64,000 nucleotides of DNA, from NCBI GenBank assembly GCA_037833965.1, contig AP031358.1:4410001-4474000 (forward strand), given 5' to 3'. Source of the stretch: Marchantia polymorpha subsp. ruderalis. Taxonomy: Eukaryota > Streptophyta > Marchantiopsida > Marchantiales > Marchantiaceae. Numbering within the stretch: the first letter of the stretch is position 1; every line of letters begins with the position of its first letter. Position numbers and translations under genes: made by a program. Shown piece after piece: positions 1 through 64,000 of this stretch. The notes under the pieces were generated by a model. The model had not been told where the DNA came from and did no database searches. It worked only from the letters and a program-made list of their open reading frames with translations.

Positions 1-2690
1 TATTTTTATATAAATGGATTTTTTTCCATTACACAGATATCTTAATTATTTACGAATTTATTACTCGTAGCTTATTATTATTCATCATAACAGGTCAATT
101 TACTTATTGCAATCAATTTAAATGTTAAACATGTGAACTTTTTTTAAGAATTTTGTATAATGTGGGTATATTTTAGGAACAAAGCTGATGATTATTTTCT
201 ATTTCAGATTTCGCATTAAGGACAATGAGGGTGCTGTAAAAGAGTAAATTCATTGACAAAAATATACCAACACGACCGCTTAAAATAATCGTAATCTCAT
301 GCTTTGCCTTTTGTATAAGCTTTTGTCACAGAGTCCAAATGGTCATTTAGGATCCTTATCAAATTTGTCACGAATTTTTGTAAAGTCTACATTAAATAAG
401 ACTGAACACAGTTTTAATTATTTTTCTACGCATTGTATTGTACTTCACTAATGAAAAGTGCATATCATGAGTTTGATGCGATTAAAAGTAATTAGAACTA
501 TATATAACGAAATGAATACACTTTATTATCGATCTCCGTACATAGTAGAGGATTCTTTCCACAAATCTAGCATATTTTCATTACCATGAAATGAAACATT
601 TGATTTTAGGTGTGTAGTATTACCAAAAAATAGTTGGTATATAGAACTAATGTTCAGATCTAGACAAATCGGAATGTCACAAAGAACTTATTTTTTCATC
701 CTGCTTTTTTTCAATGATAACGAAATTACATACATATCATAATAATTGAATTTTCTTTGCATATCCTGATTGTATTATATGTACTTTTGTTGGTCAAATT
801 TCTGTCAATTAAGTTTAACGTCACATGTTTAATGGTGACTTGTCTTAAAGATTTATGCAGTCATCCTCCAGCGAGTACTAAAACGTTTGCTAGGTCATTA
901 CTCGTGCTATGTGTAGACCGATGAAACATTCTCACAACGCAATTACTCCACCTTCATGCTGCATTACCTCCACAGGTTTACCTTCCAAGTAAACGAGAGC
1001 TAGACTGGTAGATCATAATTCTCATCAACTTGGAATAAAATGTTGGGATGAGCACATTCAGTCATACAGAAAAGAAAAGATCAATTGTATCTCTCTGATC
1101 ATGTTTTAGAACTGATAATATAATATAATTGTTGTTTCCAAAGATGTTCTTATGAATTATAAAAAGGATGAGCGCTGCCCCTAATCACTTTTAAAACTTA
1201 GTCACAATGATTTCAGATATATACCAGTACTTAAGTAACAATGAAAAACTAGGATGTCCATAATTCTATCAACCTTTTATCTTACCCCATAAACTCATGT
1301 GGAAATTTCCGAATAATCATTTGAAGGGACGGGATATTCGGAGGGTGGGGTCACATGGATATAAATATTCGATTGAAGATCTAAACAAGCCACCTCACTG
1401 CATAGTCGACCTTGTATCTTTAGACTGAGTGGCTTTAGCGTGTAGAATATTCGTGTGATGCTTCATCGATGGAGTAGCTCACATGGCACTTTTCGAGGAA
1501 CACAAGGAGAAGATAACCATAAACGTAGTGTACATTTGCTTACGATAATGTGTTTGGTTTCATAAATATTCTGACTCTTTGGTGGGTTTTGCCATCCACA
1601 TGAACGAACGTTGCAAATACTGCAAAAGCCCTGTATGCATATATATATATATATATGCATATATCTAATACTTTACAGTTGAGATTGTGCAAGCCGGCAA
1701 CATAACTCCGACTTCCGTTTGCTTCGTGTGAGCTTGTTCACTGAGAAAGGTTCGATGATTTCGATGTGGGATAGACTTCTGCAAGCCTGGAAAAGAGTCT
1801 TCGCTTCACGAGGTGCAACGGAGGTTGGGAAGTTAAGAAAACGGAAGAGACGGTGCCCCATGGAATAAAAGCACAGTACAGTAGCTAGATTCAGTTTCTT
1901 AGTCAAAGAGAAATGAACTCTTCTCACGTTCACGTCTTAATGCATGAAGTACGTTTCGGATTCCATGGCATTGTTTTTTATAGAACGTGATATTATATTC
2001 TCGATGAGGATCCTCCGACAAAATAGCAACGATTCAGCTATCTTTTGCAAGTTTACGGAAATAACATTTCCAGGATGTGAGGAGAGAGAAAAAGAAAAGA
2101 TAATGTACGAGAGGAAAGCGTTCTGACAAACCAGCAAAACAAACCAAAGCTCGGGAGATTGAAAGGTTGGAGATCTCCAAATCACGTGCCAGCTTTCAGA
2201 ATCACCGCTCTCATGATGTACAACTCCACCGATGGGTGTGGATTTGTTTTACCTACTGCAGCACGTTGCCTCCGGTAACTCGTCTCTTATCTCGGGCGGG
2301 TAAATCCGGGTTCCCCCCGATCTGGGGGGTTTTCGTTGTTTTCCCCGCACCCTATTTTGCCTTTCTATCCTCTCATGAGAAAAAGCTTGTTGCCACGTTC
2401 AGTACCCCATCGCCATCGCCTCCATGTATTTCCTTCCGACCAGAAGAAAAGATGTGCAACTACCGGGCACATTGCCATTGTCATTCGTCCGAGTGGACAT
2501 GAGAAAGGTATTGTGACGAAAAGCAAAAGGCGAATTCCGTCAAACGCAAGGAAGGCAGCAGCAGCAACAGCAGAAGAAGAAAATGAGCGAGAAATTGGTA
2601 ATAAGTATGAAAAAAAAGGAATCGGTCGTAATAAGTGGCTAGGTTAGGTGCAAGCGAAGGGAAGGGAAGTGAAGGCAATGACATTGTTAT
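1..2690. other. AT-rich intergenic region, no gene recognised
   Basis: No open frame here resembles a known protein or has convincing splice signals. The first 1.3 kb is AT-rich. A short TA microsatellite lies near 1637-1656. The sequence becomes more GC-balanced after about 2200, on approach to the myosin promoter region. The short open frames on both strands between 1463 and 2650 look like chance frames. Confidence 0.6.
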
Positions 2691-4780
2691 GAGCTGCCAT
2701 GTTACTCGGTGCGTCATAATCTTTGGGGCAGCAAGAAATGGCAAAAGGGTGGCAAAAGGGTGGCAAAAGGGGGAAAAGATGGCCGGCCCGCTGGGGCGAT
2801 GGCCCGATGGCAGCCGGGTCCGGTCGAAGGAAGGGAAGGCGCTGGCACCGCGCGGAGCGCGAGAAGGAAACCCTAGCGATGGACCACCGGGGCCCGACAC
2901 GTGGCCGCGGCAGAGCGCTGCAGAAGTCAGAATGTGCCGAATAGGGCACATGTGAAGAAGATGGCGCACGGGCCGGCCCTCCGTCGGGGGGACTCAACGA
3001 GAGTTAAGGTTCCGCCGGGGGGGGGGGGGGGGGGGGTGGGGGGCAGCGAGAGCCGAGACGACCCACTTCCGAGAGGGTGCGCGCGCGGGTTGCGAGTGGT
3101 GCCGTGGTGGGAGCGTGGTCGTGTACTATGACCCCCCCCCTCCCCCCCTCAAGTGAACGTGGAAGTGGCAGGACGAGGGCAGGGGAAGAGAGGGACGGGG
3201 CGACCGAGGGAAAAGTGGGCGTGGTGGCGGAAAAGTGGTGAGTGACAGGAATCTGAAAGTTGTGCGGTCAGGCGGTCCGTCGGTCCATCGGTCCGTCAGT
3301 CCGTCGGTCGGTAGCTCTCTCTCGTCGTCGTCGTCGTCGTCGTGGTAGTCGAGGTGGTGGTCGTCGTCGGCGTGGTCGTGATCGTCGTAAGAGGGTAGCG
3401 GGCAGCAGCTGCAGGTCCAGGAGAGGGGGGGGGGGGGGGGGGGCATATAGTACAACTTGCGCAACGCGCTCATTGGCGAGAACGGCGAACGAGGTAGATT
3501 GCGCGGGCAGGGCAGCAACGGGCAGGGAAGGGCAGGGCGGGGCACGGACGACGTAGCAAAGTAAAGCTGGAGGCTTTACTGGAGGCCTACTACTGGGAGA
3601 CTGTGGGGAAGCGTCTTTTGGGAGGGGATTTGAGGCTGTAGAGGGCGGCGAGGCAGAAGAAGGAGAGGGAGGGGAGGGGAGGGGAGGGGGAAGGGGGAGA
3701 GGGAGGGGAGAAGAAGAGGGAGTCAACAGTCAATCATTTCGGACCACGCTTAAAAAGGATTTAATTTTCGAAACGGGAAGTTCGGAACTCGCCTGCGGCA
3801 CTCGCCTGCTCGGCCTTGTGTGTGTGTCTCGGGTCCAGTTGCTTTTACCACGACGACGCTTGCAGCTCTGAGATCGATCTCAGAACTCCGGGGGAGAGAG
3901 GGAGGAGAGGAGGAGAGAGAGATCCAGAGATCCATCCTGATACAACACCAAACAGGGTAGAGTGGAGTCTCGGCGAAGGGAGTCATCTCATCGAACGAAG
4001 GAAAGAAGAAGAAGAAGAAGGAGGAGGTGGAGGAGGAGGAGGAGGAGCGGCGAAGGAAGGACGCTCCGCGCGGTCGAGCAGCGCGAGACACGACGACGAC
4101 CGGGAGAAGGAAAATCGAGAGAGGCAAAGCCAATCTTAAGATCGGCATGGGACGAACAGCACGCCAGTGGAGCAGGTCGAAAAGAGGCGAGTGAGAGGCA
4201 GAGTGTGAGAGAGAGGAGAGTGCGCTTGAGTGTTGTGCCGGAAGGCTGTGGGAATTGGTGTGTAGATAGACAACACGCAGGTGGATGAGTGTTAGTTTTG
4301 TGTTTTCCTCTAGCAATACAAGGTGATGGAGCTGCAAAGAAAATGGCAAACGTGCCGCTTGGGATTGCATTGGTGATACTCGATATTCTGCCCTTCGTGA
4401 TTTTATTGGTGCAAGGCTTGAGCGGATACTGGCGAAGCTGGACTGGACTAGGTTCCACCTCTCACGACGAGACGACAGCGCGTCGATCGGCTGCGATTCG
4501 GGTTCTTGGTGCTCTTGTTCGGTCCCAGGATAGGAACCTTGCTCGCCCGGGCGGGACTGCCCTAGACATCGGTCAATTAAAGAAAGCTCTTGACACTTCT
4601 GCACTGTCTTTGGAGTTCAAGGTGGCTGACAGATCTTCGTTGCATCCGACGGGCAGGAGGGCGTGTCTTTCTTCGAGCAGGGACCGTGGCGACCTACATC
4701 CTGCGCGTCGTGTATTACAACCCTGATGCTGAGGCACATCTGATTTGAATCCTCATCAGCAGCCACCTTGTAGATCAACC
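2690..4780 (+). promoter_or_regulatory. Probable promoter and long 5' leader of the myosin XI gene
   Basis: This GC- and purine-rich stretch directly precedes the proposed myosin start codon. It holds a run of 20 G (3017-3036) followed by one T and six G, C-runs at 3132-3148, TCG/CGT triplet repeats near 3323-3345, a run of 19 G (3425-3443), GGGGA-type repeats (3660-3715) and GA/GGA repeats (3890-4060). I see no clear TATA box and cannot place the transcription start. Long open frames on both strands here come from the low-complexity, stop-poor composition. Assignment to the myosin gene is by position and orientation. Confidence 0.5.
4289..4726 (+). CDS. Possible upstream ORF (145 codons) in the myosin leader
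   Basis: An open frame with ATG at 4289 and a second in-frame ATG at 4343 ends 54 nt before the proposed myosin ATG at 4781. After the second ATG the peptide has a hydrophobic stretch (VPLGIALVILDILPFVILLV) that could be a membrane or signal-anchor segment. The rest is charged and resembles no family I know. If the myosin transcript starts upstream of 4289 and keeps this exon, the ORF would act as an upstream ORF reducing translation of the main frame. It may equally be chance. There is no evidence that it is translated. Confidence 0.25.
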   Translation: MLVLCFPLAIQGDGAAKKMANVPLGIALVILDILPFVILLVQGLSGYWRSWTGLGSTSHDETTARRSAAIRVLGALVRSQDRNLARPGGTALDIGQLKKALDTSALSLEFKVADRSSLHPTGRRACLSSSRDRGDLHPARRVLQP

Positions 4781-7700
4781 ATGGTTAGTAGCACTCCTCT
4801 CTCTCGTTTGTCTCCACTTTCCTGCTTCTCGGTGCCATCCCCGTGCATTGGATTGCCGTGATGAGAGATCCGAGTGATTCTGTACAATTTATGTTGGCAT
4901 CAATTCGTTTCCCGCCTTCTGACGACCGGCGCCGGCGTTCCTGTCCTACGAGGAAGGAGATCAGAAATCCACGTGATTTGAGCTAGAAAATACAACCGGA
5001 GACACACAGCAGGTTCTGCGAAGACATTTCTGTCCACCGAGTTTGGTTACATTACCATTCACGGATGTCGGCAGCCAGTGTTAGTGATTTTGTGTTACCT
5101 TGCGCGATCGTGGGATCCCCATCGTCCTACACTCCCGCAGTCTCGTAAATATAATTGATCTCCGACGCATTTAGATTGAAGAGCTCTGTAGATTCATCGG
5201 ATTGACTCATCGCAATTTCCCTCAGCTTTTTAGTGTATCGGTGCATCTGGCGACTCCACGCAACATGGCACATCTATTGAGAGCTGAGAGGTAACACCCC
5301 GCTAGCGTGGCCGATTTGGCAATCGAGACAGTTTCCCTTCAAACTTTGCCAATCTACGACACCGGTACAATGTCATGGTTGGTCATATATCCCTCAGTAC
5401 TTTTATGTTATCAACACTCAATGGTAGGTGCATTCTTGCTTGCACTTCAAGGCGATCATCATAACTGGTTGAATCCGCGATCTTGCCTGCTTCCAAATGT
5501 GGGTTCCTATTTAGTTGGTATGCATCGAGCGAAGGATCCAAGTTTTTTTGTAAGGATCAGAGCTCAGCTTGATCACGTTCCGCACAAGGTGACAGATGCA
5601 GTGGTAGCAGTCTCTGCCTGGGAGGAAACTTACTAGGATCTCGTGGTATGGGCCTACGGCGCTAGTCTGAGTAGCAGCCACATGCAACCTCAAACCATGA
5701 GGTCCAGGTCATGGGTCACGCGAAAGGGTTCAACAATACTAGTTCCAGTGTAAGCAACTCTTGTGGGCTAACGAAGTATAAGAGTCGAAATTATCACAGG
5801 AGTGGACTTCTGTACGTAGTCTGATTATTCACAATCTCGCCAACGCCATCTGGATCGTATGCAGATCGAGTGAGATTATGTTGTATACAGGTCCGCGAAT
5901 GGTCTCGTTCGTGCATGGTTCATGCTTACGCAAATCTGAGCCGATCCGAGTTTCAGAAATCCGAGTTTCAGAAGTTTCAAATCCACGCTGACTTTCGACC
6001 CCTTAAATAGATATCTTGGTCGATGGGAAAAGAATGGTGAGACATCCTGACCAACTGTCTCACATTCAACTGGTGTTACCTTTTTACTACCATGCAGGCG
6101 ACTGCAAATATTTCAATCGGATCGCAAGTATGGGTAGAAGATTCCAACCTGGCCTGGGTGGAGGCTGAGGTGTTGGATTTCGATGGCAAGCAAGTTAAGG
6201 CGCGAACCATCAATGGAACGACGGTAAGAATTTTGATCCTGTGTACCAGTTTGCACTTTCCAAGTAATACAAGAAGGCACTGGAGTGGAAAATAAAGGAA
6301 CTCAACACTCGTCAGTATTTTTTTCTGGTTCATGAGGTTAATATCATTGGATCTGCTCTTTATCGCGTCACATGTGATTCTAGCTTAAGTCTTTTGACCC
6401 TCCAATTCAAAGTTATTGGTGTATAGTCGAAGTCATGGTCTAGATCCATTCTCCTCCCTCTATGGTTTAGACTCTTCTTTCGGCTTTACGAGCTCTGTGC
6501 TCCAAATACTAAATGTTTTGGGCTTCGTGCAGGTCGTGGCCTCCGTTTCCAATGTACATGCCAAAGATTCCGATTCCCAGCCAGGAGGAGTGGATGACAT
6601 GACCAAACTGGCATACTTGCATGAACCAGGGGTTTTGTACAATCTTGCAAGTAGATATGAGCTTGACGAAATATATGTAAGTATTTCTTCTCAGGTTGTC
6701 TTCCAGGATATTAAATGAATTGTATAGGCTCTAGAACTTGGAAATTTGGATCTTGTAAAACTTGACATCATGTTGATGTACGTTACTGAAGAATGTAGTC
6801 GAATTTGGAGACTTCCTATATGACAGCGACTTTACAGTTTCCTTTATGGAGATTAAAGTTATGGAGTCGATGAGGTCGCATGTCTCAGAGAATGGATTAT
6901 TTCAGAACTTCTTTCTATAATACCGTCTAACCTTCATCTTGTGGTTATTACAGACATATACCGGGAATATATTGATAGCTGTAAATCCTTTTGCAAAGCT
7001 TCCTCATCTTTATGACAACCACATGATGGAGCAATATCGTGGAGCTCCACTGGGAGAACTGAGTCCGCACGTATTTGCAGTTGCCGACAGTTCTTATAGG
7101 TGATTGTACATTCTATTCTACAGAAGAAACTGCAATTTTGCATCAGAAGGCTTCATTACGAGCCTTACGTGCATGTTGTCAGCCGCCTCTACTTATCGGC
7201 TGCCTATTCTCGGACTCTTTTCTGATATGATAGGCTGTGTGGTCTACACTGATGACTAGCTTTGAGTCCCTTCCAAGTCGTATTTCTGAGAAGGGTTTGT
7301 TTGTTTTTAACTCTCACCCAGGGCAATGATCAACGAGAAAAGGAGTCAGTCTATTTTGGTTAGTGGAGAAAGTGGAGCTGGAAAGACTGAAACTACGAAG
7401 TTGATCATGCAATATTTAGCCTACATGGGTGGGAGAGCAAATACTGATGGAAGGACAGTGGAGCAACAAGTTTTGGAGGTAGGTGCTTGTTAGCGCCCGG
7501 AACTTTTATTCCCGCATCTTGTCAAGCGGAGCGGGTGAGTGTATGTGGAGCTCTGAAAAACTGAGTTTGTGATACAGGAGGATACGTAAGGTTATTCGTA
7601 AATTGTCTCTCGAAATTACATTTCCGTGCACCTTTTCGTTCTGCTCAAATTTGTAATCAACTGACACGGATGTTTGTCTGTCGGCAGTCGAATCCACTTC

Positions 7701-10700
7701 TCGAAGCATTTGGAAACGCGAAGACTTCTCGCAATGACAATTCTAGGTGAGGACTTGAACTGTCGATTGTTTTTTTGTTAAATCGTTCATCTTTTTCTGC
7801 CATTCGGCTGCTTATGAAGCTAAGCGAGTTTCATTTGTTTCCAGCTTATACAGTAATATGAGCCGAAGACGTCGGTCTTGTCTTGGAGACAATTTTTGAC
7901 TTGACATCTGGGCAACTGTGCAGTCGCTTTGGAAAGTTCGTGGAGATACAATTTGATCGTAATGGGAGGATATCCGGAGCTGCTGTCAGAACATATCTAC
8001 TAGAAAGATCTCGTGTTGTACAGATTGCCGATCCAGAGCGCAACTACCATTGTTTCTATCAGCTATGTGCTTCTCCAGAGGTAAGATGCTGAGGTTATAT
8101 ATCTATACATATATATTTTTGGGGTAGGTCTACTTGTCACAATTGGGTTTCCTTCGGGTTCTTCACATATTGGTTTCGCCGGTGGCTACTGACGTTCGTG
8201 CTGATCTCTATCCTGTAATTTTTCCAGGATTCTGAGAAGTACAGACTTGGTGATCCGAGGAGCTTCCATTATCTAAATCAGAGTCCAGTCTTTGAGTTGA
8301 ACAACGTGAACAACGGGCGGGAATACATCAAGACGAGGAGGGCTATGGACATTGTCGGCATTAGCCCTGAGGAACAGGTAGTTTTAGCCTCTGATCGCGG
8401 CTAGAGTCAAGCGCCATCCTTTAGATCAAAATATCAGATATGTTTCTACGGTTAAATTTAAAGATAACTTCGTTGCCTATCGGTGGACATCTGAACACGG
8501 CAATTATAAATTTCCCAGACTTGTGCTACATCTTTTTCCTGGTCTAATTTGTCTCTGTTCTTTCTCTTAGTAATACATGAAAGCTGAAATAAAAAAAAAG
8601 AAAAAGTGACGCTATTCATGGTTAGCGTAATGGTGTGCTGTGGGGTTTTTTTAGCGTCTTCACGGTTTGAAACGTCCACCTCATTTTTCACTTCACTTTT
8701 TATCCAGGAAGCAATATTTCGAGTGGTGGCTGCTATACTGCATTTGGGAAACGTGGAGTTTACAACAGGGAAAGAGGCCGATTCATCAATACCGAAGGAT
8801 GAGAAGTCTAAATTTCATCTCAGTGTGGTTGCGGAGCTTTTGAGGTTTGTCACCATAAGCAATCTAAATTAGGTCATCGGAGTTTTGTGGAGTGTCCCAG
8901 ATTTTCGTCGAGCGATAGATATGTGAGCTGTATCTCAATACGGATTTTGGAGAAATGCAAAATATGCCAACATATGAACGCGTTTTTTGGATTGTTGCAG
9001 GTGCAATAGCAAGAGCTTACTGGATTCGTTGTGCGAGCGCATCATTGTTACACGTGACGAAAATATCACCAAAACTCTAGATGCTTATTCTGCTACAACT
9101 AACCGTGACACTTTGGCGAAGACGATCTACTCGAGATTGTTTGACTGGTAAGCAGTACATTGCTTACACTGCAGCCTATGTTCTTATAATAATTTTCACT
9201 TTTGTTTTGGTTTTTGTTTTTCTGGAATAACTCTTGCCTGAATTAACTTGTCTTCACTTTTATGTCGAGATTGAATACGTGATGCCCGTGCTTGCAGGCT
9301 GGTCGACAAGGTCAACAAATCTATTGGGCAAGATCCAGATTCGACCACTTTGGTGGGAGTCCTTGATATTTATGGTTTCGAGAGCTTCAAGGTTAACAGG
9401 TATGTCTTATAGATACAGTGCTCGTCTTAGACTTACTTATGTGGTGCTGGTTAGTTCATGCAAAGGTCGTCTTCTTAAACTCCTCTAATATATTGCCTGC
9501 TTTGTCAATGCGTCCAGTTTTGAGCAGTTTTGTATCAATCTCGCCAATGAGAAGCTGCAGCAACACTTCAATCAGGTGTGTATCCGTAAATTTGAACTAC
9601 TTGAAACCTTTACATTAAAACAGTGTTCATATCTCCGTCTGTGTCCTAATACATTTGGTCAAATGGCGGAGAATCAAACGTTCTGTTGCTGAAGTACCGT
9701 GGTCCATCTACAGCATGTGTTCAAGATGGAGCAGGAAGAGTACACGAAGGAGGCCATCAATTGGAGCTACATTGAGTTTGTCGACAATCAAGATGTTCTT
9801 GATCTCATCGAGAAGGTGCTGTTCGTCAAAATCCTCGTTGCTTGAGCTCATCCACCTGACGTCTTTGAGGCTGAAAAGTGTTCGAATTTTACCCGGAGTT
9901 AGATCAAAAGTCGAGTTAAGTCCTTATGATTCAACTAAAGGTCGTATAACTTATAGACTTCGTGCAAGTTCGAACATTGGATAATGAAGACTATTGAAGT
10001 GATCCCCGGCCCATTCTTATGTATTCAAGCCTAAATATCTAGTTTTGAGTATTTGTCGAGTTGGCCAATGTAACTCGAACATATGAGGTCATTTATTTTT
10101 CCGCTTCTTATTATTTGGATCTGAGGACAAGAGGTCGTACCATCGAGTGAATAAGATAATACGGAAGAGTGCTTCAAGTGAAGAGAACGGTTCACTATCT
10201 TATTATCAGTAGTTGTTCGAAGCTTGTCCGTAGGACTGTAATACTGTAAAATTAATTACAGATTCCCTCGCTGACCTTATTTTTCACGGTTGACTGCTTA
10301 CCTTATTGGTATCGATCATTTACAAGGTTTGTCTGTCTTGTGGTCACCTTTGCAGAAGCCTGTCGGGATCATAGCTCTTCTGGACGAAGCCTGGTAAGCT
10401 TTTTTTTTTATATTCACTTTCATGCTACAGTTCCACCGTATCCACGAAGCTCCAAACGTCGTATAATTGTATATAATTGTATATAATTTATATGACATAA
10501 TGACGGCATGCATTACTGAACGCAAAGGTTTGCCTCTTGTTTGAAATATTGAACTGATTTTTCCATCTCATTCGTGGTACAGTATGTTTCCCAAGTCAAC
10601 GAATGAAACGTTCGCGACAAAACTGTTCCAGAGTTTCAACAGGAACAAGCGCTTCAGCAAGCCCAAGCTTTCTCGTACTGATTTCACAATCAGTCACTAT

Positions 10701-13700
10701 GCTGGCGACGTAAGCAGTTTATTTCGGCACTTTCTCGAATCGAATCCCGCTTGGTTGTTGGGTTGTAGATTTCTTGCGTTTTCAGCTTATACAAATCCTT
10801 CGTTGATTTCTCGAAATTTTCCTCTTACTGCAGGTGACGTATCAGACTGACCTCTTTCTCGATAAGAACAAGGATTACGTTGTTGCTGAGCATCAAGCTT
10901 TGTTGGGATCTTCTTCGTGTTCATTCGTGGCTGGCCTCTTTCCTCCTCCTTCGGACGAATCTTCAAAGTCGTCGTACAAATTTTCATCCATCGGAACTCG
11001 TTTCAAGGTGTTACCGACTTTTTTTCCCGTGGAACAATAAGTGGCAAGGATATTGATGCATAGTGTTTTAGTTCTTTTCCTCCCCTTATCGGATTTGTTC
11101 TTTAGCGAAGTGGTGGAGATAATAGCTTGATCACGGGACCCCCTTTTCCATCATGATGTATGTATCCTTGCTTGCGTCTCAGCATCAGCCGCGTCTGCTA
11201 ACAACGTTTGTGTTTGCAGCAACAACTGCAAGCCCTCATGGAGACTCTGAATCAAACTGAACCTCATTACATTCGGTGTGTGAAACCAAACATGGTCAAC
11301 AAACCTGGTCGGTTTGAGAATGTGAATGTGCTCCAACAACTTCGATGTGGTGTAAGTGCTCTTTTTGTGTCTTTAACCCTTCAAGTTATCTATCAAATGA
11401 ATATCAATGAAGGACTAGCCCTTCAGTGGTTTGCAAGTCTCACCACATGTAAGAGCTTTTGGCGGCTTAGCTTAGTCCTTTAGAACTTCGTTTGTGAGTT
11501 CTAAGTCCTTGCATTCATAAAATTGAGACTTTAATACCTTTTAAAGTAATTCTTGTAGTTTTCTGATTTGATTGATCTTTTGAACTCTCCTGTCTGGCGA
11601 CTTGACTTGATATTTATATCTCTGTCTCCAATGAAGAATTGGTCTTCAATACGCTTAAATTTTCTGGCAGTTTTCATGACGTTTTGTCCCCAATTACAGG
11701 GTGTTCTTGAAGCGGTGAGAATCAGTTGTGCTGGATACCCAACCCGACGGACCTTCGATGAGTTCATTGACAGATTCGGCCTTTTGGCTCCTGAGCTCCT
11801 GAATGGAAAGTAAGTGACAGGAGCACGTCTGTCGTTTTCAGTGTTCTGAAAACCTCGTTTTCAGTTTCAGTGTTCGCTGTAGCTTGACACTCTTTCTTGT
11901 CATCTTCCAGTTACGATGAGAAGACTGTCACCGAAAAGCTTTTGGAGAAAATGGGTCTTGTCAATTTCCAGGTACTGTGGACTGGAACTTATGGTCAGTA
12001 GTCTTGTTGTTGTATTCCATTCACCTTCTCATTCTTTACCTCAGAGTGACTAGGGAGTTCAAATTTCATGGGTTAGCTACTTTTCTGGTATAGCCTCCCG
12101 TTCCTTGAACTATTCATTCTTTGGTTACTCATAGTCTACTCCGTTTTATTCAGGTGGGTCAAACGAAAGTGTTTTTGAGGGCAGGCCAGATGGCGACGCT
12201 GGATGGTAAGAGGTCAGAACTTCTAAGCAATGCGGCAAGAACCATTCAGCGGCAAGTTCGTACATTTTTGGCCAGGAGAGAATTCACGAAAAAGAGAAAG
12301 GCCGCTGTCAAAATCCAGGCTTGCTGGCGAGGTACAAGACTCCTCACTTAAAATCATCCTTGCTTTTGTTGTCGATACTTTCAGTTCGTTTCCACGTTCC
12401 ATCAATTGAAAGATAGATTTTAGTTTAGTCAATCCTCTATGTTCTGTGTGGACTGACATATTTTCGACTGACTTTTTAGGAAGGATGGCACGGAAGCAGT
12501 ATGAAGATCTTCGGAAGGAAGCTGCTGCTGTGTGCATTCAAAAGCATGTCCGCAGGTGGTTGGCTCAAAAGTCATACGCGAAAACGCGCAAGGCTGCTAT
12601 TTTTGTTCAAGCAGGAGTCCGTGGTATGATTGCTCGGAAGGAATTCAGACGCAGACGTCAAACCAAAGCTGCAATCATCATACAGGTATGCAAACGATGT
12701 CTATCTCCAAAGCCGTCTAAACTCTTACTTTTTGGCTTACGTGGTCCTCATACCTTCAATCGTTACTTGTGTCGTTTCTTAACTTTCGGAAGTATCTAAG
12801 TTTGAAGCTCCTCCGAGTATGTCACGTCAGAATATCAAAGTAGGTTAGAATTTTCTTCAATTAGTTCTTAATACTGCTTTGTGAGCGCAGACACGGTTCC
12901 GTGGGTACAAGGCTCGCTCTGACTACCAAAAGTTACGCAAAGCAGCGGTCGTCTTCCAATGTCAATGGAGAGGCAGGGTTGCTAGACAAGCACTCAAAAA
13001 GCTCAAAATGGTGAGTTGTCCTTGATCAGACGTAGGTTGTCACCTTTGCATTACTATCGTCAAAATGCTTTCTGTATTTTAATAATATTAAATCTCTCTC
13101 ATCATTGATTGGATCATTCCAGGCTGCAAAGGAAACTGGTGCGCTACAAGCAGCTAAGACAATGCTTGAGAAGAGATGCGATGAGCTTACCTGGCGTCTG
13201 CAACTGGAGAAACGTATGCGGGTACGTGTGAATATGTAGCTATTCAGTTTAGTATACCCTCCTAACAGTGACTTTTTTCTTAATAAGGTAATTGAACCGG
13301 CTTCAGATTACATAATATGCATGAGTGTTTGTATTTGATGCGTGAGAGAGAAAGAGAGATCTCTGATCTGTCTTTTTCTTATGCTAATAATTCTTACCTC
13401 TTCAGGTGGTTAGCCGAATCCGATGTTCGACCTTCCATACTGGCACGAGGACAAGTCGTTGGAAACTATATATTTTTGACTAAATTGTGAGGTTGTTTCT
13501 TGTCTGCATGATTGATTGTAGACGGACTTGGAAGAGGCCAAAGCTCAGGAGATCTCCAAGCTTCAAGCCTCCTTGCAAGATATGCAGCTGCAAGTCCAGG
13601 CCGCAAGCGACAGCCTTATCCAGGAGAGAGAGCAAAACAAAATGGCACTTGGACAGGCTGTGCTTGCTGCCGAAAGGGTCCCCTCTGTTGAGGTCACTGA

Positions 13701-16700
13701 CGCTAAGGTGGAGAAATTGGTCGCTGAGTGTGACAGACTTAAGGTAAGGCTTTCCGTCCGCTTATGTCTATCAGTCTTTTGTCATCACCGCAGTTTATTT
13801 CCTCTTTGGTCCTCACTCGGATGGTCGCGAAAGGTGAGGATGGCTTATCTACCGGTCCTAATAACCTTTTGTGAACTTGAGAAGCGAGGGATCTTCGTAG
13901 AGCACCTTTATCGCTGTTATGTGCTCCAAGTACTCAGGGATTTGCGTTGACTTCGTTTAGGCCTTGGTCGAGACACTTGAGGCAAGAGCAGCAGAGGCAA
14001 CAGAGGCAGAGAAGAAGTATGCTGCTGCCAAGAAGGAAAGTGATGAAAGGTTACTTAGAGCAGAAGAAGCAGAGGCGAAGATTGAGCAAATGCAGGAAGC
14101 TGTTCATAGGTGGGATGCAATATTCTCCCTTCTGTTTTCCAAGTGTGTGGTTGGTCCCAATGTGTGTGATCTGAGTGAGAACGAATCTGAAAATCTGAAT
14201 GGGCGGAACGTTCCCCGGACCACGCAGAAGAGCGGTGTCGGAATGTTTCGGAATTTTCTAACGGGACTCACACTCAAAGTAGATAGGAAACAACTTCTAA
14301 CCCTAACAAGGTAATGCTTGTTGACAGGCTCGCAATCAGCTTACGAAGACCCATGTGGGGGCTCGCGAGCCGGCGTGATGGACTCGTGCCCAGTGCGCGA
14401 GATTCAGTGCTGTGTTCTGATAGTCTGGAGGGTTCACGTTCCCCCCCCTCACGTGATGTCTATACAACGAAACAATCTGGATTCAGCGTTCCCGTTGACA
14501 GTTCAAGTCTCACAAGCCAACTTCATTTATTGGAGTTAGCTTGTGAGACAGCCTGTGAGACTCCTGAGGACTGGCTGGTACCTCTGTCAAGCCATTTGCT
14601 GAGTTTACTGCCTGAAGGATCTCTACCCAACTTGCGCGCATCCCTGCATGATTCAGGGAGAGTGGCCTGCCGTCACTGTGGTGACAGGGTACAACCAATT
14701 CTGAGATCTGGGTCCCTTGAAGGGCCTACCCGACAAGAGATTGAAAATTCTCTTTCTCAGGCGTTGTCCAAATTACCGCGTTTGCATGGACGAGACTCGC
14801 AATCTCCACGTTCAAAACCTGTAACGAAGGTTCTCACTGCAACAGAAGCCGGTACCTTGAAGTTACGCTTGAAAGTTCGGGAGCCTCTGCGAGTTGTGGA
14901 AACTGTTCAGACTACCAAGCTCAGTAAAGACAGCCGAAGTGGTTATGATACAGTTAGCGAAGTTTCTTCTCTGGAGACAGCTGTGCCTGTTTCCCCTCCT
15001 GCCCCTTTCCCGTACCTGATGAAAGGTGGAATACGCAGTGATCAACTGTCTCAAGGACCTGGGATAAGTAGGCCAGAAACTCCTAAGTCCGATCGAGTCT
15101 CGTCACGTACACGTAACCCTTCTCCTCTAGTTACCCCTAGAGGAACGCGTTCCCCTTCTCTAACATCAAGAAAGCTTCCATCTTCTCCGAGGCCTAATTC
15201 CATCCTACCTGAAGCGCCTGGTGCTCGAAGGCCTTCTCCTTCCCGATCCTCCACTCGAAAGCCGTCTCCATCTCCATCACCAAGATTCAGTTTCTCTCTT
15301 AATCCACCGTCCAACCGAAAGTCCTCACCAGCTCCATCACGAGGAATTTCGTCTCATACCACTTCAGCCACCAGAAAGCCCTCTCAGGCTCCATCACCAA
15401 GATTCAGTCTTTCTCAAACGTCATCATCCTCTCCAGCTCCTTCACCTCAAGTCAATGCTTCTGATACTCCGTCTCCCCTTCCAAAGCCTTCTCCATCTGC
15501 ATCAACAAGGTTAAATCCCCCTCCATCACCATCGTTCCTTCGGAAGCCTAACCCATCGTTGTCCACAAGGAGAACTGATTCTCCTATGGGACCCACAAGG
15601 CGGCATCCTTCTCCTCCTCCTAACCTCAAAGGGAGGTACTTCATTTCTCCTGCCATTCGACGGACCTAACAATATCTCTCCAATCAGTTACTAACTTATT
15701 CTCACTTTATGAACCGACAACCCCCTTTTAAAGGCTACAAGGAGTGCTAATCTCTTTCTGGCCCGGGGGATATACTTCAACTACCTTCATTTATCTTATA
15801 CAAGCTGGGATACGACACGGCGCTAGCGAGATCCCAGGCTGCGAAGGAAGCGCCTGACGTCTTCTGTTAATTAACTCCGTTATTTAGCAGGCTTTAAAAG
15901 CCTTCTTTGGTGAGAACTGTTGTATGAGGTTATTTCAGCTGAGCTGCTATCACATTCTCTTTGATGGTGGGCTCCTCATACCATACTTCCTATTTCATTT
16001 TTCCGTTCTCTTTTAGATTTGCAAGCCTCTGCAAACATTACATCTTGGAGAATATAGTCAAGTAATACCGTCAAAAAGAACCTTGCGGCAATAGTTATTC
16101 TTAGGTGTCGAAGTGCGCCTTCATGTAAGGTTGCATCGGCTGTGATTGTTAGTGGTTCTAGGGCTTACTACTATCCATCAATGTTGGAGAGGACTTACGT
16201 AAAGCAAAGAGTTGACCGAAGAAACGAGGCAATATAACTTAAGCAGATCCTCAAGAATGTCTCCTTTGGATATTGTATGTATTTTGTTTCTTAAATAAAG
16301 ACATAGTTGCTTTATTTGGATAGGCGAGTCTCCTCTAGTTGAATGGCTGCCAGTTTTATATGCGTCTTAAATGATCACTAACTTGAATCTCTGCATTCAT
16401 GACCTTACCTCTCTTTGACTCTCTAATCTATGTTTTGTGCTGTCTTTCATCCTGTTTATGGTTGTGATTTATGTTAGATGGCAACCTGTGTATTTCACAC
16501 GCGAAGTGTATTATATCCCCTTGGTCTAATTCATTGATTTCTGACCACAACTTTTCTTGGGCGAGTAGATTGGAGGAAAAGCTTCAAAATATGGAGTCGG
16601 AGAATCAAGTTCTTCGCCAACAAACGCTTGTATTGTCGCCCACCAAGGGTCTTGGAAGTCGATTCAAAACCACTGTTTTCCAGGTAATGTTTTGCTCTGT

Positions 16701-19700
16701 TACTGCCCTTGCGGACGAGTGCGATTTTGCAAGGCATTGTTATTTTTAGGTCCCACCTTACCTTACCACCACACCTCTAATCTTTGATTTGTATTTCTTT
16801 CTTGTTTAGAATGAGAGAAAGGTCCTCTGATATGTCTGTCAGATCTGGGCTTATGTAAGAGCATATGGTGTGAAATCTCTTCTGACAAAGATGATATTTG
16901 CGTGACGGACCTTGTGAATACAGAGAAGCCCAGACAATGGATATCTTGCAAATGGTGAACACCGTCAGGCCACTGTAAGTTCCACTTGTACCTTCTCGAG
17001 TAACTCGACTTTCACGATGAGTTATTATTGCAGAAATTTTGAAGCGGTAGACTAGGTTAGTTTCATGATTGTTGTCTTTTGTTGAAGGAGAGCATTTAAA
17101 TTCAGGACTTAAGGCCTGAGTTGTAAGAGTTACATAGTTCTTTGCCTCCCCAAGTATTGAATCTAATGTTTTCACATTGGTCGAAAGCTGGTACTTAATA
17201 TGGCTGAAACATGAATTGTGCAGCTTGAGACACCTTCTACAGCTCAAATTGAGAGAGAGCATTCGGAGGCTGAACAAAGGCGTCAAAAGCTACTCATCGA
17301 CAGACAACAGGTTTTGATGGCTTCACGTTTGACTCTTTGGAATGTGACTCCGTTTCACGTTGATGGTTTCCAAGCAATGATAATTATCTTACAATTTTGG
17401 TAGGTTCCTCTGGAGGGAATCGAAGTTAGTGACAGTATTCACTAATCAGAGTGGTACGCATTGCAGGAGAATCAAGATGCCCTTCTGCAGTGTGTCATGC
17501 AAGATGTGGGATTCAGCCATGATAGGCCGGTTGCAGCATGTATTATTTACAAGTCTCTTCTTCAGTGGCGCTCATTCGAAGCTGAGAGGACGAATGTATT
17601 TGATCGCATCATTCAAACTATCGGAACTGCTATTGAGGTGAGGATAGAGCTGATGCATAATACACTCTTTGTCATACTTAATATGTGCTAGGGCTTACTA
17701 ATCTGGTCGTGCACGTCCGACTTGCACTAATGGCAAATATTAGGGATTCGCCGTAGGTAGATTCATGAAGACACTTAAGCTTTGAATTGTTGGATCTACA
17801 GAGTCAAGAGAACAATGATGTCTTAGCATACTGGCTGTCCAACACGTCAACGCTTCTCTTCCTTCTGCAACGTACTCTAAAAGCCAGTGGGGCAGCTGGA
17901 GGTACCCCGCAACGCCGAAGGCCCAGTTCTGTGACCCTCTTCGGACGCATGACACAAGTAAGAATCCTGACACCGTCAGTGTTTACAGAGCCGGAAATTT
18001 TCTCAGGGTATTGAAGTCTAGTTGTTGAATTTTGCGTTCATGTAGTAAAAAATCATCTCAATCAACTAGTCAACCATAACCGTAAACCATACCTAGGGAG
18101 AGGTGTGCAGCCCTCTGTGGTGGTGGCCTCTTTCCTGTTTTTGGGACTTGTTAGTAGTTGGAGAGTTGAATGAACGAAACTGTCTCATAATGCCTTTGTC
18201 ATATTCCAGGGATTTAGATCTTCTCCTTCCGGCGGAGTTTCTTTTGGAAATGGTGGAATTATGGGTGGACTAGAGGTTCTACGACAAGTGGAGGCCAAGT
18301 ATCCAGCTTTGCTTTTCAAGCAGCAGCTCACTGCTTACGTCGAAAAGATTTACGGAATGATTCGCGACAATCTCAAGAAGGAGATTTCACCGCTCCTAAG
18401 TCTCTGTATCCAGGTAAGCGGGATTGTTCACACAAGTTTTCTCAATTTATTTTCTTTTGCAGCAAATATTCAAAAGTGTGATAGACGGTTTGTGTTTTTC
18501 TTGTTGCTGCGCCGCTTTGTGATGGTCATGGCTGGTTTGTTAACTGCAGGCGCCAAGGACATCTAGAGCGACGTTGAGTAAAGTGGCATCTAGGACATCA
18601 CCGATCGCCAATATGTCTACACAACAAGTCTTGAGCAGTCACTGGCACAGCATCATCAGCAGTTTGAGTTCACTCCTGAGCACCTTGCGCGCCAATCATG
18701 TGAGTATCGTACATAACTTCCTGCATGTAAAATCACTTGCTCTGTTTATTTGCTTCGTAATTGTACTAATCGTACACTTCTCCTCTTTGTCTTTCCACAG
18801 GTGCCACCGTTTTTGGTCCGGAAGCTCTTTACGCAGATCTTTTCTTTTATCAATGTACAACTATTCAACAGGTGTGAACCGTAACTGACTTTTGGGTCAT
18901 TGTCAGTCAGACCGCCGTTCCAATCGCTCAATGATTATTACTTATAATTTGTAACACTCTCAAGATCTTCTTTGTTGTCTTTTTTATCTAATTCATCATT
19001 ATTCGCTAGCCGAATAAGCACATTTTTTATGGAGTCTACCTCCCCTGTAATGGTCATGTATGTAAACCTACGCTTATCTTTACAATCGCCAATTGACTGG
19101 AAAATTTTACATACAATCGGAATCTTGTCTCTATCGTTTCTAGTGAACTTTGTCACTATCCCTCCTACCCAGTGGCGGGGTCTAGGTTTTTCAGGGTAAG
19201 ACCATTCACCGGTAAACTTAATCGGAGATTGCAACCATGGCTTGTTATGATACCACAGCTTGCTTTTGAGGCGTGAGTGCTGCTCATTTAGCAACGGAGA
19301 GTATGTCAAGGCTGGACTGGCAGAGCTTGAACACTGGATATATGACGCAACAGAGGAGGTACTCATAAATATAGGAAAGACTGCAAAGCAAGAGAATTAT
19401 TTTGTGTATTATCCGTGCAAATTCATTGTGAATGGATCGCTGGAATTTGGGCGTAAGACTAACTCAGATTCATGTCTGTTCGTACAGTACGCAGGTTCAT
19501 CTTGGGATGAGCTGAAGTATATAAGACAAGCCGTCGGATTTTTGGTAAGTTTCGCTTTATTTTGATATCGTTATGCATGTGGCAATGCTCTCTGCTAATA
19601 TCTGTTGGTTATCAGGCCTGTTGCTGGTTATAGAGTATCAGCTATTAGACGCTGTATCTGTATCTGAATTCTGATAACCTCGCTTCTTTGTACGTGGAGT

Positions 19701-20479
19701 ATGCTTTTTGCAAATAAGAAATACTAAACTTCGTCCTTCTCCATCAGGTTATTCATCAAAAGCCGAAGAAATCTCTTGATGAGATTACTCATGATTTGTG
19801 CCCAGTACGTTACACCCTAACTTTAATCACTTGAATTCGGAAAATCGCGTTCGCTTATTGAGGTCATTGCTTTATAATCGCATCGGAGGTCCGTCAGCCC
19901 TATAGCAGAGTTCCTAAATTATGTATGTGTTTCAGGTCTTGAGCGTACAACAACTCTATCGTATCAGCACCATGTATTGGGATGACAAATATGGCACGCA
20001 TAGTGTTTCACCTGAGGTAAGTAAAGGCTACCCTACGGAATATTGTCCCCTCACCGTTCATGTTCACATAGCAGGAATTCGTCTTTGGATGTTTTGTGTG
20101 GTGTGGATAGCAGTTTTCCTAACAAAGAGCTGCAAACATGCAGGTAATTGCTAATATGCGAGTGTTGATGACCGAGGATTCCAACAGTGCCGTCAGCAAC
20201 TCCTTCTTGCTGGACGACGACTCAAGGTATGATACTTCAGTAGGGACCGGTTCATTTGATTGGAGTCCTAGACATGAGTGGGTGAATCTGTTCTGGAGGT
20301 ATGCGTCGCGTTTATGAGATCTGTGTTTAACACTGCAATTCTGGTGTCGCTGCAGCATTCCCTTCACTGTAGATGACATCTCGAAGTCAATGTCAGACAT
20401 TGATTTGTCTGATGTGGATGCTCCCCCACTTCTTCGGGACAACGCGGCCTTCAATTTTTTACAACCACAGCATGAGTAA
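4781..20479 (+). CDS. Class XI myosin heavy chain, complete, 39 proposed coding exons
   Basis: Actin-based motor of the plant class XI (myosin V-like) type, which moves organelles and vesicles. Exons: 4781-4783, 6098-6223, 6533-6676, 6954-7099, 7322-7478, 7688-7746, 7924-8080, 8228-8377, 8708-8844, 9001-9147, 9298-9399, 9518-9575, 9714-9815, 10356-10393, 10583-10709, 10834-11007, 11220-11351, 11700-11809, 11911-11971, 12154-12331, 12480-12685, 12891-13010, 13123-13221, 13522-13743, 13961-14109, 16569-16683, 16924-16974, 17224-17310, 17467-17637, 17802-17957, 18210-18413, 18550-18699, 18801-18871, 19259-19358, 19488-19544, 19748-19804, 19936-20016, 20144-20226, 20356-20479. They sum to 4611 nt (1536 aa plus stop) in frame; family members are about 1500 aa. 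Visible: N-terminal SH3-like region, P-loop GESGAGKT (about 155-162), switch I SSRFGKF (about 212), switch II DIYGFES (about 431), six IQ motifs (about 735-878), coiled coil (about 879-1060), and globular cargo/DIL tail (about 1120-1536). Start chosen: ATG 4781 abuts donor GTTAGT, and a strong acceptor at 6097 gives [12 protein letters not shown] 6092 is the alternative. Confidence 0.93.
4784..6097 (+). other. Proposed first intron of the myosin gene
   Basis: A 1314-nt stretch from donor GTTAGT right after the ATG to a pyrimidine-rich acceptor (CTACCATGCAG). I see no exon of the motor in it. The 109-codon open frame at 5307-5636 has no family resemblance. A long first intron placed directly after the start codon often carries enhancing signals in plants, but none can be shown here. 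Confidence 0.5.
14328..15669 (+). CDS. Candidate alternative terminal exon of myosin XI: Ser/Pro-rich basic tail
   Basis: Inside the 2459-nt intron between exons 25 and 26 lies an uninterrupted frame ending at TAA 15667-15669. It is preceded by an acceptor (TTGACAG, AG at 14326-14327) with CTAAC branch-like sequences 25-30 nt upstream. Exon 25 ends in phase 2 (AG); joining it to G14328 makes AGG and enters this frame exactly. Predicted product: motor, IQ region and most of the coiled coil to residue 1035, then about 446 new residues, 1481 aa in total, with no globular tail. The new tail has a mixed first half (including CRHCGDR) and a second half rich in Ser, Pro and Arg, with about two dozen SP/TP dipeptides and repeats such as [12 protein letters not shown]. 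These suit proline-directed kinases or binding to acidic partners. I do not recognise the tail. Alternatively it is a nested gene starting at ATG 14314, or an unused frame. Confidence 0.6.
16294..16299 (+). terminator. Candidate poly(A) signal for the short myosin isoform
   Basis: AATAAA lies 625 nt after the stop of the alternative terminal exon, just after a TTGTATGTATTTTGTTTC stretch of the kind found upstream of plant cleavage sites. It is still inside the intron of the long isoform, as expected for intronic polyadenylation. Confidence 0.4.
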
Positions 20480-22637
20480 GTGTATGCTTTGAGGGTATAA
20501 TTATAAGTGCCATATTTGTTTGGTACTTTTTAGGCAAAATTATGTGCTGGTGATGATTATTCTTGCGAGGACTGAGTTGTCCCACTTTGTAATTCCATCC
20601 ACTTGACTTGACCCCGAATACATCAATGAAACAACGTCATGGAATCCCGTCAACAAACCAGAAGCGAATTTTAGCGTACTTTAGCGGCCTGATGTAGCTA
20701 CCACTCTTATACATAATTGTGATTCTTTAGACGGTTCAAAGGATATAATCGAAACATTTGTTATTTGTACAGCTCTACTTTGTGTGCATGTTCGTGTGTG
20801 TGTGTGTGTGTGCGCGTGAGAGTGAGTGTGTGTGTGTCGGCACTTTATGCTCTGCTTTGCCTCCAGTTTGTGTCAAACTACAGGTGGATTTTCCATACGG
20901 CTGTAGTGCTTAGGAAGAAGTCGTTGATGGACTTCTGGGTTGAGGAGGATTAGTGTGAGATCCGCCTGAGTGCGTGTGGGCGTGGTTCTGGTATGGTCCT
21001 ATGGCATTATCATTACCGGGTCACACAATGTTGGATGCTTGTCAACGGATCATTTGAATGGCATGGAAATGTGTGCTTGCGGACCACTCTTGCCTTTTCC
21101 TGCTGATACACATCCTACATTAGCAACAAGGAAGGAAGGAAGGCGGCCACCACAAAGGTAGCAAGGGCCCATGTACAAGATGTGCTGAAGTTACCCTCTG
21201 AGCATGAGCATGTACTGCAGTAGCTACTACGTTCGAGGCTGAAGCAAGAACTCTCTTCATTCACGCCCACGTCAACGTGCACTTGATAGTTGATGCATGT
21301 CTGGTATCTGTGGTATGCGTGCACCATGAGCATGGGTCATGACGCCGCTCCTTTACTCCGTAAAGGACAATCCTGTGCGTCCGTCGACGCCCTAGCGTAG
21401 TAGTAGTCGACTGCTGCCGCACAGTCGGCCCGATGATTATGATCGTGTGGTCTGCAATTGCGGTCGCTGATTGGGATGTGGTTGGCATTGATTGGATCTG
21501 GATCACCACGTAGATGTGCATATGCCACTGGACGCAGCCGTATCGATGTGAATTGATTGGCTGCAGAGTGGACCTCGTAGTCGGGGCATTGCGTCTGGGC
21601 GTGACTGGGTAGTCATCAGAGGTCACAGCTGATGTGCATGACGTGGTTGGGAACTGAGCGCGGTCACGTAGAAGATGTCCATATTGTGTTTGGGGATGAC
21701 GATGATATGTCAAATCAATGAAAATTGGATTGATTAGTGCATTGGGTGATGAGATTTCTCCGGGGTCGAAGTTTGTTTCATTTACATATGTAGCTAGATT
21801 GCTGCGGAGAGGTGAGGAATGCCATTATTTAACGATGTAAGATTATCGCCACGGACGGTGAAGACGAGTTCAACGTTGAGCCGAGAGGCGGAGAGGAGGA
21901 GAGGAGAGGATAGTGGAGGCCTAGTGCATAGGACAGTAGCTGATTGACATTCACAGGGAGGAACATCTTCCCCATTCCAGGGACCGGCCGCTCGTCCGCT
22001 GATCAAGTAGTAGGGAGGAAGACACGGGAGTCAAGGTAACGTGTGCTTGAAGATGCTTTGATATTTTTGGGCCCCAGACCGGACATGAACTTGGGTAGCG
22101 GCGACACATGTTGCTCGGATCCGACAGGCAGGTACTCCAGGAGTGGAGTGAGGGAGTGCTCGTGCTCGTGCTCTTGTAAGTGGCTGGATGGCTGGATGGC
22201 TATTAGCTGACCAACAGAACGTGCGTGTGAAGTTAAGTTGGGGGTCACGGTGCCTGGGGTAATGTAAGTACGGAAATGAAGGTAAAGCCGTGAATAAACG
22301 TAGGCCATGACGAGAATTCTATCCGGGCTTTCTCATAGAATGTGGTATTAACGAACCATGTAAAAGGAACAAGCACATTAAGTTTCCCCCGATCGCTAAG
22401 CACATGTGCTGCTCTGGCACCCTTGAGCCCGAGGAGAATGAGAATCTTTATAGATTTCATTCACCTCAGCAACCCACATCCTTCAACCTTGAGAGTTGAG
22501 CATCTTAATCAAAAGTTGGATGCTCTTCTCGTCCTAGAAGTTCTGGATCATCTAGAGTGGCATAGAGCACACAACTTTTCTACACCCTCGTAATAAAAGC
22601 CACATTTTGGTGGTTTGTTTGGCGTTTCTTTTTGCAG
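20480..22637. other. Myosin 3' UTR and intergenic stretch before the CCCH/KH exons
   Basis: The first few hundred bases should be myosin 3' UTR; no single AATAAA stands out. A GT/GC microsatellite lies at about 20793-20837. From 21100 to 22600 I see only weak open frames on both strands and no recognisable protein. The missing 5' exon or exons of the next gene should lie here or be non-homologous; I searched by eye for the first CCCH finger and did not find it. Confidence 0.5.
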
Positions 22638-24613
22638 GCGCTTTGTGGTGCCAGGCTTCAAACAACATGGCAACTCTTTCACCGCCGCTATGTTAGCTGC
22701 ACAAAAGTTGAATGCGGACAAGACCTATGCCATGGCTACCCGCTCGTACTCTTTCAAAAGCGCGACCAGCAACCAGCAACAAACAGGTTAGTTTAGTTCT
22801 TACGTCTCCTTTGCTGGCTAGGCATTCTATATTCTTTCTTCTTTTGAAGGCTCCCCCGGGTTTCGGCACGGGTTGTTCCCGTGTCTCGCTCCACCATCTC
22901 CCCTCCCTTAGTCTCCCCTCCTTTGCCAGCCAGCCCTCCGTAGCAATTCAGCCCGACCGCAATTTACCTTCGCCGTGCCGTGCCATGCCATGCCATGCCC
23001 ATGCCTCATACATCTCGATGGTCTGTGAAGCCGCCGCCGCCACCACCACTGTCTAGACTATCCACCACCACCCTCTACGCAAAAAGAATCATTTGACATT
23101 TGCGAATGGTGTTGTTACCGTACCGTGCGATGTTGACACTGAACCTTGGTACAACATTCCTACAGAAATTCCTCTCTTTAGAACCATCTATCCGATACTC
23201 AGGTTTTAGTTAGGGACCCACATTTCCACCAAGACAATCCGAGCATCATCGCATACACAGAGAGGTCAGTGGACTTCGTTCGGATCTCTCCGGAAAAAAC
23301 AAATGTCGTTAGAGAACAAAAGCAAGCAAGGAAGACAACAGAAGGAACCATACATGGCTACTGAGCTATAGAATCCCCGACCTACATGACAACACGTGAG
23401 AAATCCTCGAGAAGGTAAAGTGTGCGGACAAGCACCTGGCAGAGTAGTTCTCCGTAGAGTCTACCTACGCCTGCTGTTGAAACTCTAATGTACTAGTTTG
23501 CTATCGTTAGCAGTCGTGACTTCTTTCGTACCTTAGGCCTGCGACGTGGATTGAAGGGGCGGAAATGTCCAGATGTCGCATGCTCTCTCTATCTCTATCT
23601 TCTTCTTCTCGTGCGATTGACAGCCCGAAATTGGTGAGTACAGTACTGTAAGAAGGAAACACACGCGAATCAATGAGCAAGGAACGGTAATCGATCGAGA
23701 GAGAGGAAAATGTCGGAAAAGAGAAAGGTAGGGTTTGTGGGAGGGCGGGGGGAGGGGGGTTGGAGTGGAGTCGAGTGGAAGGAATGTTGCACTTCAATGT
23801 TGAAGCGCGGAAATGCAGGCTGATTGACGCACTCGAATCATCGACTCTGCTGGTGCAGGCGTGCCGAGAAGCAGTAGTGGGCCGAAGGGAGGTAGCAACA
23901 GCGCTGGCACGCAACCCGCTAGCGCGGAGAATAACGATGTTGATTTGGGAGTGTACAAAACCCGTCTGTGCCTTCGATTTAGTACTCCGGAAGGTTGTCG
24001 CTACGGAGACAAGTGCCGCTTCGCGCATGGGAAGAGCGACCTGCGCCCGATGCCAGCTCCGTCCGTGCGCTCATTGGGAAGCTCCATCGATAGTCGAAGC
24101 ACGGGAGAGTACTCGAGGCAGTCGTCCATGGCCAGGAGTGTTGATAGTTTGAGTCTCATGTATCCGTCCAACGTATCGAATAATGGCAGTTACCACACCG
24201 AACCCAACTCGCCCGCTTCCGCCCCAGGATTTGGATTCGGATCCTCGTCGACGTCGAAGAAGATCAGCATTGGAGCCGCCTTCGCCGGGGCAATCATCGG
24301 CAAGGCCGGCGCGAACGTGAAGCAAATCAACCGGCTGACCGGAGCAAAAGTGTCGATCCGCGAGCACGGGACCGACCCGAATATGAGGAACGTGGAGATG
24401 GAGGGCTCGCTGGAGCAGATAGAGCAGGCTAGCGAGATGGTGAGGCAGTACATGCAGAACAAGGAGCTCCTGTCGTCTAGGGCAGCGGCTCTCGGCTCCC
24501 GCAGCTTCAAGACCAAGCTGTGCAAGAACTTTGTGCAAGGAACCTGTACTTTCGCCGATCGGTGCCATTTCGCACATGGTGCATACGAGCTTCGTGTGGC
24601 TAATTTGAGATGA
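22638..24613 (+). CDS. CCCH zinc-finger and KH-domain RNA-binding protein (3' part; 5' end not located)
   Basis: Two exons are supported: 22638-22786 (acceptor TTTTTGCAG, donor CAG|GTTAGT) and 23859-24613 (acceptor GGTGCAG, stop TGA 24611-24613). They join in phase (ACA G|GC, Thr-Gly). The last exon has a CCCH finger with C-x8-C-x5-C-x3-H spacing (CLRFSTPEGCRYGDKCRFAH), a serine-rich linker, one KH domain with the GxxG loop as GKAG (24300-24311), then a second finger C-x7-C-x5-C-x3-H ending HFAHGAYELR near the C terminus. This order matches the plant CCCH-KH family, in which a further finger usually lies upstream. The first residues of the 22638 exon (FVVPGFK) resemble the segment just after that finger, so an earlier exon is expected. 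Members bind RNA; the target is unknown. An ATG at 22688 could be a start if the N-terminal finger is truly absent. Confidence 0.8.
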
Positions 24614-25970
24614 GTGGACAGCTCATCGTCCTCCTCGGAACATGAAGAAGTTTTTCTAGCTAGTAGCAGACAAATAGACGAAAATAGGACGATTGATATG
24701 GGACTTCCACCACAAAAGAGTGCTAGAGTTTCAACGCGAGTTAAGTCGAGAGATGAGGGCCAACTTTATTTTCTCTCACCTCATGCTTCATCACCACCAC
24801 AGTCAGTCGCAGCCCACCACCCTTCTCCCGTGCTTTCTGCTGCGGGCGCTCGGTCGGTTCTCAGACTGCAGGACGCTAGCGCCAACTTTGCTGCCTCCTC
24901 GAAGAATTGCAAAAAGCCCGATAGATGGATCACGAGGTTTATCCAACAACACCCATGTATGATGCAAAATTGTGGCGATGGGGGGGCTCCGATGCCGAGT
25001 GCGTTCGCCAATGCGGCCAAGCTCCATCCTCCCCCCCAATTGGATATTACATTTACAGGCTTCCCATTCACTTGTAACCATAGACGATCATCATCATCAT
25101 CATCAGTGTATAGTAGTGAGCTTTCTTTTGTATGTGTATACACCGAGCTATTCTTTATGTAATTTTTGATTCTTAGAGCTTCTGGCTCCATTATCTCTCC
25201 GTGCTCCGCCTCTCTTATCGTCCGTCCCTCTCTCCTCTCCTCCTCCTCTCCTCCCATCTCGACCTTCATCTCCATCTCTTCTCCTCGTCTCGTCTCCATA
25301 TCTTCATCGTCTCGTCTCTCGCCTCGTCTCCTCGATTCATATCCCCCTCCCCCTCCCACCTCCCACCTTCTCCTCCCGTGGGACTGCACCGGTGCCTCCG
25401 GTCACCTTCCACCAGTCCGTCCATCCGTCCGTCTGTCCGTCTGCTTGCTCTCCTGTACAGTACCCTTCTCGTTCATCGTGCGCCCGGCGGCGGGTGGCGT
25501 GGACTTGCGCCGCGCTTCTCCGTCCACACCCATTCCCGCTGAGTCAGCGTCCGCGTCCGCATCCGCAGCGGCCCTGACTGCCTGCCAGGCCATTCATTAC
25601 AATTTCCAGAACTCGGCTTTCAAGATTCAAATTACACCGACCAGTCCGACGTGGCGATGAGGGCCGACGGGGTGGCTGGCAACGCCGCTGATTTGGCGGG
25701 GCATTATTATCGAGTGGATACGTTGGAGAGAGAGAGAGGTGTACTTTGCCAGCAGAGGCGATAGATAGAGCGAGCGAGAGAGGGGAGACCGATTTAGCCG
25801 TCTGGGACTGGCGGATTGCTGCATTAGCCAGTGGACCAGGCTGGCCTTAGGGAATAAGAGTGTTCAAAGATGTGAACAGAGTTTTGTAAGGAAGGTAGAA
25901 AAATTCCGACGGACAAAAATGCAGATGGCCCTTTAGGAAGAGAAATGCGGGTGTAGAGTGAGTGAGTGGA
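24614..25970 (+). other. Probable 3' UTR then pyrimidine-rich region without a recognised gene
   Basis: From 24614 to about 25165 the sequence is a plausible 3' UTR of the CCCH/KH gene, with CAT repeats near 25085-25105 and TTTGTATGTG close to its end. From 25190 to 25480 it is strongly CT-rich, with CGTC/CGTCTGTC repeats near 25420. This resembles the leader composition at 3-4 kb and 57-58 kb, but no coding exon follows. Open frames on both strands are low-complexity. Confidence 0.45.
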
Positions 25971-26995
25971 AGACACTCGTCAAGTTTTCATTATGGACCT
26001 AGCTTGATTCATTGACGCATGTAACGAGAATGGATGAAAGAGTTTTGTTTGTTGCGATCTGCACATCATGCGACTTGTGACTTGGGTACGAGGAATGCCT
26101 GGGTATGAGCTTTGGAGTGACCATCTTTTGTTCGTGTTTTGAAGCAACTCTGCAGAACCATTGCCCCCATTTATATATCTAAATATCAATGGGTTGAAAG
26201 TGAGTGGATTGGCATTGAATTATAAGTCTTTGCTTTGCTGTTTGAAGTAATATCAAATTCTCTCCGTCTCGAACAACTCTAGAAATATGATTGTGAACAA
26301 TATCTACAAATATGTCATGGAATATTGCAACCAAATATAATAAATCAACCTACCAATACAATGGATAGGGTAGCGCTTTCTAACTTCATACGTAGAAGAT
26401 ACAATTTTATTTTGAGATGGAAATCTCCGCGCTTGAATTGCGATAAGTTCAAATTTGATCCTTCCATTCATATTTAAAGTATTTTTCTGGTTGAGTAAAA
26501 ACTATTGAAGGTAGAGGATTGCAAGACTTTGAAAGAAGAGAAGTGGTTTTTCAGCTTTACCAACACAAACAATGAAATCACTCAACATTAGATGAATGAT
26601 GAAAGTGATGAATCAAAATAATTTTAATAATTCGGAGAAAAATTTAATATCTGATGTTTGATAATTTTTGTATTTTATCATAAAAAAATTAATTTATTGT
26701 GAAACAACGTGAATATTCACATGATTGATCTATTTTCAAATTTGATATGAAATTGTGATGAACCTATTTGTAAGATGATATGACAAAAAAAAAGATTGCA
26801 CACATGATTAATGACATTTAATCAAGTTGTAATTTTTAAGAATATAAGACAAAAATGATATCAAAATCTTGAAAAATGGAGGAGAATAAAAATATTTTAA
26901 TAATATTTTCATCAAAAAAAAACTCTGAAGTAATGTTTATAGTTGTGATGTAGATATGACAACAACATTGTATAAATTTTTTATCAATTTTATTG
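25971..26995. other. AT-rich region, nothing recognised
   Basis: AT-rich DNA with short A and T runs and no supportable gene. It marks the left edge of the repeat-rich block. Confidence 0.5.
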
Positions 26996-26997
26996 CA

Positions 26998-27711
26998 GTG
27001 TGAATGTAACCATCTTTAGCTAGTTAGAACTAAAGTAGAGAATTATCAAGATAGAGTTATAGTTACTTTAGAAAAACACTAGTCATATTTGTCATGTACA
27101 CAATCCATGTGCTTTGTACATAGAGATTAAATGTGTTAGTTGGCAGTGCCACTTCAGTCATTTGTGCGCTTGTTAGGTAATGATTGAATGTGTTAGTTGA
27201 AAGTATCACGTTAGCGATATGTGTGCTTGTTAGGGTTATACACAAGCCTTTTAATAATATGCGTCTAGAGTTTTTGGCGTCTAAATTATCTAAAATAATT
27301 CTTATGAGGCGTCTAAATTAAGGCCCTCGAGACCATGACCATACTTCCATTAGACTGCTTTTGTTCCAAGTTCAACATCAAAGAACAAGTGCAGCTCTGA
27401 CTACGTCAAGACCAATGATGCTAGTTATGATTTGAAAGTTATCTCGCGTTGTGTGTAACCATCTTTAATTAGTTAGAATTAAAGAGTAACCTATATTAGA
27501 GTATAGGTTACTCTAATATGTTAATATAGATACTTTAGCGTGCACTAGTCATAGCTGCCACGTTAGCGATCCGCGCGCTTGGTAGATAGAGAGTGAATGT
27601 GGTAGTTGATAGTGTCATGTTAGCAATCTGTGTGCTTGTAGGTAAGGATTGAATGTGTCAGTTAGTGTGTTAGTTAGAAGTGCCACGTCAGCGATCCGTG
27701 TGCTTGTTAGG
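26998..27711 (+). repeat. Duplicated repeat with a tandem unit of about 57 bp
   Basis: A motif (AACCATCTTTA.CTAGTTAG) begins two related blocks, at 26998 and 27451. Each is followed by ACTAGTCATA and then by tandem units of about 57 bp: 27125-27180, 27182-27238 and several between 27550 and 27711. Each unit carries GAATGTGTTAGTT, a CACGTTAGCGAT-like core and GTGTGCTTGTTAGG. The blocks are diverged, so the array is not recent. It lies directly upstream of the LTR-like segment at 27711 and is probably part of the same mobile element. Confidence 0.6.
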
Positions 27712-27891
27712 GTTATCTGCCATGTCATCCATCCATTGGGAGTGGGATGTATGGTGGGGATAAGATCTAATATCCTTGTACTTGTTTGTGAGAGCTATAT
27801 AAGGGAGAGTAGAACCATTGTTGATATCTTTCATCTTCAGAGTTTACGTTTCTATCTTCGAGTGAACTTCTCTCTAAACCTTAGTGTAACA
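27711..27891 (+). repeat. LTR-like direct repeat, left copy
   Basis: This 181-bp segment is repeated in the same orientation at 30268-30449, flanking the hAT-like remnant. Shared landmarks in order: GGTTAT, ATGGTGG, GATCT, a TATATAA box (27796-27803), CATTGTTGATATCTTTCATC, and CTCTAAACC near the end. A TATA box followed by a pyrimidine-rich stretch is typical of an LTR promoter. I see no clear primer-binding site after it. Confidence 0.5.
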
Positions 27892-27959
27892 CTATGCTTC
27901 TACTTCAGCCGTCAGCAGGGTGTAGTGTCTTTTTTGCATCATATTCGGTCGTGAGGAGA

Positions 27960-30069
27960 ATGTTGGCGCGAAGCACAAGATCATGACCAACGTGCAAGGT
28001 TGGAGTGCACCATTTCGCTATGACAACATTGAGCTTCATATGAAGAAGCAGCACACTTTCAAATTTGAACAATATGAAAAGCTATGATCAAAAGCGGAGC
28101 AAAAACTTTGTTTGATGACGTTAAGTTTCATTTCAGAAGCACTCTCAAGGCTCATTTTGTCTCTTAAGCTGCGGGCAATCGTGAGATTGTCTTCATCATT
28201 GACAAAGCCATCGTTGAGTTAATCATTGGTGAAATGATGTATTCAGAGGAGCATGATGTTAGTGATGTTGACGATGACGACAAGCAAGCGCTTGCATGTG
28301 GAAATGGGGCCGAACGTGCGATTGTGATCTCTAACCGTCGTATTAATGCTGTGAAGATGAAGGAGCGAGCGATGACACTTTTCAAAGGCAGTGAGCCAAC
28401 AAATAATGATGACAAAGTATACTCTTTCTATACTGTCACAACTGCAAAATCCAAAATCCAACTCTTCAACCTTGCCATTTGATATGTCGCGTGTGGAGCA
28501 TCATTTCACATAACAGCGAATATCATCGCCAAGACATATCAAGTCCTATTTACTCCGTTGATGTGTTCTTGCTCTTGTGAGTACGTCAACAGGTTTGTTA
28601 GTATAGTTTGTGTTGCCAACTTTCAACGACTCTCAGAGCTAGTGAAAAAAACTTGGACTTTTTTGTTAGCATCACATGAGAGCACATCATATTTAGATAT
28701 TCGTCTTTCTGTGTATGTGATAAATAAGCTCGTTGTCGTCAACCTACATAGGTGCGCACTGCCAATTTTTGAACGACACTAAGGCGAAGTCATGTTCAAC
28801 ATGATTTCTCAATTTCTTGACGTACTTTGCCCTCATTGAAGGATTTGTCTTCTCGACGTGTCGAGGGATGAAGCTTGAAATATGACCGGACGTGTCGCTG
28901 GCATCGTGATAAGGCTTCAGATAGAACTTCATAATGATAGTGATCTGAGCCGAATCCGGTGTGGAGCGTATCATCTTGATCTCGTTAAGCAGCACATCAT
29001 GAATGTAGTTGTGAAGTATCACTTCTTCTCTATGATGACGAAGTTCAATTTGCATCTCATGCGGCAGTAGAATCTGATCATAGAAATGAGTACAACATGT
29101 CCTCGTGTTGTAAATTGATGACATTCTACATACAAGGTTATAACTTGGTTCAAGAAGCACCGACCTGAGCTCCTAGCGTACATTGAGTTGAAGCAACATG
29201 CGAATGCCTTGCCTCAAATTTGATGGATGTATCTTCTTGCAATGCATATCTTCACGGTGAACAACATCAAAACCTTTTGCAAGATTCAAGGTCTGACGAC
29301 TCTAATATCACAACAGCAAGCGGAGCTCGACGTTCTCGTTGGCACCTTTATCGAAGATATGGGTATTAATGGTCCGCTGACAGATTGATATAATTTCTGT
29401 CCTGGATGTGATGACACATATCATCAGGCATCGCTACGCGCTCACACTTTTGAAAGTGCAAGAATTTATTGTCGGACTCGCGTCGTGACTTGAAGGCATT
29501 TTCAACGCTAGCGATGAGAAGGAGCGTAATAAATTGTTGCAAGATGTTGCTCTAGTCTTTGTTCATGTGCTCGCATTGAAAAAATTGTTGTGCAATGCAA
29601 TGCAGACAAAAACCCATTTTTTGATCCACTCGCGCTACCACCTGTTTTACCGCAAGAGCTTGTTCACGCTTCCGCTGCCGATTTCATTAGCAAGACTCGT
29701 AGACAAAACTTTCGCCTGCATCATCGATACTCGGAGACACAAGTAGACGTCATTGCCGACGAGTATACAGCTCTTTTTGATTTTACCTCAATGAGTCTGT
29801 GATGCATGAAAGCATTGATGACAGTAACCAAAAGAGATCTTTTTGACAATGCTTGGACCTTATTTAGTGCTCGGTATTCAAACTTGGTCGAGTTTTGCGG
29901 TGGTAGTGCAACTAAATTTCTCGGCACGAGTACAGTGGAGTCTGATTTGTCCGTTCCAAGGTGGGAGAAAGGTAATTACTGCAAGAGTATTTTAGATTTT
30001 GGACTTGAAGATGTGTTGCAGACGAGGCAATATATGCAAGTCGAGGCACTTGCGGAGTGTGATAATTAA
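27960..30069 (+). pseudogene. Degenerate hAT-superfamily transposase
   Basis: Fragments in several frames follow the order of a plant hAT-type transposase. Near 27970-28085 is a degraded zinc-finger-like segment (FRYDNIELHMKKQH, with the expected Cys residues not visible). At 28234-28482 comes an acidic linker and then YSFYTVTTAKSKIQLFNLAI, with the frame continuing past a stop into CGASFH. At 28558-28782 a frame fits the DUF659-type part. At 29806-30069 the C-terminal dimerisation region is clear (FLGTSTVESDLSVPRWEKG, then LDFGLEDVLQ). Stops and frameshifts lie between all blocks, so it cannot encode an active enzyme. The LTR-like repeats on both sides are unusual for a hAT element. Confidence 0.6.
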
Positions 30070-30267
30070 GGAGCAGCCTCGCATCTTGATTACTGATCAA
30101 TCAATTGATTGGTAATACACATTTTATTGCACAAATAAAATTTTCAATTCTCGTTTATTAGCCTTCAGTCTCGACTAAATGTGCCTACCGCATAAATTGA
30201 TTTTGAAACGGCATTATTATTAAGCTAATTTAGGTAAATTAAGCGATCATCTATTATAAGCAAGTCT

Positions 30268-30449
30268 GGTTATACCTCATGTTATTAATCCACGTGGAAT
30301 GAAATAGATGGTGGAGATGAGATCTTATCTTCTTCTACTTGCTCGTAAAATATATATAAAGTAAACTTAAATCATTGTTGATATCTTTCATCTTCATAAT
30401 TTATGTTTTATTTTTTGAGTGAGTTTATCTCTAAACCCTAATGTTACCA
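30268..30449 (+). repeat. LTR-like direct repeat, right copy
   Basis: Same orientation and landmark order as 27711-27891, including the TATATATAA box and the conserved CATTGTTGATATCTTTCATC block. By eye about a quarter of positions differ, so the pair is old or the two copies came from separate elements of one family. Confidence 0.5.
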
Positions 30450-33400
30450 TGAATAAATGAGCTTGACGTACTGTTAGTTAAACAAAAAATAATTTGAATA
30501 ATTTGATTAATTCAATTATATATCATGTTTGAAGCTTTATGTCAATCTTCATAATTTTTTATGTTTACTTTTAAGAAAAAAATGATGAATCATTCTTGTG
30601 AACGCAACTCTTTTTTGTGAAAATAAATAAATTTTGGGGCTAAATTCTGTAATCACATCTTATTTTATGATTATAATCCGACCCAAATGTATTTTTGAAT
30701 TTCATGTTCAAACATCTATTGGTTTATCTAGATACAAAAAGATACTTGTATAGATTGTTGGGAAAAAAATATAATTGATTTTTGTTATTTCAATGTTTTA
30801 AAGTTAAACTATGTAATAAAAATTGTGAAAAGATCACAAAGAGATTAAAATGATGTGTTTGATGTTTTTTACTTCAATGTTACATTGCTATGTATTCTAT
30901 TATTATATATACATAAAGTTTTATCTCTTCTAGCACTAGAATTTAAAGTGTAGGATTGGTATCTCTTCATAAAACAAGCCAAACAAGCAGAATCTATCTT
31001 GAACTTGGTTGTGAAAAATCTAAAATTGATGATTTTTAATAGTAACTATTAGTTTTTATTACAAAAAGAAATTTATGCTAGCATGCAAAAGTCTAAAAAG
31101 CATCAGATCAATGGATTAGATTTCTCATGCGCAACATAATCAAAATAAAAGTATGAAAAAAACGATGAGATTTTAAAATTGCTTTAAATAGAAAAACAAA
31201 GCCGGAGCAAACTAACTCAAGAATTCAAAAGCTTTAAAAGAAATAAACTTAAGTAATAAAGATGTGAAAACGCTTTTGAATAGAGAAGATTTTCCAATTG
31301 CCAAAAATTCAGAAAAATAATATGAAAAAATTTATAAAACTTGATAGATATTTCTATTTTCAATTAACAAAACAGATTATTATACACATCTTATTGATTT
31401 GCAAGGATTTAAGACTAGCACAACTCTTGAAGAATTTATATATTTCAACATCAAATTTTTTTTCAAACGGCTTGGAAATGTAGCTACTGAAATATCTAGA
31501 ATAAAAATATAACTAGTTGGACAGGACGTTTATTTTTTATTCTGAAATATTTAAATTAGATTTTGCTACATAGTTGAAAATGTTAGAATGTTAAGTACTC
31601 TTTATATGAATCTATGATTTTGCTAAATATTTTAATATTATTATTGACAAAAATCTTGTCAGTAATCTTCGGAGTAACTAAAAAGAAATTTTGACTAAAA
31701 CATGTTTTTCTAGTGCATTGTGTATATTCTCATGTGAAAAAAACTTGATGTGATGTACAATGAGTTCAGCTGCCAAATTTTTTGATCACGGAACAATTAT
31801 AATATTTAAAGATGAATTTATTTTTATTTTTATTTTTAATAGAAATAGCATTTTTCAAAAAAATTAGCAAATTTCAACAAATATAACTTTGCTTTGGTAT
31901 TTTTGATTTGGCATTTTTTCATTTTAATTTTGGTTTGAACACTTTCATTTCAGCATGTTGGCACTTCGGCTTTGCTAGTTTTGTTTTATGCTTCAGAAAA
32001 TTGACTTTGGTGTTTGACACTAATGTAATTTGTCTTTAGCACATTTGCATTTCGTCTTTTCTTGAATTTTGGGTTTTTGGCACTTATGTACTGTGTCCTC
32101 ATCACTTGTATATTTTGGCTTTGGCATTTGATAGTTTGGAAGTTTTGCTACTTCCACATTTCGTCGATCAGATTATTTTGGCTAGCAACCGTTTTATTAT
32201 AGGACAAAGCAATATAGCATTGATATACCATTCTTTAGAAAAAAATCCAATTAATCATATGCAATCTGAATTAAACACAATACATTCCAATATTTTTGAC
32301 TTTATGCGTATTCAAATTTCTATCTTCTTGGAACAAAACTAGTCCATGGTGAGCATTATCTTTCTTCAGATTGTATTTGTTATCAGCTTTACAATTTATT
32401 TTTTAATCCACAACTGTGCTTTATATCTTATTTTACTCTTCACAATATGAGAACTGCTGCCAACTTGTCAAGGAACTCCTATGCAGCCCAGTCACATGCA
32501 TTGAAAGAAAAGATAATAAGAAACTGTAAGGTTACTCTAGTTGTCATTATCACAATGACGACTTTTCTGGTAGACAAAATACGTTTATCGGCAAATGGAA
32601 AAATCAGACAAATACATCAAAATCACAGTGATACACAGTTTCTGCTCCGGGGTTCTAAATTATAATTTAGAAGCCAATTGTTAATTCTGGCTTAAAACAA
32701 ATTCTTCTGTAAGCCAGAATGTTATACTATCTCCAGATTCAGGGCGTGTGTATTTCTCAAATATCAAGAATAAGAAAGAGATTTCGGATTGCTTAAAATG
32801 CCAGAAACATGGGCACGACTAGATTATTGGCAGCTGAATTTCATCAGAAAGTACAAATGAATTTGATTTTAAGCACTTGAAGGCGAAGATAATCATCACC
32901 ATCATCATAATCGATTCTACTGCGCACAAGAGATAGATTCATGAATTAGAGAGAAAGGCCAATATAGTCATCGTCCACGATTGAGACGATGATGCTCGTG
33001 ACGAGGAACTGTTTGGTGATGACCTCGAGCGTTTTCAAGTTGACGACCTCGAACGGGTTTTGATTATTGCTGGTAACGCTGTCCACTGGCCCCTTCTCTA
33101 CAGACTGCCAGTGGGCCGATGATCAGATTCTGCGTCAGATCGTGGACGGCTGATATTTTTGTTCTGAGATCAGTTTTCTACGATAATTGAGCGACCGTGC
33201 AGTGCAGGCATGAGTAATAGGGAAACTACTGGCATTGCCACCGTCGAATTCCTCACCGTTGTAGCCATTGTAGAGCTCGAAGATGAGAACGTCGAAGAAC
33301 CCGAATCCACTCGATAGATATATCGCTGATCTCTCGAGTCTTTTTGGATCTTTATATGATCATCGATCAGTTTCTCTGGAGGTTGAGTGATGAACACTGC

Positions 33401-34770
33401 TTGCTGGAATATGCTCCAAGAAGAATCAGATACTCAGACTGTGCGAATTGACTTGTTGTAACGTACCTGACATAAAAGCAGACACAATCTTCTCTTGTCA
33501 TTGATAGTAAAATTCATGTTCTAATTTGAGGATTATTTAAGAACTGTGTTTTTGCAGATTTGCTTTCTAACTTCAGGTGTACAATAATGGTTATCAAGAC
33601 TAGAGATTTGTCTCCTATCCTTCAAATTTCTCTCATTCAATTTTTGGAGAACCATCAGCCAATAGAACTTAAGAAGATCGCATGTTTCAAGCACATTATG
33701 ACACAATATGAAGATTCATTCTAGTTAGTAGCATCCCGATGATTCTTATTCGACAGAGATTGGTCCTGCTTCTTCAGAAGTAAGAGAAAGGAGATGACAG
33801 ACGCCGCTGCAATAAAACTTGTTCCGAAACTGTCCATGGGCTTTTCAAATGACACTTCTGATAAAAAAAGTTTGCTACTGGGGGAATACGTTGGAAGCCT
33901 AATTTCTAAGAAAAGCTTTTTATGGTGGACATAAAGATGTTTACAAGAATCTTTATGGCGAGAATCTATATGTTTATGATTCTAATTCCCTATAGACGCT
34001 TTTACATCCTCGCGTTTCGATTATTTTACACGTTTTAAAAAGATGCAAAAGTGGTTTGAAGTAATCTTGACATATAATATCCCATATTGTTCAGTAGTAA
34101 TAAACGCAAATCAAAATTCCATGGCTATATTTGAAGCAAATCAATGAAACATACCTATTGTAGCTTCTGTGGATTCTAATATTCCAAACAGATTACATAA
34201 ATTAATGACTTATCCCGTTCCAATGAATGATGATTGTATATTTATCTATAAAGTTTGTATACTTATTTCGTAGTTTGATAACCAAAACGAAATCTGCACC
34301 CTGGTTGATGAGAATCATACTTCCAGCTCTGATTCCAGAGTTTTTGACAGCGACTCTGCCACCTCACAACTACAACTTAGCAGCAGAACGGTTCTTTAGA
34401 TTTACTTCAAATCTTGCAACAATTTGTGGCGGTCTTTCATTTAATTATTTCTTGTGGATGTTGCCGACATGAGTAGATCCCAAATTACATAGATCCTTTC
34501 ATTACTAAGTTTGAACATAAATTTGTATGTTTGGTGCACCACATACAATTGCAAGTTAAAGTGCACAATCATTAGCCTTTAATTTACATGGATGATAATA
34601 TTTCGGATAAAAAAGTTGTCGTGGAATTACACATAGTCATACAACATACATGGTTGATATACCATAGGCTCACACAAATCATAGACGAAAGCATATACAA
34701 ATTAAAGTGTATCACAACTTAGAGTGAAAATTAGTGAACGATGTACTGTCAATGGAAGATCACAAACAGT
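30450..34770. other. AT-rich, gene-poor repeat desert
   Basis: Very AT-rich to about 32,400, with no supportable gene. Between 32,880 and 33,400 the composition is more balanced and short acidic frames occur (for example DDDARDEELFGDDLERF on + near 32,980), but none is long or recognisable. A frame at 34227-34472 is also unassigned. Confidence 0.5.
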
Positions 34771-34773
34771 GGA

Positions 34774-34825
34774 GCCAAGCCCACTCCATTACTATGAGAG
34801 CCAAGCCCACTCCATTACTATGAGA
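34774..34825 (+). repeat. 26-bp perfect tandem duplication
   Basis: The 26-bp unit beginning GCCAAGCCCACTCC occurs twice in direct succession (34774-34799 and 34800-34825). It lies about 360 bp before a retroelement primer-binding site, so it may sit inside an LTR. Confidence 0.85.
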
Positions 34826-35189
34826 ATCTAGGCCGATGCTAACAGAAATCTGAATATTCAGATGCTACTCAAGAACGAACTATCTCTAGTTAAACTCTAT
34901 CTTGGATTAACTCCAATTTGTGATAATCATAGTTAGAAAATTATTGTAGTTAGCTAGAATGTGCATCTTATATCCATTTGTATAGAAGAGAGAAGGAGAC
35001 ATTCATTACATATAATTCAAGAATACACTTAGAGAGTGAACAGGATGGAGTAGATCTTGGCTATGGAGGTCGTGTATACACATATGCTTTAGTGAAGTTT
35101 CTACTCTTGCCCGTGGAAGTTGAAACACATTATCTTGGGGTTGTGACTATCATGTGTGCTTATTGATCTGGATGGTTGGGCTTTTCAGT

Positions 35190-35201
35190 TGGTATTAGAG
35201 C
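35190..35201 (+). mobile_element. LTR-retroelement primer-binding site (initiator tRNA-Met type), remnant
   Basis: TGGTATTAGAGC differs by one base from TGGTATCAGAGC, the primer-binding site of many plant LTR retrotransposons, complementary to the 3' end of initiator tRNA-Met. It follows a possible LTR end (TTTTCA). No intact gag or pol frame follows between 35,200 and 37,000, so this is a decayed or non-autonomous element whose borders I could not fix. Confidence 0.45.
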
Positions 35202-37138
35202 TCGTTCAATGCACGCAAAATTTCTGATTTCCACAGTTTTGGAAACTAGAGAGATGCGGAAGTGCTGTCAAAATTTCTACTCGCAATTTTTAATAATTGT
35301 TAGTTGATTCTATGTAAAAGAGTAACCAGAGGAACTAATTACACTTTGATGAAAGAAGTTCATAGTTTTATTGAGTGATTAGAGAAGTTTTTGAAATTTG
35401 AAGCGGAAAGTTCTATTTCTATTTATTTTTAGAAAACCGCTTTGATTTCTCAAATCAAATTCTCAAAATCTCACCTCCTACAAGAGCGCTGTAGAGGAGG
35501 ATAGCTCGCCGAAAAGCAAGTTACCTTCATTCGAATAACGAATCGCTAGTGCTTCGAGGAAAATCCTTCTATCTACAGTGAAGATACAGCTTGTGGTCCA
35601 AGTGTTCACTAAATCAGATCTTTGCACAACGTGATGGTCTTACCTTCCCTGCTTTCGACTCGATGTCCAAATACTGCGATCATCTATTCATGAGAGAGAC
35701 TAGAACTGAACCAGGGCATTCGACGTGAAGGTAGTTCATGATACTTCTGGCGGTAAGAAAGTAGTGAGTTTGACGCTCATGCAAGAGTTCACAAGAGAGT
35801 TGACAAGATGTTATGTAGACCTAGCTTTGCCCATGGAATTTTTCATCGTTTTCAACTAGTTCAAAGGCTTAGTTTGTGCAATACAAGCCTTGGGTGATAG
35901 TCTGCATATGTATGTACACCGTTCTTTCAAGAGGTTATCTGTAGTCAATAGTGTTTGGCTACCTCAAGTGAGCACTAACGCAGCTACTTAGAATTTCCAT
36001 GCGGTGTCACTCAATTACAAGGTTGTCGCTCATTTATTACTATTTTCATCTATCCTATCATGTCATGCACTAAATCCATCCTTCACAAGTACGTCATTGT
36101 CATGCTTCCTATACTTAAAAGATTCTAGAACAATGTTCAAAGTGTCTTACATGCAGAGTTAACACTAGATTCAAGTAATTCAGCTTGTACTTCTTGTAAA
36201 GGGTTTTATAGGGTATCTTCTTTCAATTTGAAAGAGGATAAGATGGGGATTCTGGTTCTAGTAGTAAAGTCATTTGATAAGGATACTGGAGTGTAGTAAT
36301 AATGCAGGCCACCTCTTTGATTCTTTACTTTTGAATTGATATTCAGGGAGACGCTTATTTCCATAATCATTCCATTTTGTGCTACAGTTTTGAGTGATTT
36401 TTAGATGCTCTCGCTGGTAAATGCATTTTCCAGCCGCTACATTTATATTCAGGTGATTAAGATAACAAAGAGGATAGGCGGGGAACTAATCGAAGGTCAC
36501 TGACTATTCCTTCTTGTCGTACTATTTCTAATACAAACCCTTCATAAAATTTCAATATTCCTTTATGGACGTGGTAAGATTTTTCACTGATGTAACTTCC
36601 GTGCTTTTCTTTCCCATCATGCGATGCATTCTTATTAAACTCACAATGGTTAAAGTATTAGAGGACTCCTACTGCTGAACCAAAATTATTGTGAGTGATG
36701 CGTATGTTTTATTCACTCGTGAGCTGTATGTTGATGAATTCCGTATAACATAAATTCTGTATTTTGTATAATTCTGTATTATGTTGATGACATTCTGTAA
36801 CTCTTCAGGGCATCCGCTGTTAGAATCACACTGCTCCTGGGTAGGAGCAATGTCTTGATATTCTGTACCATTGAAGACTGCTTCAAACAAAACAAGAGGG
36901 GTCTTCGAGTTGGGAGCAGCTGGAGCTTACACTCATCTCAACAATAATACTACTTCACCTACGTTTGTGAAAATAGGAATGTATCATTTGTTGGTAGAAA
37001 TAATCAAGAGTGTCGACGTCGTTTAAGAAATCTGTATCACAGATATTAGTCAATCACAAGTCTTTACAAAATTATCAAGTATTCTTCTTTGTTTTCTGTC
37101 AGGTACAGCAGAAAGGAGCAGCGTACAAGAGTTCCAAA
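35202..37138. other. Gene-poor stretch, probable decayed retroelement interior
   Basis: No frame is long enough or similar enough to call. It lies between the primer-binding site and the hAT transposase remnant, and may contain degraded gag-like sequence and the 5' end of the hAT element. I could not identify terminal inverted repeats for the latter. Confidence 0.4.
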
Positions 37139-39323
37139 ATGAACTCTTGTACTCCATCGTTTATTGTGGATTCATTGTCACTTGAAGTGGAAGCTGAAAG
37201 TGGAACAGCAACAATTTCATCATCACAGCCTAGACATGAAACAGAGATACCGCCGGGATGGAAAAGAGCAGATGAGGTGATAAATCCAAGATGGCATTAT
37301 TTTTATCGTTCAGTTGAAAAGGGAGTGGAAATCGCTATCGTGCAATGTGTGAACATTGTAGTGAGGTGCTTGATGGCAAGCCTGACAAGTTAGATTATCA
37401 TGTCTTGCATCGATGTACTTTGACTTCTGAAAGTAGAGTTGAGTATATGCGTATAGTAAAAAGATCTTCAAAGAGGCATCGAATGTCAATGCACTCATCA
37501 GGGTTGGAGTCACAAGCAGTTTTTTTGCTGCAGCACCGGCAACAACGTTTGTCAAAGTTCTTCAGTCCGCCAATGAATGCAGAAGTACAAGAGAATCACC
37601 ATATGAGATTTTTAGACTTCTTGGTATCCTCCAACAATGGCTTCAATGTGTGTTCCAACAAGGAACTTGGCCTGTTCATTCGTGGTCTCAATCCTAGTTA
37701 CGTTATTCCTTCGAGAAGAGTAGTATCTAATAGACTATTACAAAAAAGATATAGTGAGTGTTTACTTGAGCTTGAAGATCAACTCAAGGACGTCAGCGAT
37801 GTGACGCTAACGATGGATGTATGAGAAGATGTTTCTAACAACTCAATCTATGCAGTGATTGCCATTACTAGCACCAAATAATGGATATTGGACATAGTAC
37901 ACTTTACAGGCAGGCCGAAAGCAAATGCTTTGCTGCAGCAATTGTTATTGTTACTGTAACTAACAAAACTCTTCTTAGGTTGACCTCAATTGTTGCCTTT
38001 GTATCCGACAGTCCAACTACCATGATCAGATTGAGGAGCAATTTGGTCAATTTGCACCCAAACATGGTTCCTTTGTGCTGCTGCCTTCATCAACTTAATT
38101 TGATTACGAAAGATGTGTCAGCTCAGTGCACTATGAAGCAGGTCTTCAAGAAGAATTGCAAGCTGATCAACTTTTTTACAAGTTCTCATTATTGGACGAC
38201 ACAGCTCAAGACATGGGGTCAAGAAAACAATGTTCTGAAGTTTTTATCAAGTTTTTGTGAAACACGATGGTATTCAGCAGTGCTTGTTTGTGTTGAAGTT
38301 GCATCATATCACAAAGGTTTTCAACACTGGGTGGACAAGTCAAGACTAGCCAACGAGCCGCCGATCAACAAGTATATCTCCAACCTAGTGGATGACGATT
38401 ATCACTTTGCGATCAACAAGGAGATCTGTAAGCTCATCAAACCGATTGCCGAAAGTATTGCTCGTCTTGAGCAAAGTTCCACAACATTAGATCAAGTCTT
38501 TGTCGAGCTGATCAACTTGTACACAACTGTGAAGGACGTGGACGTTACCTCGAATTGCAGCAGCTTCAAAATTCACATCATCAAGACTATCAGAAAGAGA
38601 GCTTCTGAGTTTGACCATTCAATTTATTTTGTAGCTCTGTTTTTGAATCCTAAGTATCAATCTCTTGCCATATCCAGGAAGAAGAACTACAATGATATCA
38701 GAAAAGATATTGCACATCTTGCGAAAGGATGGAAGTTTACTAAGATGGATACTATCTCATTGCTAGGAGAGCTAAATGACTACATCAAGCGGAGTGGAGT
38801 CTTCTCCAACAATTCAAACAGGGATTTTGCGATAGATTTTTGGCAGTCAGTTGTAGGTGCAAAAACTTTGCGTGTGTTTGCAATGAAACTTTTTTCTATC
38901 ACTCCTCATAATGCTGCAGTGGAGAGATTATTTTCGCAGCTGACATTGTACAAGACAAAAATTCGTAACCGCATGACAGTGGAACGCATGAAAATGCTTT
39001 CCATTGTCAGATCCAGTCTTAAAGAGCATTCAAAACCCTCTTCAACGTCATCTCAATCATTGGCACTAGATCAAGAGAGTTACTTCAGCATAGCACTTGA
39101 AGACGATGAAGATTTTTTGATTAGGCCAGCGGATGAATTGTCTTTGGAAGATCTGGAGCTTACTTTGGACGATAATGATGACTTTCAGGGGGATTTTGAT
39201 ATGTATTTTGATTTTGCCAAATACCAACTAGAGTCATCTCCAAATGTCACCATGGCTGAAGTGGAGAAAGAGGTGGAAAGAACAGATGAAGAAGATTGGA
39301 GTGTAGATGATTTATTATCTTGA
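37139..39323 (+). pseudogene. hAT transposase with BED finger, disrupted by frameshifts and stops
   Basis: From an ATG at 37139 the frame enters a BED finger (PRWHYFYRSVEKG). It then shifts by one base in the GGG at about 37321: the next frame gives SGNRYRAMCEHC, with CxxC and the following His/Cys pair (YHVLHRC). The second block runs to TGA at 37822-37824, inside the motif TLTMDV.EDVSNNSIYA, where related transposases have Trp. A TAA follows at 37879 and another shift before about 37960. The last 480-codon frame (from 37881) is intact and carries IVAFVSDSPTTM, CCLHQLNLI and the C-terminal hAT dimerisation motif AVERLFSQLTLYKTKIRNRM, ending in a long acidic tail. An active ancestor would have used a cut-and-paste mechanism. 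The breaks look few and recent compared with the other TE remnants here. Confidence 0.85.
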
Positions 39324-39705
39324 CTTTTTTGTATTATTCTTCATGGCGAAAGTCAGATTCTCTATAACTCACACATGTTTACACTTCAATTTACTAAGTG
39401 GTTGTTTGATTTCATTGTTTTATTTAGTTCAGAATTGTATACTGTGAGATGACTATACAGTATCTGAGATGGGTTATACTTGACTTAATCCTCGTTTATG
39501 CTTCTTGGGTCTGATCTACAAGTGAGAAACGAGTTTGATTGATCACAAGTTAGATCTTTTTAGAAAAGAATACATTGTGTTCAGTAAACGCATCGCAAGT
39601 GGCCTCCACTTTCAGATCTAAGTCTCTACACTTATACTGCTTTTTAACCGACTTGTGATTACACCATGGTAAACAGTACAAGAAGTTGTCTTTGCTCTTC
39701 TATAG

Positions 39706-41070
39706 TTGATTAAACCCGCTCATATGGCTTTTGTTCATTGTAACGAAGCACACTCATCAGGCCTTTTATCAAAGGAACAAGCCAGGAGTTTCGTAGTTGC
39801 GGCATCAAATTTTCTTACTGTATGTTCAGCAGATCAAATACGACTTGCCATTGACAAATGTATGTTGGGATCACATCCTAAATTACTCTTGTTCTTGAAC
39901 GTGGCTGGGCCACCTCCATTCGAAGTTACCCAGTATATTTCTACCACTTTACTACCATAGTCTGTTTAACTGACTAAACTCTATCTGTAGCTAACTTTAA
40001 AAGCATTTGTCCTTAGGGTGGACATTATAGCAGCATGGCAGAAAGATTCAGTTGCAAAACTCTGGTTCAACTTAAATTGAATTGGAATTGTATTCAAATC
40101 TGCCTGTTAGTGACTAAGATAGCGGGATGAGTTGTTTCTGCTTGACTTTCTGAAAGATAATTTTTGAGCTTTCGTTTTCTATTAATATCAGCTTGTATTT
40201 TAGCACGTTTTGTGATACAGTGAACACAGAACCTAACTATTTGCTAAACGTTATCTCGGCAGACTCGGTGTTGATTTTGTTGAGACTCGTGGACTTTTTG
40301 TAGAGGTTGAACTTTGCTGTAGACACCTCAGCTTCACTTCTTTTTTCTGAATGTACGAAGTTATGGAGAGCCTATACTTTTTCCAATTTATTGACTTCTG
40401 TTAAGATTGCAGTTATACCCCCATACGGTACTAAACTAACAAGGTTTCTTCTTGATGACAGTTAATATCCTTTGTCGAAGACTGAAGGATCAGGCGATGC
40501 AAATGATGGAGCCTACTTGTGCAATTCTACCACTCTATGCAGCGATTCGCAAATCTCAACCTTCCTTCGAGTATCTTACACCACTTCACGCCGATTATCT
40601 CCTACTATGCTTACTATCAAAGTGCTACAAAGCAGGCCTTAATATTTTGGAAGATGATATTTTTGAGATTGATCAGAAAAGAATTGGTCTAGTGCCATGT
40701 GATTTTCTCCTACATTGTTACTATGGGTAATTTTGTTTCCCTTTTGAAGATTCAAAGATAAGAAATATTTTGGTCTGGAGGTCATGCGTGAACTGTTTTA
40801 GATTCTGCTTTGATGAATTAGCTGAACCCTTGTGCACGTGAAGGGTGTGATTTGAATCATGTTATTGAAGCTTTCATAAGATTTTCAAATGTAAAGGAAC
40901 ATGATGTCCAATCTTAGTTCCTCTTTACTGGTAAATCGCTGCGACATGAGGCTAGATAGGTCCAAACGAAGATTCAAAGAAACAACTGATGAAGCCCGCT
41001 TTTGGCTGCAGTGGAATGCTATACATTGGTCTCAAACGGTTTGGCAAGGCACTGGAGTTTTTCCAGCATG
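39706..41070 (+). pseudogene. Fragment of a COP9 signalosome subunit 3 (CSN3) gene, three exons
   Basis: Three segments with good splice borders read as consecutive parts of CSN3, a subunit of the complex that removes NEDD8 from cullins. Exon 39706-39859 carries SKEQARSFVVAASNF and ADQIRLAIDK. Exon 40462-40726 carries RRLKDQAM, then TPLHADYLLLCLLSKCYKAG and DDIFEIDQKR..HCYYG. Exon 41012 to about 41070 gives GMLYIGLKRFGKALEFFQHVV. All three junctions keep phase (K|F and G|G) and no stop lies inside them. Missing: the N-terminal third and the C-terminal PCI domain; after 41070 the frame stops resembling the family. It sits among transposons, so I read it as a truncated duplicate or captured gene fragment. 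A real gene with distant exons outside this stretch is less likely but not excluded. Confidence 0.65.
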
Positions 41071-41949
41071 TAGTACGATGTAGTGCTACTAGATATCAGA
41101 CGCAAGGAAGAAATTCACCTACTTTAGTGAAGCTAGAGATCTTTCAACATTAGGGAGCTGGTACCTCCAGAGACTTTTAAGATCTTAAAATTCTCATATA
41201 AAAGCTAGAGATTAGATCTCACTTTATGGTAGATGTTCTCTCAGCAATCTCGAAGACGAGATTCATTAGGAGCGTGATCAGTCCTGTAGGAGTTCTCATA
41301 GCGTCGATCGTAAGGCTACAGTAGTAGCACGTTTAGAATCGCATCCATAGTATTAGGGATGTTCAATTTTGATAGATAAGGTTCACAGACAACATAGTTT
41401 CTGACACGCCCTGTAGGTGTAATCCAGGAAGAAAGTAATGTAGAGTACGCACTGGTTACTACTTTTTAGATGCCAGTGTCTTGTACAGCTTGTTGTAAAG
41501 GCAAAGTTGGCTGTATTCATACTCTTCTTTGTTTTCATTTCTCCTCCCTCGAGCCCTTGTTTCATGTGTCTTGCATCTCCGTGATTTATCGGTCATCATT
41601 TGCAGGTTGGTTGGTTTATCTTAATTCATTGAATAAGTACACATCTACTAGTAATTATTTACTCCTGCACTTCAGAAGACCAAAAATTAAATATCAAGGA
41701 CTAAAGCAGAAAGGAAGGTAAGACCTCATAAGCAATATAGGGAAACCAAATGAGGAAGATGGAGTTTGGCACCAATAGCATCATCAAACACTTTTCACCG
41801 GAAATACTAATCCTACAAGTCCTTTGAGTTCTGATGAGCATAACGGAGCAAAATAGTCTTCATTGCATTTGCACTCAAGTTGAACAGGTCGCATGACAAA
41901 ATGAAAAGTTGTACATGAAAAGCATACTTGGGTCCGAGGAATTAAAGGC

Positions 41950-41990
<41 letters not shown>

Positions 41991-42138
41991 GTATACCATG
42001 CAATGTTCTATAAGTTATAGAGCATCGCACATTATATATTAACTATAATTAATTGTGTATTAATTATATTTTAGTTAAATTTAATTATTATACGTATATT
42101 CACGTATTATACTTACATTTGTGTATACTTAGTATATA
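41071..42138. other. Intergenic, with TA microsatellite
   Basis: No gene recognised. A perfect TA dinucleotide repeat spans about 41955-41988. The flanks (42000-42130) are AT-rich with several short palindromes (TTAATTATA types). Confidence 0.6.
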
Positions 42139-44483
42139 CTAGAACCATACGTATTGTGATACGGGCATGCCTGGGGGCACGGGGCATGCCTTTTGATCTT
42201 GAAAGGGGGCACGGGCATGCCCGCAAAAATTTTGCCATGCCTCCAACCCTACCCGTAGCTGACGGTATGCCTCCTCTGCCTTCTCCATTCTCCTTTGCGA
42301 CTCCTGCAATTTCATGTCCGTCTTGCCTAACTGCTCCCGCAACCTTTGACATTCCGATTCAACCTTCAATTTACATTCGACCTCCGAAGACTTGACTGAT
42401 TCACAATCCGCCAATTTCTTGGCCCAATTCGCTAACTCCTCCTCATGCTTCTGGATTCCCTCCGCTAGACTTGTTGATATCTCCTCCGCACGTCGGCCTT
42501 CCATCTCGCACTTACCCGCAATCTCCAAAATCTTGCTACGAATATCTTCTTCCGCCGTCTTCGCCTCTACGATCTTGCCCGAAGTTCTTCGGCGATACGA
42601 ACTTCTTCGGCTATTCGGGCCTCCAACTTAGCAAGTTCTTCGATATGATTCTTCTCTCGTCTTTCCGCAATTACGATCAATCGCTCCGATTGTTTGACTG
42701 CCTCATCGTACGCTTCCTTGGATTTCTTCAACCTCGCGAGCAAATCCACTGTCATCTTCTGTGCAATTTAATTAGAGACACGAAGTCCGCCACATGTCTC
42801 TTCTAACTCTACACATCGTCCGGATTCCTTTGTCAAGTTCAATTGCGGTACTTCGCACTCAATCTTCTTCTCCCGAAGCTGGGCTTCTCGCTCCTTCAAT
42901 GCCGCCTTTGCTGCCGCGCACTCGGTTGACAAGCTTGCAGCTCGCTCCCGTTCCAATTCAGTCACGGAATTCCACTCCCTCTTCACCGCTACTGCTCTCT
43001 TGAGTTGCATTCTATTTCTCACCATCTCTACATAAAATCCTACCTCCTTGGACACAGCATACTTCTCTTTCTTCCTATCCAAGTATTTCAGTAGTGGAAC
43101 TACAATGTCCTGTAAGAAGTCGGGAAATGTGATCTCTACCCCCTTCAATTCCTCCTCCGAAGTCTTCTTCTCTTCTTCGGATCTCACATCTTCCGCAGGA
43201 GATGACGGCAATGTAATGTCCGCGGCATCTACCATCGTCCCTCCGACCTGCGCAACAACCTGCTCAAGTATTTCGTCACTCAGTGTAAGCTCCTCCACCA
43301 GTTCCTCGCTTGTCTTTGGTTGAGGTATTTTTTCACTCCCCGCAGACCGTGTTCGCTCCGAAGATAGAGAATTTGGACTTACCATCTCCGTTGCCTCCTT
43401 CAAAGGTTCCGCCGGTGCCCCTGCCCGAACTTCGATTAATACCCTCGAAGGTCCTTCAATCTCCACAGGCTGTGTCGACTCGCCAATTGTGACTTCGGGT
43501 GTACTCACAATCGGAGCAACTGTCTTTTCCACGCTGCTATCCAATACTTCAGTTGCCACAAATCCTCGATTCGCCCTCTTCTTTGGTCTCGCGCGAGTTC
43601 TCGACTGCCTGATTACTTCTACCTCCGTTTCAAATCTTTTGACTTCCAGCGCCAAATCTACCTCGTCATCACTCACCACTTTCCTTCTCTTTGCCAAATG
43701 CCGTTCTGGCCTCTCCCGTCTCGGCATAACATCCACTTGAACAGGTCTTCAAGCCATCATCTAAGGTGGGATTGAGGGTCGTCGGTTGTCGTCTTCGGTA
43801 CCTTCACTGGACTCAACTGTCAAGATCTCCCGCTCCCTCGGAAATCGTTTCTCCTCCTCCCTTGTAAGCAAACCCATGCCTCAATAGAAATTCACAAGGA
43901 ATGGAGTGAGATGATTGATCAATGGTACTGTCCACCGGGAGCTCGCATTCACCAAGACAATATCGTAAAAGATTCTTGCTCAATGTACTCTCTATCCCTT
44001 CAGGATTTGATTGAAGAACCCTACTTGTCAGGCCGTCACATACGTCGTGCGCGCAGGTCTCAAGATGTGCATTATTCTCAATGCAATCGCCCGTCTCTTC
44101 GGATCCAAGTAATCAGCTGTCTTCCATCCGTTCGTCCCCTGCCTCCCGAAACTGAAGAGTGACTCGTAAGAGAATTCTTCAGTGCGCGTAAGTCTCACGC
44201 TACTCTTTTCAAACAAGAGATTTCCGTCGCTACCTGCGCATGGTCCCATCACCTTCGCCCAATGTTCAATTGTCCACAGCATGGAATTACCTCGAAGATC
44301 CTCGCCCTCGGTCTCGTTTTTATCCATTATCTTCTTACAGATTCTCTACGAGATGCAATTCCAATTGCACAAAAGGAAATCGAGCCGCAATTCGCTCAGC
44401 TCGTGCTTAAAGGGTTGTAATTCCTCGTATGACACCTTCAAAGGAACCAATTTTTGCACCTTATCACTCTTCTTGTGCGCCAT
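42139..44483 (-). pseudogene. Decayed member of a repeated liverwort-type family: N-terminal domain plus long coiled coil
   Basis: Read from ATG 44483 down, almost the whole stretch lies in one minus frame interrupted by single stops: MAHKKSDKVQKLVPLK..LLCNWNCIS, stop 44346, then EHWAKVMGPCAGSDGNLLF..RPARTTYVTA, stop 44028, then QVGF.., NFY-stop-GMGLLTREE, then the 322-codon block from 43736 (MPRRERPERHLAKRRK, acidic linker, FPDFLQDIVVPLLKYL, coiled coil). A stop at 42768 follows, then more coiled coil to 42567, and after a frameshift a last heptad-rich piece to 42139. I recall this domain order from a large, mostly uncharacterised family in liverwort gene sets (memory, not checked). Stops fall where one C-to-T or G-to-A change would explain them (TGA for Trp after TYVTA). 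Function unknown; its copy number suggests a mobile element carries it. Confidence 0.65.
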
Positions 44484-44961
44484 GTTCCCAATTCGAGTCT
44501 TCGCTGCTAGCAAGGTCGGTCGATTTCGCTCTCTCTCACTCTCGCTCGTGCTTGCTTGATATCGCAATGTCGGCGTCAAGGCTCCTCGTAATGCCCTTAC
44601 CCTTGAAGCCCTCACATTACCTCCTCTCGCGCCCAGTAGAATTCTCGACGCGTGCGAACGTCGTCCGGCCCGTTGCGCGATTTCAAATTGATTCCTATGT
44701 CTTCGCTGAAGACGCAGCTCTTGCACTGTCCAGAAAAGGCTGCGCCGAAGATCCGAAGATCTTCGGCCGTAGGCGAATACTAACTAATCCTATCATAACT
44801 CCTCAAAAGCTACTCATTCTAACTCATACGGCTACTTTCTACACAAATATCTTTTAGTTTTGTTGATTTTTAAAGAAAAACAAAAAAAACTAGGCACCAC
44901 AGATGGCATGGCATGAATTAGATGATCAACCATCAAAAATTGTTGGAGAAAGTCCGCCATA
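44484..44961. other. Upstream part of the decayed family and spacer
   Basis: The minus frame stays open up to 44726 with an Arg-rich, low-complexity peptide that may be leader rather than protein. A perfect 10-nt direct repeat (GAAGATCCGAAGATCTTCGG region, 44752-44768) contains a small palindrome. I see nothing else. Confidence 0.35.
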
Positions 44962-45484
44962 TTGCCTGTAGAGTGGAATGCAGATATCAACAATTCTAAT
45001 GAATGTATGAAGTCCAAAATAGAGGAAGCGGCTTTGGAGTTAGGCAATCTCATCGCTACATTGAATTTGGGTTCGGATGTTGAAGTCAAGCCTATAGAAA
45101 AGCTTAGTCCTTTGGAGTACATAAACATGGAAGATGAAGATGATTTTGAGGTGGAATATTCTAATGAGGAGCTTGTGCAATTAGTGCAAGATGGCAAAGA
45201 GTTATTTGATTCCATGGAAGAAGATTCAATGATTGTTGATAGCAATGATGATGAGTATAAAGTAGTGAAGCTAAGCGAGGCACAGAAATATGCTAAGGAT
45301 CTTTGAATTTTATGGCTAGCCAAGGTTGTCGGATTTTTTAACACTCAAGAGTTGTTAGGAATGGAAAAAATCCATGACAAACTCATTAGAATTGGTGTTG
45401 GACATTTAACATCACTAAAACAATATGATATTAGAAACTTCTTTGTTTTAAGTGAGAGGTTTCTACCGGATCTCAATGACACAT
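44962..45484 (+). pseudogene. Possible C-terminal tail of a pogo-like DDE transposase
   Basis: A 114-codon acidic frame (44962-45306) contains YINMEDEDDFEVEYSNEE and LVQLVQDGKE, then after TGA continues in the same frame with VGFFNTQELLGMEKIHDKLI and ends SLKQYDIRNFFV.. and a stop near 45488. An acidic region (often with a D/N-E-E-L motif), a short helix and a terminal xxQxDIRxFF signature are features I associate with pogo/Tigger-like transposase tails. The catalytic domain is not seen upstream, where the coiled-coil family lies in the opposite orientation. It could instead be the tail of an unrelated TE protein. Confidence 0.3.
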
Positions 45485-45604
45485 TATAATGTGTTTTTGT
45501 TGTCATTCACAGTTTTGAATTATATTTTACATCTAAAAACTTTGAAGTCTTTCATATGTTATTTTCTTTTTTACATTGTAGTTTTATTTTGATTTTTTAA
45601 CTTT

Positions 45605-45716
45605 TTTTTGATAATATCACATTATGCACAAATCTTCAAAATGTGACATTATCAAAAATGTCACACCTTATTTATAACACACTTTATGGTGAAACGGAGG
45701 GTGTGATATTATCAAG
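45605..45716. repeat. Cluster of inverted and direct GTGACATTATC-type repeats
   Basis: GATAATATCACAT (45610-45622) is inverted as ATGTGACATTATC (about 45641-45653), followed by ATGTCACACC and, 50 bp later, GGTGTGATATTATC. Such short mixed-orientation motifs are typical of subterminal regions of DNA transposons. Confidence 0.45.
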
Positions 45717-45769
45717 GTTATGGTGTATTTGGAAAGCACACGCGACGTGTTTTTGGAACTGGCGTTCAT

Positions 45770-46480
45770 AGTTTCAAAACAGTTCTTGAGTATGTTCATT
45801 TTGATGTGTATAGATGTGATGTGTGATGTGTTACTTTTCCTATTGCCTCACATTCTGGAAATGAGTACTATGTTACATTCATTGATGACTACTTAAGGTA
45901 TGTGTGGATCTATTTTTTTCCACACAAGTTTGATGTTTTTGTCACTTTTAAGAAGTGGAAAGCACATGTTGAGACTTAGATATGAGTGAAGGTGAAGATT
46001 TTGCGTTCACACAACGGCGGGAAGTACGTGTCCCAGGATTTTGACACGTGTTGTAAAAACGAGGGTGTTAACCGCCTTTCACCAATGTTTATACTCCACA
46101 GCAAAACGATATGTCAATTGTACGCTATTAGGTAGATCATTAGTATGTTGAGCCATACTGGTTAATCACAAATTTTTTGGTATGAAGCCATCAATACTGC
46201 GGCTTATTTGGTGAACATGTCTCCTTGTATTGCAACAAGTTACAAGACTTCGTTGAAATGCGGCATAAACAGAATATTAATTACTCTTATCTTAGAGTGT
46301 TTGGATGTGATACCTATATGCATGTTCCTAAGGAATCGAAGACTAAGCTCGATCCAAAGACTAGCAAGTGTATTTTTTCTTGGTTATAACTTCGATGTCA
46401 AAAACAATGAGTCAGGCAAAACAAGAGACAATTCACCAAAAATATTGAGAATTTGTGCTTTACTCCGGTTCCACATTCGG
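45770..46480 (+). pseudogene. Ty1/copia integrase remnant
   Basis: Recognisable copia integrase blocks in order, with frameshifts and stops: FDVYRCDV, GNEYYVTFIDDYLRYVWIYFF, KFDVFVTFKKWKAHVET, then VKILRSHNGGKYVSQDFD. Later come WYEAINTAAYLVNMSP, FGCDTYMHVPKESKTKLDPKTSKCIFLGY. In active copies the LRS.NGG motif has the second catalytic Asp; here it is His (LRSHNGG). This and the stops after ET and T.I show the copy is dead. Reverse transcriptase is not recognisable downstream (46480-46900). Confidence 0.8.
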
Positions 46481-47228
46481 ATACATGTTACAAAATTTGA
46501 AGCAGCTTTTGCACTAGTTGAAATAAATCCATTCTATTACAATGTATTGGCAAGAGTGAAATTGTAAAAGTGTAAAATTTGCTATTTCAATCTCACAGTT
46601 TCCAATTCCCTTTCGATCACATGAAAGATATCAATTCCACAAAGATGTAAGAGATTGTCCATAGAACAAGGAGCGAATGGAACATATTCCTGATGCAAAT
46701 CGCATTTTTGTCACACAAGTGAAGTCTTCGTTCAACCCGAAAGTGATATGGAACAGATTGAAATCTGGAATCCGCGAAGGCTTTCAAAACCATTGAACAA
46801 CAGTGAAGACAATCCTGGAGCAGGGTACAAAGCTGCACCTAAACAAGAAGTAACTGAGGTGTCGAGCAGTTGCTCGACACCTCCATAGATTTGGCTTTTG
46901 CCTTTGCTCTTCACAACCACTCGGATCTAGAAATTTATGAGCAGATCACGCGTTCAAATGCACAAACTTTAAAAAGCATCAATACTTCAAGCGTTAGAAT
47001 GCATTTTTTTTTCTAAAAAAATCTATTGAAAGGATTTGATATATTGAGTAAGATAAGATTAAAGAAAAATGGAATAGTGAATTTCGATGCACAATAGGTA
47101 ATGTTTATAGATTGTTCTATATGATTTTTTAAACTAAGAAAAAAAATTCTTTTTTCTTTTTTGAAAAATAAACATGATCAATTAATTAATTAATTAAAGT
47201 TTTTCTATTATATCTAGCCGAGGCATTT
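46481..47228. other. AT-rich spacer after the copia remnant
   Basis: No supportable gene. The first 400 bp may hold eroded retroelement sequence (a spaced frame with GVEQLLDTS..). The remainder is AT-rich, with a short (TTAA)n stretch near 47180-47196. Confidence 0.4.
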
Positions 47229-47758
47229 CGCCAGATTTTGGCAGTGATGCATTCCGCGCTGTCTTCAAAAATATCTCGCGAAAATAAGTACATGAATAAA
47301 GTGAGCATCGCTGCTAGCGAGCAGTAAATACATGGATATTCATAGAGAATATCCATGTATTTAACGAGCTCTTGAAATTTTTTTGATATTTCAAAACAAT
47401 TTCAAGAAAATTCTGATAAAAATTTCTTGTGTGCCAAAAATTTTGAATTAAAAAATTCAATATATTTATTAGAACATTTGATTTAGATAATATGTCAAAT
47501 TAAGCATTGGCTATTCAATTTTGTCTGAACATAAAAAATTTCATAAGCTTATTTATTTAATTTTCATTAATGTAACTGATTGATAATTGGGATTTAACAC
47601 ACGTGTTGGATAACTCCAGCTAGCTTAATTATAATTAGTTAAATCAGTTTAGTATATATCAAAAATACCTTGCGAAGATACGTACATGGATAATGTGATC
47701 ATCATGCTCACTAGTTTTGTTCTACCTTTTGGCAGCTTGACAGCTGCCAAAGTCTGGC
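47229..47758. mobile_element. Small inverted-repeat (MITE-like) element with internal hairpins
   Basis: GCCAGATTTTGGCAG at 47229-47243 is matched by its reverse complement with one mismatch at 47744-47758, bounding 530 bp without coding capacity. Inside lie a perfect 17-bp inverted repeat with a 5-nt loop (47325-47363), a diverged direct repeat of about 55 bp (47270-47326 against 47660-47715) and a 10-bp stem (TTTGGCAGCT) at about 47728-47751. I could not confirm a target-site duplication. Confidence 0.4.
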
Positions 47759-49230
47759 CTAAGCAGTCTGGTTTCAATTGATCGTAGGCCATGATTTTAT
47801 GTTTATTTTTTATTTGTGCGTGTCATCCTCGCGCAGGGCTATGCTAAAGTTCTCATGGAACCTTGAGGGAGAAGATTTCGAAACTCCTCCTTCGCATTTT
47901 CACGACGATGCAAAATTGAAATTGTTCGCTTGATGATGGAAAAGTCGTTCCAGAGGTTGAACAATCAATCAATCACCTTCATTCGGGATTTTGAGGGAAA
48001 CTTCAACGATGCACCTGCAAACTTTGACGAAATCCCATTTCTTTTGCAAGAAATAGAAAATAGATCTTAGATGGGAAGATTTTAAGACAGAAAAGATTCT
48101 TTTAGAGATCCTTGAAGCCTTGGGCTCGAAGTTGGCAAGATTGTCTGACAGTGTTCGAGTGTTATCTCTTCTTCGATCACTTGCAAGAGTTCATGCTTTG
48201 GAGGTACGGAATTGGACTTGAAGATCTTTCAAATGAGTACGACCAAGCACAGACGACGCCAGTGATGGCTCCTTGCAGAGTGCTCGTAAATGGACCGCAA
48301 GAAGTTGAACATCCATGTAAAGTTGTAACAAAGGATTCAGAAAAGTATCATGGAAGAAGATGTCCATCGGTTCCCAGCTTAGCAAAAGAGCCTGATCTGA
48401 AGAAATGAAATCAGGGGTTCCAGCATTGTAGATGCTCCACAAGAACAATAACTCGAACGCTTGAGGCTTGAGGCGGAAGGAGAGTTCGTTGCAGGCATGG
48501 TCAGCCACTAAATCCGAACTCTATGGATTTAATAGCTGGACGGCCGTTGAAATAATTGGGAACTAAAATTCTAGAGCTCTCGGGTCAATTCTAACCCGCT
48601 GCCGTCTCTTCCATCATGTTGATGGTCTCCAACTGGACTCTACATCTCACTCCAGGATCTCGAATCTCCCCCTGCATTTCCCAGGTCCTCTGAAGTACTT
48701 CCTTGTACATTCTCCGAACCTCCCTTGAGTCTAGTCGCTAGATTTCTTTCGAATACCAGTGTCACACTCCCGATTGGAGATTTAATCATTTTGTGACGTA
48801 CAATTTCGGTACACGGTTAAACTCTCGATCTCAATTTGTGACTAATGTCAACGACCACGATGATGAGTCTGGTCTTGCCCTAAACACAAGGCTGAGCTTC
48901 AACTGAATTTGCTTCATATTGAACTGGATATCCGAAACATATACACACACAGCAGTCACGTTTGCTTGTTTCTTCGTTCAGGACTTATTATTATTTTGTC
49001 CGACATGTGAAGAATTGCTCACCGTTTTGGACCAGGGGTGTAAAAATCCCTATATTTAATGAACATAATTTTGGGTTAATTAAACTTGATTTCAATAATG
49101 TTTTTAATCAATTATATTAGACTAGGGACAGGAAAAAAGACCCCAATTTCTATCGAAAATAAATCCAGTAAATTTAAAAAAATTAAAAAATTTGGTTCAA
49201 CAATGGTTTTAATCAATTGTATTAGTACTA
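47759..49230. other. Unassigned region with weak open frames
   Basis: Composition is more balanced than the flanks between 47,830 and 48,950. A 98-codon + frame at 48112-48408 (from a non-ATG-like context) and an antisense frame at 48191-48508 overlap. Neither resembles a family I know, and no splice pattern links them to other frames. This may be an eroded gene fragment; I do not assign it. Confidence 0.35.
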
Positions 49231-50000
49231 AACAATATAGTGATTTAAATTTTAAACTTTAAAACCCAATAGTGTCACTTCATATGACAGTCATACCTTC
49301 ATTAGTGACCTAAAATACTAAAACCATTAGTTTGTAACTTGTATATTTGCTAAATAAGAAATTAGGTCACTATTGCAAAGTGTGACATGATATTATGCAA
49401 TAATGACAATTTCAAGAGTAATTTCGGAGGTGAAATTCCTATAGTGATTACAATACATAGATGTGAGACAGAAGAATGTGACATACGTTTATTTACAAGT
49501 CTATCTCAATAGCTCACTCTTTCCCATTTCAAGAAGATACTTCGCTACATATATTATATCAATTGTTTCATTCAGATTTTTGTGTATTGGTCCAATTCAA
49601 ACGCAACTATAGCGCCCACATTAATCGTCATGAACAATACAAAATTGCATTTATTTGCAATTTTGAAACCAAACAACACCTTTATAAAATGTCATAGGAC
49701 AAATGTAATGTAAGATAAATGACACCTTTTTTCTATAAGTGACACCTTGCAATAGTGACATCCAACCCTAACACCAATGCATGTTACTATTGAGATATTA
49801 TACTCAAATTTACTCAACTACCAACAGTGACATCCAACCCTAACACCATTGTATGTTACTATTGAAAATTTATAATGAAGGTTAGGCATTTTCTTCTCGT
49901 GAATGATACTTGTCAGTGGCCCTTCTTGTGAATGAAGTAAAGTTCTAGCACCAATGTATGTCACTATTGGATAGTTTAACTCTGTATATTCTTCTTACAT
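49231..50000. mobile_element. CACTA-like transposon end with subterminal repeats
   Basis: GGTGAAATTCCTATAGTG ends at 49446; on the other strand this reads CACTATAGGAATTTCACC, like a CACTA terminus. Around it, GTGAC/GTCAC motifs recur in both orientations (AATAGTGAC, GGTCACTATTGC, AAGTGTGACAT). From 49755, tandem copies of about 72 bp carry GTGACATCCAACCCTAACACC then ATGTTACTATTG (49755, 49826, and a partial near 49945). No transposase and no partner terminus were found. Confidence 0.4.
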
Positions 50001-51262
50001 ACTTTTGTTAATATTTTTTGGTTATTTTAGCTATTAATACAATGTAAAAATCAATCATTATTGAAATTCAAAAAAAATCATAGTTTGTTGGAAATTACTC
50101 AACAAAATTCATTAAAAATAATTTTTTAAATGAGATACAATTTTATTAAAAAATTACATTTGTAGATATTGATAAAATAAAATGTTTTATATTTGAATTT
50201 GGTTAGATAAAATACTTTTCAATGCAATTTAACATCAAATTTGACACATAAGATTATTTTGTTATACTCTAACTTTTCAAAAAATTTGAACAGTAAAGTC
50301 ATAAAAAAATTTCTATTTTCAATTATATTTGTAAAGAGATATGTGAGTACAAAATAAATCATTGGTAATTTTTTAAATTTTAAATCTAAATTTTCACAGT
50401 ATAAATAATAAATTAGTAATCGGCATATAAAAAAAATATTCTTCTTTTAAAATAAATTTTTGATGATAATCTTGGAATAAAATTAAATAATTTTGATTGC
50501 TCAATATCGGATATTTATTTTATTTTTAATATTTATTTTAATACGTAAATCTTAATTTTTTTATCAAATATATAAAAAATTTCTATTCAATATCTCATGT
50601 TTCAAAATCAACAACTTTAAATTCAACTTGAATTTGAAATATTTTTTCTTTTATATAAAATAAAAAAATACTCAATTTTTAGAAAATATGATATCATAAT
50701 TTTCAATAATGAAAATTAAGTACAAAAAAATTTATAAAAATTAAATATGGTTTAACATAAAAATTATTGAATCTAACTAGTTTCATAAGCTATTTGGAAT
50801 GAAATAAAATTCATTTTGCGTCAAAACAGATATGTTGTGGAAGTTGTATTATTATAACTTTGTTTACATATCAGTATGATTATATAAATTATATTTATTA
50901 CTATATGAAATTTTACGAAGTCAAAACATGACGTATCATAGATATCTCAACTGATAAGATATATGAACATTCTGTTGCAATATAACTCTATATAATTTGA
51001 TCAAGTATAATTTTCTATTAGGTGAAATTGAAAAAGTCACAATCTCCTTAGACTAAAATTTTATGGAAATATAGAGCCTGGTTTGGGAGTAAAGTATTAT
51101 AGGATATCAATTCTTTTATTTTCTTCGTGTACACTCTTTAAGTCTATACATCCATGTACATAGCAGTATCTCGTGCAATCTATTTGAGAGGAATGACATG
51201 GATGAAGACATATTGACCTTTTAAGGTGTCCATGGTTGCGATGTGATGGGAGTGAGTACCAC
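50001..51262. other. Very AT-rich region, nothing recognised
   Basis: Long A and T runs and no open frame of note. From about 51,060 the composition becomes more balanced on approach to the hairpin and tRNA. Confidence 0.6.
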
Positions 51263-51338
51263 CGATGGGCTATTTGAAAAGCCCATCGAAGCCGGCAAAG
51301 CGGGTGGGAATAGCGGCTATTCCCACCCGCTTTGCCGG
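51263..51338. repeat. Two adjacent perfect hairpins, one with a 22-bp GC-rich stem
   Basis: CGATGGGCT (51263-51271) pairs with AGCCCATCG (51280-51288). Directly after it, 51292-51313 (CCGGCAAAGCGGGTGGGAAT..) is the exact reverse complement of 51317-51338, with only CGG between. Perfect arms with a 3-nt loop in an AT-rich background suggest a recent inverted duplication or an inserted palindromic element. Confidence 0.9.
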
Positions 51339-51568
51339 GGGTGGGACCTTGACTAGGATGACCTCACTCTCATTACTAGCCACGACTACAAGAACTTCCG
51401 TGCCTTGCATCCGGTCGCACCGGCGGAGCCGTAGATTGCGAACATGACATGACCATGTCGTGACCCGTCATGTAAAGACGATGGACCGATCGTATGAGAT
51501 CAACTGTAAAGATGAGCATTCAAAAACTGTCATTAATTATAATTCTTTATGTTTGTGGCTATGTCACA

Positions 51569-51640
51569 TCCGTAATAGTCTAGATGGTTAGGATACCTGG
51601 CTTTCACCCAGGCGACCCGGGTTCGAGTCCCGGTTACGGA
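51569..51640 (+). tRNA. tRNA-Glu, anticodon UUC
   Basis: A 72-nt cloverleaf without intron. Acceptor stem TCCGTAA pairs with TTACGGA. The D arm contains TAGTCTAGATGGTTAGGATA with the internal A box. The anticodon stem CCTGG/CCAGG encloses the loop CTTTCAC, giving TTC (51603-51605), which reads Glu codons GAA and GAG. The T arm has GGTTCGAGTCC (B box) and stem CCGGG/CCCGG. An oligo-T terminator follows. CCA is not encoded, as in nuclear tRNA genes. Confidence 0.97.
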
Positions 51641-51653
51641 ATTAACTATTGTC

Positions 51654-51658
51654 TTTTT
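51654..51658 (+). terminator. RNA polymerase III terminator of tRNA-Glu
   Basis: TTTTT begins 14 nt after the tRNA 3' end, a normal position for a pol III oligo-T stop. Confidence 0.8.
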
Positions 51659-51663
51659 GCTCA

Positions 51664-52245
51664 TCCCTGTCGACTGTCAGAGAGGAAATTTCCATGGCTA
51701 ACGTGAATTGTTCGCTGATTGCATTCTCGCTTGGCTCAGTACAGAGTTCCCATCATTCAAGGTTTTCTCGTGCCAATAGCCTTTTGTGTTTGCATCTCAT
51801 ATGCTTCATGGTAAGCTGATGCATGGAATCCGTTGTTACTTAGAGGAATATCGTGGTCACGGCATCCATCCCGATGATATGACGAGTCCCGGTTACGGAA
51901 TGTAATTTCCTCTCTTTTGCTTCATGGTAAGCTGATGCATGGAATCCGTCGTTACTTAGAGGAATATCGTGGTCGCGGCATCCATCCCGATGATGTGACG
52001 AAATATAATTTCCTCTCTATTGTTTACCCCTGTCGAGTGTCAGAGAGGAAACCTCTATGGCTAACATAAATTGCTCGCTGATCGCATTCTCGCTTGGCTC
52101 AGTACAGAGCTCCGATCATTCAAGATTTTCTCGTGCCTCAAACGATTTATGTTTGCATCTCATATGCTTCATATTAAGCTGATGCATGGAATATGTTGTT
52201 ACTTAGAGGAATATCGTGGTCGCCGCATCCCTCTAGATGTTGTGA
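51664..52245 (+). repeat. Tandem array of tRNA-flanking units, with a tRNA 3'-end remnant
   Basis: Copy A (about 51664-51882) and copy C (about 52026-52244) are close full-length repeats of about 218 bp. Copy B (about 51918-52001) contains only the last 84 bp. Between A and B, 51883-51901 is an exact 19-nt copy of the tRNA-Glu 3' end plus two flanking bases (CGAGTCCCGGTTACGGAAT). The simplest reading is that a unit made of tRNA plus 3' flank was duplicated and most of the extra tRNA was lost. Copies A and C each keep an ATG (51694 and 52057) starting MAN.NCSLIAFSLGSVQSS, a Ser-rich peptide like an organelle-targeting leader, but the frame soon closes. Confidence 0.8.
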
Positions 52246-53487
52246 CAGGTCCCACACGAAGTGGAATCTGGGAAATACTCTTGTGATAGGGACGTCGAAT
52301 GTCATAGTGTGATGATCGGACATTCCCTTCACGGTAGGGGGATCCAACTTCGCTGATGTTATTTCGCCATGCGGCGTCTACTTGGTCCTTCACAGCTATT
52401 ACACGCGTTGAAACTAGTCAAATGCTCTTAGTTTTCATCTTATGACTTGTGTAGCTAAAAAAACTTTGTCTGAAGATTTAGACCACCAGATTTAGACCCT
52501 CCACTTCTAAGGCTTTCCTCTGTCTTCGATATGATGGGACGCTAAGAGCTACACATAAAAATCTGTACAGCAATTAAGCCTGATGTTCTCTCCGATGACA
52601 ATTCATCCGTATTTTGTTACCATGTCTGATGTTTCTTCAGATTACACCTCCTAAGTCGATCGGTTAGATCAGCTCACTATTCCATTAAGTGCAAGTTACC
52701 TTCTTCGAAAAAAAGCTAGAAGCGCCTGTTTGTGTTGTAATTAGAGTACTGAAGACCAATCTTGAGACAACAAACTGATAGAATTGTTGAAACAACACGA
52801 AATGATTGGAAAAGTCTGACATAGGCAAGACTACTGCAATTCCACACTTAAGGACAATGATGAATAACTTTTTCATCTCCTGGAATCGGATTAAGGGCAA
52901 ACGGGCTATATATTTAATAAACAAATACCGGAAATATGAAACGTAATTTTTACAACCAAGTCGATCCAACACCAATCACACCCTCGCAAAAGAGACTTGC
53001 AATGCAAACTTTTTCCGTTTCCCTTGCGTATATCGACAACAAAACGTCGAAGTGACTAGTCTACCGACCTCGCGTTTGTTTCTGTAGGATGTTTGCTAAG
53101 TTACTCAGGAATTAGAAGAAATCGATTGCTACAAGGCAATCGTCTCACAAACAAGGTCCAACCACTTTACTTGAGAAATTGAGTAACTACATGAGCATTA
53201 AGAGCTCCTCAGCTTCGTTTATCAAAAATATCACTCTGGATGGTCGGAAATCACTAGACTGCTCCGAATTTAAGGAGGTAGTTGCTCCACTGCAGAGCTT
53301 CAAAGAATGAACTAGGTGCTAACAGAAAGTAAAACCCACCCAAACCATGTGACCCACCGGCTCCCAAGCTTCCCGCTCGATACAACCCTAGATTTTAGAA
53401 TCAGCTTGGCCAGACCCATACAAATTTACAAGGACAACGAGCACTTGCAAGAACAGTGATTGCTCCTAAGGATCCAAGATCCGGGAT
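52246..53487. other. Intergenic region between the tRNA array and the minus-strand gene
   Basis: No gene recognised. Short frames (for example 52685-52975 on minus) have no family resemblance. The right end should contain the downstream flank of the gene at 53720-56832. Confidence 0.5.
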
Positions 53488-53493
53488 TTTATT
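53488..53493 (-). terminator. Candidate poly(A) signal of the conserved minus-strand gene
   Basis: On the minus strand the sequence reads AATAAA about 230 nt after the proposed stop codon, a usual distance for a plant 3' UTR. Confidence 0.4.
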
Positions 53494-53719
53494 GGGCTCC
53501 AGCAGTGAACACTCTATTATGGTGGGTATTTGCACCCATGAACATTCGATAATCTCAATAGAAATAGAATCTAGGGCAGAGAAGAACCCTAACTGCAAAT
53601 CTGCAGCCTCAGTTAACCTCTACATTAAATTCACAAATACTGCGAAAAGACCACCCTGAACTCTCAAACGGCTCCCGCTCTTCAACTTCCGTCCAATAAA
53701 TAACATATACTACAAAGAT

Positions 53720-56700
53720 TTACCTGACAGGCTGTTGATTGTAGTGATTTTTCTCTTTCTTCTTGGCAGCTGATAATTTAGCGGCCCTTGCAGCTGCTTC
53801 AGTGACAGCTGCCTTAGCGGCGTCACTTTCCTTCATAGACTTCTTCTTCTTGAGCGAGGCGAGCTTCTTCAAGACTTCAGCCTTAGGGTCTGCAGGGGGG
53901 GCATTTGTGTCCCCTTCTTCTGCAGTGGTCTCCTCCACTGTCCTAACTGAATCTGCATCTGGTGTGGGAGGAACGTCCCCATCCTTGCCCTCTTTAAACG
54001 ATTTCTCCTTCTTCGCTTTTCTCCTTTTCGTGCTCTTGCTTTCTGTAAGAGTTGGAACACCACTTCTCGATTCACCTTCCTCTATTTGTTCTCCAACATT
54101 CTCAACCTTCTTCTCGACCTCATCGACGATAGGTAGGGGGGTGCCTGCACAAAGTAAACGAGCAGCCGAGTTAGCTTACAGTAGGTCTCTACGTTGAAAT
54201 CTCCGCAATACTACTTTGCAGACGGTGAGCTCACTTTGTTTCTCCAAAAAAACGGGGCAAAGGCAAACAAGAACCACTCCTGTTGCAGTGGTGAACGTCA
54301 AGGATAGATGATATGCAGCGTAAGAATGAACTCATCACATTGAATTGTTCGTTTCTCTCCTTCGTAATTTCGTGAATCCCTCAACAGAAAATACGAAATG
54401 TCACCTAACAAGCACCAAACTGAAAACTGCAGATTTGTCCAAAACAGGAACCTATGAAATAGACTAGGAGAAACTTTCTGCTCATGGACAAATGAGATTA
54501 ATATTCAAACTAGAAAGTTCAACTGAATAGCTTCTGAAGAATTCATGAAGATGAAATTGATACATATACACATCAACAATGTTCTCAAGAAGCATAAAGG
54601 GATGATAACTGTGCAAGTTCAGAACAACGAATTTATTCCGCTTCACTCGTTCATTCACTCGGAAACTAAATGAGTCTCATTACTGAACTGAACTGATTGA
54701 TTGATTGATATATTGCTTAATTGCACAAAGCCTCCGTCCAATCGAGGTAAATGATAAATGAAACACAGGCGCAGGTTAGATTCACGACCATTTTCCTCCT
54801 TAGGAGTGAGGCCAAGCTCAAGTAACACTGCATCAAGCTCTGCTAGCTCCTTCTTCTTCAACTCTTTCTTAGACAATTGCCGTTCCGGCTCACGAGACAC
54901 AATAAGAGGTGGAAGAGCTGATCGCGCGGGGGGAGCCTCATTGTTGTTTCCTCCGGTGGAATCATTCTCATGTTGCTCCTCATCTGCGTCATCCTCTATT
55001 TCCTCCTCTCCTTCGTCTTCACCCTCAGATTCCTGAAATAAAAATAAGAAGGCAAAAAATAAGAGAGGCGACCAAACGAGACATTTAGAATAACCGTTGC
55101 AGATATGAGAGACGAAATATGGGGCTGATTAAACTGTGACATGACACAGTAGTATATTCCGAATTACACAACACATTGGCAAGCGATAATTCTTACATAC
55201 TATAAAATGTGGCATGATGTTTAAGTTTCCAGATGACAGACGCCTATCGCAACTTACAGAGCAGACTCTAACGTAATTCAAGCATAAGCTTTCATGGCTG
55301 GTTGTAGGACAGGATAACCGAAAGAACTCTTGATGGACATAAATAACAGACCTCGACGCTGACAAACATAACTAAACCCTCGCAACATAAGATGCACGGA
55401 ACGACCAGAACGTAGGTCCTGGATTTGAGAACATCACTATGCTTGTGAACCACGGAACCCTAATACCCTAAGAAAGTTTGATACAGACTTCCTTCCAAGG
55501 ACATGGTCAATCTGTACAGATGTTGCTCGCGAAAGAGAGCCTCGTAAAGGATCTACAAATAAATGGTATCCACCACGGAACATCATTTTCTATTGACGAT
55601 CACGGCGGAAGGAATCACGCCAAAATGGTACCATCGCCTGGTTGTGCACAAAATTGGCAATTCATCCTTTAAGGCAGCCTGTATACGAAGGTTCTTAGCT
55701 TTCCACCGACAGACATGGACAGGGTCACCAGGCTGACCGCAAACACTGCGAGGGGCCAGTCGACTCCACACCACATCTCTCCGACCGACCAGAATGCCAT
55801 CAATACCGCACAGGCTGGTCGTTTCAGAGAGATAGATCTGGTATTCACGCGTCAGATGATCCAAATCATGAAGGCAACACCATGAAGATAACCCCATTCC
55901 CTACGTTGACCTCGGGCTTGCGTACCAACTTGTGCTCATTGAATGTCCCCGAACAAGCAATGAAAGATCAAACCTAGATTTGAAAAGCCAACAAAAATAA
56001 CAGAGCTTGCAGCCAGCAAACATGAATGTTGCACAGCAGCTTTCTCGAGGAACCCTAACTACGGCAGACCATTATGGGCCTTCTTCCTGAGTTTTGAAGG
56101 ATTCGCCTCCACAGAAAACGGGTAAGCCACGGGACACTGGGCAGCGTGGAGCCATCGTCATGATATGGAGTGTAACTCTGAGGAACCGACGGGCCATATG
56201 TGTGCGCAACGACAGCACGATTGAAAGCCGACTCCATGGGGTGAAGTGAGGTCTGTCGAAAGCTACGTTGTGTCCCTGCCGTGTGCCTAGGTCACAGCAA
56301 GGACCCATACTGTATGTATGTCTCTACCGCGACCTCACAGCCTCATGGGCAAGCGCCCGTCACATAGAGTCCACGCAGCACCAGAGATCGTGGAGTTGTT
56401 CCATATGCTTCGAGTTAGGTTTGCATACGAGATCTGAGCACGAACACGAGAAACGGGAGAAGAGTGCGTCTAAGAGGCTAGAAAACAGGTAGTTACCTCG
56501 CCCTGGCTCAAGCCACCGTCCTTAACAGCCGATGCAGCTTCTGAAGCCTGATCGGGGGCCCAAGGAGCGGGTGGTGGAGCAGTTGTGGCGTAGTAATCGT
56601 CATCGTCGTCGCAATCAGCCCAAGATTTAACGGTGACCTGACTCGGAGCCCAGAATTGCTCAGGCTCCTCCTCCTTCTTTTCCCCCTTGGCGTCCTTGCT

Positions 56701-56832
56701 CTTGCTGGAATCCTTCTCCTTGTCAGACTTCTTCTTGTTCGATTTGCGGCGTTTTTTCTCGAGTGCAGAAAAAATGTTTTTACTACTTATCGCCGCCAAT
56801 CCATCGTCCTTCTTGATTCCTCCTCCGACCAT
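53720..56832 (-). CDS. Conserved plant protein of unknown function, Lys/Glu-rich (334 aa)
   Basis: Exons on minus: 56832-56497, 55032-54789, 54144-53720, summing to 1005 nt in frame. Exon 1 begins MVGGGIKKDDG, has a Lys/Ser-rich basic segment, then FWAPSQVTVKSWADCDDDDDYYA and a Pro/Ala-rich part. Exon 2 is very acidic, then basic (EPERQLSKKELKKKELAELD, LLELGLTPKEENG). Exon 3 is Lys/Ala-rich and ends AAKKKEKNHYNQQPVR. I recall proteins with the same W-A-P-S-Q and NHYNQQPVR ends across land plants, none with a firm function to my knowledge. There is no signal peptide or membrane segment; charge pattern and Lys runs suggest a largely disordered, possibly nuclear protein. The donor after exon 2 (G|GTCGTG) is weak, so that border is less sure. 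The stop directly follows a donor-like CAG|GTAAAT, so a further small exon is possible. Confidence 0.75.
55033..56496 (-). other. First intron of the conserved minus-strand gene
   Basis: 1464 nt from donor GAG|GTAACT to acceptor TTTATTTCAG. The minus frame at 55583-55897 and the frames around 56055-56308 show no resemblance to known proteins and are taken as chance. Confidence 0.6.
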
Positions 56833-58800
56833 CCTAGCTGCTCGTTGCCTGGAATACTTGTTCGCAAGCCTCTCGCCTTCTCCTCCTCGACAGTACCTGC
56901 TCGATCGAATCCACCACCTTCAACCTTCCCAGAACAGCAGCCAGTCCAAGACCCTAAGTCGAGCCCAGGGCGAGGGAGAGAACAGTCGGGCCCCGCCCTC
57001 TCGATCTCAACTGCAAAGTTGGCCAGATTCGGCCCCTGTTCGACGTTCCAATAAATCCCCAACCCGGCTACCTACCGTCGTCTATCTCGCTTCTTCTTCC
57101 TCTTCCTCACCGCCTTCTTCCCTTCTGTTCACTTCGAAGTGCACGCTGGTGCGCTCTCTCGCTCTCGCTTCAAAACTTCCTCCCTTTATCCCCTCCTCCC
57201 CACCCGTCTCTGTCGTCTCTCTCTCTCTCTTCGCCTATCCTATATCCCTCTCCTCTCTCTCTCTCTCTCTAACCCTCCGCCTCTCTATCTCGCTATCTGC
57301 CCGTGCACGGAGGCAGCAGCAGATGCAGATAGGCAAACTACACGAATGCAGGAACAGAAGCGGCAGCAGCGTACAAGATTGACAAACTACCGGATGAAAG
57401 CAAAGGAAGAAGAAGAAGAAGCCGAGGATTGACCAGAACCACTATTACTACTACTACTACAGCACTCCAAACGAAGTGACGAGAAGAGAAAGCAGCAGCG
57501 GCAGCAGCGAGGGAAAGAGACGAGAAGCAGCAGCAAGACGCAGGGGAGGAAGGGTGGGGATGGGAGGGGCGGGGAGGGGACAGGACAGGGGGTGGGGAAA
57601 GGGGCGAGCGAGGACGGGCGATGAGAAGGAAAAGGAGAGGATGGCGAAAGGATGGGGGAAGGATGGAGAAAGGGCTTCCGGTCGCCGTGGGGCAGTAATG
57701 AGGGATGGAAGGAGGGAGGGAAGGAAGGGAGGGGTAGGGAAGGATGGGGTTGATGAGGAGGAAGAGGAAGAGAAGCGGAGGGGGATTGGGAGAAAGGGTG
57801 TTCTGCTTTGATAAGGAGGAGGTTCGATAAGAAATGTGGATTGGTGACGAGAGGAAGAAAGCGAGCGGAGGCGGCCGTCATGAATCAGCAAAACCCACAC
57901 CCGGCCACGCAAAGCCAGAACAAGCACCAGCAACCCTCAACCCCCTCCCTTCCCTCCCTCTCGCCCTCTCTGCCCCAGCCTCCCTCCCCCCTCGCCCCTC
58001 TCTCTCTCTCTCTCTCTCCTCTTCCTGTCTCTTCCCTTCCAGCGAAAGCAGCACCGAAAATGATAGAAGCACACACGCACGCAGCCAGAAAAAAAAACTC
58101 CCTGCCTGCCTGCCTCCCTCCCTCCCTCCGCAGCGCTGCGCTATGAGCCTGTCACCACTCACTCACTCCAAACGCCTCTCCCTCGGACCCTCTCTATTAT
58201 CCTCCTCCCTCCCCTCCATGGCCTTGTAACAATCGCTCTCGCTGCACAAACGACATGTCCTCAGGGTTCAGTTCCCCCCAAGGGTCCGCTCCACCGCTCG
58301 CCTCCCGTCCCGTCCTGTCCTGTCCCGTCCCTCCCCTCCCCTCCCGTCCCTTCCCTTCCCTTGGCTCCCTTCCCTTCCCTTCCCCTCCCCTGCCATGCTC
58401 TGCTCTCGCTCCGATTGTCTCGCCTCCTCGTCTCTCGGTGGCTCGCTAACCAAGTGCCTGGAAGGACGACGACGAGGAGCGGAACCTGTAAGCAAGGGCC
58501 GCTTGTGTCCGAAGCACGCCCAGGCGTACTTCGGCGGGGGACGGGCCCGTGTTCCGGAACGGCAGGCAGGACGGAAAGGAAGGCAAGGCAAGGCAAGAGG
58601 AGACGGGCTTGCGTGTGTGAGGGAACCGCGCGCGTGACCGGGTGGCGAGGCGTCGCATCCATCCGCGCGACCCCTTCTTCTTTCTTATCCACGCGCGGCG
58701 CACTCCTCCTCCACTGACTGAATTCTAGCGCTCGATTTGGGCTGTACTGATCTCGCCTTGCCGTTTCTAGCATCGTCCTGGCGAGCATGTACACGTTACA
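56833..58800 (-). promoter_or_regulatory. CT/GA-rich leader and promoter region of the conserved minus-strand gene
   Basis: On the plus strand this stretch is CT-rich at 57060-57300 (TCTC repeats), then GA/GGGA-rich (57470-57790), CT-rich again (57940-58030) and CCCTT/CCCGT-rich (58300-58400). The same kind of low-complexity leader precedes the myosin gene. Long open frames on both strands here are composition artefacts. I cannot locate the start site. Confidence 0.45.
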
Positions 58801-58960
58801 CGGTTTGCAGGACCATACTCAGTTTCTGGATACAGTAGGGTTCCATTTTAATTTGGCGTCCTCTCCTGCTTGCTCTTTTTTATATACACTCTGATTCCAC
58901 GTCTATCCACCGCAAAAAGACCACATTTTCGGCTCATTTCGACTTATCAGTATCGGTACA

Positions 58961-59010
58961 TTCTGGAGGGATGAGTAATCTAGCTTTCTGGAGGGATGAG
59001 TAATCTAGCT
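58961..59010 (+). repeat. 25-bp perfect tandem duplication
   Basis: The 25-bp unit starting TTCTGGAGGGATGAG occurs twice back to back, at 58961-58985 and 58986-59010. Confidence 0.9.
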
Positions 59011-59301
59011 TTCTATATGGTACGGACGAGAAACCGGAAACTATTTTCGAGACCCTACTTTTCTTCCACCCCTAGCTCGGTGTGGACCACACCAAATTTA
59101 TTTTCCACACTACACATGGTGAGGCGTGTCTCCAGCCCCTATCGTATTCACCCATTTTTCTTTAAAATTCGTCGAAAACGTGTTCAGCCATGTCTATTTT
59201 CCGTGCTCGTGTGCACACTAGCAAGAGAGAGACATGGGCCAGCGAAAGGAGAAAGGAAGGCGATCAGATTTTTAGTATAGTTTTACCAAATCTGCTCCCA
59301 A

Positions 59302-59425
59302 GGCTTGCAACCTTTCAGCATGACATGCCTGACGTCTATGACTTGAAGCTGTAAGATCTGTGAAAAAGAAGGTTTGCGCCCTTCAAGCATGACATGACGT
59401 CCATGACTTGACGCTGTAAGGTCTG
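59302..59425 (+). repeat. Diverged tandem repeat, period about 69 bp
   Basis: The segment at 59302-59360 is repeated at 59371-59425 with small indels. Shared blocks are AGCATGACATG, GACGTC.ATGACTTGA and GCTGTAAG.TCTG. No coding role is seen. Confidence 0.75.
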
Positions 59426-59995
59426 GTCTGCAAAAGTACATCAAAAGCCTAAAAAGCCTTGAACGACACGAAGAAGAGAGGGCACAACTAAAGGGTTTGA
59501 AACTCGACACTGCCCATTGACTCATCGCCGTGCTGCGAGCAGAATATCATCATCGTCTTTGCAGTGGACTTGACCTTGCTACTTCCTATTTGCTCTCACG
59601 ACGCTTATAAACCCCTACCCTCGAATGCCATACAAACTGAAGAGAAAAGATCCAACACCGAGAGAATGGGAAATATGATGACTCTTCTGAATCTGCGACT
59701 CACTTCATAAGGACACGACTATGTACATTCCCTTATTCATGAACACGGTAGGTATTTACTCCCGCTTCTCGAGTAGACTGATTGATTACGTGCATCGAGT
59801 GCAATCGACCACGACATCCTCTCTTTCTGCGACTTTCCTTCAGAATCCTCCACACCTCACTCGTTGCAAATCCCCGCTTCGATGACCCCCTTCTCACACC
59901 AAAGCGAGTCCGACACATTTTGATGTCATTGAATTTCACATAGTACCCCGCAGATCATGAGCAGCCGCACCTTCACCTTCAGCATCAAGCCACCA

Positions 59996-60024
59996 CCCCC
60001 CCCCCCCCCCCCCCCCCCCCCCCC
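59996..60024. repeat. Run of 29 C
   Basis: An uninterrupted poly-C tract (poly-G on the minus strand). It sits in a plus frame (59957-60241) that would encode a proline run, but the frame lacks other signs of a gene. The length may be uncertain because of sequencing of homopolymers. Confidence 0.9.
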
Positions 60025-60241
60025 TGCTTATCGTAGTCGCCAAGCAAATGATGCGATATGTGCAAATTCGGTGGCTTCCTCCACAAGCAAACGCAAAGTG
60101 AACACTTGGTGCTGCTGGGACGATAATTCCGGTTTACGAGAAGCAAATGAACATAAATTAGTGCGTCCAATCACGAGACAAGAATTGATTACTGTCCGCA
60201 GAGCGGCGAAGGCGAAGATGATGTTGCGAGCCCCGAAGTAG

Positions 60242-63200
60242 GCCCTGGCTTAGGTCAGATTCTTCTTCGGCCTCACTAGTAGTAGGCTCAGAAGAAATTG
60301 TCCACGTGGGAGGCTATCTGTCCTTCTCAGAGAGGAACCCCGGGTCGACTCACCTGACCTGACTTGAGGTCGGGTTTCCTCTATCCCTAATCCAGTTCTC
60401 CCTCACCGCGTCCTTTGGGGATAGGTATTGCATCATAGTACGATAAGGCAACATACAACAATATTCTGTATGTCATATATTTGTAGCTTTTTCTTATCTG
60501 GTGTTACCACGGTCTCCCAACAATCATGCATGTTTGGATTAACGCAGCTTTTTTCTTCAGTTTAGTCCGGAAATCAATAATATTATTATCTTGCTATATA
60601 TTTATTTTTAAAAAAATTAGATACAACTCTTATACATGTGACTAACAATTTTATCTTATTTTTTATTTGAAAAAAATAATTTAGATGCAACTCTTATACA
60701 TGTGACTAACTGAGTTTTCAAAAGTCATATATTAACTATCCATGAGTACATGAAGTATGTGGAATTTGCAATGATCGATAACCCATGTGGATTGAGAGTT
60801 CATTTATTTTGCATTTATTTTAATGGGGATGAGAGTAAATATAAACTCATATCATATCAAAGTTTTTTAAAAACATGGTGGTTACATACCATCCTATACA
60901 TTTTCAAACCCTCTATAAACAAGGTTTCAAAACATACGGATATTTGAAAAGATTATTTTTTGTTATTTAAACCTGGAATTATTTGAAGCTTTGTCTTTGG
61001 AATTTAAAGTAATCATACAAAAAAATTAAAAAAAATGGATGAGCAGCAAATATTTAATTTCAATAAATTTAAAAAAATCATAGATCGTGTTTCTTGCTCA
61101 TGTAGAACAACCATTTGAGATATATCATATGAGTATCTTAATCGTATATAACGTATTTGATGTATTGGAGTTTAGACCCATGTTGCCACGCGTAGCTTGT
61201 ACATTGTATCCCTATAAGAGCACTTATAGTCCTAGACGTGACCTTGTCATGCTTTGGGCTAAATTTCTCAACCAGTTTTGTTTCTTTTTATTACCTGATG
61301 TTACCATGATCATTACCAATTAACCCCGACGTTAACCGAGATAACAATAGTCGATACAAACAATGGACTTCCTATTCTACGCTTGTTGCCTCCGGTCCTG
61401 TCCTTTCCTGACCGGTCTTTGACTTCCATTCGGAGTTTTGCTGCTTCCTGATTTATCATTCAGATTCGCTGTCCTGCATCTTCGGTGGAAGATCATCTTT
61501 CACTGAGGAAGCTTAGAAAGATAAAAAGGTCAACTACTTGGTCCGTAGGATTTCCCTATCTTTGTAGCTCCGGGACCTGGTTCTGGACTTGGACCGAAGA
61601 ATTCCCTCAAGACTTGATCCATGGGGTCCAAATTGAATTGGGAGTGGATACAAGGAACATGTGAGCTCCTCTGAGCGATATCTACTTGCTTGCTAAATAT
61701 TCAGATTCCTGTTTATGGAGATTAAAGCGATGATGTATGCGGGTGGAATAGTGCCTGCTATTTAGGCTGCGCACAGTCGTGGCGCTTGTGCAAGGTTTTG
61801 GCGTTTTTGGATGTCCATGTGTCTGTGTCCCACCGACGCATATTCGGGCTCATAATGTTAGTTAATGTTAATTAACTAACATAGGGATAATGTGTAGTAG
61901 TGCTGCATTTCTCTGCATGAACATTGCATGAGCAGAGGCTTCGGACTTCTCGTGCAGCATTTTTTCTTTTGCTCTCAGATGCCTTCTCGGTTTTAGATGT
62001 TTCCACTCAACTTTTGTGGCAAAACAGTGTAAATAAAGAGTGGAAGGGTGTGGAATTTTTTTAAGAATAACTATTGGTAAGGTAACTATTATAACTATGT
62101 ATTGTGTACTCCATTTCACATGAAAAAACCTCAGAAACGACAAGCTTTTGATGTAAAACCTTGCATTCTCATCACCGCTTTTCATCTAATATAGCAATTG
62201 GAATGTAATATATCATGGAACATAACTTACATCGTTTTTCAAACCCTGTGAACAAATAATAAGATGATTTTGTTGCATCCAAATATGCCAATATTTTTTT
62301 GAAATAATTGTCCAATTACTAGCATTTGCCAACATGCACATAACAGCCACAATTATAGTTCAAGGTACTTCACAGATATGGAACCTTCGAAGCAACCACA
62401 AAAGGATTCAGAACCTTTAAATTTATTGAAGAAATTTAAGATGTTTATAATTTACTTGCACAACGTTTGTCATATATACCTAGAACAATCCCCGTGATTA
62501 GTATTCATATCATATTGAATTCCAAATATAGAACAAAATCTTCATGTGATCATAACCCAAAAATTTTGAAAAAATATGAATCTCATATTTCATGTATTAC
62601 AATTTCTATAAGAAAAAGGTTTAAATTTATTCATGTAATTTTTAAAAATTAACTTGAAAAAAAAAGTGACTATGATGATGAATTAATATATATTCAAATG
62701 AGATTTCAACGGAATCTTCATCCATAATTAACTTTTGAATTTAAAGCACAAACAAAATTTGTAAACAAGATAGGTAAAATAACATAAACTATTACGCTGA
62801 GGTACATCATTTTATCCATATGCTGATATAAAATATTAAATCAAAATATATGACATATCGCAGTAAGGTTCATGAAAATCACATATTTTAGGATGAAAAA
62901 AATGAGATGTTTTTTATTAAAATTTCAACCGGTTATGAAAAAAATATTTACATCTATATTATCAAAAAATGAGATAATTGATATATGTCGAGACTCATAA
63001 AGAGCTGAACATCTTACACATAATACTGTTACACTTGTTTGAACATCGATAGATTAAGATAATGTGACATGTATTGCGAATTTCATGATAACCAGGCATG
63101 TTGTTGAATTTGAGTTTTTATTGAAATCATGATAAAATAAATTTTAATTAATTATATGTATTTAATAATCATTCAAGAAAACATATGTTGGATTGTATAA

Positions 63201-64000
63201 TACAAAAAAAGTAAAATAAAAAATATAACAGACGCAAAAAGATAAAATTATCATAACAGATGAATATATATAATAATGTTACTAAAACTATACATATTTT
63301 ACTACATAAATTTTTTTGAATTCTTTGATAAATCTTCAAAGCAATCAAAATTCAAAACTTCTTAAGAAAACTTGATACAATATGTAAGGGTTTTAATATT
63401 TTATTCATATTAAGTATTAACAAGCAAGTTATATATGTAATATATCAATATTATAAAATATTTATATAATTATTTGAACCAAGTCTTATCCAAGTGCCAA
63501 AATTGCAAAAAGTTTGATATCAATGAGAGCTTAACATTTTGATGAAGATTTAATAAAAATTAAATTTTCATGGAAAAACAATAACAATTCAGTGTTTCAA
63601 GTTGAAGCAATAAAAAACCCCAAGATTACATTTATTATGTTGCAATGTGATCTGTTTATTGAAATATATAACATTCTAAATTATGATAATTTTTGTATAT
63701 ATTGTTAAGTCAAAAATAAAGATTTGGACTAGTATACATTTTTCTTTAAACATGAAAGATTCACAAATGATTTGTCAAATGCTCTTTGAAAAAATAAAAT
63801 TTCTATTTATCATGTAAAATGTTCTAATATATTATTATATTATTTTAACAAATTCTAAACATATTTATACTATTTCATATCATATTGTAATATTATATGA
63901 TACATAAATTATTAATATTTCATATTAAAAATAATATTATATATACATACATTGAAATACATACTTACATATTAAAATTGGTCATTTTTTGAGTTAAAAT
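60242..64000. other. AT-rich gene-free end of the window
   Basis: Composition falls to very AT-rich after about 60,560. A tandem duplication with shared block CAACTCTTATACATGTGACT lies at 60611-60646 and 60671-60710. Short frames such as 61087-61323 are unassigned. From 62,200 to 64,000 I see only A/T-rich sequence with no features. Confidence 0.6.

Follow-up and report, generated by a model that had tools for sequence, protein, structure and literature searches.

Marchantia polymorpha is described as having a single myosin XI gene, Mp8g04010, which has been used to define the conserved functions of the motor and for which two cDNA-checked transcripts,.1 and.2, are described in the available text of PMC7689712. 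These transcripts already give the gene two C-terminal forms by way of a donor that overlaps the exon 39 stop, and the longer form ends in a reported CCCH-KH-CCCH module. In vertebrate myosins Va and Vb, the optional exons B, D, and F lie between the coiled coil and the globular tail and change the choice of adaptor or cargo, according to the accessible portions of PMC6981383 and PMC3935558. The latter also covers maize myosin XI, a class XI example of alternative splicing that truncates the protein; the maize forms arise from retained introns and from splicing within exon 19, with no large new exon in the portion available. Eudicot 11D myosins, in the available sections of PMC3850447, share the gene structure of their long-tailed relatives as far as exon 25, after which another C terminus takes the place of the DIL tail. 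They are separate genes, not splice forms, with a tail of their own that is about 100 residues long in two exons, and they set a precedent for replacing the tail after the coil. That paper regards alternative splicing in plant myosins as unsupported and earlier cases as incompletely spliced or species specific. Within the open-access text searched, only PMC7689712 names Mp8g04010, and the titles and opening lines of abstracts among the matches listed contain no description of the exon considered here. A large optional coding exon before the globular tail of a class XI gene was likewise not found in those partly available open-access sources.

Here, we analyze a stretch of 64,000 nucleotides (the window) that carries a myosin XI gene on the + strand. 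A first-pass annotation had proposed that the longest intron of the gene hides a terminal exon, the use of which would swap the tail of the motor. We find a long open exon in that intron and consider it about evenly balanced, or slightly better than that, that the stretch serves as an alternative exon of the myosin.

The myosin XI gene in the window

A gene model built by hand comprises 39 exons that give a 4611-nt coding sequence (CDS) for 1536 aa, and its longer form comprises 41 exons that give a 5511-nt CDS for 1836 aa. All six figures match those of Mp8g04010.2 (39 exons, 4611 nt, 1536 aa) and Mp8g04010.1 (41 exons, 5511 nt, 1836 aa) in the available text of PMC7689712, and we therefore identify the gene in the window as Mp8g04010, an identity based on exon counts and lengths and not on a letter-by-letter comparison of records. 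Pfam matches to Myosin_head, IQ, and DIL were above cut-off, Myosin_N scored 26.2 bits, slightly below its cut-off of 27, six IQ-like motifs were present, and the coil was recognized by a crude heptad count. We conclude that the whole gene encodes a class XI myosin with an N-terminal SH3-like domain, a motor, six IQ motifs, a coiled coil, and a DIL tail. Its features are given here with those of intron 25.

4781 to 4783, + strand: exon 1, start codon only (gene model; CDS length and exon count as in the available text of PMC7689712).
6098 to 13743, + strand: exons 2 to 24 with their introns, encoding the N-terminal domain, motor, six IQ motifs, and start of the coiled coil (gene model, Pfam).
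13961 to 14109, + strand: exon 25, coiled coil, ending in phase 2 at donor 14110, score 4.97 (gene model).
14110 to 14310, + strand: candidate in-frame read-through of exon 25, 201 nt, to donor 14311 (donor score 8.43).
14110 to 14327, + strand: putative intron before the alternative exon, 218 nt, with two CTAAC branch-point-like motifs (motif scan).
14328 to 15635, + strand: putative alternative exon in its cassette form, 1308 nt or 436 codons, phase 2 at both ends (gene model, simulations, donor score, repeats).
15235 to 15523, + strand: decayed basic Ser/Pro repeats, each 18 to 20 residues long, inside the putative alternative exon (family D1, 4 copies).
15636 to 15669, + strand: donor 15636; if it is unused, 11 more codons, the first of them split by the donor, and TAA would make up the terminal end (donor score).
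15670 to 16330, + strand: candidate 3′ untranslated region (UTR) of a terminal form, with a TGTA/TTGT-rich stretch inside it; otherwise part of a 933-nt intron (AATAAA at 16294).
16569 to 16683, + strand: exon 26, the constitutive continuation, with the remaining coil and then the tail; weak acceptor, score 1.85 (gene model).
16924 to 20479, + strand: exons 27 to 39, globular tail with DIL; exon 39 is composite (gene model, Pfam, available text of PMC7689712).
22638 to 24613, + strand: exons 40 and 41 of transcript.1, CCCH-KH-CCCH extension (gene model, Pfam; cDNA in the available text of PMC7689712).

The 3′ part of the gene has a precedent for variability in transcripts.1 and.2, by which exon 39 either terminates or splices on (PMC7689712, available text). 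The exon 39 donor (20476, CATGA/GTAAGT) overlaps the stop codon of transcript.2, such that splicing itself decides between the stop and the extension, and since that stop sits in exon 39, the 3′ end of transcript.2 has to fall within intron 39, of ~2.2 kb. A genome search with exons 40 and 41 gave 14 matches, 2 of which were the gene itself, and the best other match (G000:C2:3336196-3336900) showed 60% identity over residues 53 to 297 of 300. With such matches elsewhere in the genome, the CCCH-KH-CCCH module looks like a neighboring gene that splicing has attached to the myosin. The same CCCH-KH-CCCH build occurs in stand-alone plant proteins of the KHZ type.

A second locus, G000:C2:30981985-30982379 (L011 / L019), holds an intronless, rearranged piece of myosin mRNA with stops, in which exons 28 to 30 are joined and followed by exons 21 and 22; we take it to be a processed, scrambled pseudogene fragment. 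The fragment does not cover the border of exons 25 and 26. With spliced exons 23 to 28 as the query, the 3 candidates scored comprised nothing beyond the gene itself and a part of this retrocopy. Elsewhere in the window, the longest stop-free run lies at 37872 to 39323 on the + strand (483 codons), and another lies at 42768 to 43748 on the − strand (326 codons); neither has a Pfam match.

A long open frame in intron 25

Intron 25 extends from 14110 to 16568 (2459 nt), and no other intron of the gene model is as long, in agreement with the first-pass annotation. The coordinates given there were also right: exon 25 ends at 14109 before a donor GT at 14110 to 14111, an AG at 14326 to 14327 would close an intron of 218 nt, and the open exon that follows runs from 14328 to 15669 (1342 nt including the stop), with an AATAAA farther on at 16294. 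The frame is open from 14329 to a TAA at 15667 to 15669, encodes 446 residues, and measures 460 codons from stop to stop (14287 to 15669); as a terminal exon, the stretch would give a 1481-aa product. Both ends of the frame fall just beyond plausible splice sites, with 41 nt of the frame lying ahead of 14328 and 34 nt beyond 15635.

Simulation of the 2459-nt intron under six models, with 2000 sequences each, gave no sequence among 12,000 that reached 446 open codons, the longest run being 387. The first 240 codons contain no stop, against a mean of 10.6 under a dinucleotide model in which none of 5000 sequences was stop-free, and the other two frames over the same codons contain 8 and 17 stops. 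A chance origin of the open frame in intron 25 is very unlikely. The lengths of the Mp8g04010.1 and.2 cDNAs leave no space for 14328 to 15669, and thus the open exon is absent from both described cDNAs, the exon counts and lengths of which exclude it (PMC7689712, available text).

The later part of the frame is repetitive. Copies of family D1 are spaced by 60, 57, and 108 nt, all multiples of three, and similar units were recognized by eye over about 15103 to 15635. A comparison of 30-mers gave 117 similar pairs, all in register, versus a mean of 2.4 and a maximum of 24 in 300 codon permutations. The in-register share was dropped as independent evidence because pairs in the codon permutations were also mostly in register (679/732). 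Differences over 9 window pairs fell 27 times at third, 24 times at first, and 15 times at second codon positions, which leans toward purifying selection in a sample too small to count. Also within the open exon, an inverted repeat with 19-nt arms, 89% complementary, around a 5-nt loop lies at 14507 to 14549.

The first-pass annotation had described a tail of about 446 basic, Ser/Pro-rich residues. The net charge is +33 over 446 residues, and +26 of it lies in residues 241 to 435, in the C-terminal half with its strongly basic Ser/Pro repeats. The basic segment may resemble the basic tails of class I myosins. An enrichment of CDK-type sites in residues 241 to 435 was rejected: 1 full motif was present versus a mean of 2.4 in shuffled sequences, and 19 SP/TP pairs were present versus a mean of 14.6, with 154 of 2000 shuffled sequences as high.

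Codon usage in the open frame was not gene-like. Its codon score was the lowest among the six frames, at −0.051 per codon, and the true frame scored highest in each of 7 real exons, which themselves belonged to the training set. GC content at third positions (GC3) was 0.38, versus 0.52 in the CDS and a GC content of 0.42 in introns, and 360-nt pieces of the myosin CDS ranged from 0.375 to 0.592 and so place the open exon at their low edge. A GC3 at this level is compatible with an exon that is young or poorly expressed, and equally with a relic. The period-3 signal was rejected as evidence of coding: for the first half, 73 of 383 control windows, some of them possibly genic, were equally strong, and the second half, although at 87.7 it exceeded the control maximum of 63.9, is a shorter stretch of low complexity.

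Searches of the genome with the putative alternative exon, as DNA and as protein, returned one match each, itself, and no paralogue; the intron pieces 14110 to 14330 and 15636 to 16568 also matched only themselves, once each. The product of the open exon had no match in Pfam, PHROGs, or NCBIfam, and a PDB search gave only two weak matches to cellobiohydrolases (E values of 0.09 and 0.1), in the repeat region. A peptide pattern matched 13 stretches in viral_contigs and 152 in genome_contigs (viral and prokaryotic sequences), none of which was a relative. We conclude that the open exon is real as sequence and, very probably, coding by history.

Splice sites at the two ends of the open exon

Acceptors and donors were scored with matrices built from the gene's own splice sites. 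Acceptor 14328 scored 0.92, 33rd among the 147 AGs of intron 25, and 157 of 654 decoy intronic AGs scored higher. The constitutive acceptor of exon 26 itself scored 1.85 and ranked 22nd of 147, and thus the matrix has little power in this intron; only 2 of 39 real acceptors were weaker than either site. A weak exon 26 acceptor (16554 to 16569) would suit a regulated choice. The first-pass annotation had pointed to the exact phase match with exon 25, which is correct but carries little weight, because 8 of the 13 AGs listed between 14283 and 14487 fit; one of these eight, at 14283, runs into a stop at once. Phase match alone was therefore rejected as evidence for the exon. In-phase AGs deeper in the frame, at 14424, 14502, and 14688, outscored 14328. 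CTAAC motifs lie 28 and 22 nt upstream of 14328; of 1551 random intronic 32-mers, 42 contain such a motif, as do 4 of 40 real acceptor regions. A frame that becomes open 41 nt before 14328 is likewise what an exon border at that point would lead one to expect. We conclude that the 5′ end of the putative alternative exon most likely joins exon 25 at 14328.

A second donor follows that of exon 25. Donor 14311 (AAG/GTAATG) has the same phase and would lengthen exon 25 by 67 aa while keeping it in phase with exon 26. Of 5000 simulated sequences, 104 had at least 67 open codons, and 35 had an equally strong in-phase donor ahead of the stop. The read-through to 14311 may be due to chance or may be part of the same variable region, and splicing of 14311 to 14424, 14502, or 14688 may also occur.

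At the 3′ end, donor 15636 (GAG/GTACTT) scored 7.92, the best of the 74 GTs in the frame, of which the next scored 4.42, and in a leave-one-out comparison it outscored 22 of 40 real donors. It lies 34 nt before the stop and is in phase 2; 14328 to 15635 is thus a symmetric exon that could be skipped or included without a change in the frame of exon 26. Among 5000 codon permutations, 1 had an in-phase donor of such strength within the last 36 nt and 129 had one at any point of the frame, in a test made after the donor had been noticed by inspection. When peptides were drawn from the repeat region, 4973 of 5000 were more similar to that region than the 11 residues before the stop are; of 5000 random intron peptides, 661 were at least as similar to it as those residues. 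The 11 residues are therefore intermediate, a poor fit to the repeats and yet not typical intron.

Use of donor 15636 with exon 26 would leave an intron of 933 nt (15636 to 16568), longer than most of its neighbors. The donor may also be spliced to acceptors 15891, 15939, or 16017 inside the intron, and a stop, read by eye, would then follow within 1 to 17 codons. If the donor is unused, AATAAA 16294 provides a candidate poly(A) site, with 5 TGTA/TTGT-type motifs in the preceding 40 nt; the four AATAAA sequences in 11,859 nt of other introns had 0, 2, 1, and 0 such motifs upstream. AATAAA alone was rejected as evidence, and one in 900 nt is not rare, as other introns have about one per 3 kb. 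The candidate site nonetheless leaves room for a terminal form, which might be an additional product of this exon, and since exon 39 both ends and splices on, the cassette and terminal forms need not exclude each other.

These results divide the proposal of a hidden terminal exon. Intron 25 contains an open exon in the right phase, with a non-random frame and repeats, whereas its terminal status is partly disfavored by donor 15636. The proposed 3′ end is plausible for its stop, its AATAAA, and the precedent of exon 39, but the best donor precedes that stop. Loss of the entire globular tail would follow if the exon is terminal but not if the cassette returns to exon 26, in which case the tail is kept. 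Finally, the tail-swapped product had been said to keep the motor, six IQ motifs, and coiled coil; the motor and IQ motifs would be kept, but the coil would be cut short because the coil-like stretch, by the crude heptad count, crosses the border of exons 25 and 26.

Alternative explanations and comparison with known motors

The reading that we favor is that intron 25 holds an alternative coding exon joined at 14328 and used more likely as a cassette (15636 to exon 26) than as a terminal exon, and we hold it at roughly even probability. That the exon serves mainly or solely to replace the globular tail, with 14328 to 15669 as a terminal exon, poly(A) addition near 16,310 to 16,330, and a 1481-aa myosin without the tail, appears unlikely. 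A single frame open to a stop agrees with it, as does the density of TGTA/TTGT-type motifs before AATAAA 16294 (5 in 40 nt versus 0, 2, 1, and 0 elsewhere); moreover, an exon with its 3′ UTR would explain the oversized intron 25, the gene's other intron of ~2.2 kb (intron 39) has to contain the 3′ end of transcript.2, and eudicot 11D myosins offer a recorded case of a tail replaced after exon 25 (PMC3850447, available sections). However, the presence of so strong an in-phase donor 34 nt ahead of the stop would then be a coincidence of the order seen in 1 of 5000 permutations, the final 11 residues are a poor match to the repeats (27 of 5000 draws scored as low), and an AATAAA that recurs about once per 3 kb in other introns is not rare in 900 nt.

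Three further explanations were considered. Distinctly unlikely is a decaying relic, in which an exon or fragment of a gene lost its coding role only recently and survives purely as intron. Neutral decay would be expected to bring some stop or frameshift soon, and the 446 codons contain neither; the untypical codon usage, a GC3 at the level of introns, the weak acceptor, the absence by length from both described cDNAs, and the lack of any homologue found are all as a relic would have them. A separate small gene nested on the same strand, starting from ATG 14314 or 14353 with a function unrelated to myosin, is improbable. Both ATGs lie near the 5′ end of the open frame, and no similarity to a known family was found in Pfam or PDB, but only about 200 nt of intron would be available for a promoter, ATG 14314 lies within the donor-like AAG/GTAATG in a moderate context (G at −3, C at +4), and an in-phase acceptor with two branch-point motifs lies shortly after the point at which the frame opens. 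Finally, that the stretch is open by chance, partly of low complexity and never coding, is highly improbable: its low-complexity second half could be so explained, since 45 of 5000 model sequences of that composition were stop-free in the given frame and other frames there run for 116 codons on the + strand and for 100 and 72 codons on the − strand, but the same cannot be said of the first 240 codons (0 of 5000 stop-free) or of the whole frame (0 of 12,000 reaching 446 codons).

With the exon as a cassette, exon 25 would be spliced to 14328 and donor 15636 to exon 26. The favored product would be a protein of 1972 aa with motor, neck, coiled coil, and globular tail and with a linker of 436 residues between the coil and the globular tail, the C-terminal half of the linker being the strongly basic Ser/Pro repeat region. 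To judge from its composition, the linker is probably disordered. This arrangement suggests that the exon adds a long basic linker before the cargo-binding tail and does not replace that tail. The linker might serve as a second binding surface, for actin, microtubules, membrane, or another partner, or it might instead loosen the contact between head and tail and with it a folded, inhibited motor. Skipping of the exon would give the known 1536-aa motor, and if donor 15636 is unused and the RNA is cut near 16,310 to 16,330, the same exon would yield the tail-less motor of 1481 aa. Tentatively, and with more doubt than confidence, one gene could produce a set of class XI motors through optional tail exons, with 1536 and 1836 aa (both described, the longer one with its RNA-binding CCCH-KH-CCCH module) and 1972 and 1481 aa (both predicted).

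If one gene yields motors with different tails, then the 1536-aa form alone tests only part of the function of the motor, and splicing would replace the diversity that flowering plants gained by gene duplication. The first-pass annotation had noted no described plant myosin with a tail of this kind, a claim that the eudicot 11D myosins qualify, as they have their own short tail after exon 25 (PMC3850447, available sections). Compared by description, the Marchantia tail would be 446 residues long versus about 100 in 11D, and the likeness at exon 25 is one of exon number. Whereas Mp8g04010.1 and.2 differ after the globular tail, by the CCCH-KH-CCCH extension, the alternative exon proposed here lies before it. 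In that position, the exon would give plants a counterpart of the exons that select cargo in animal myosin V. The likeness is one of position: exon B of vertebrate myosin V consists of three residues, whereas the Marchantia exon would have 436 that are basic and repetitive.
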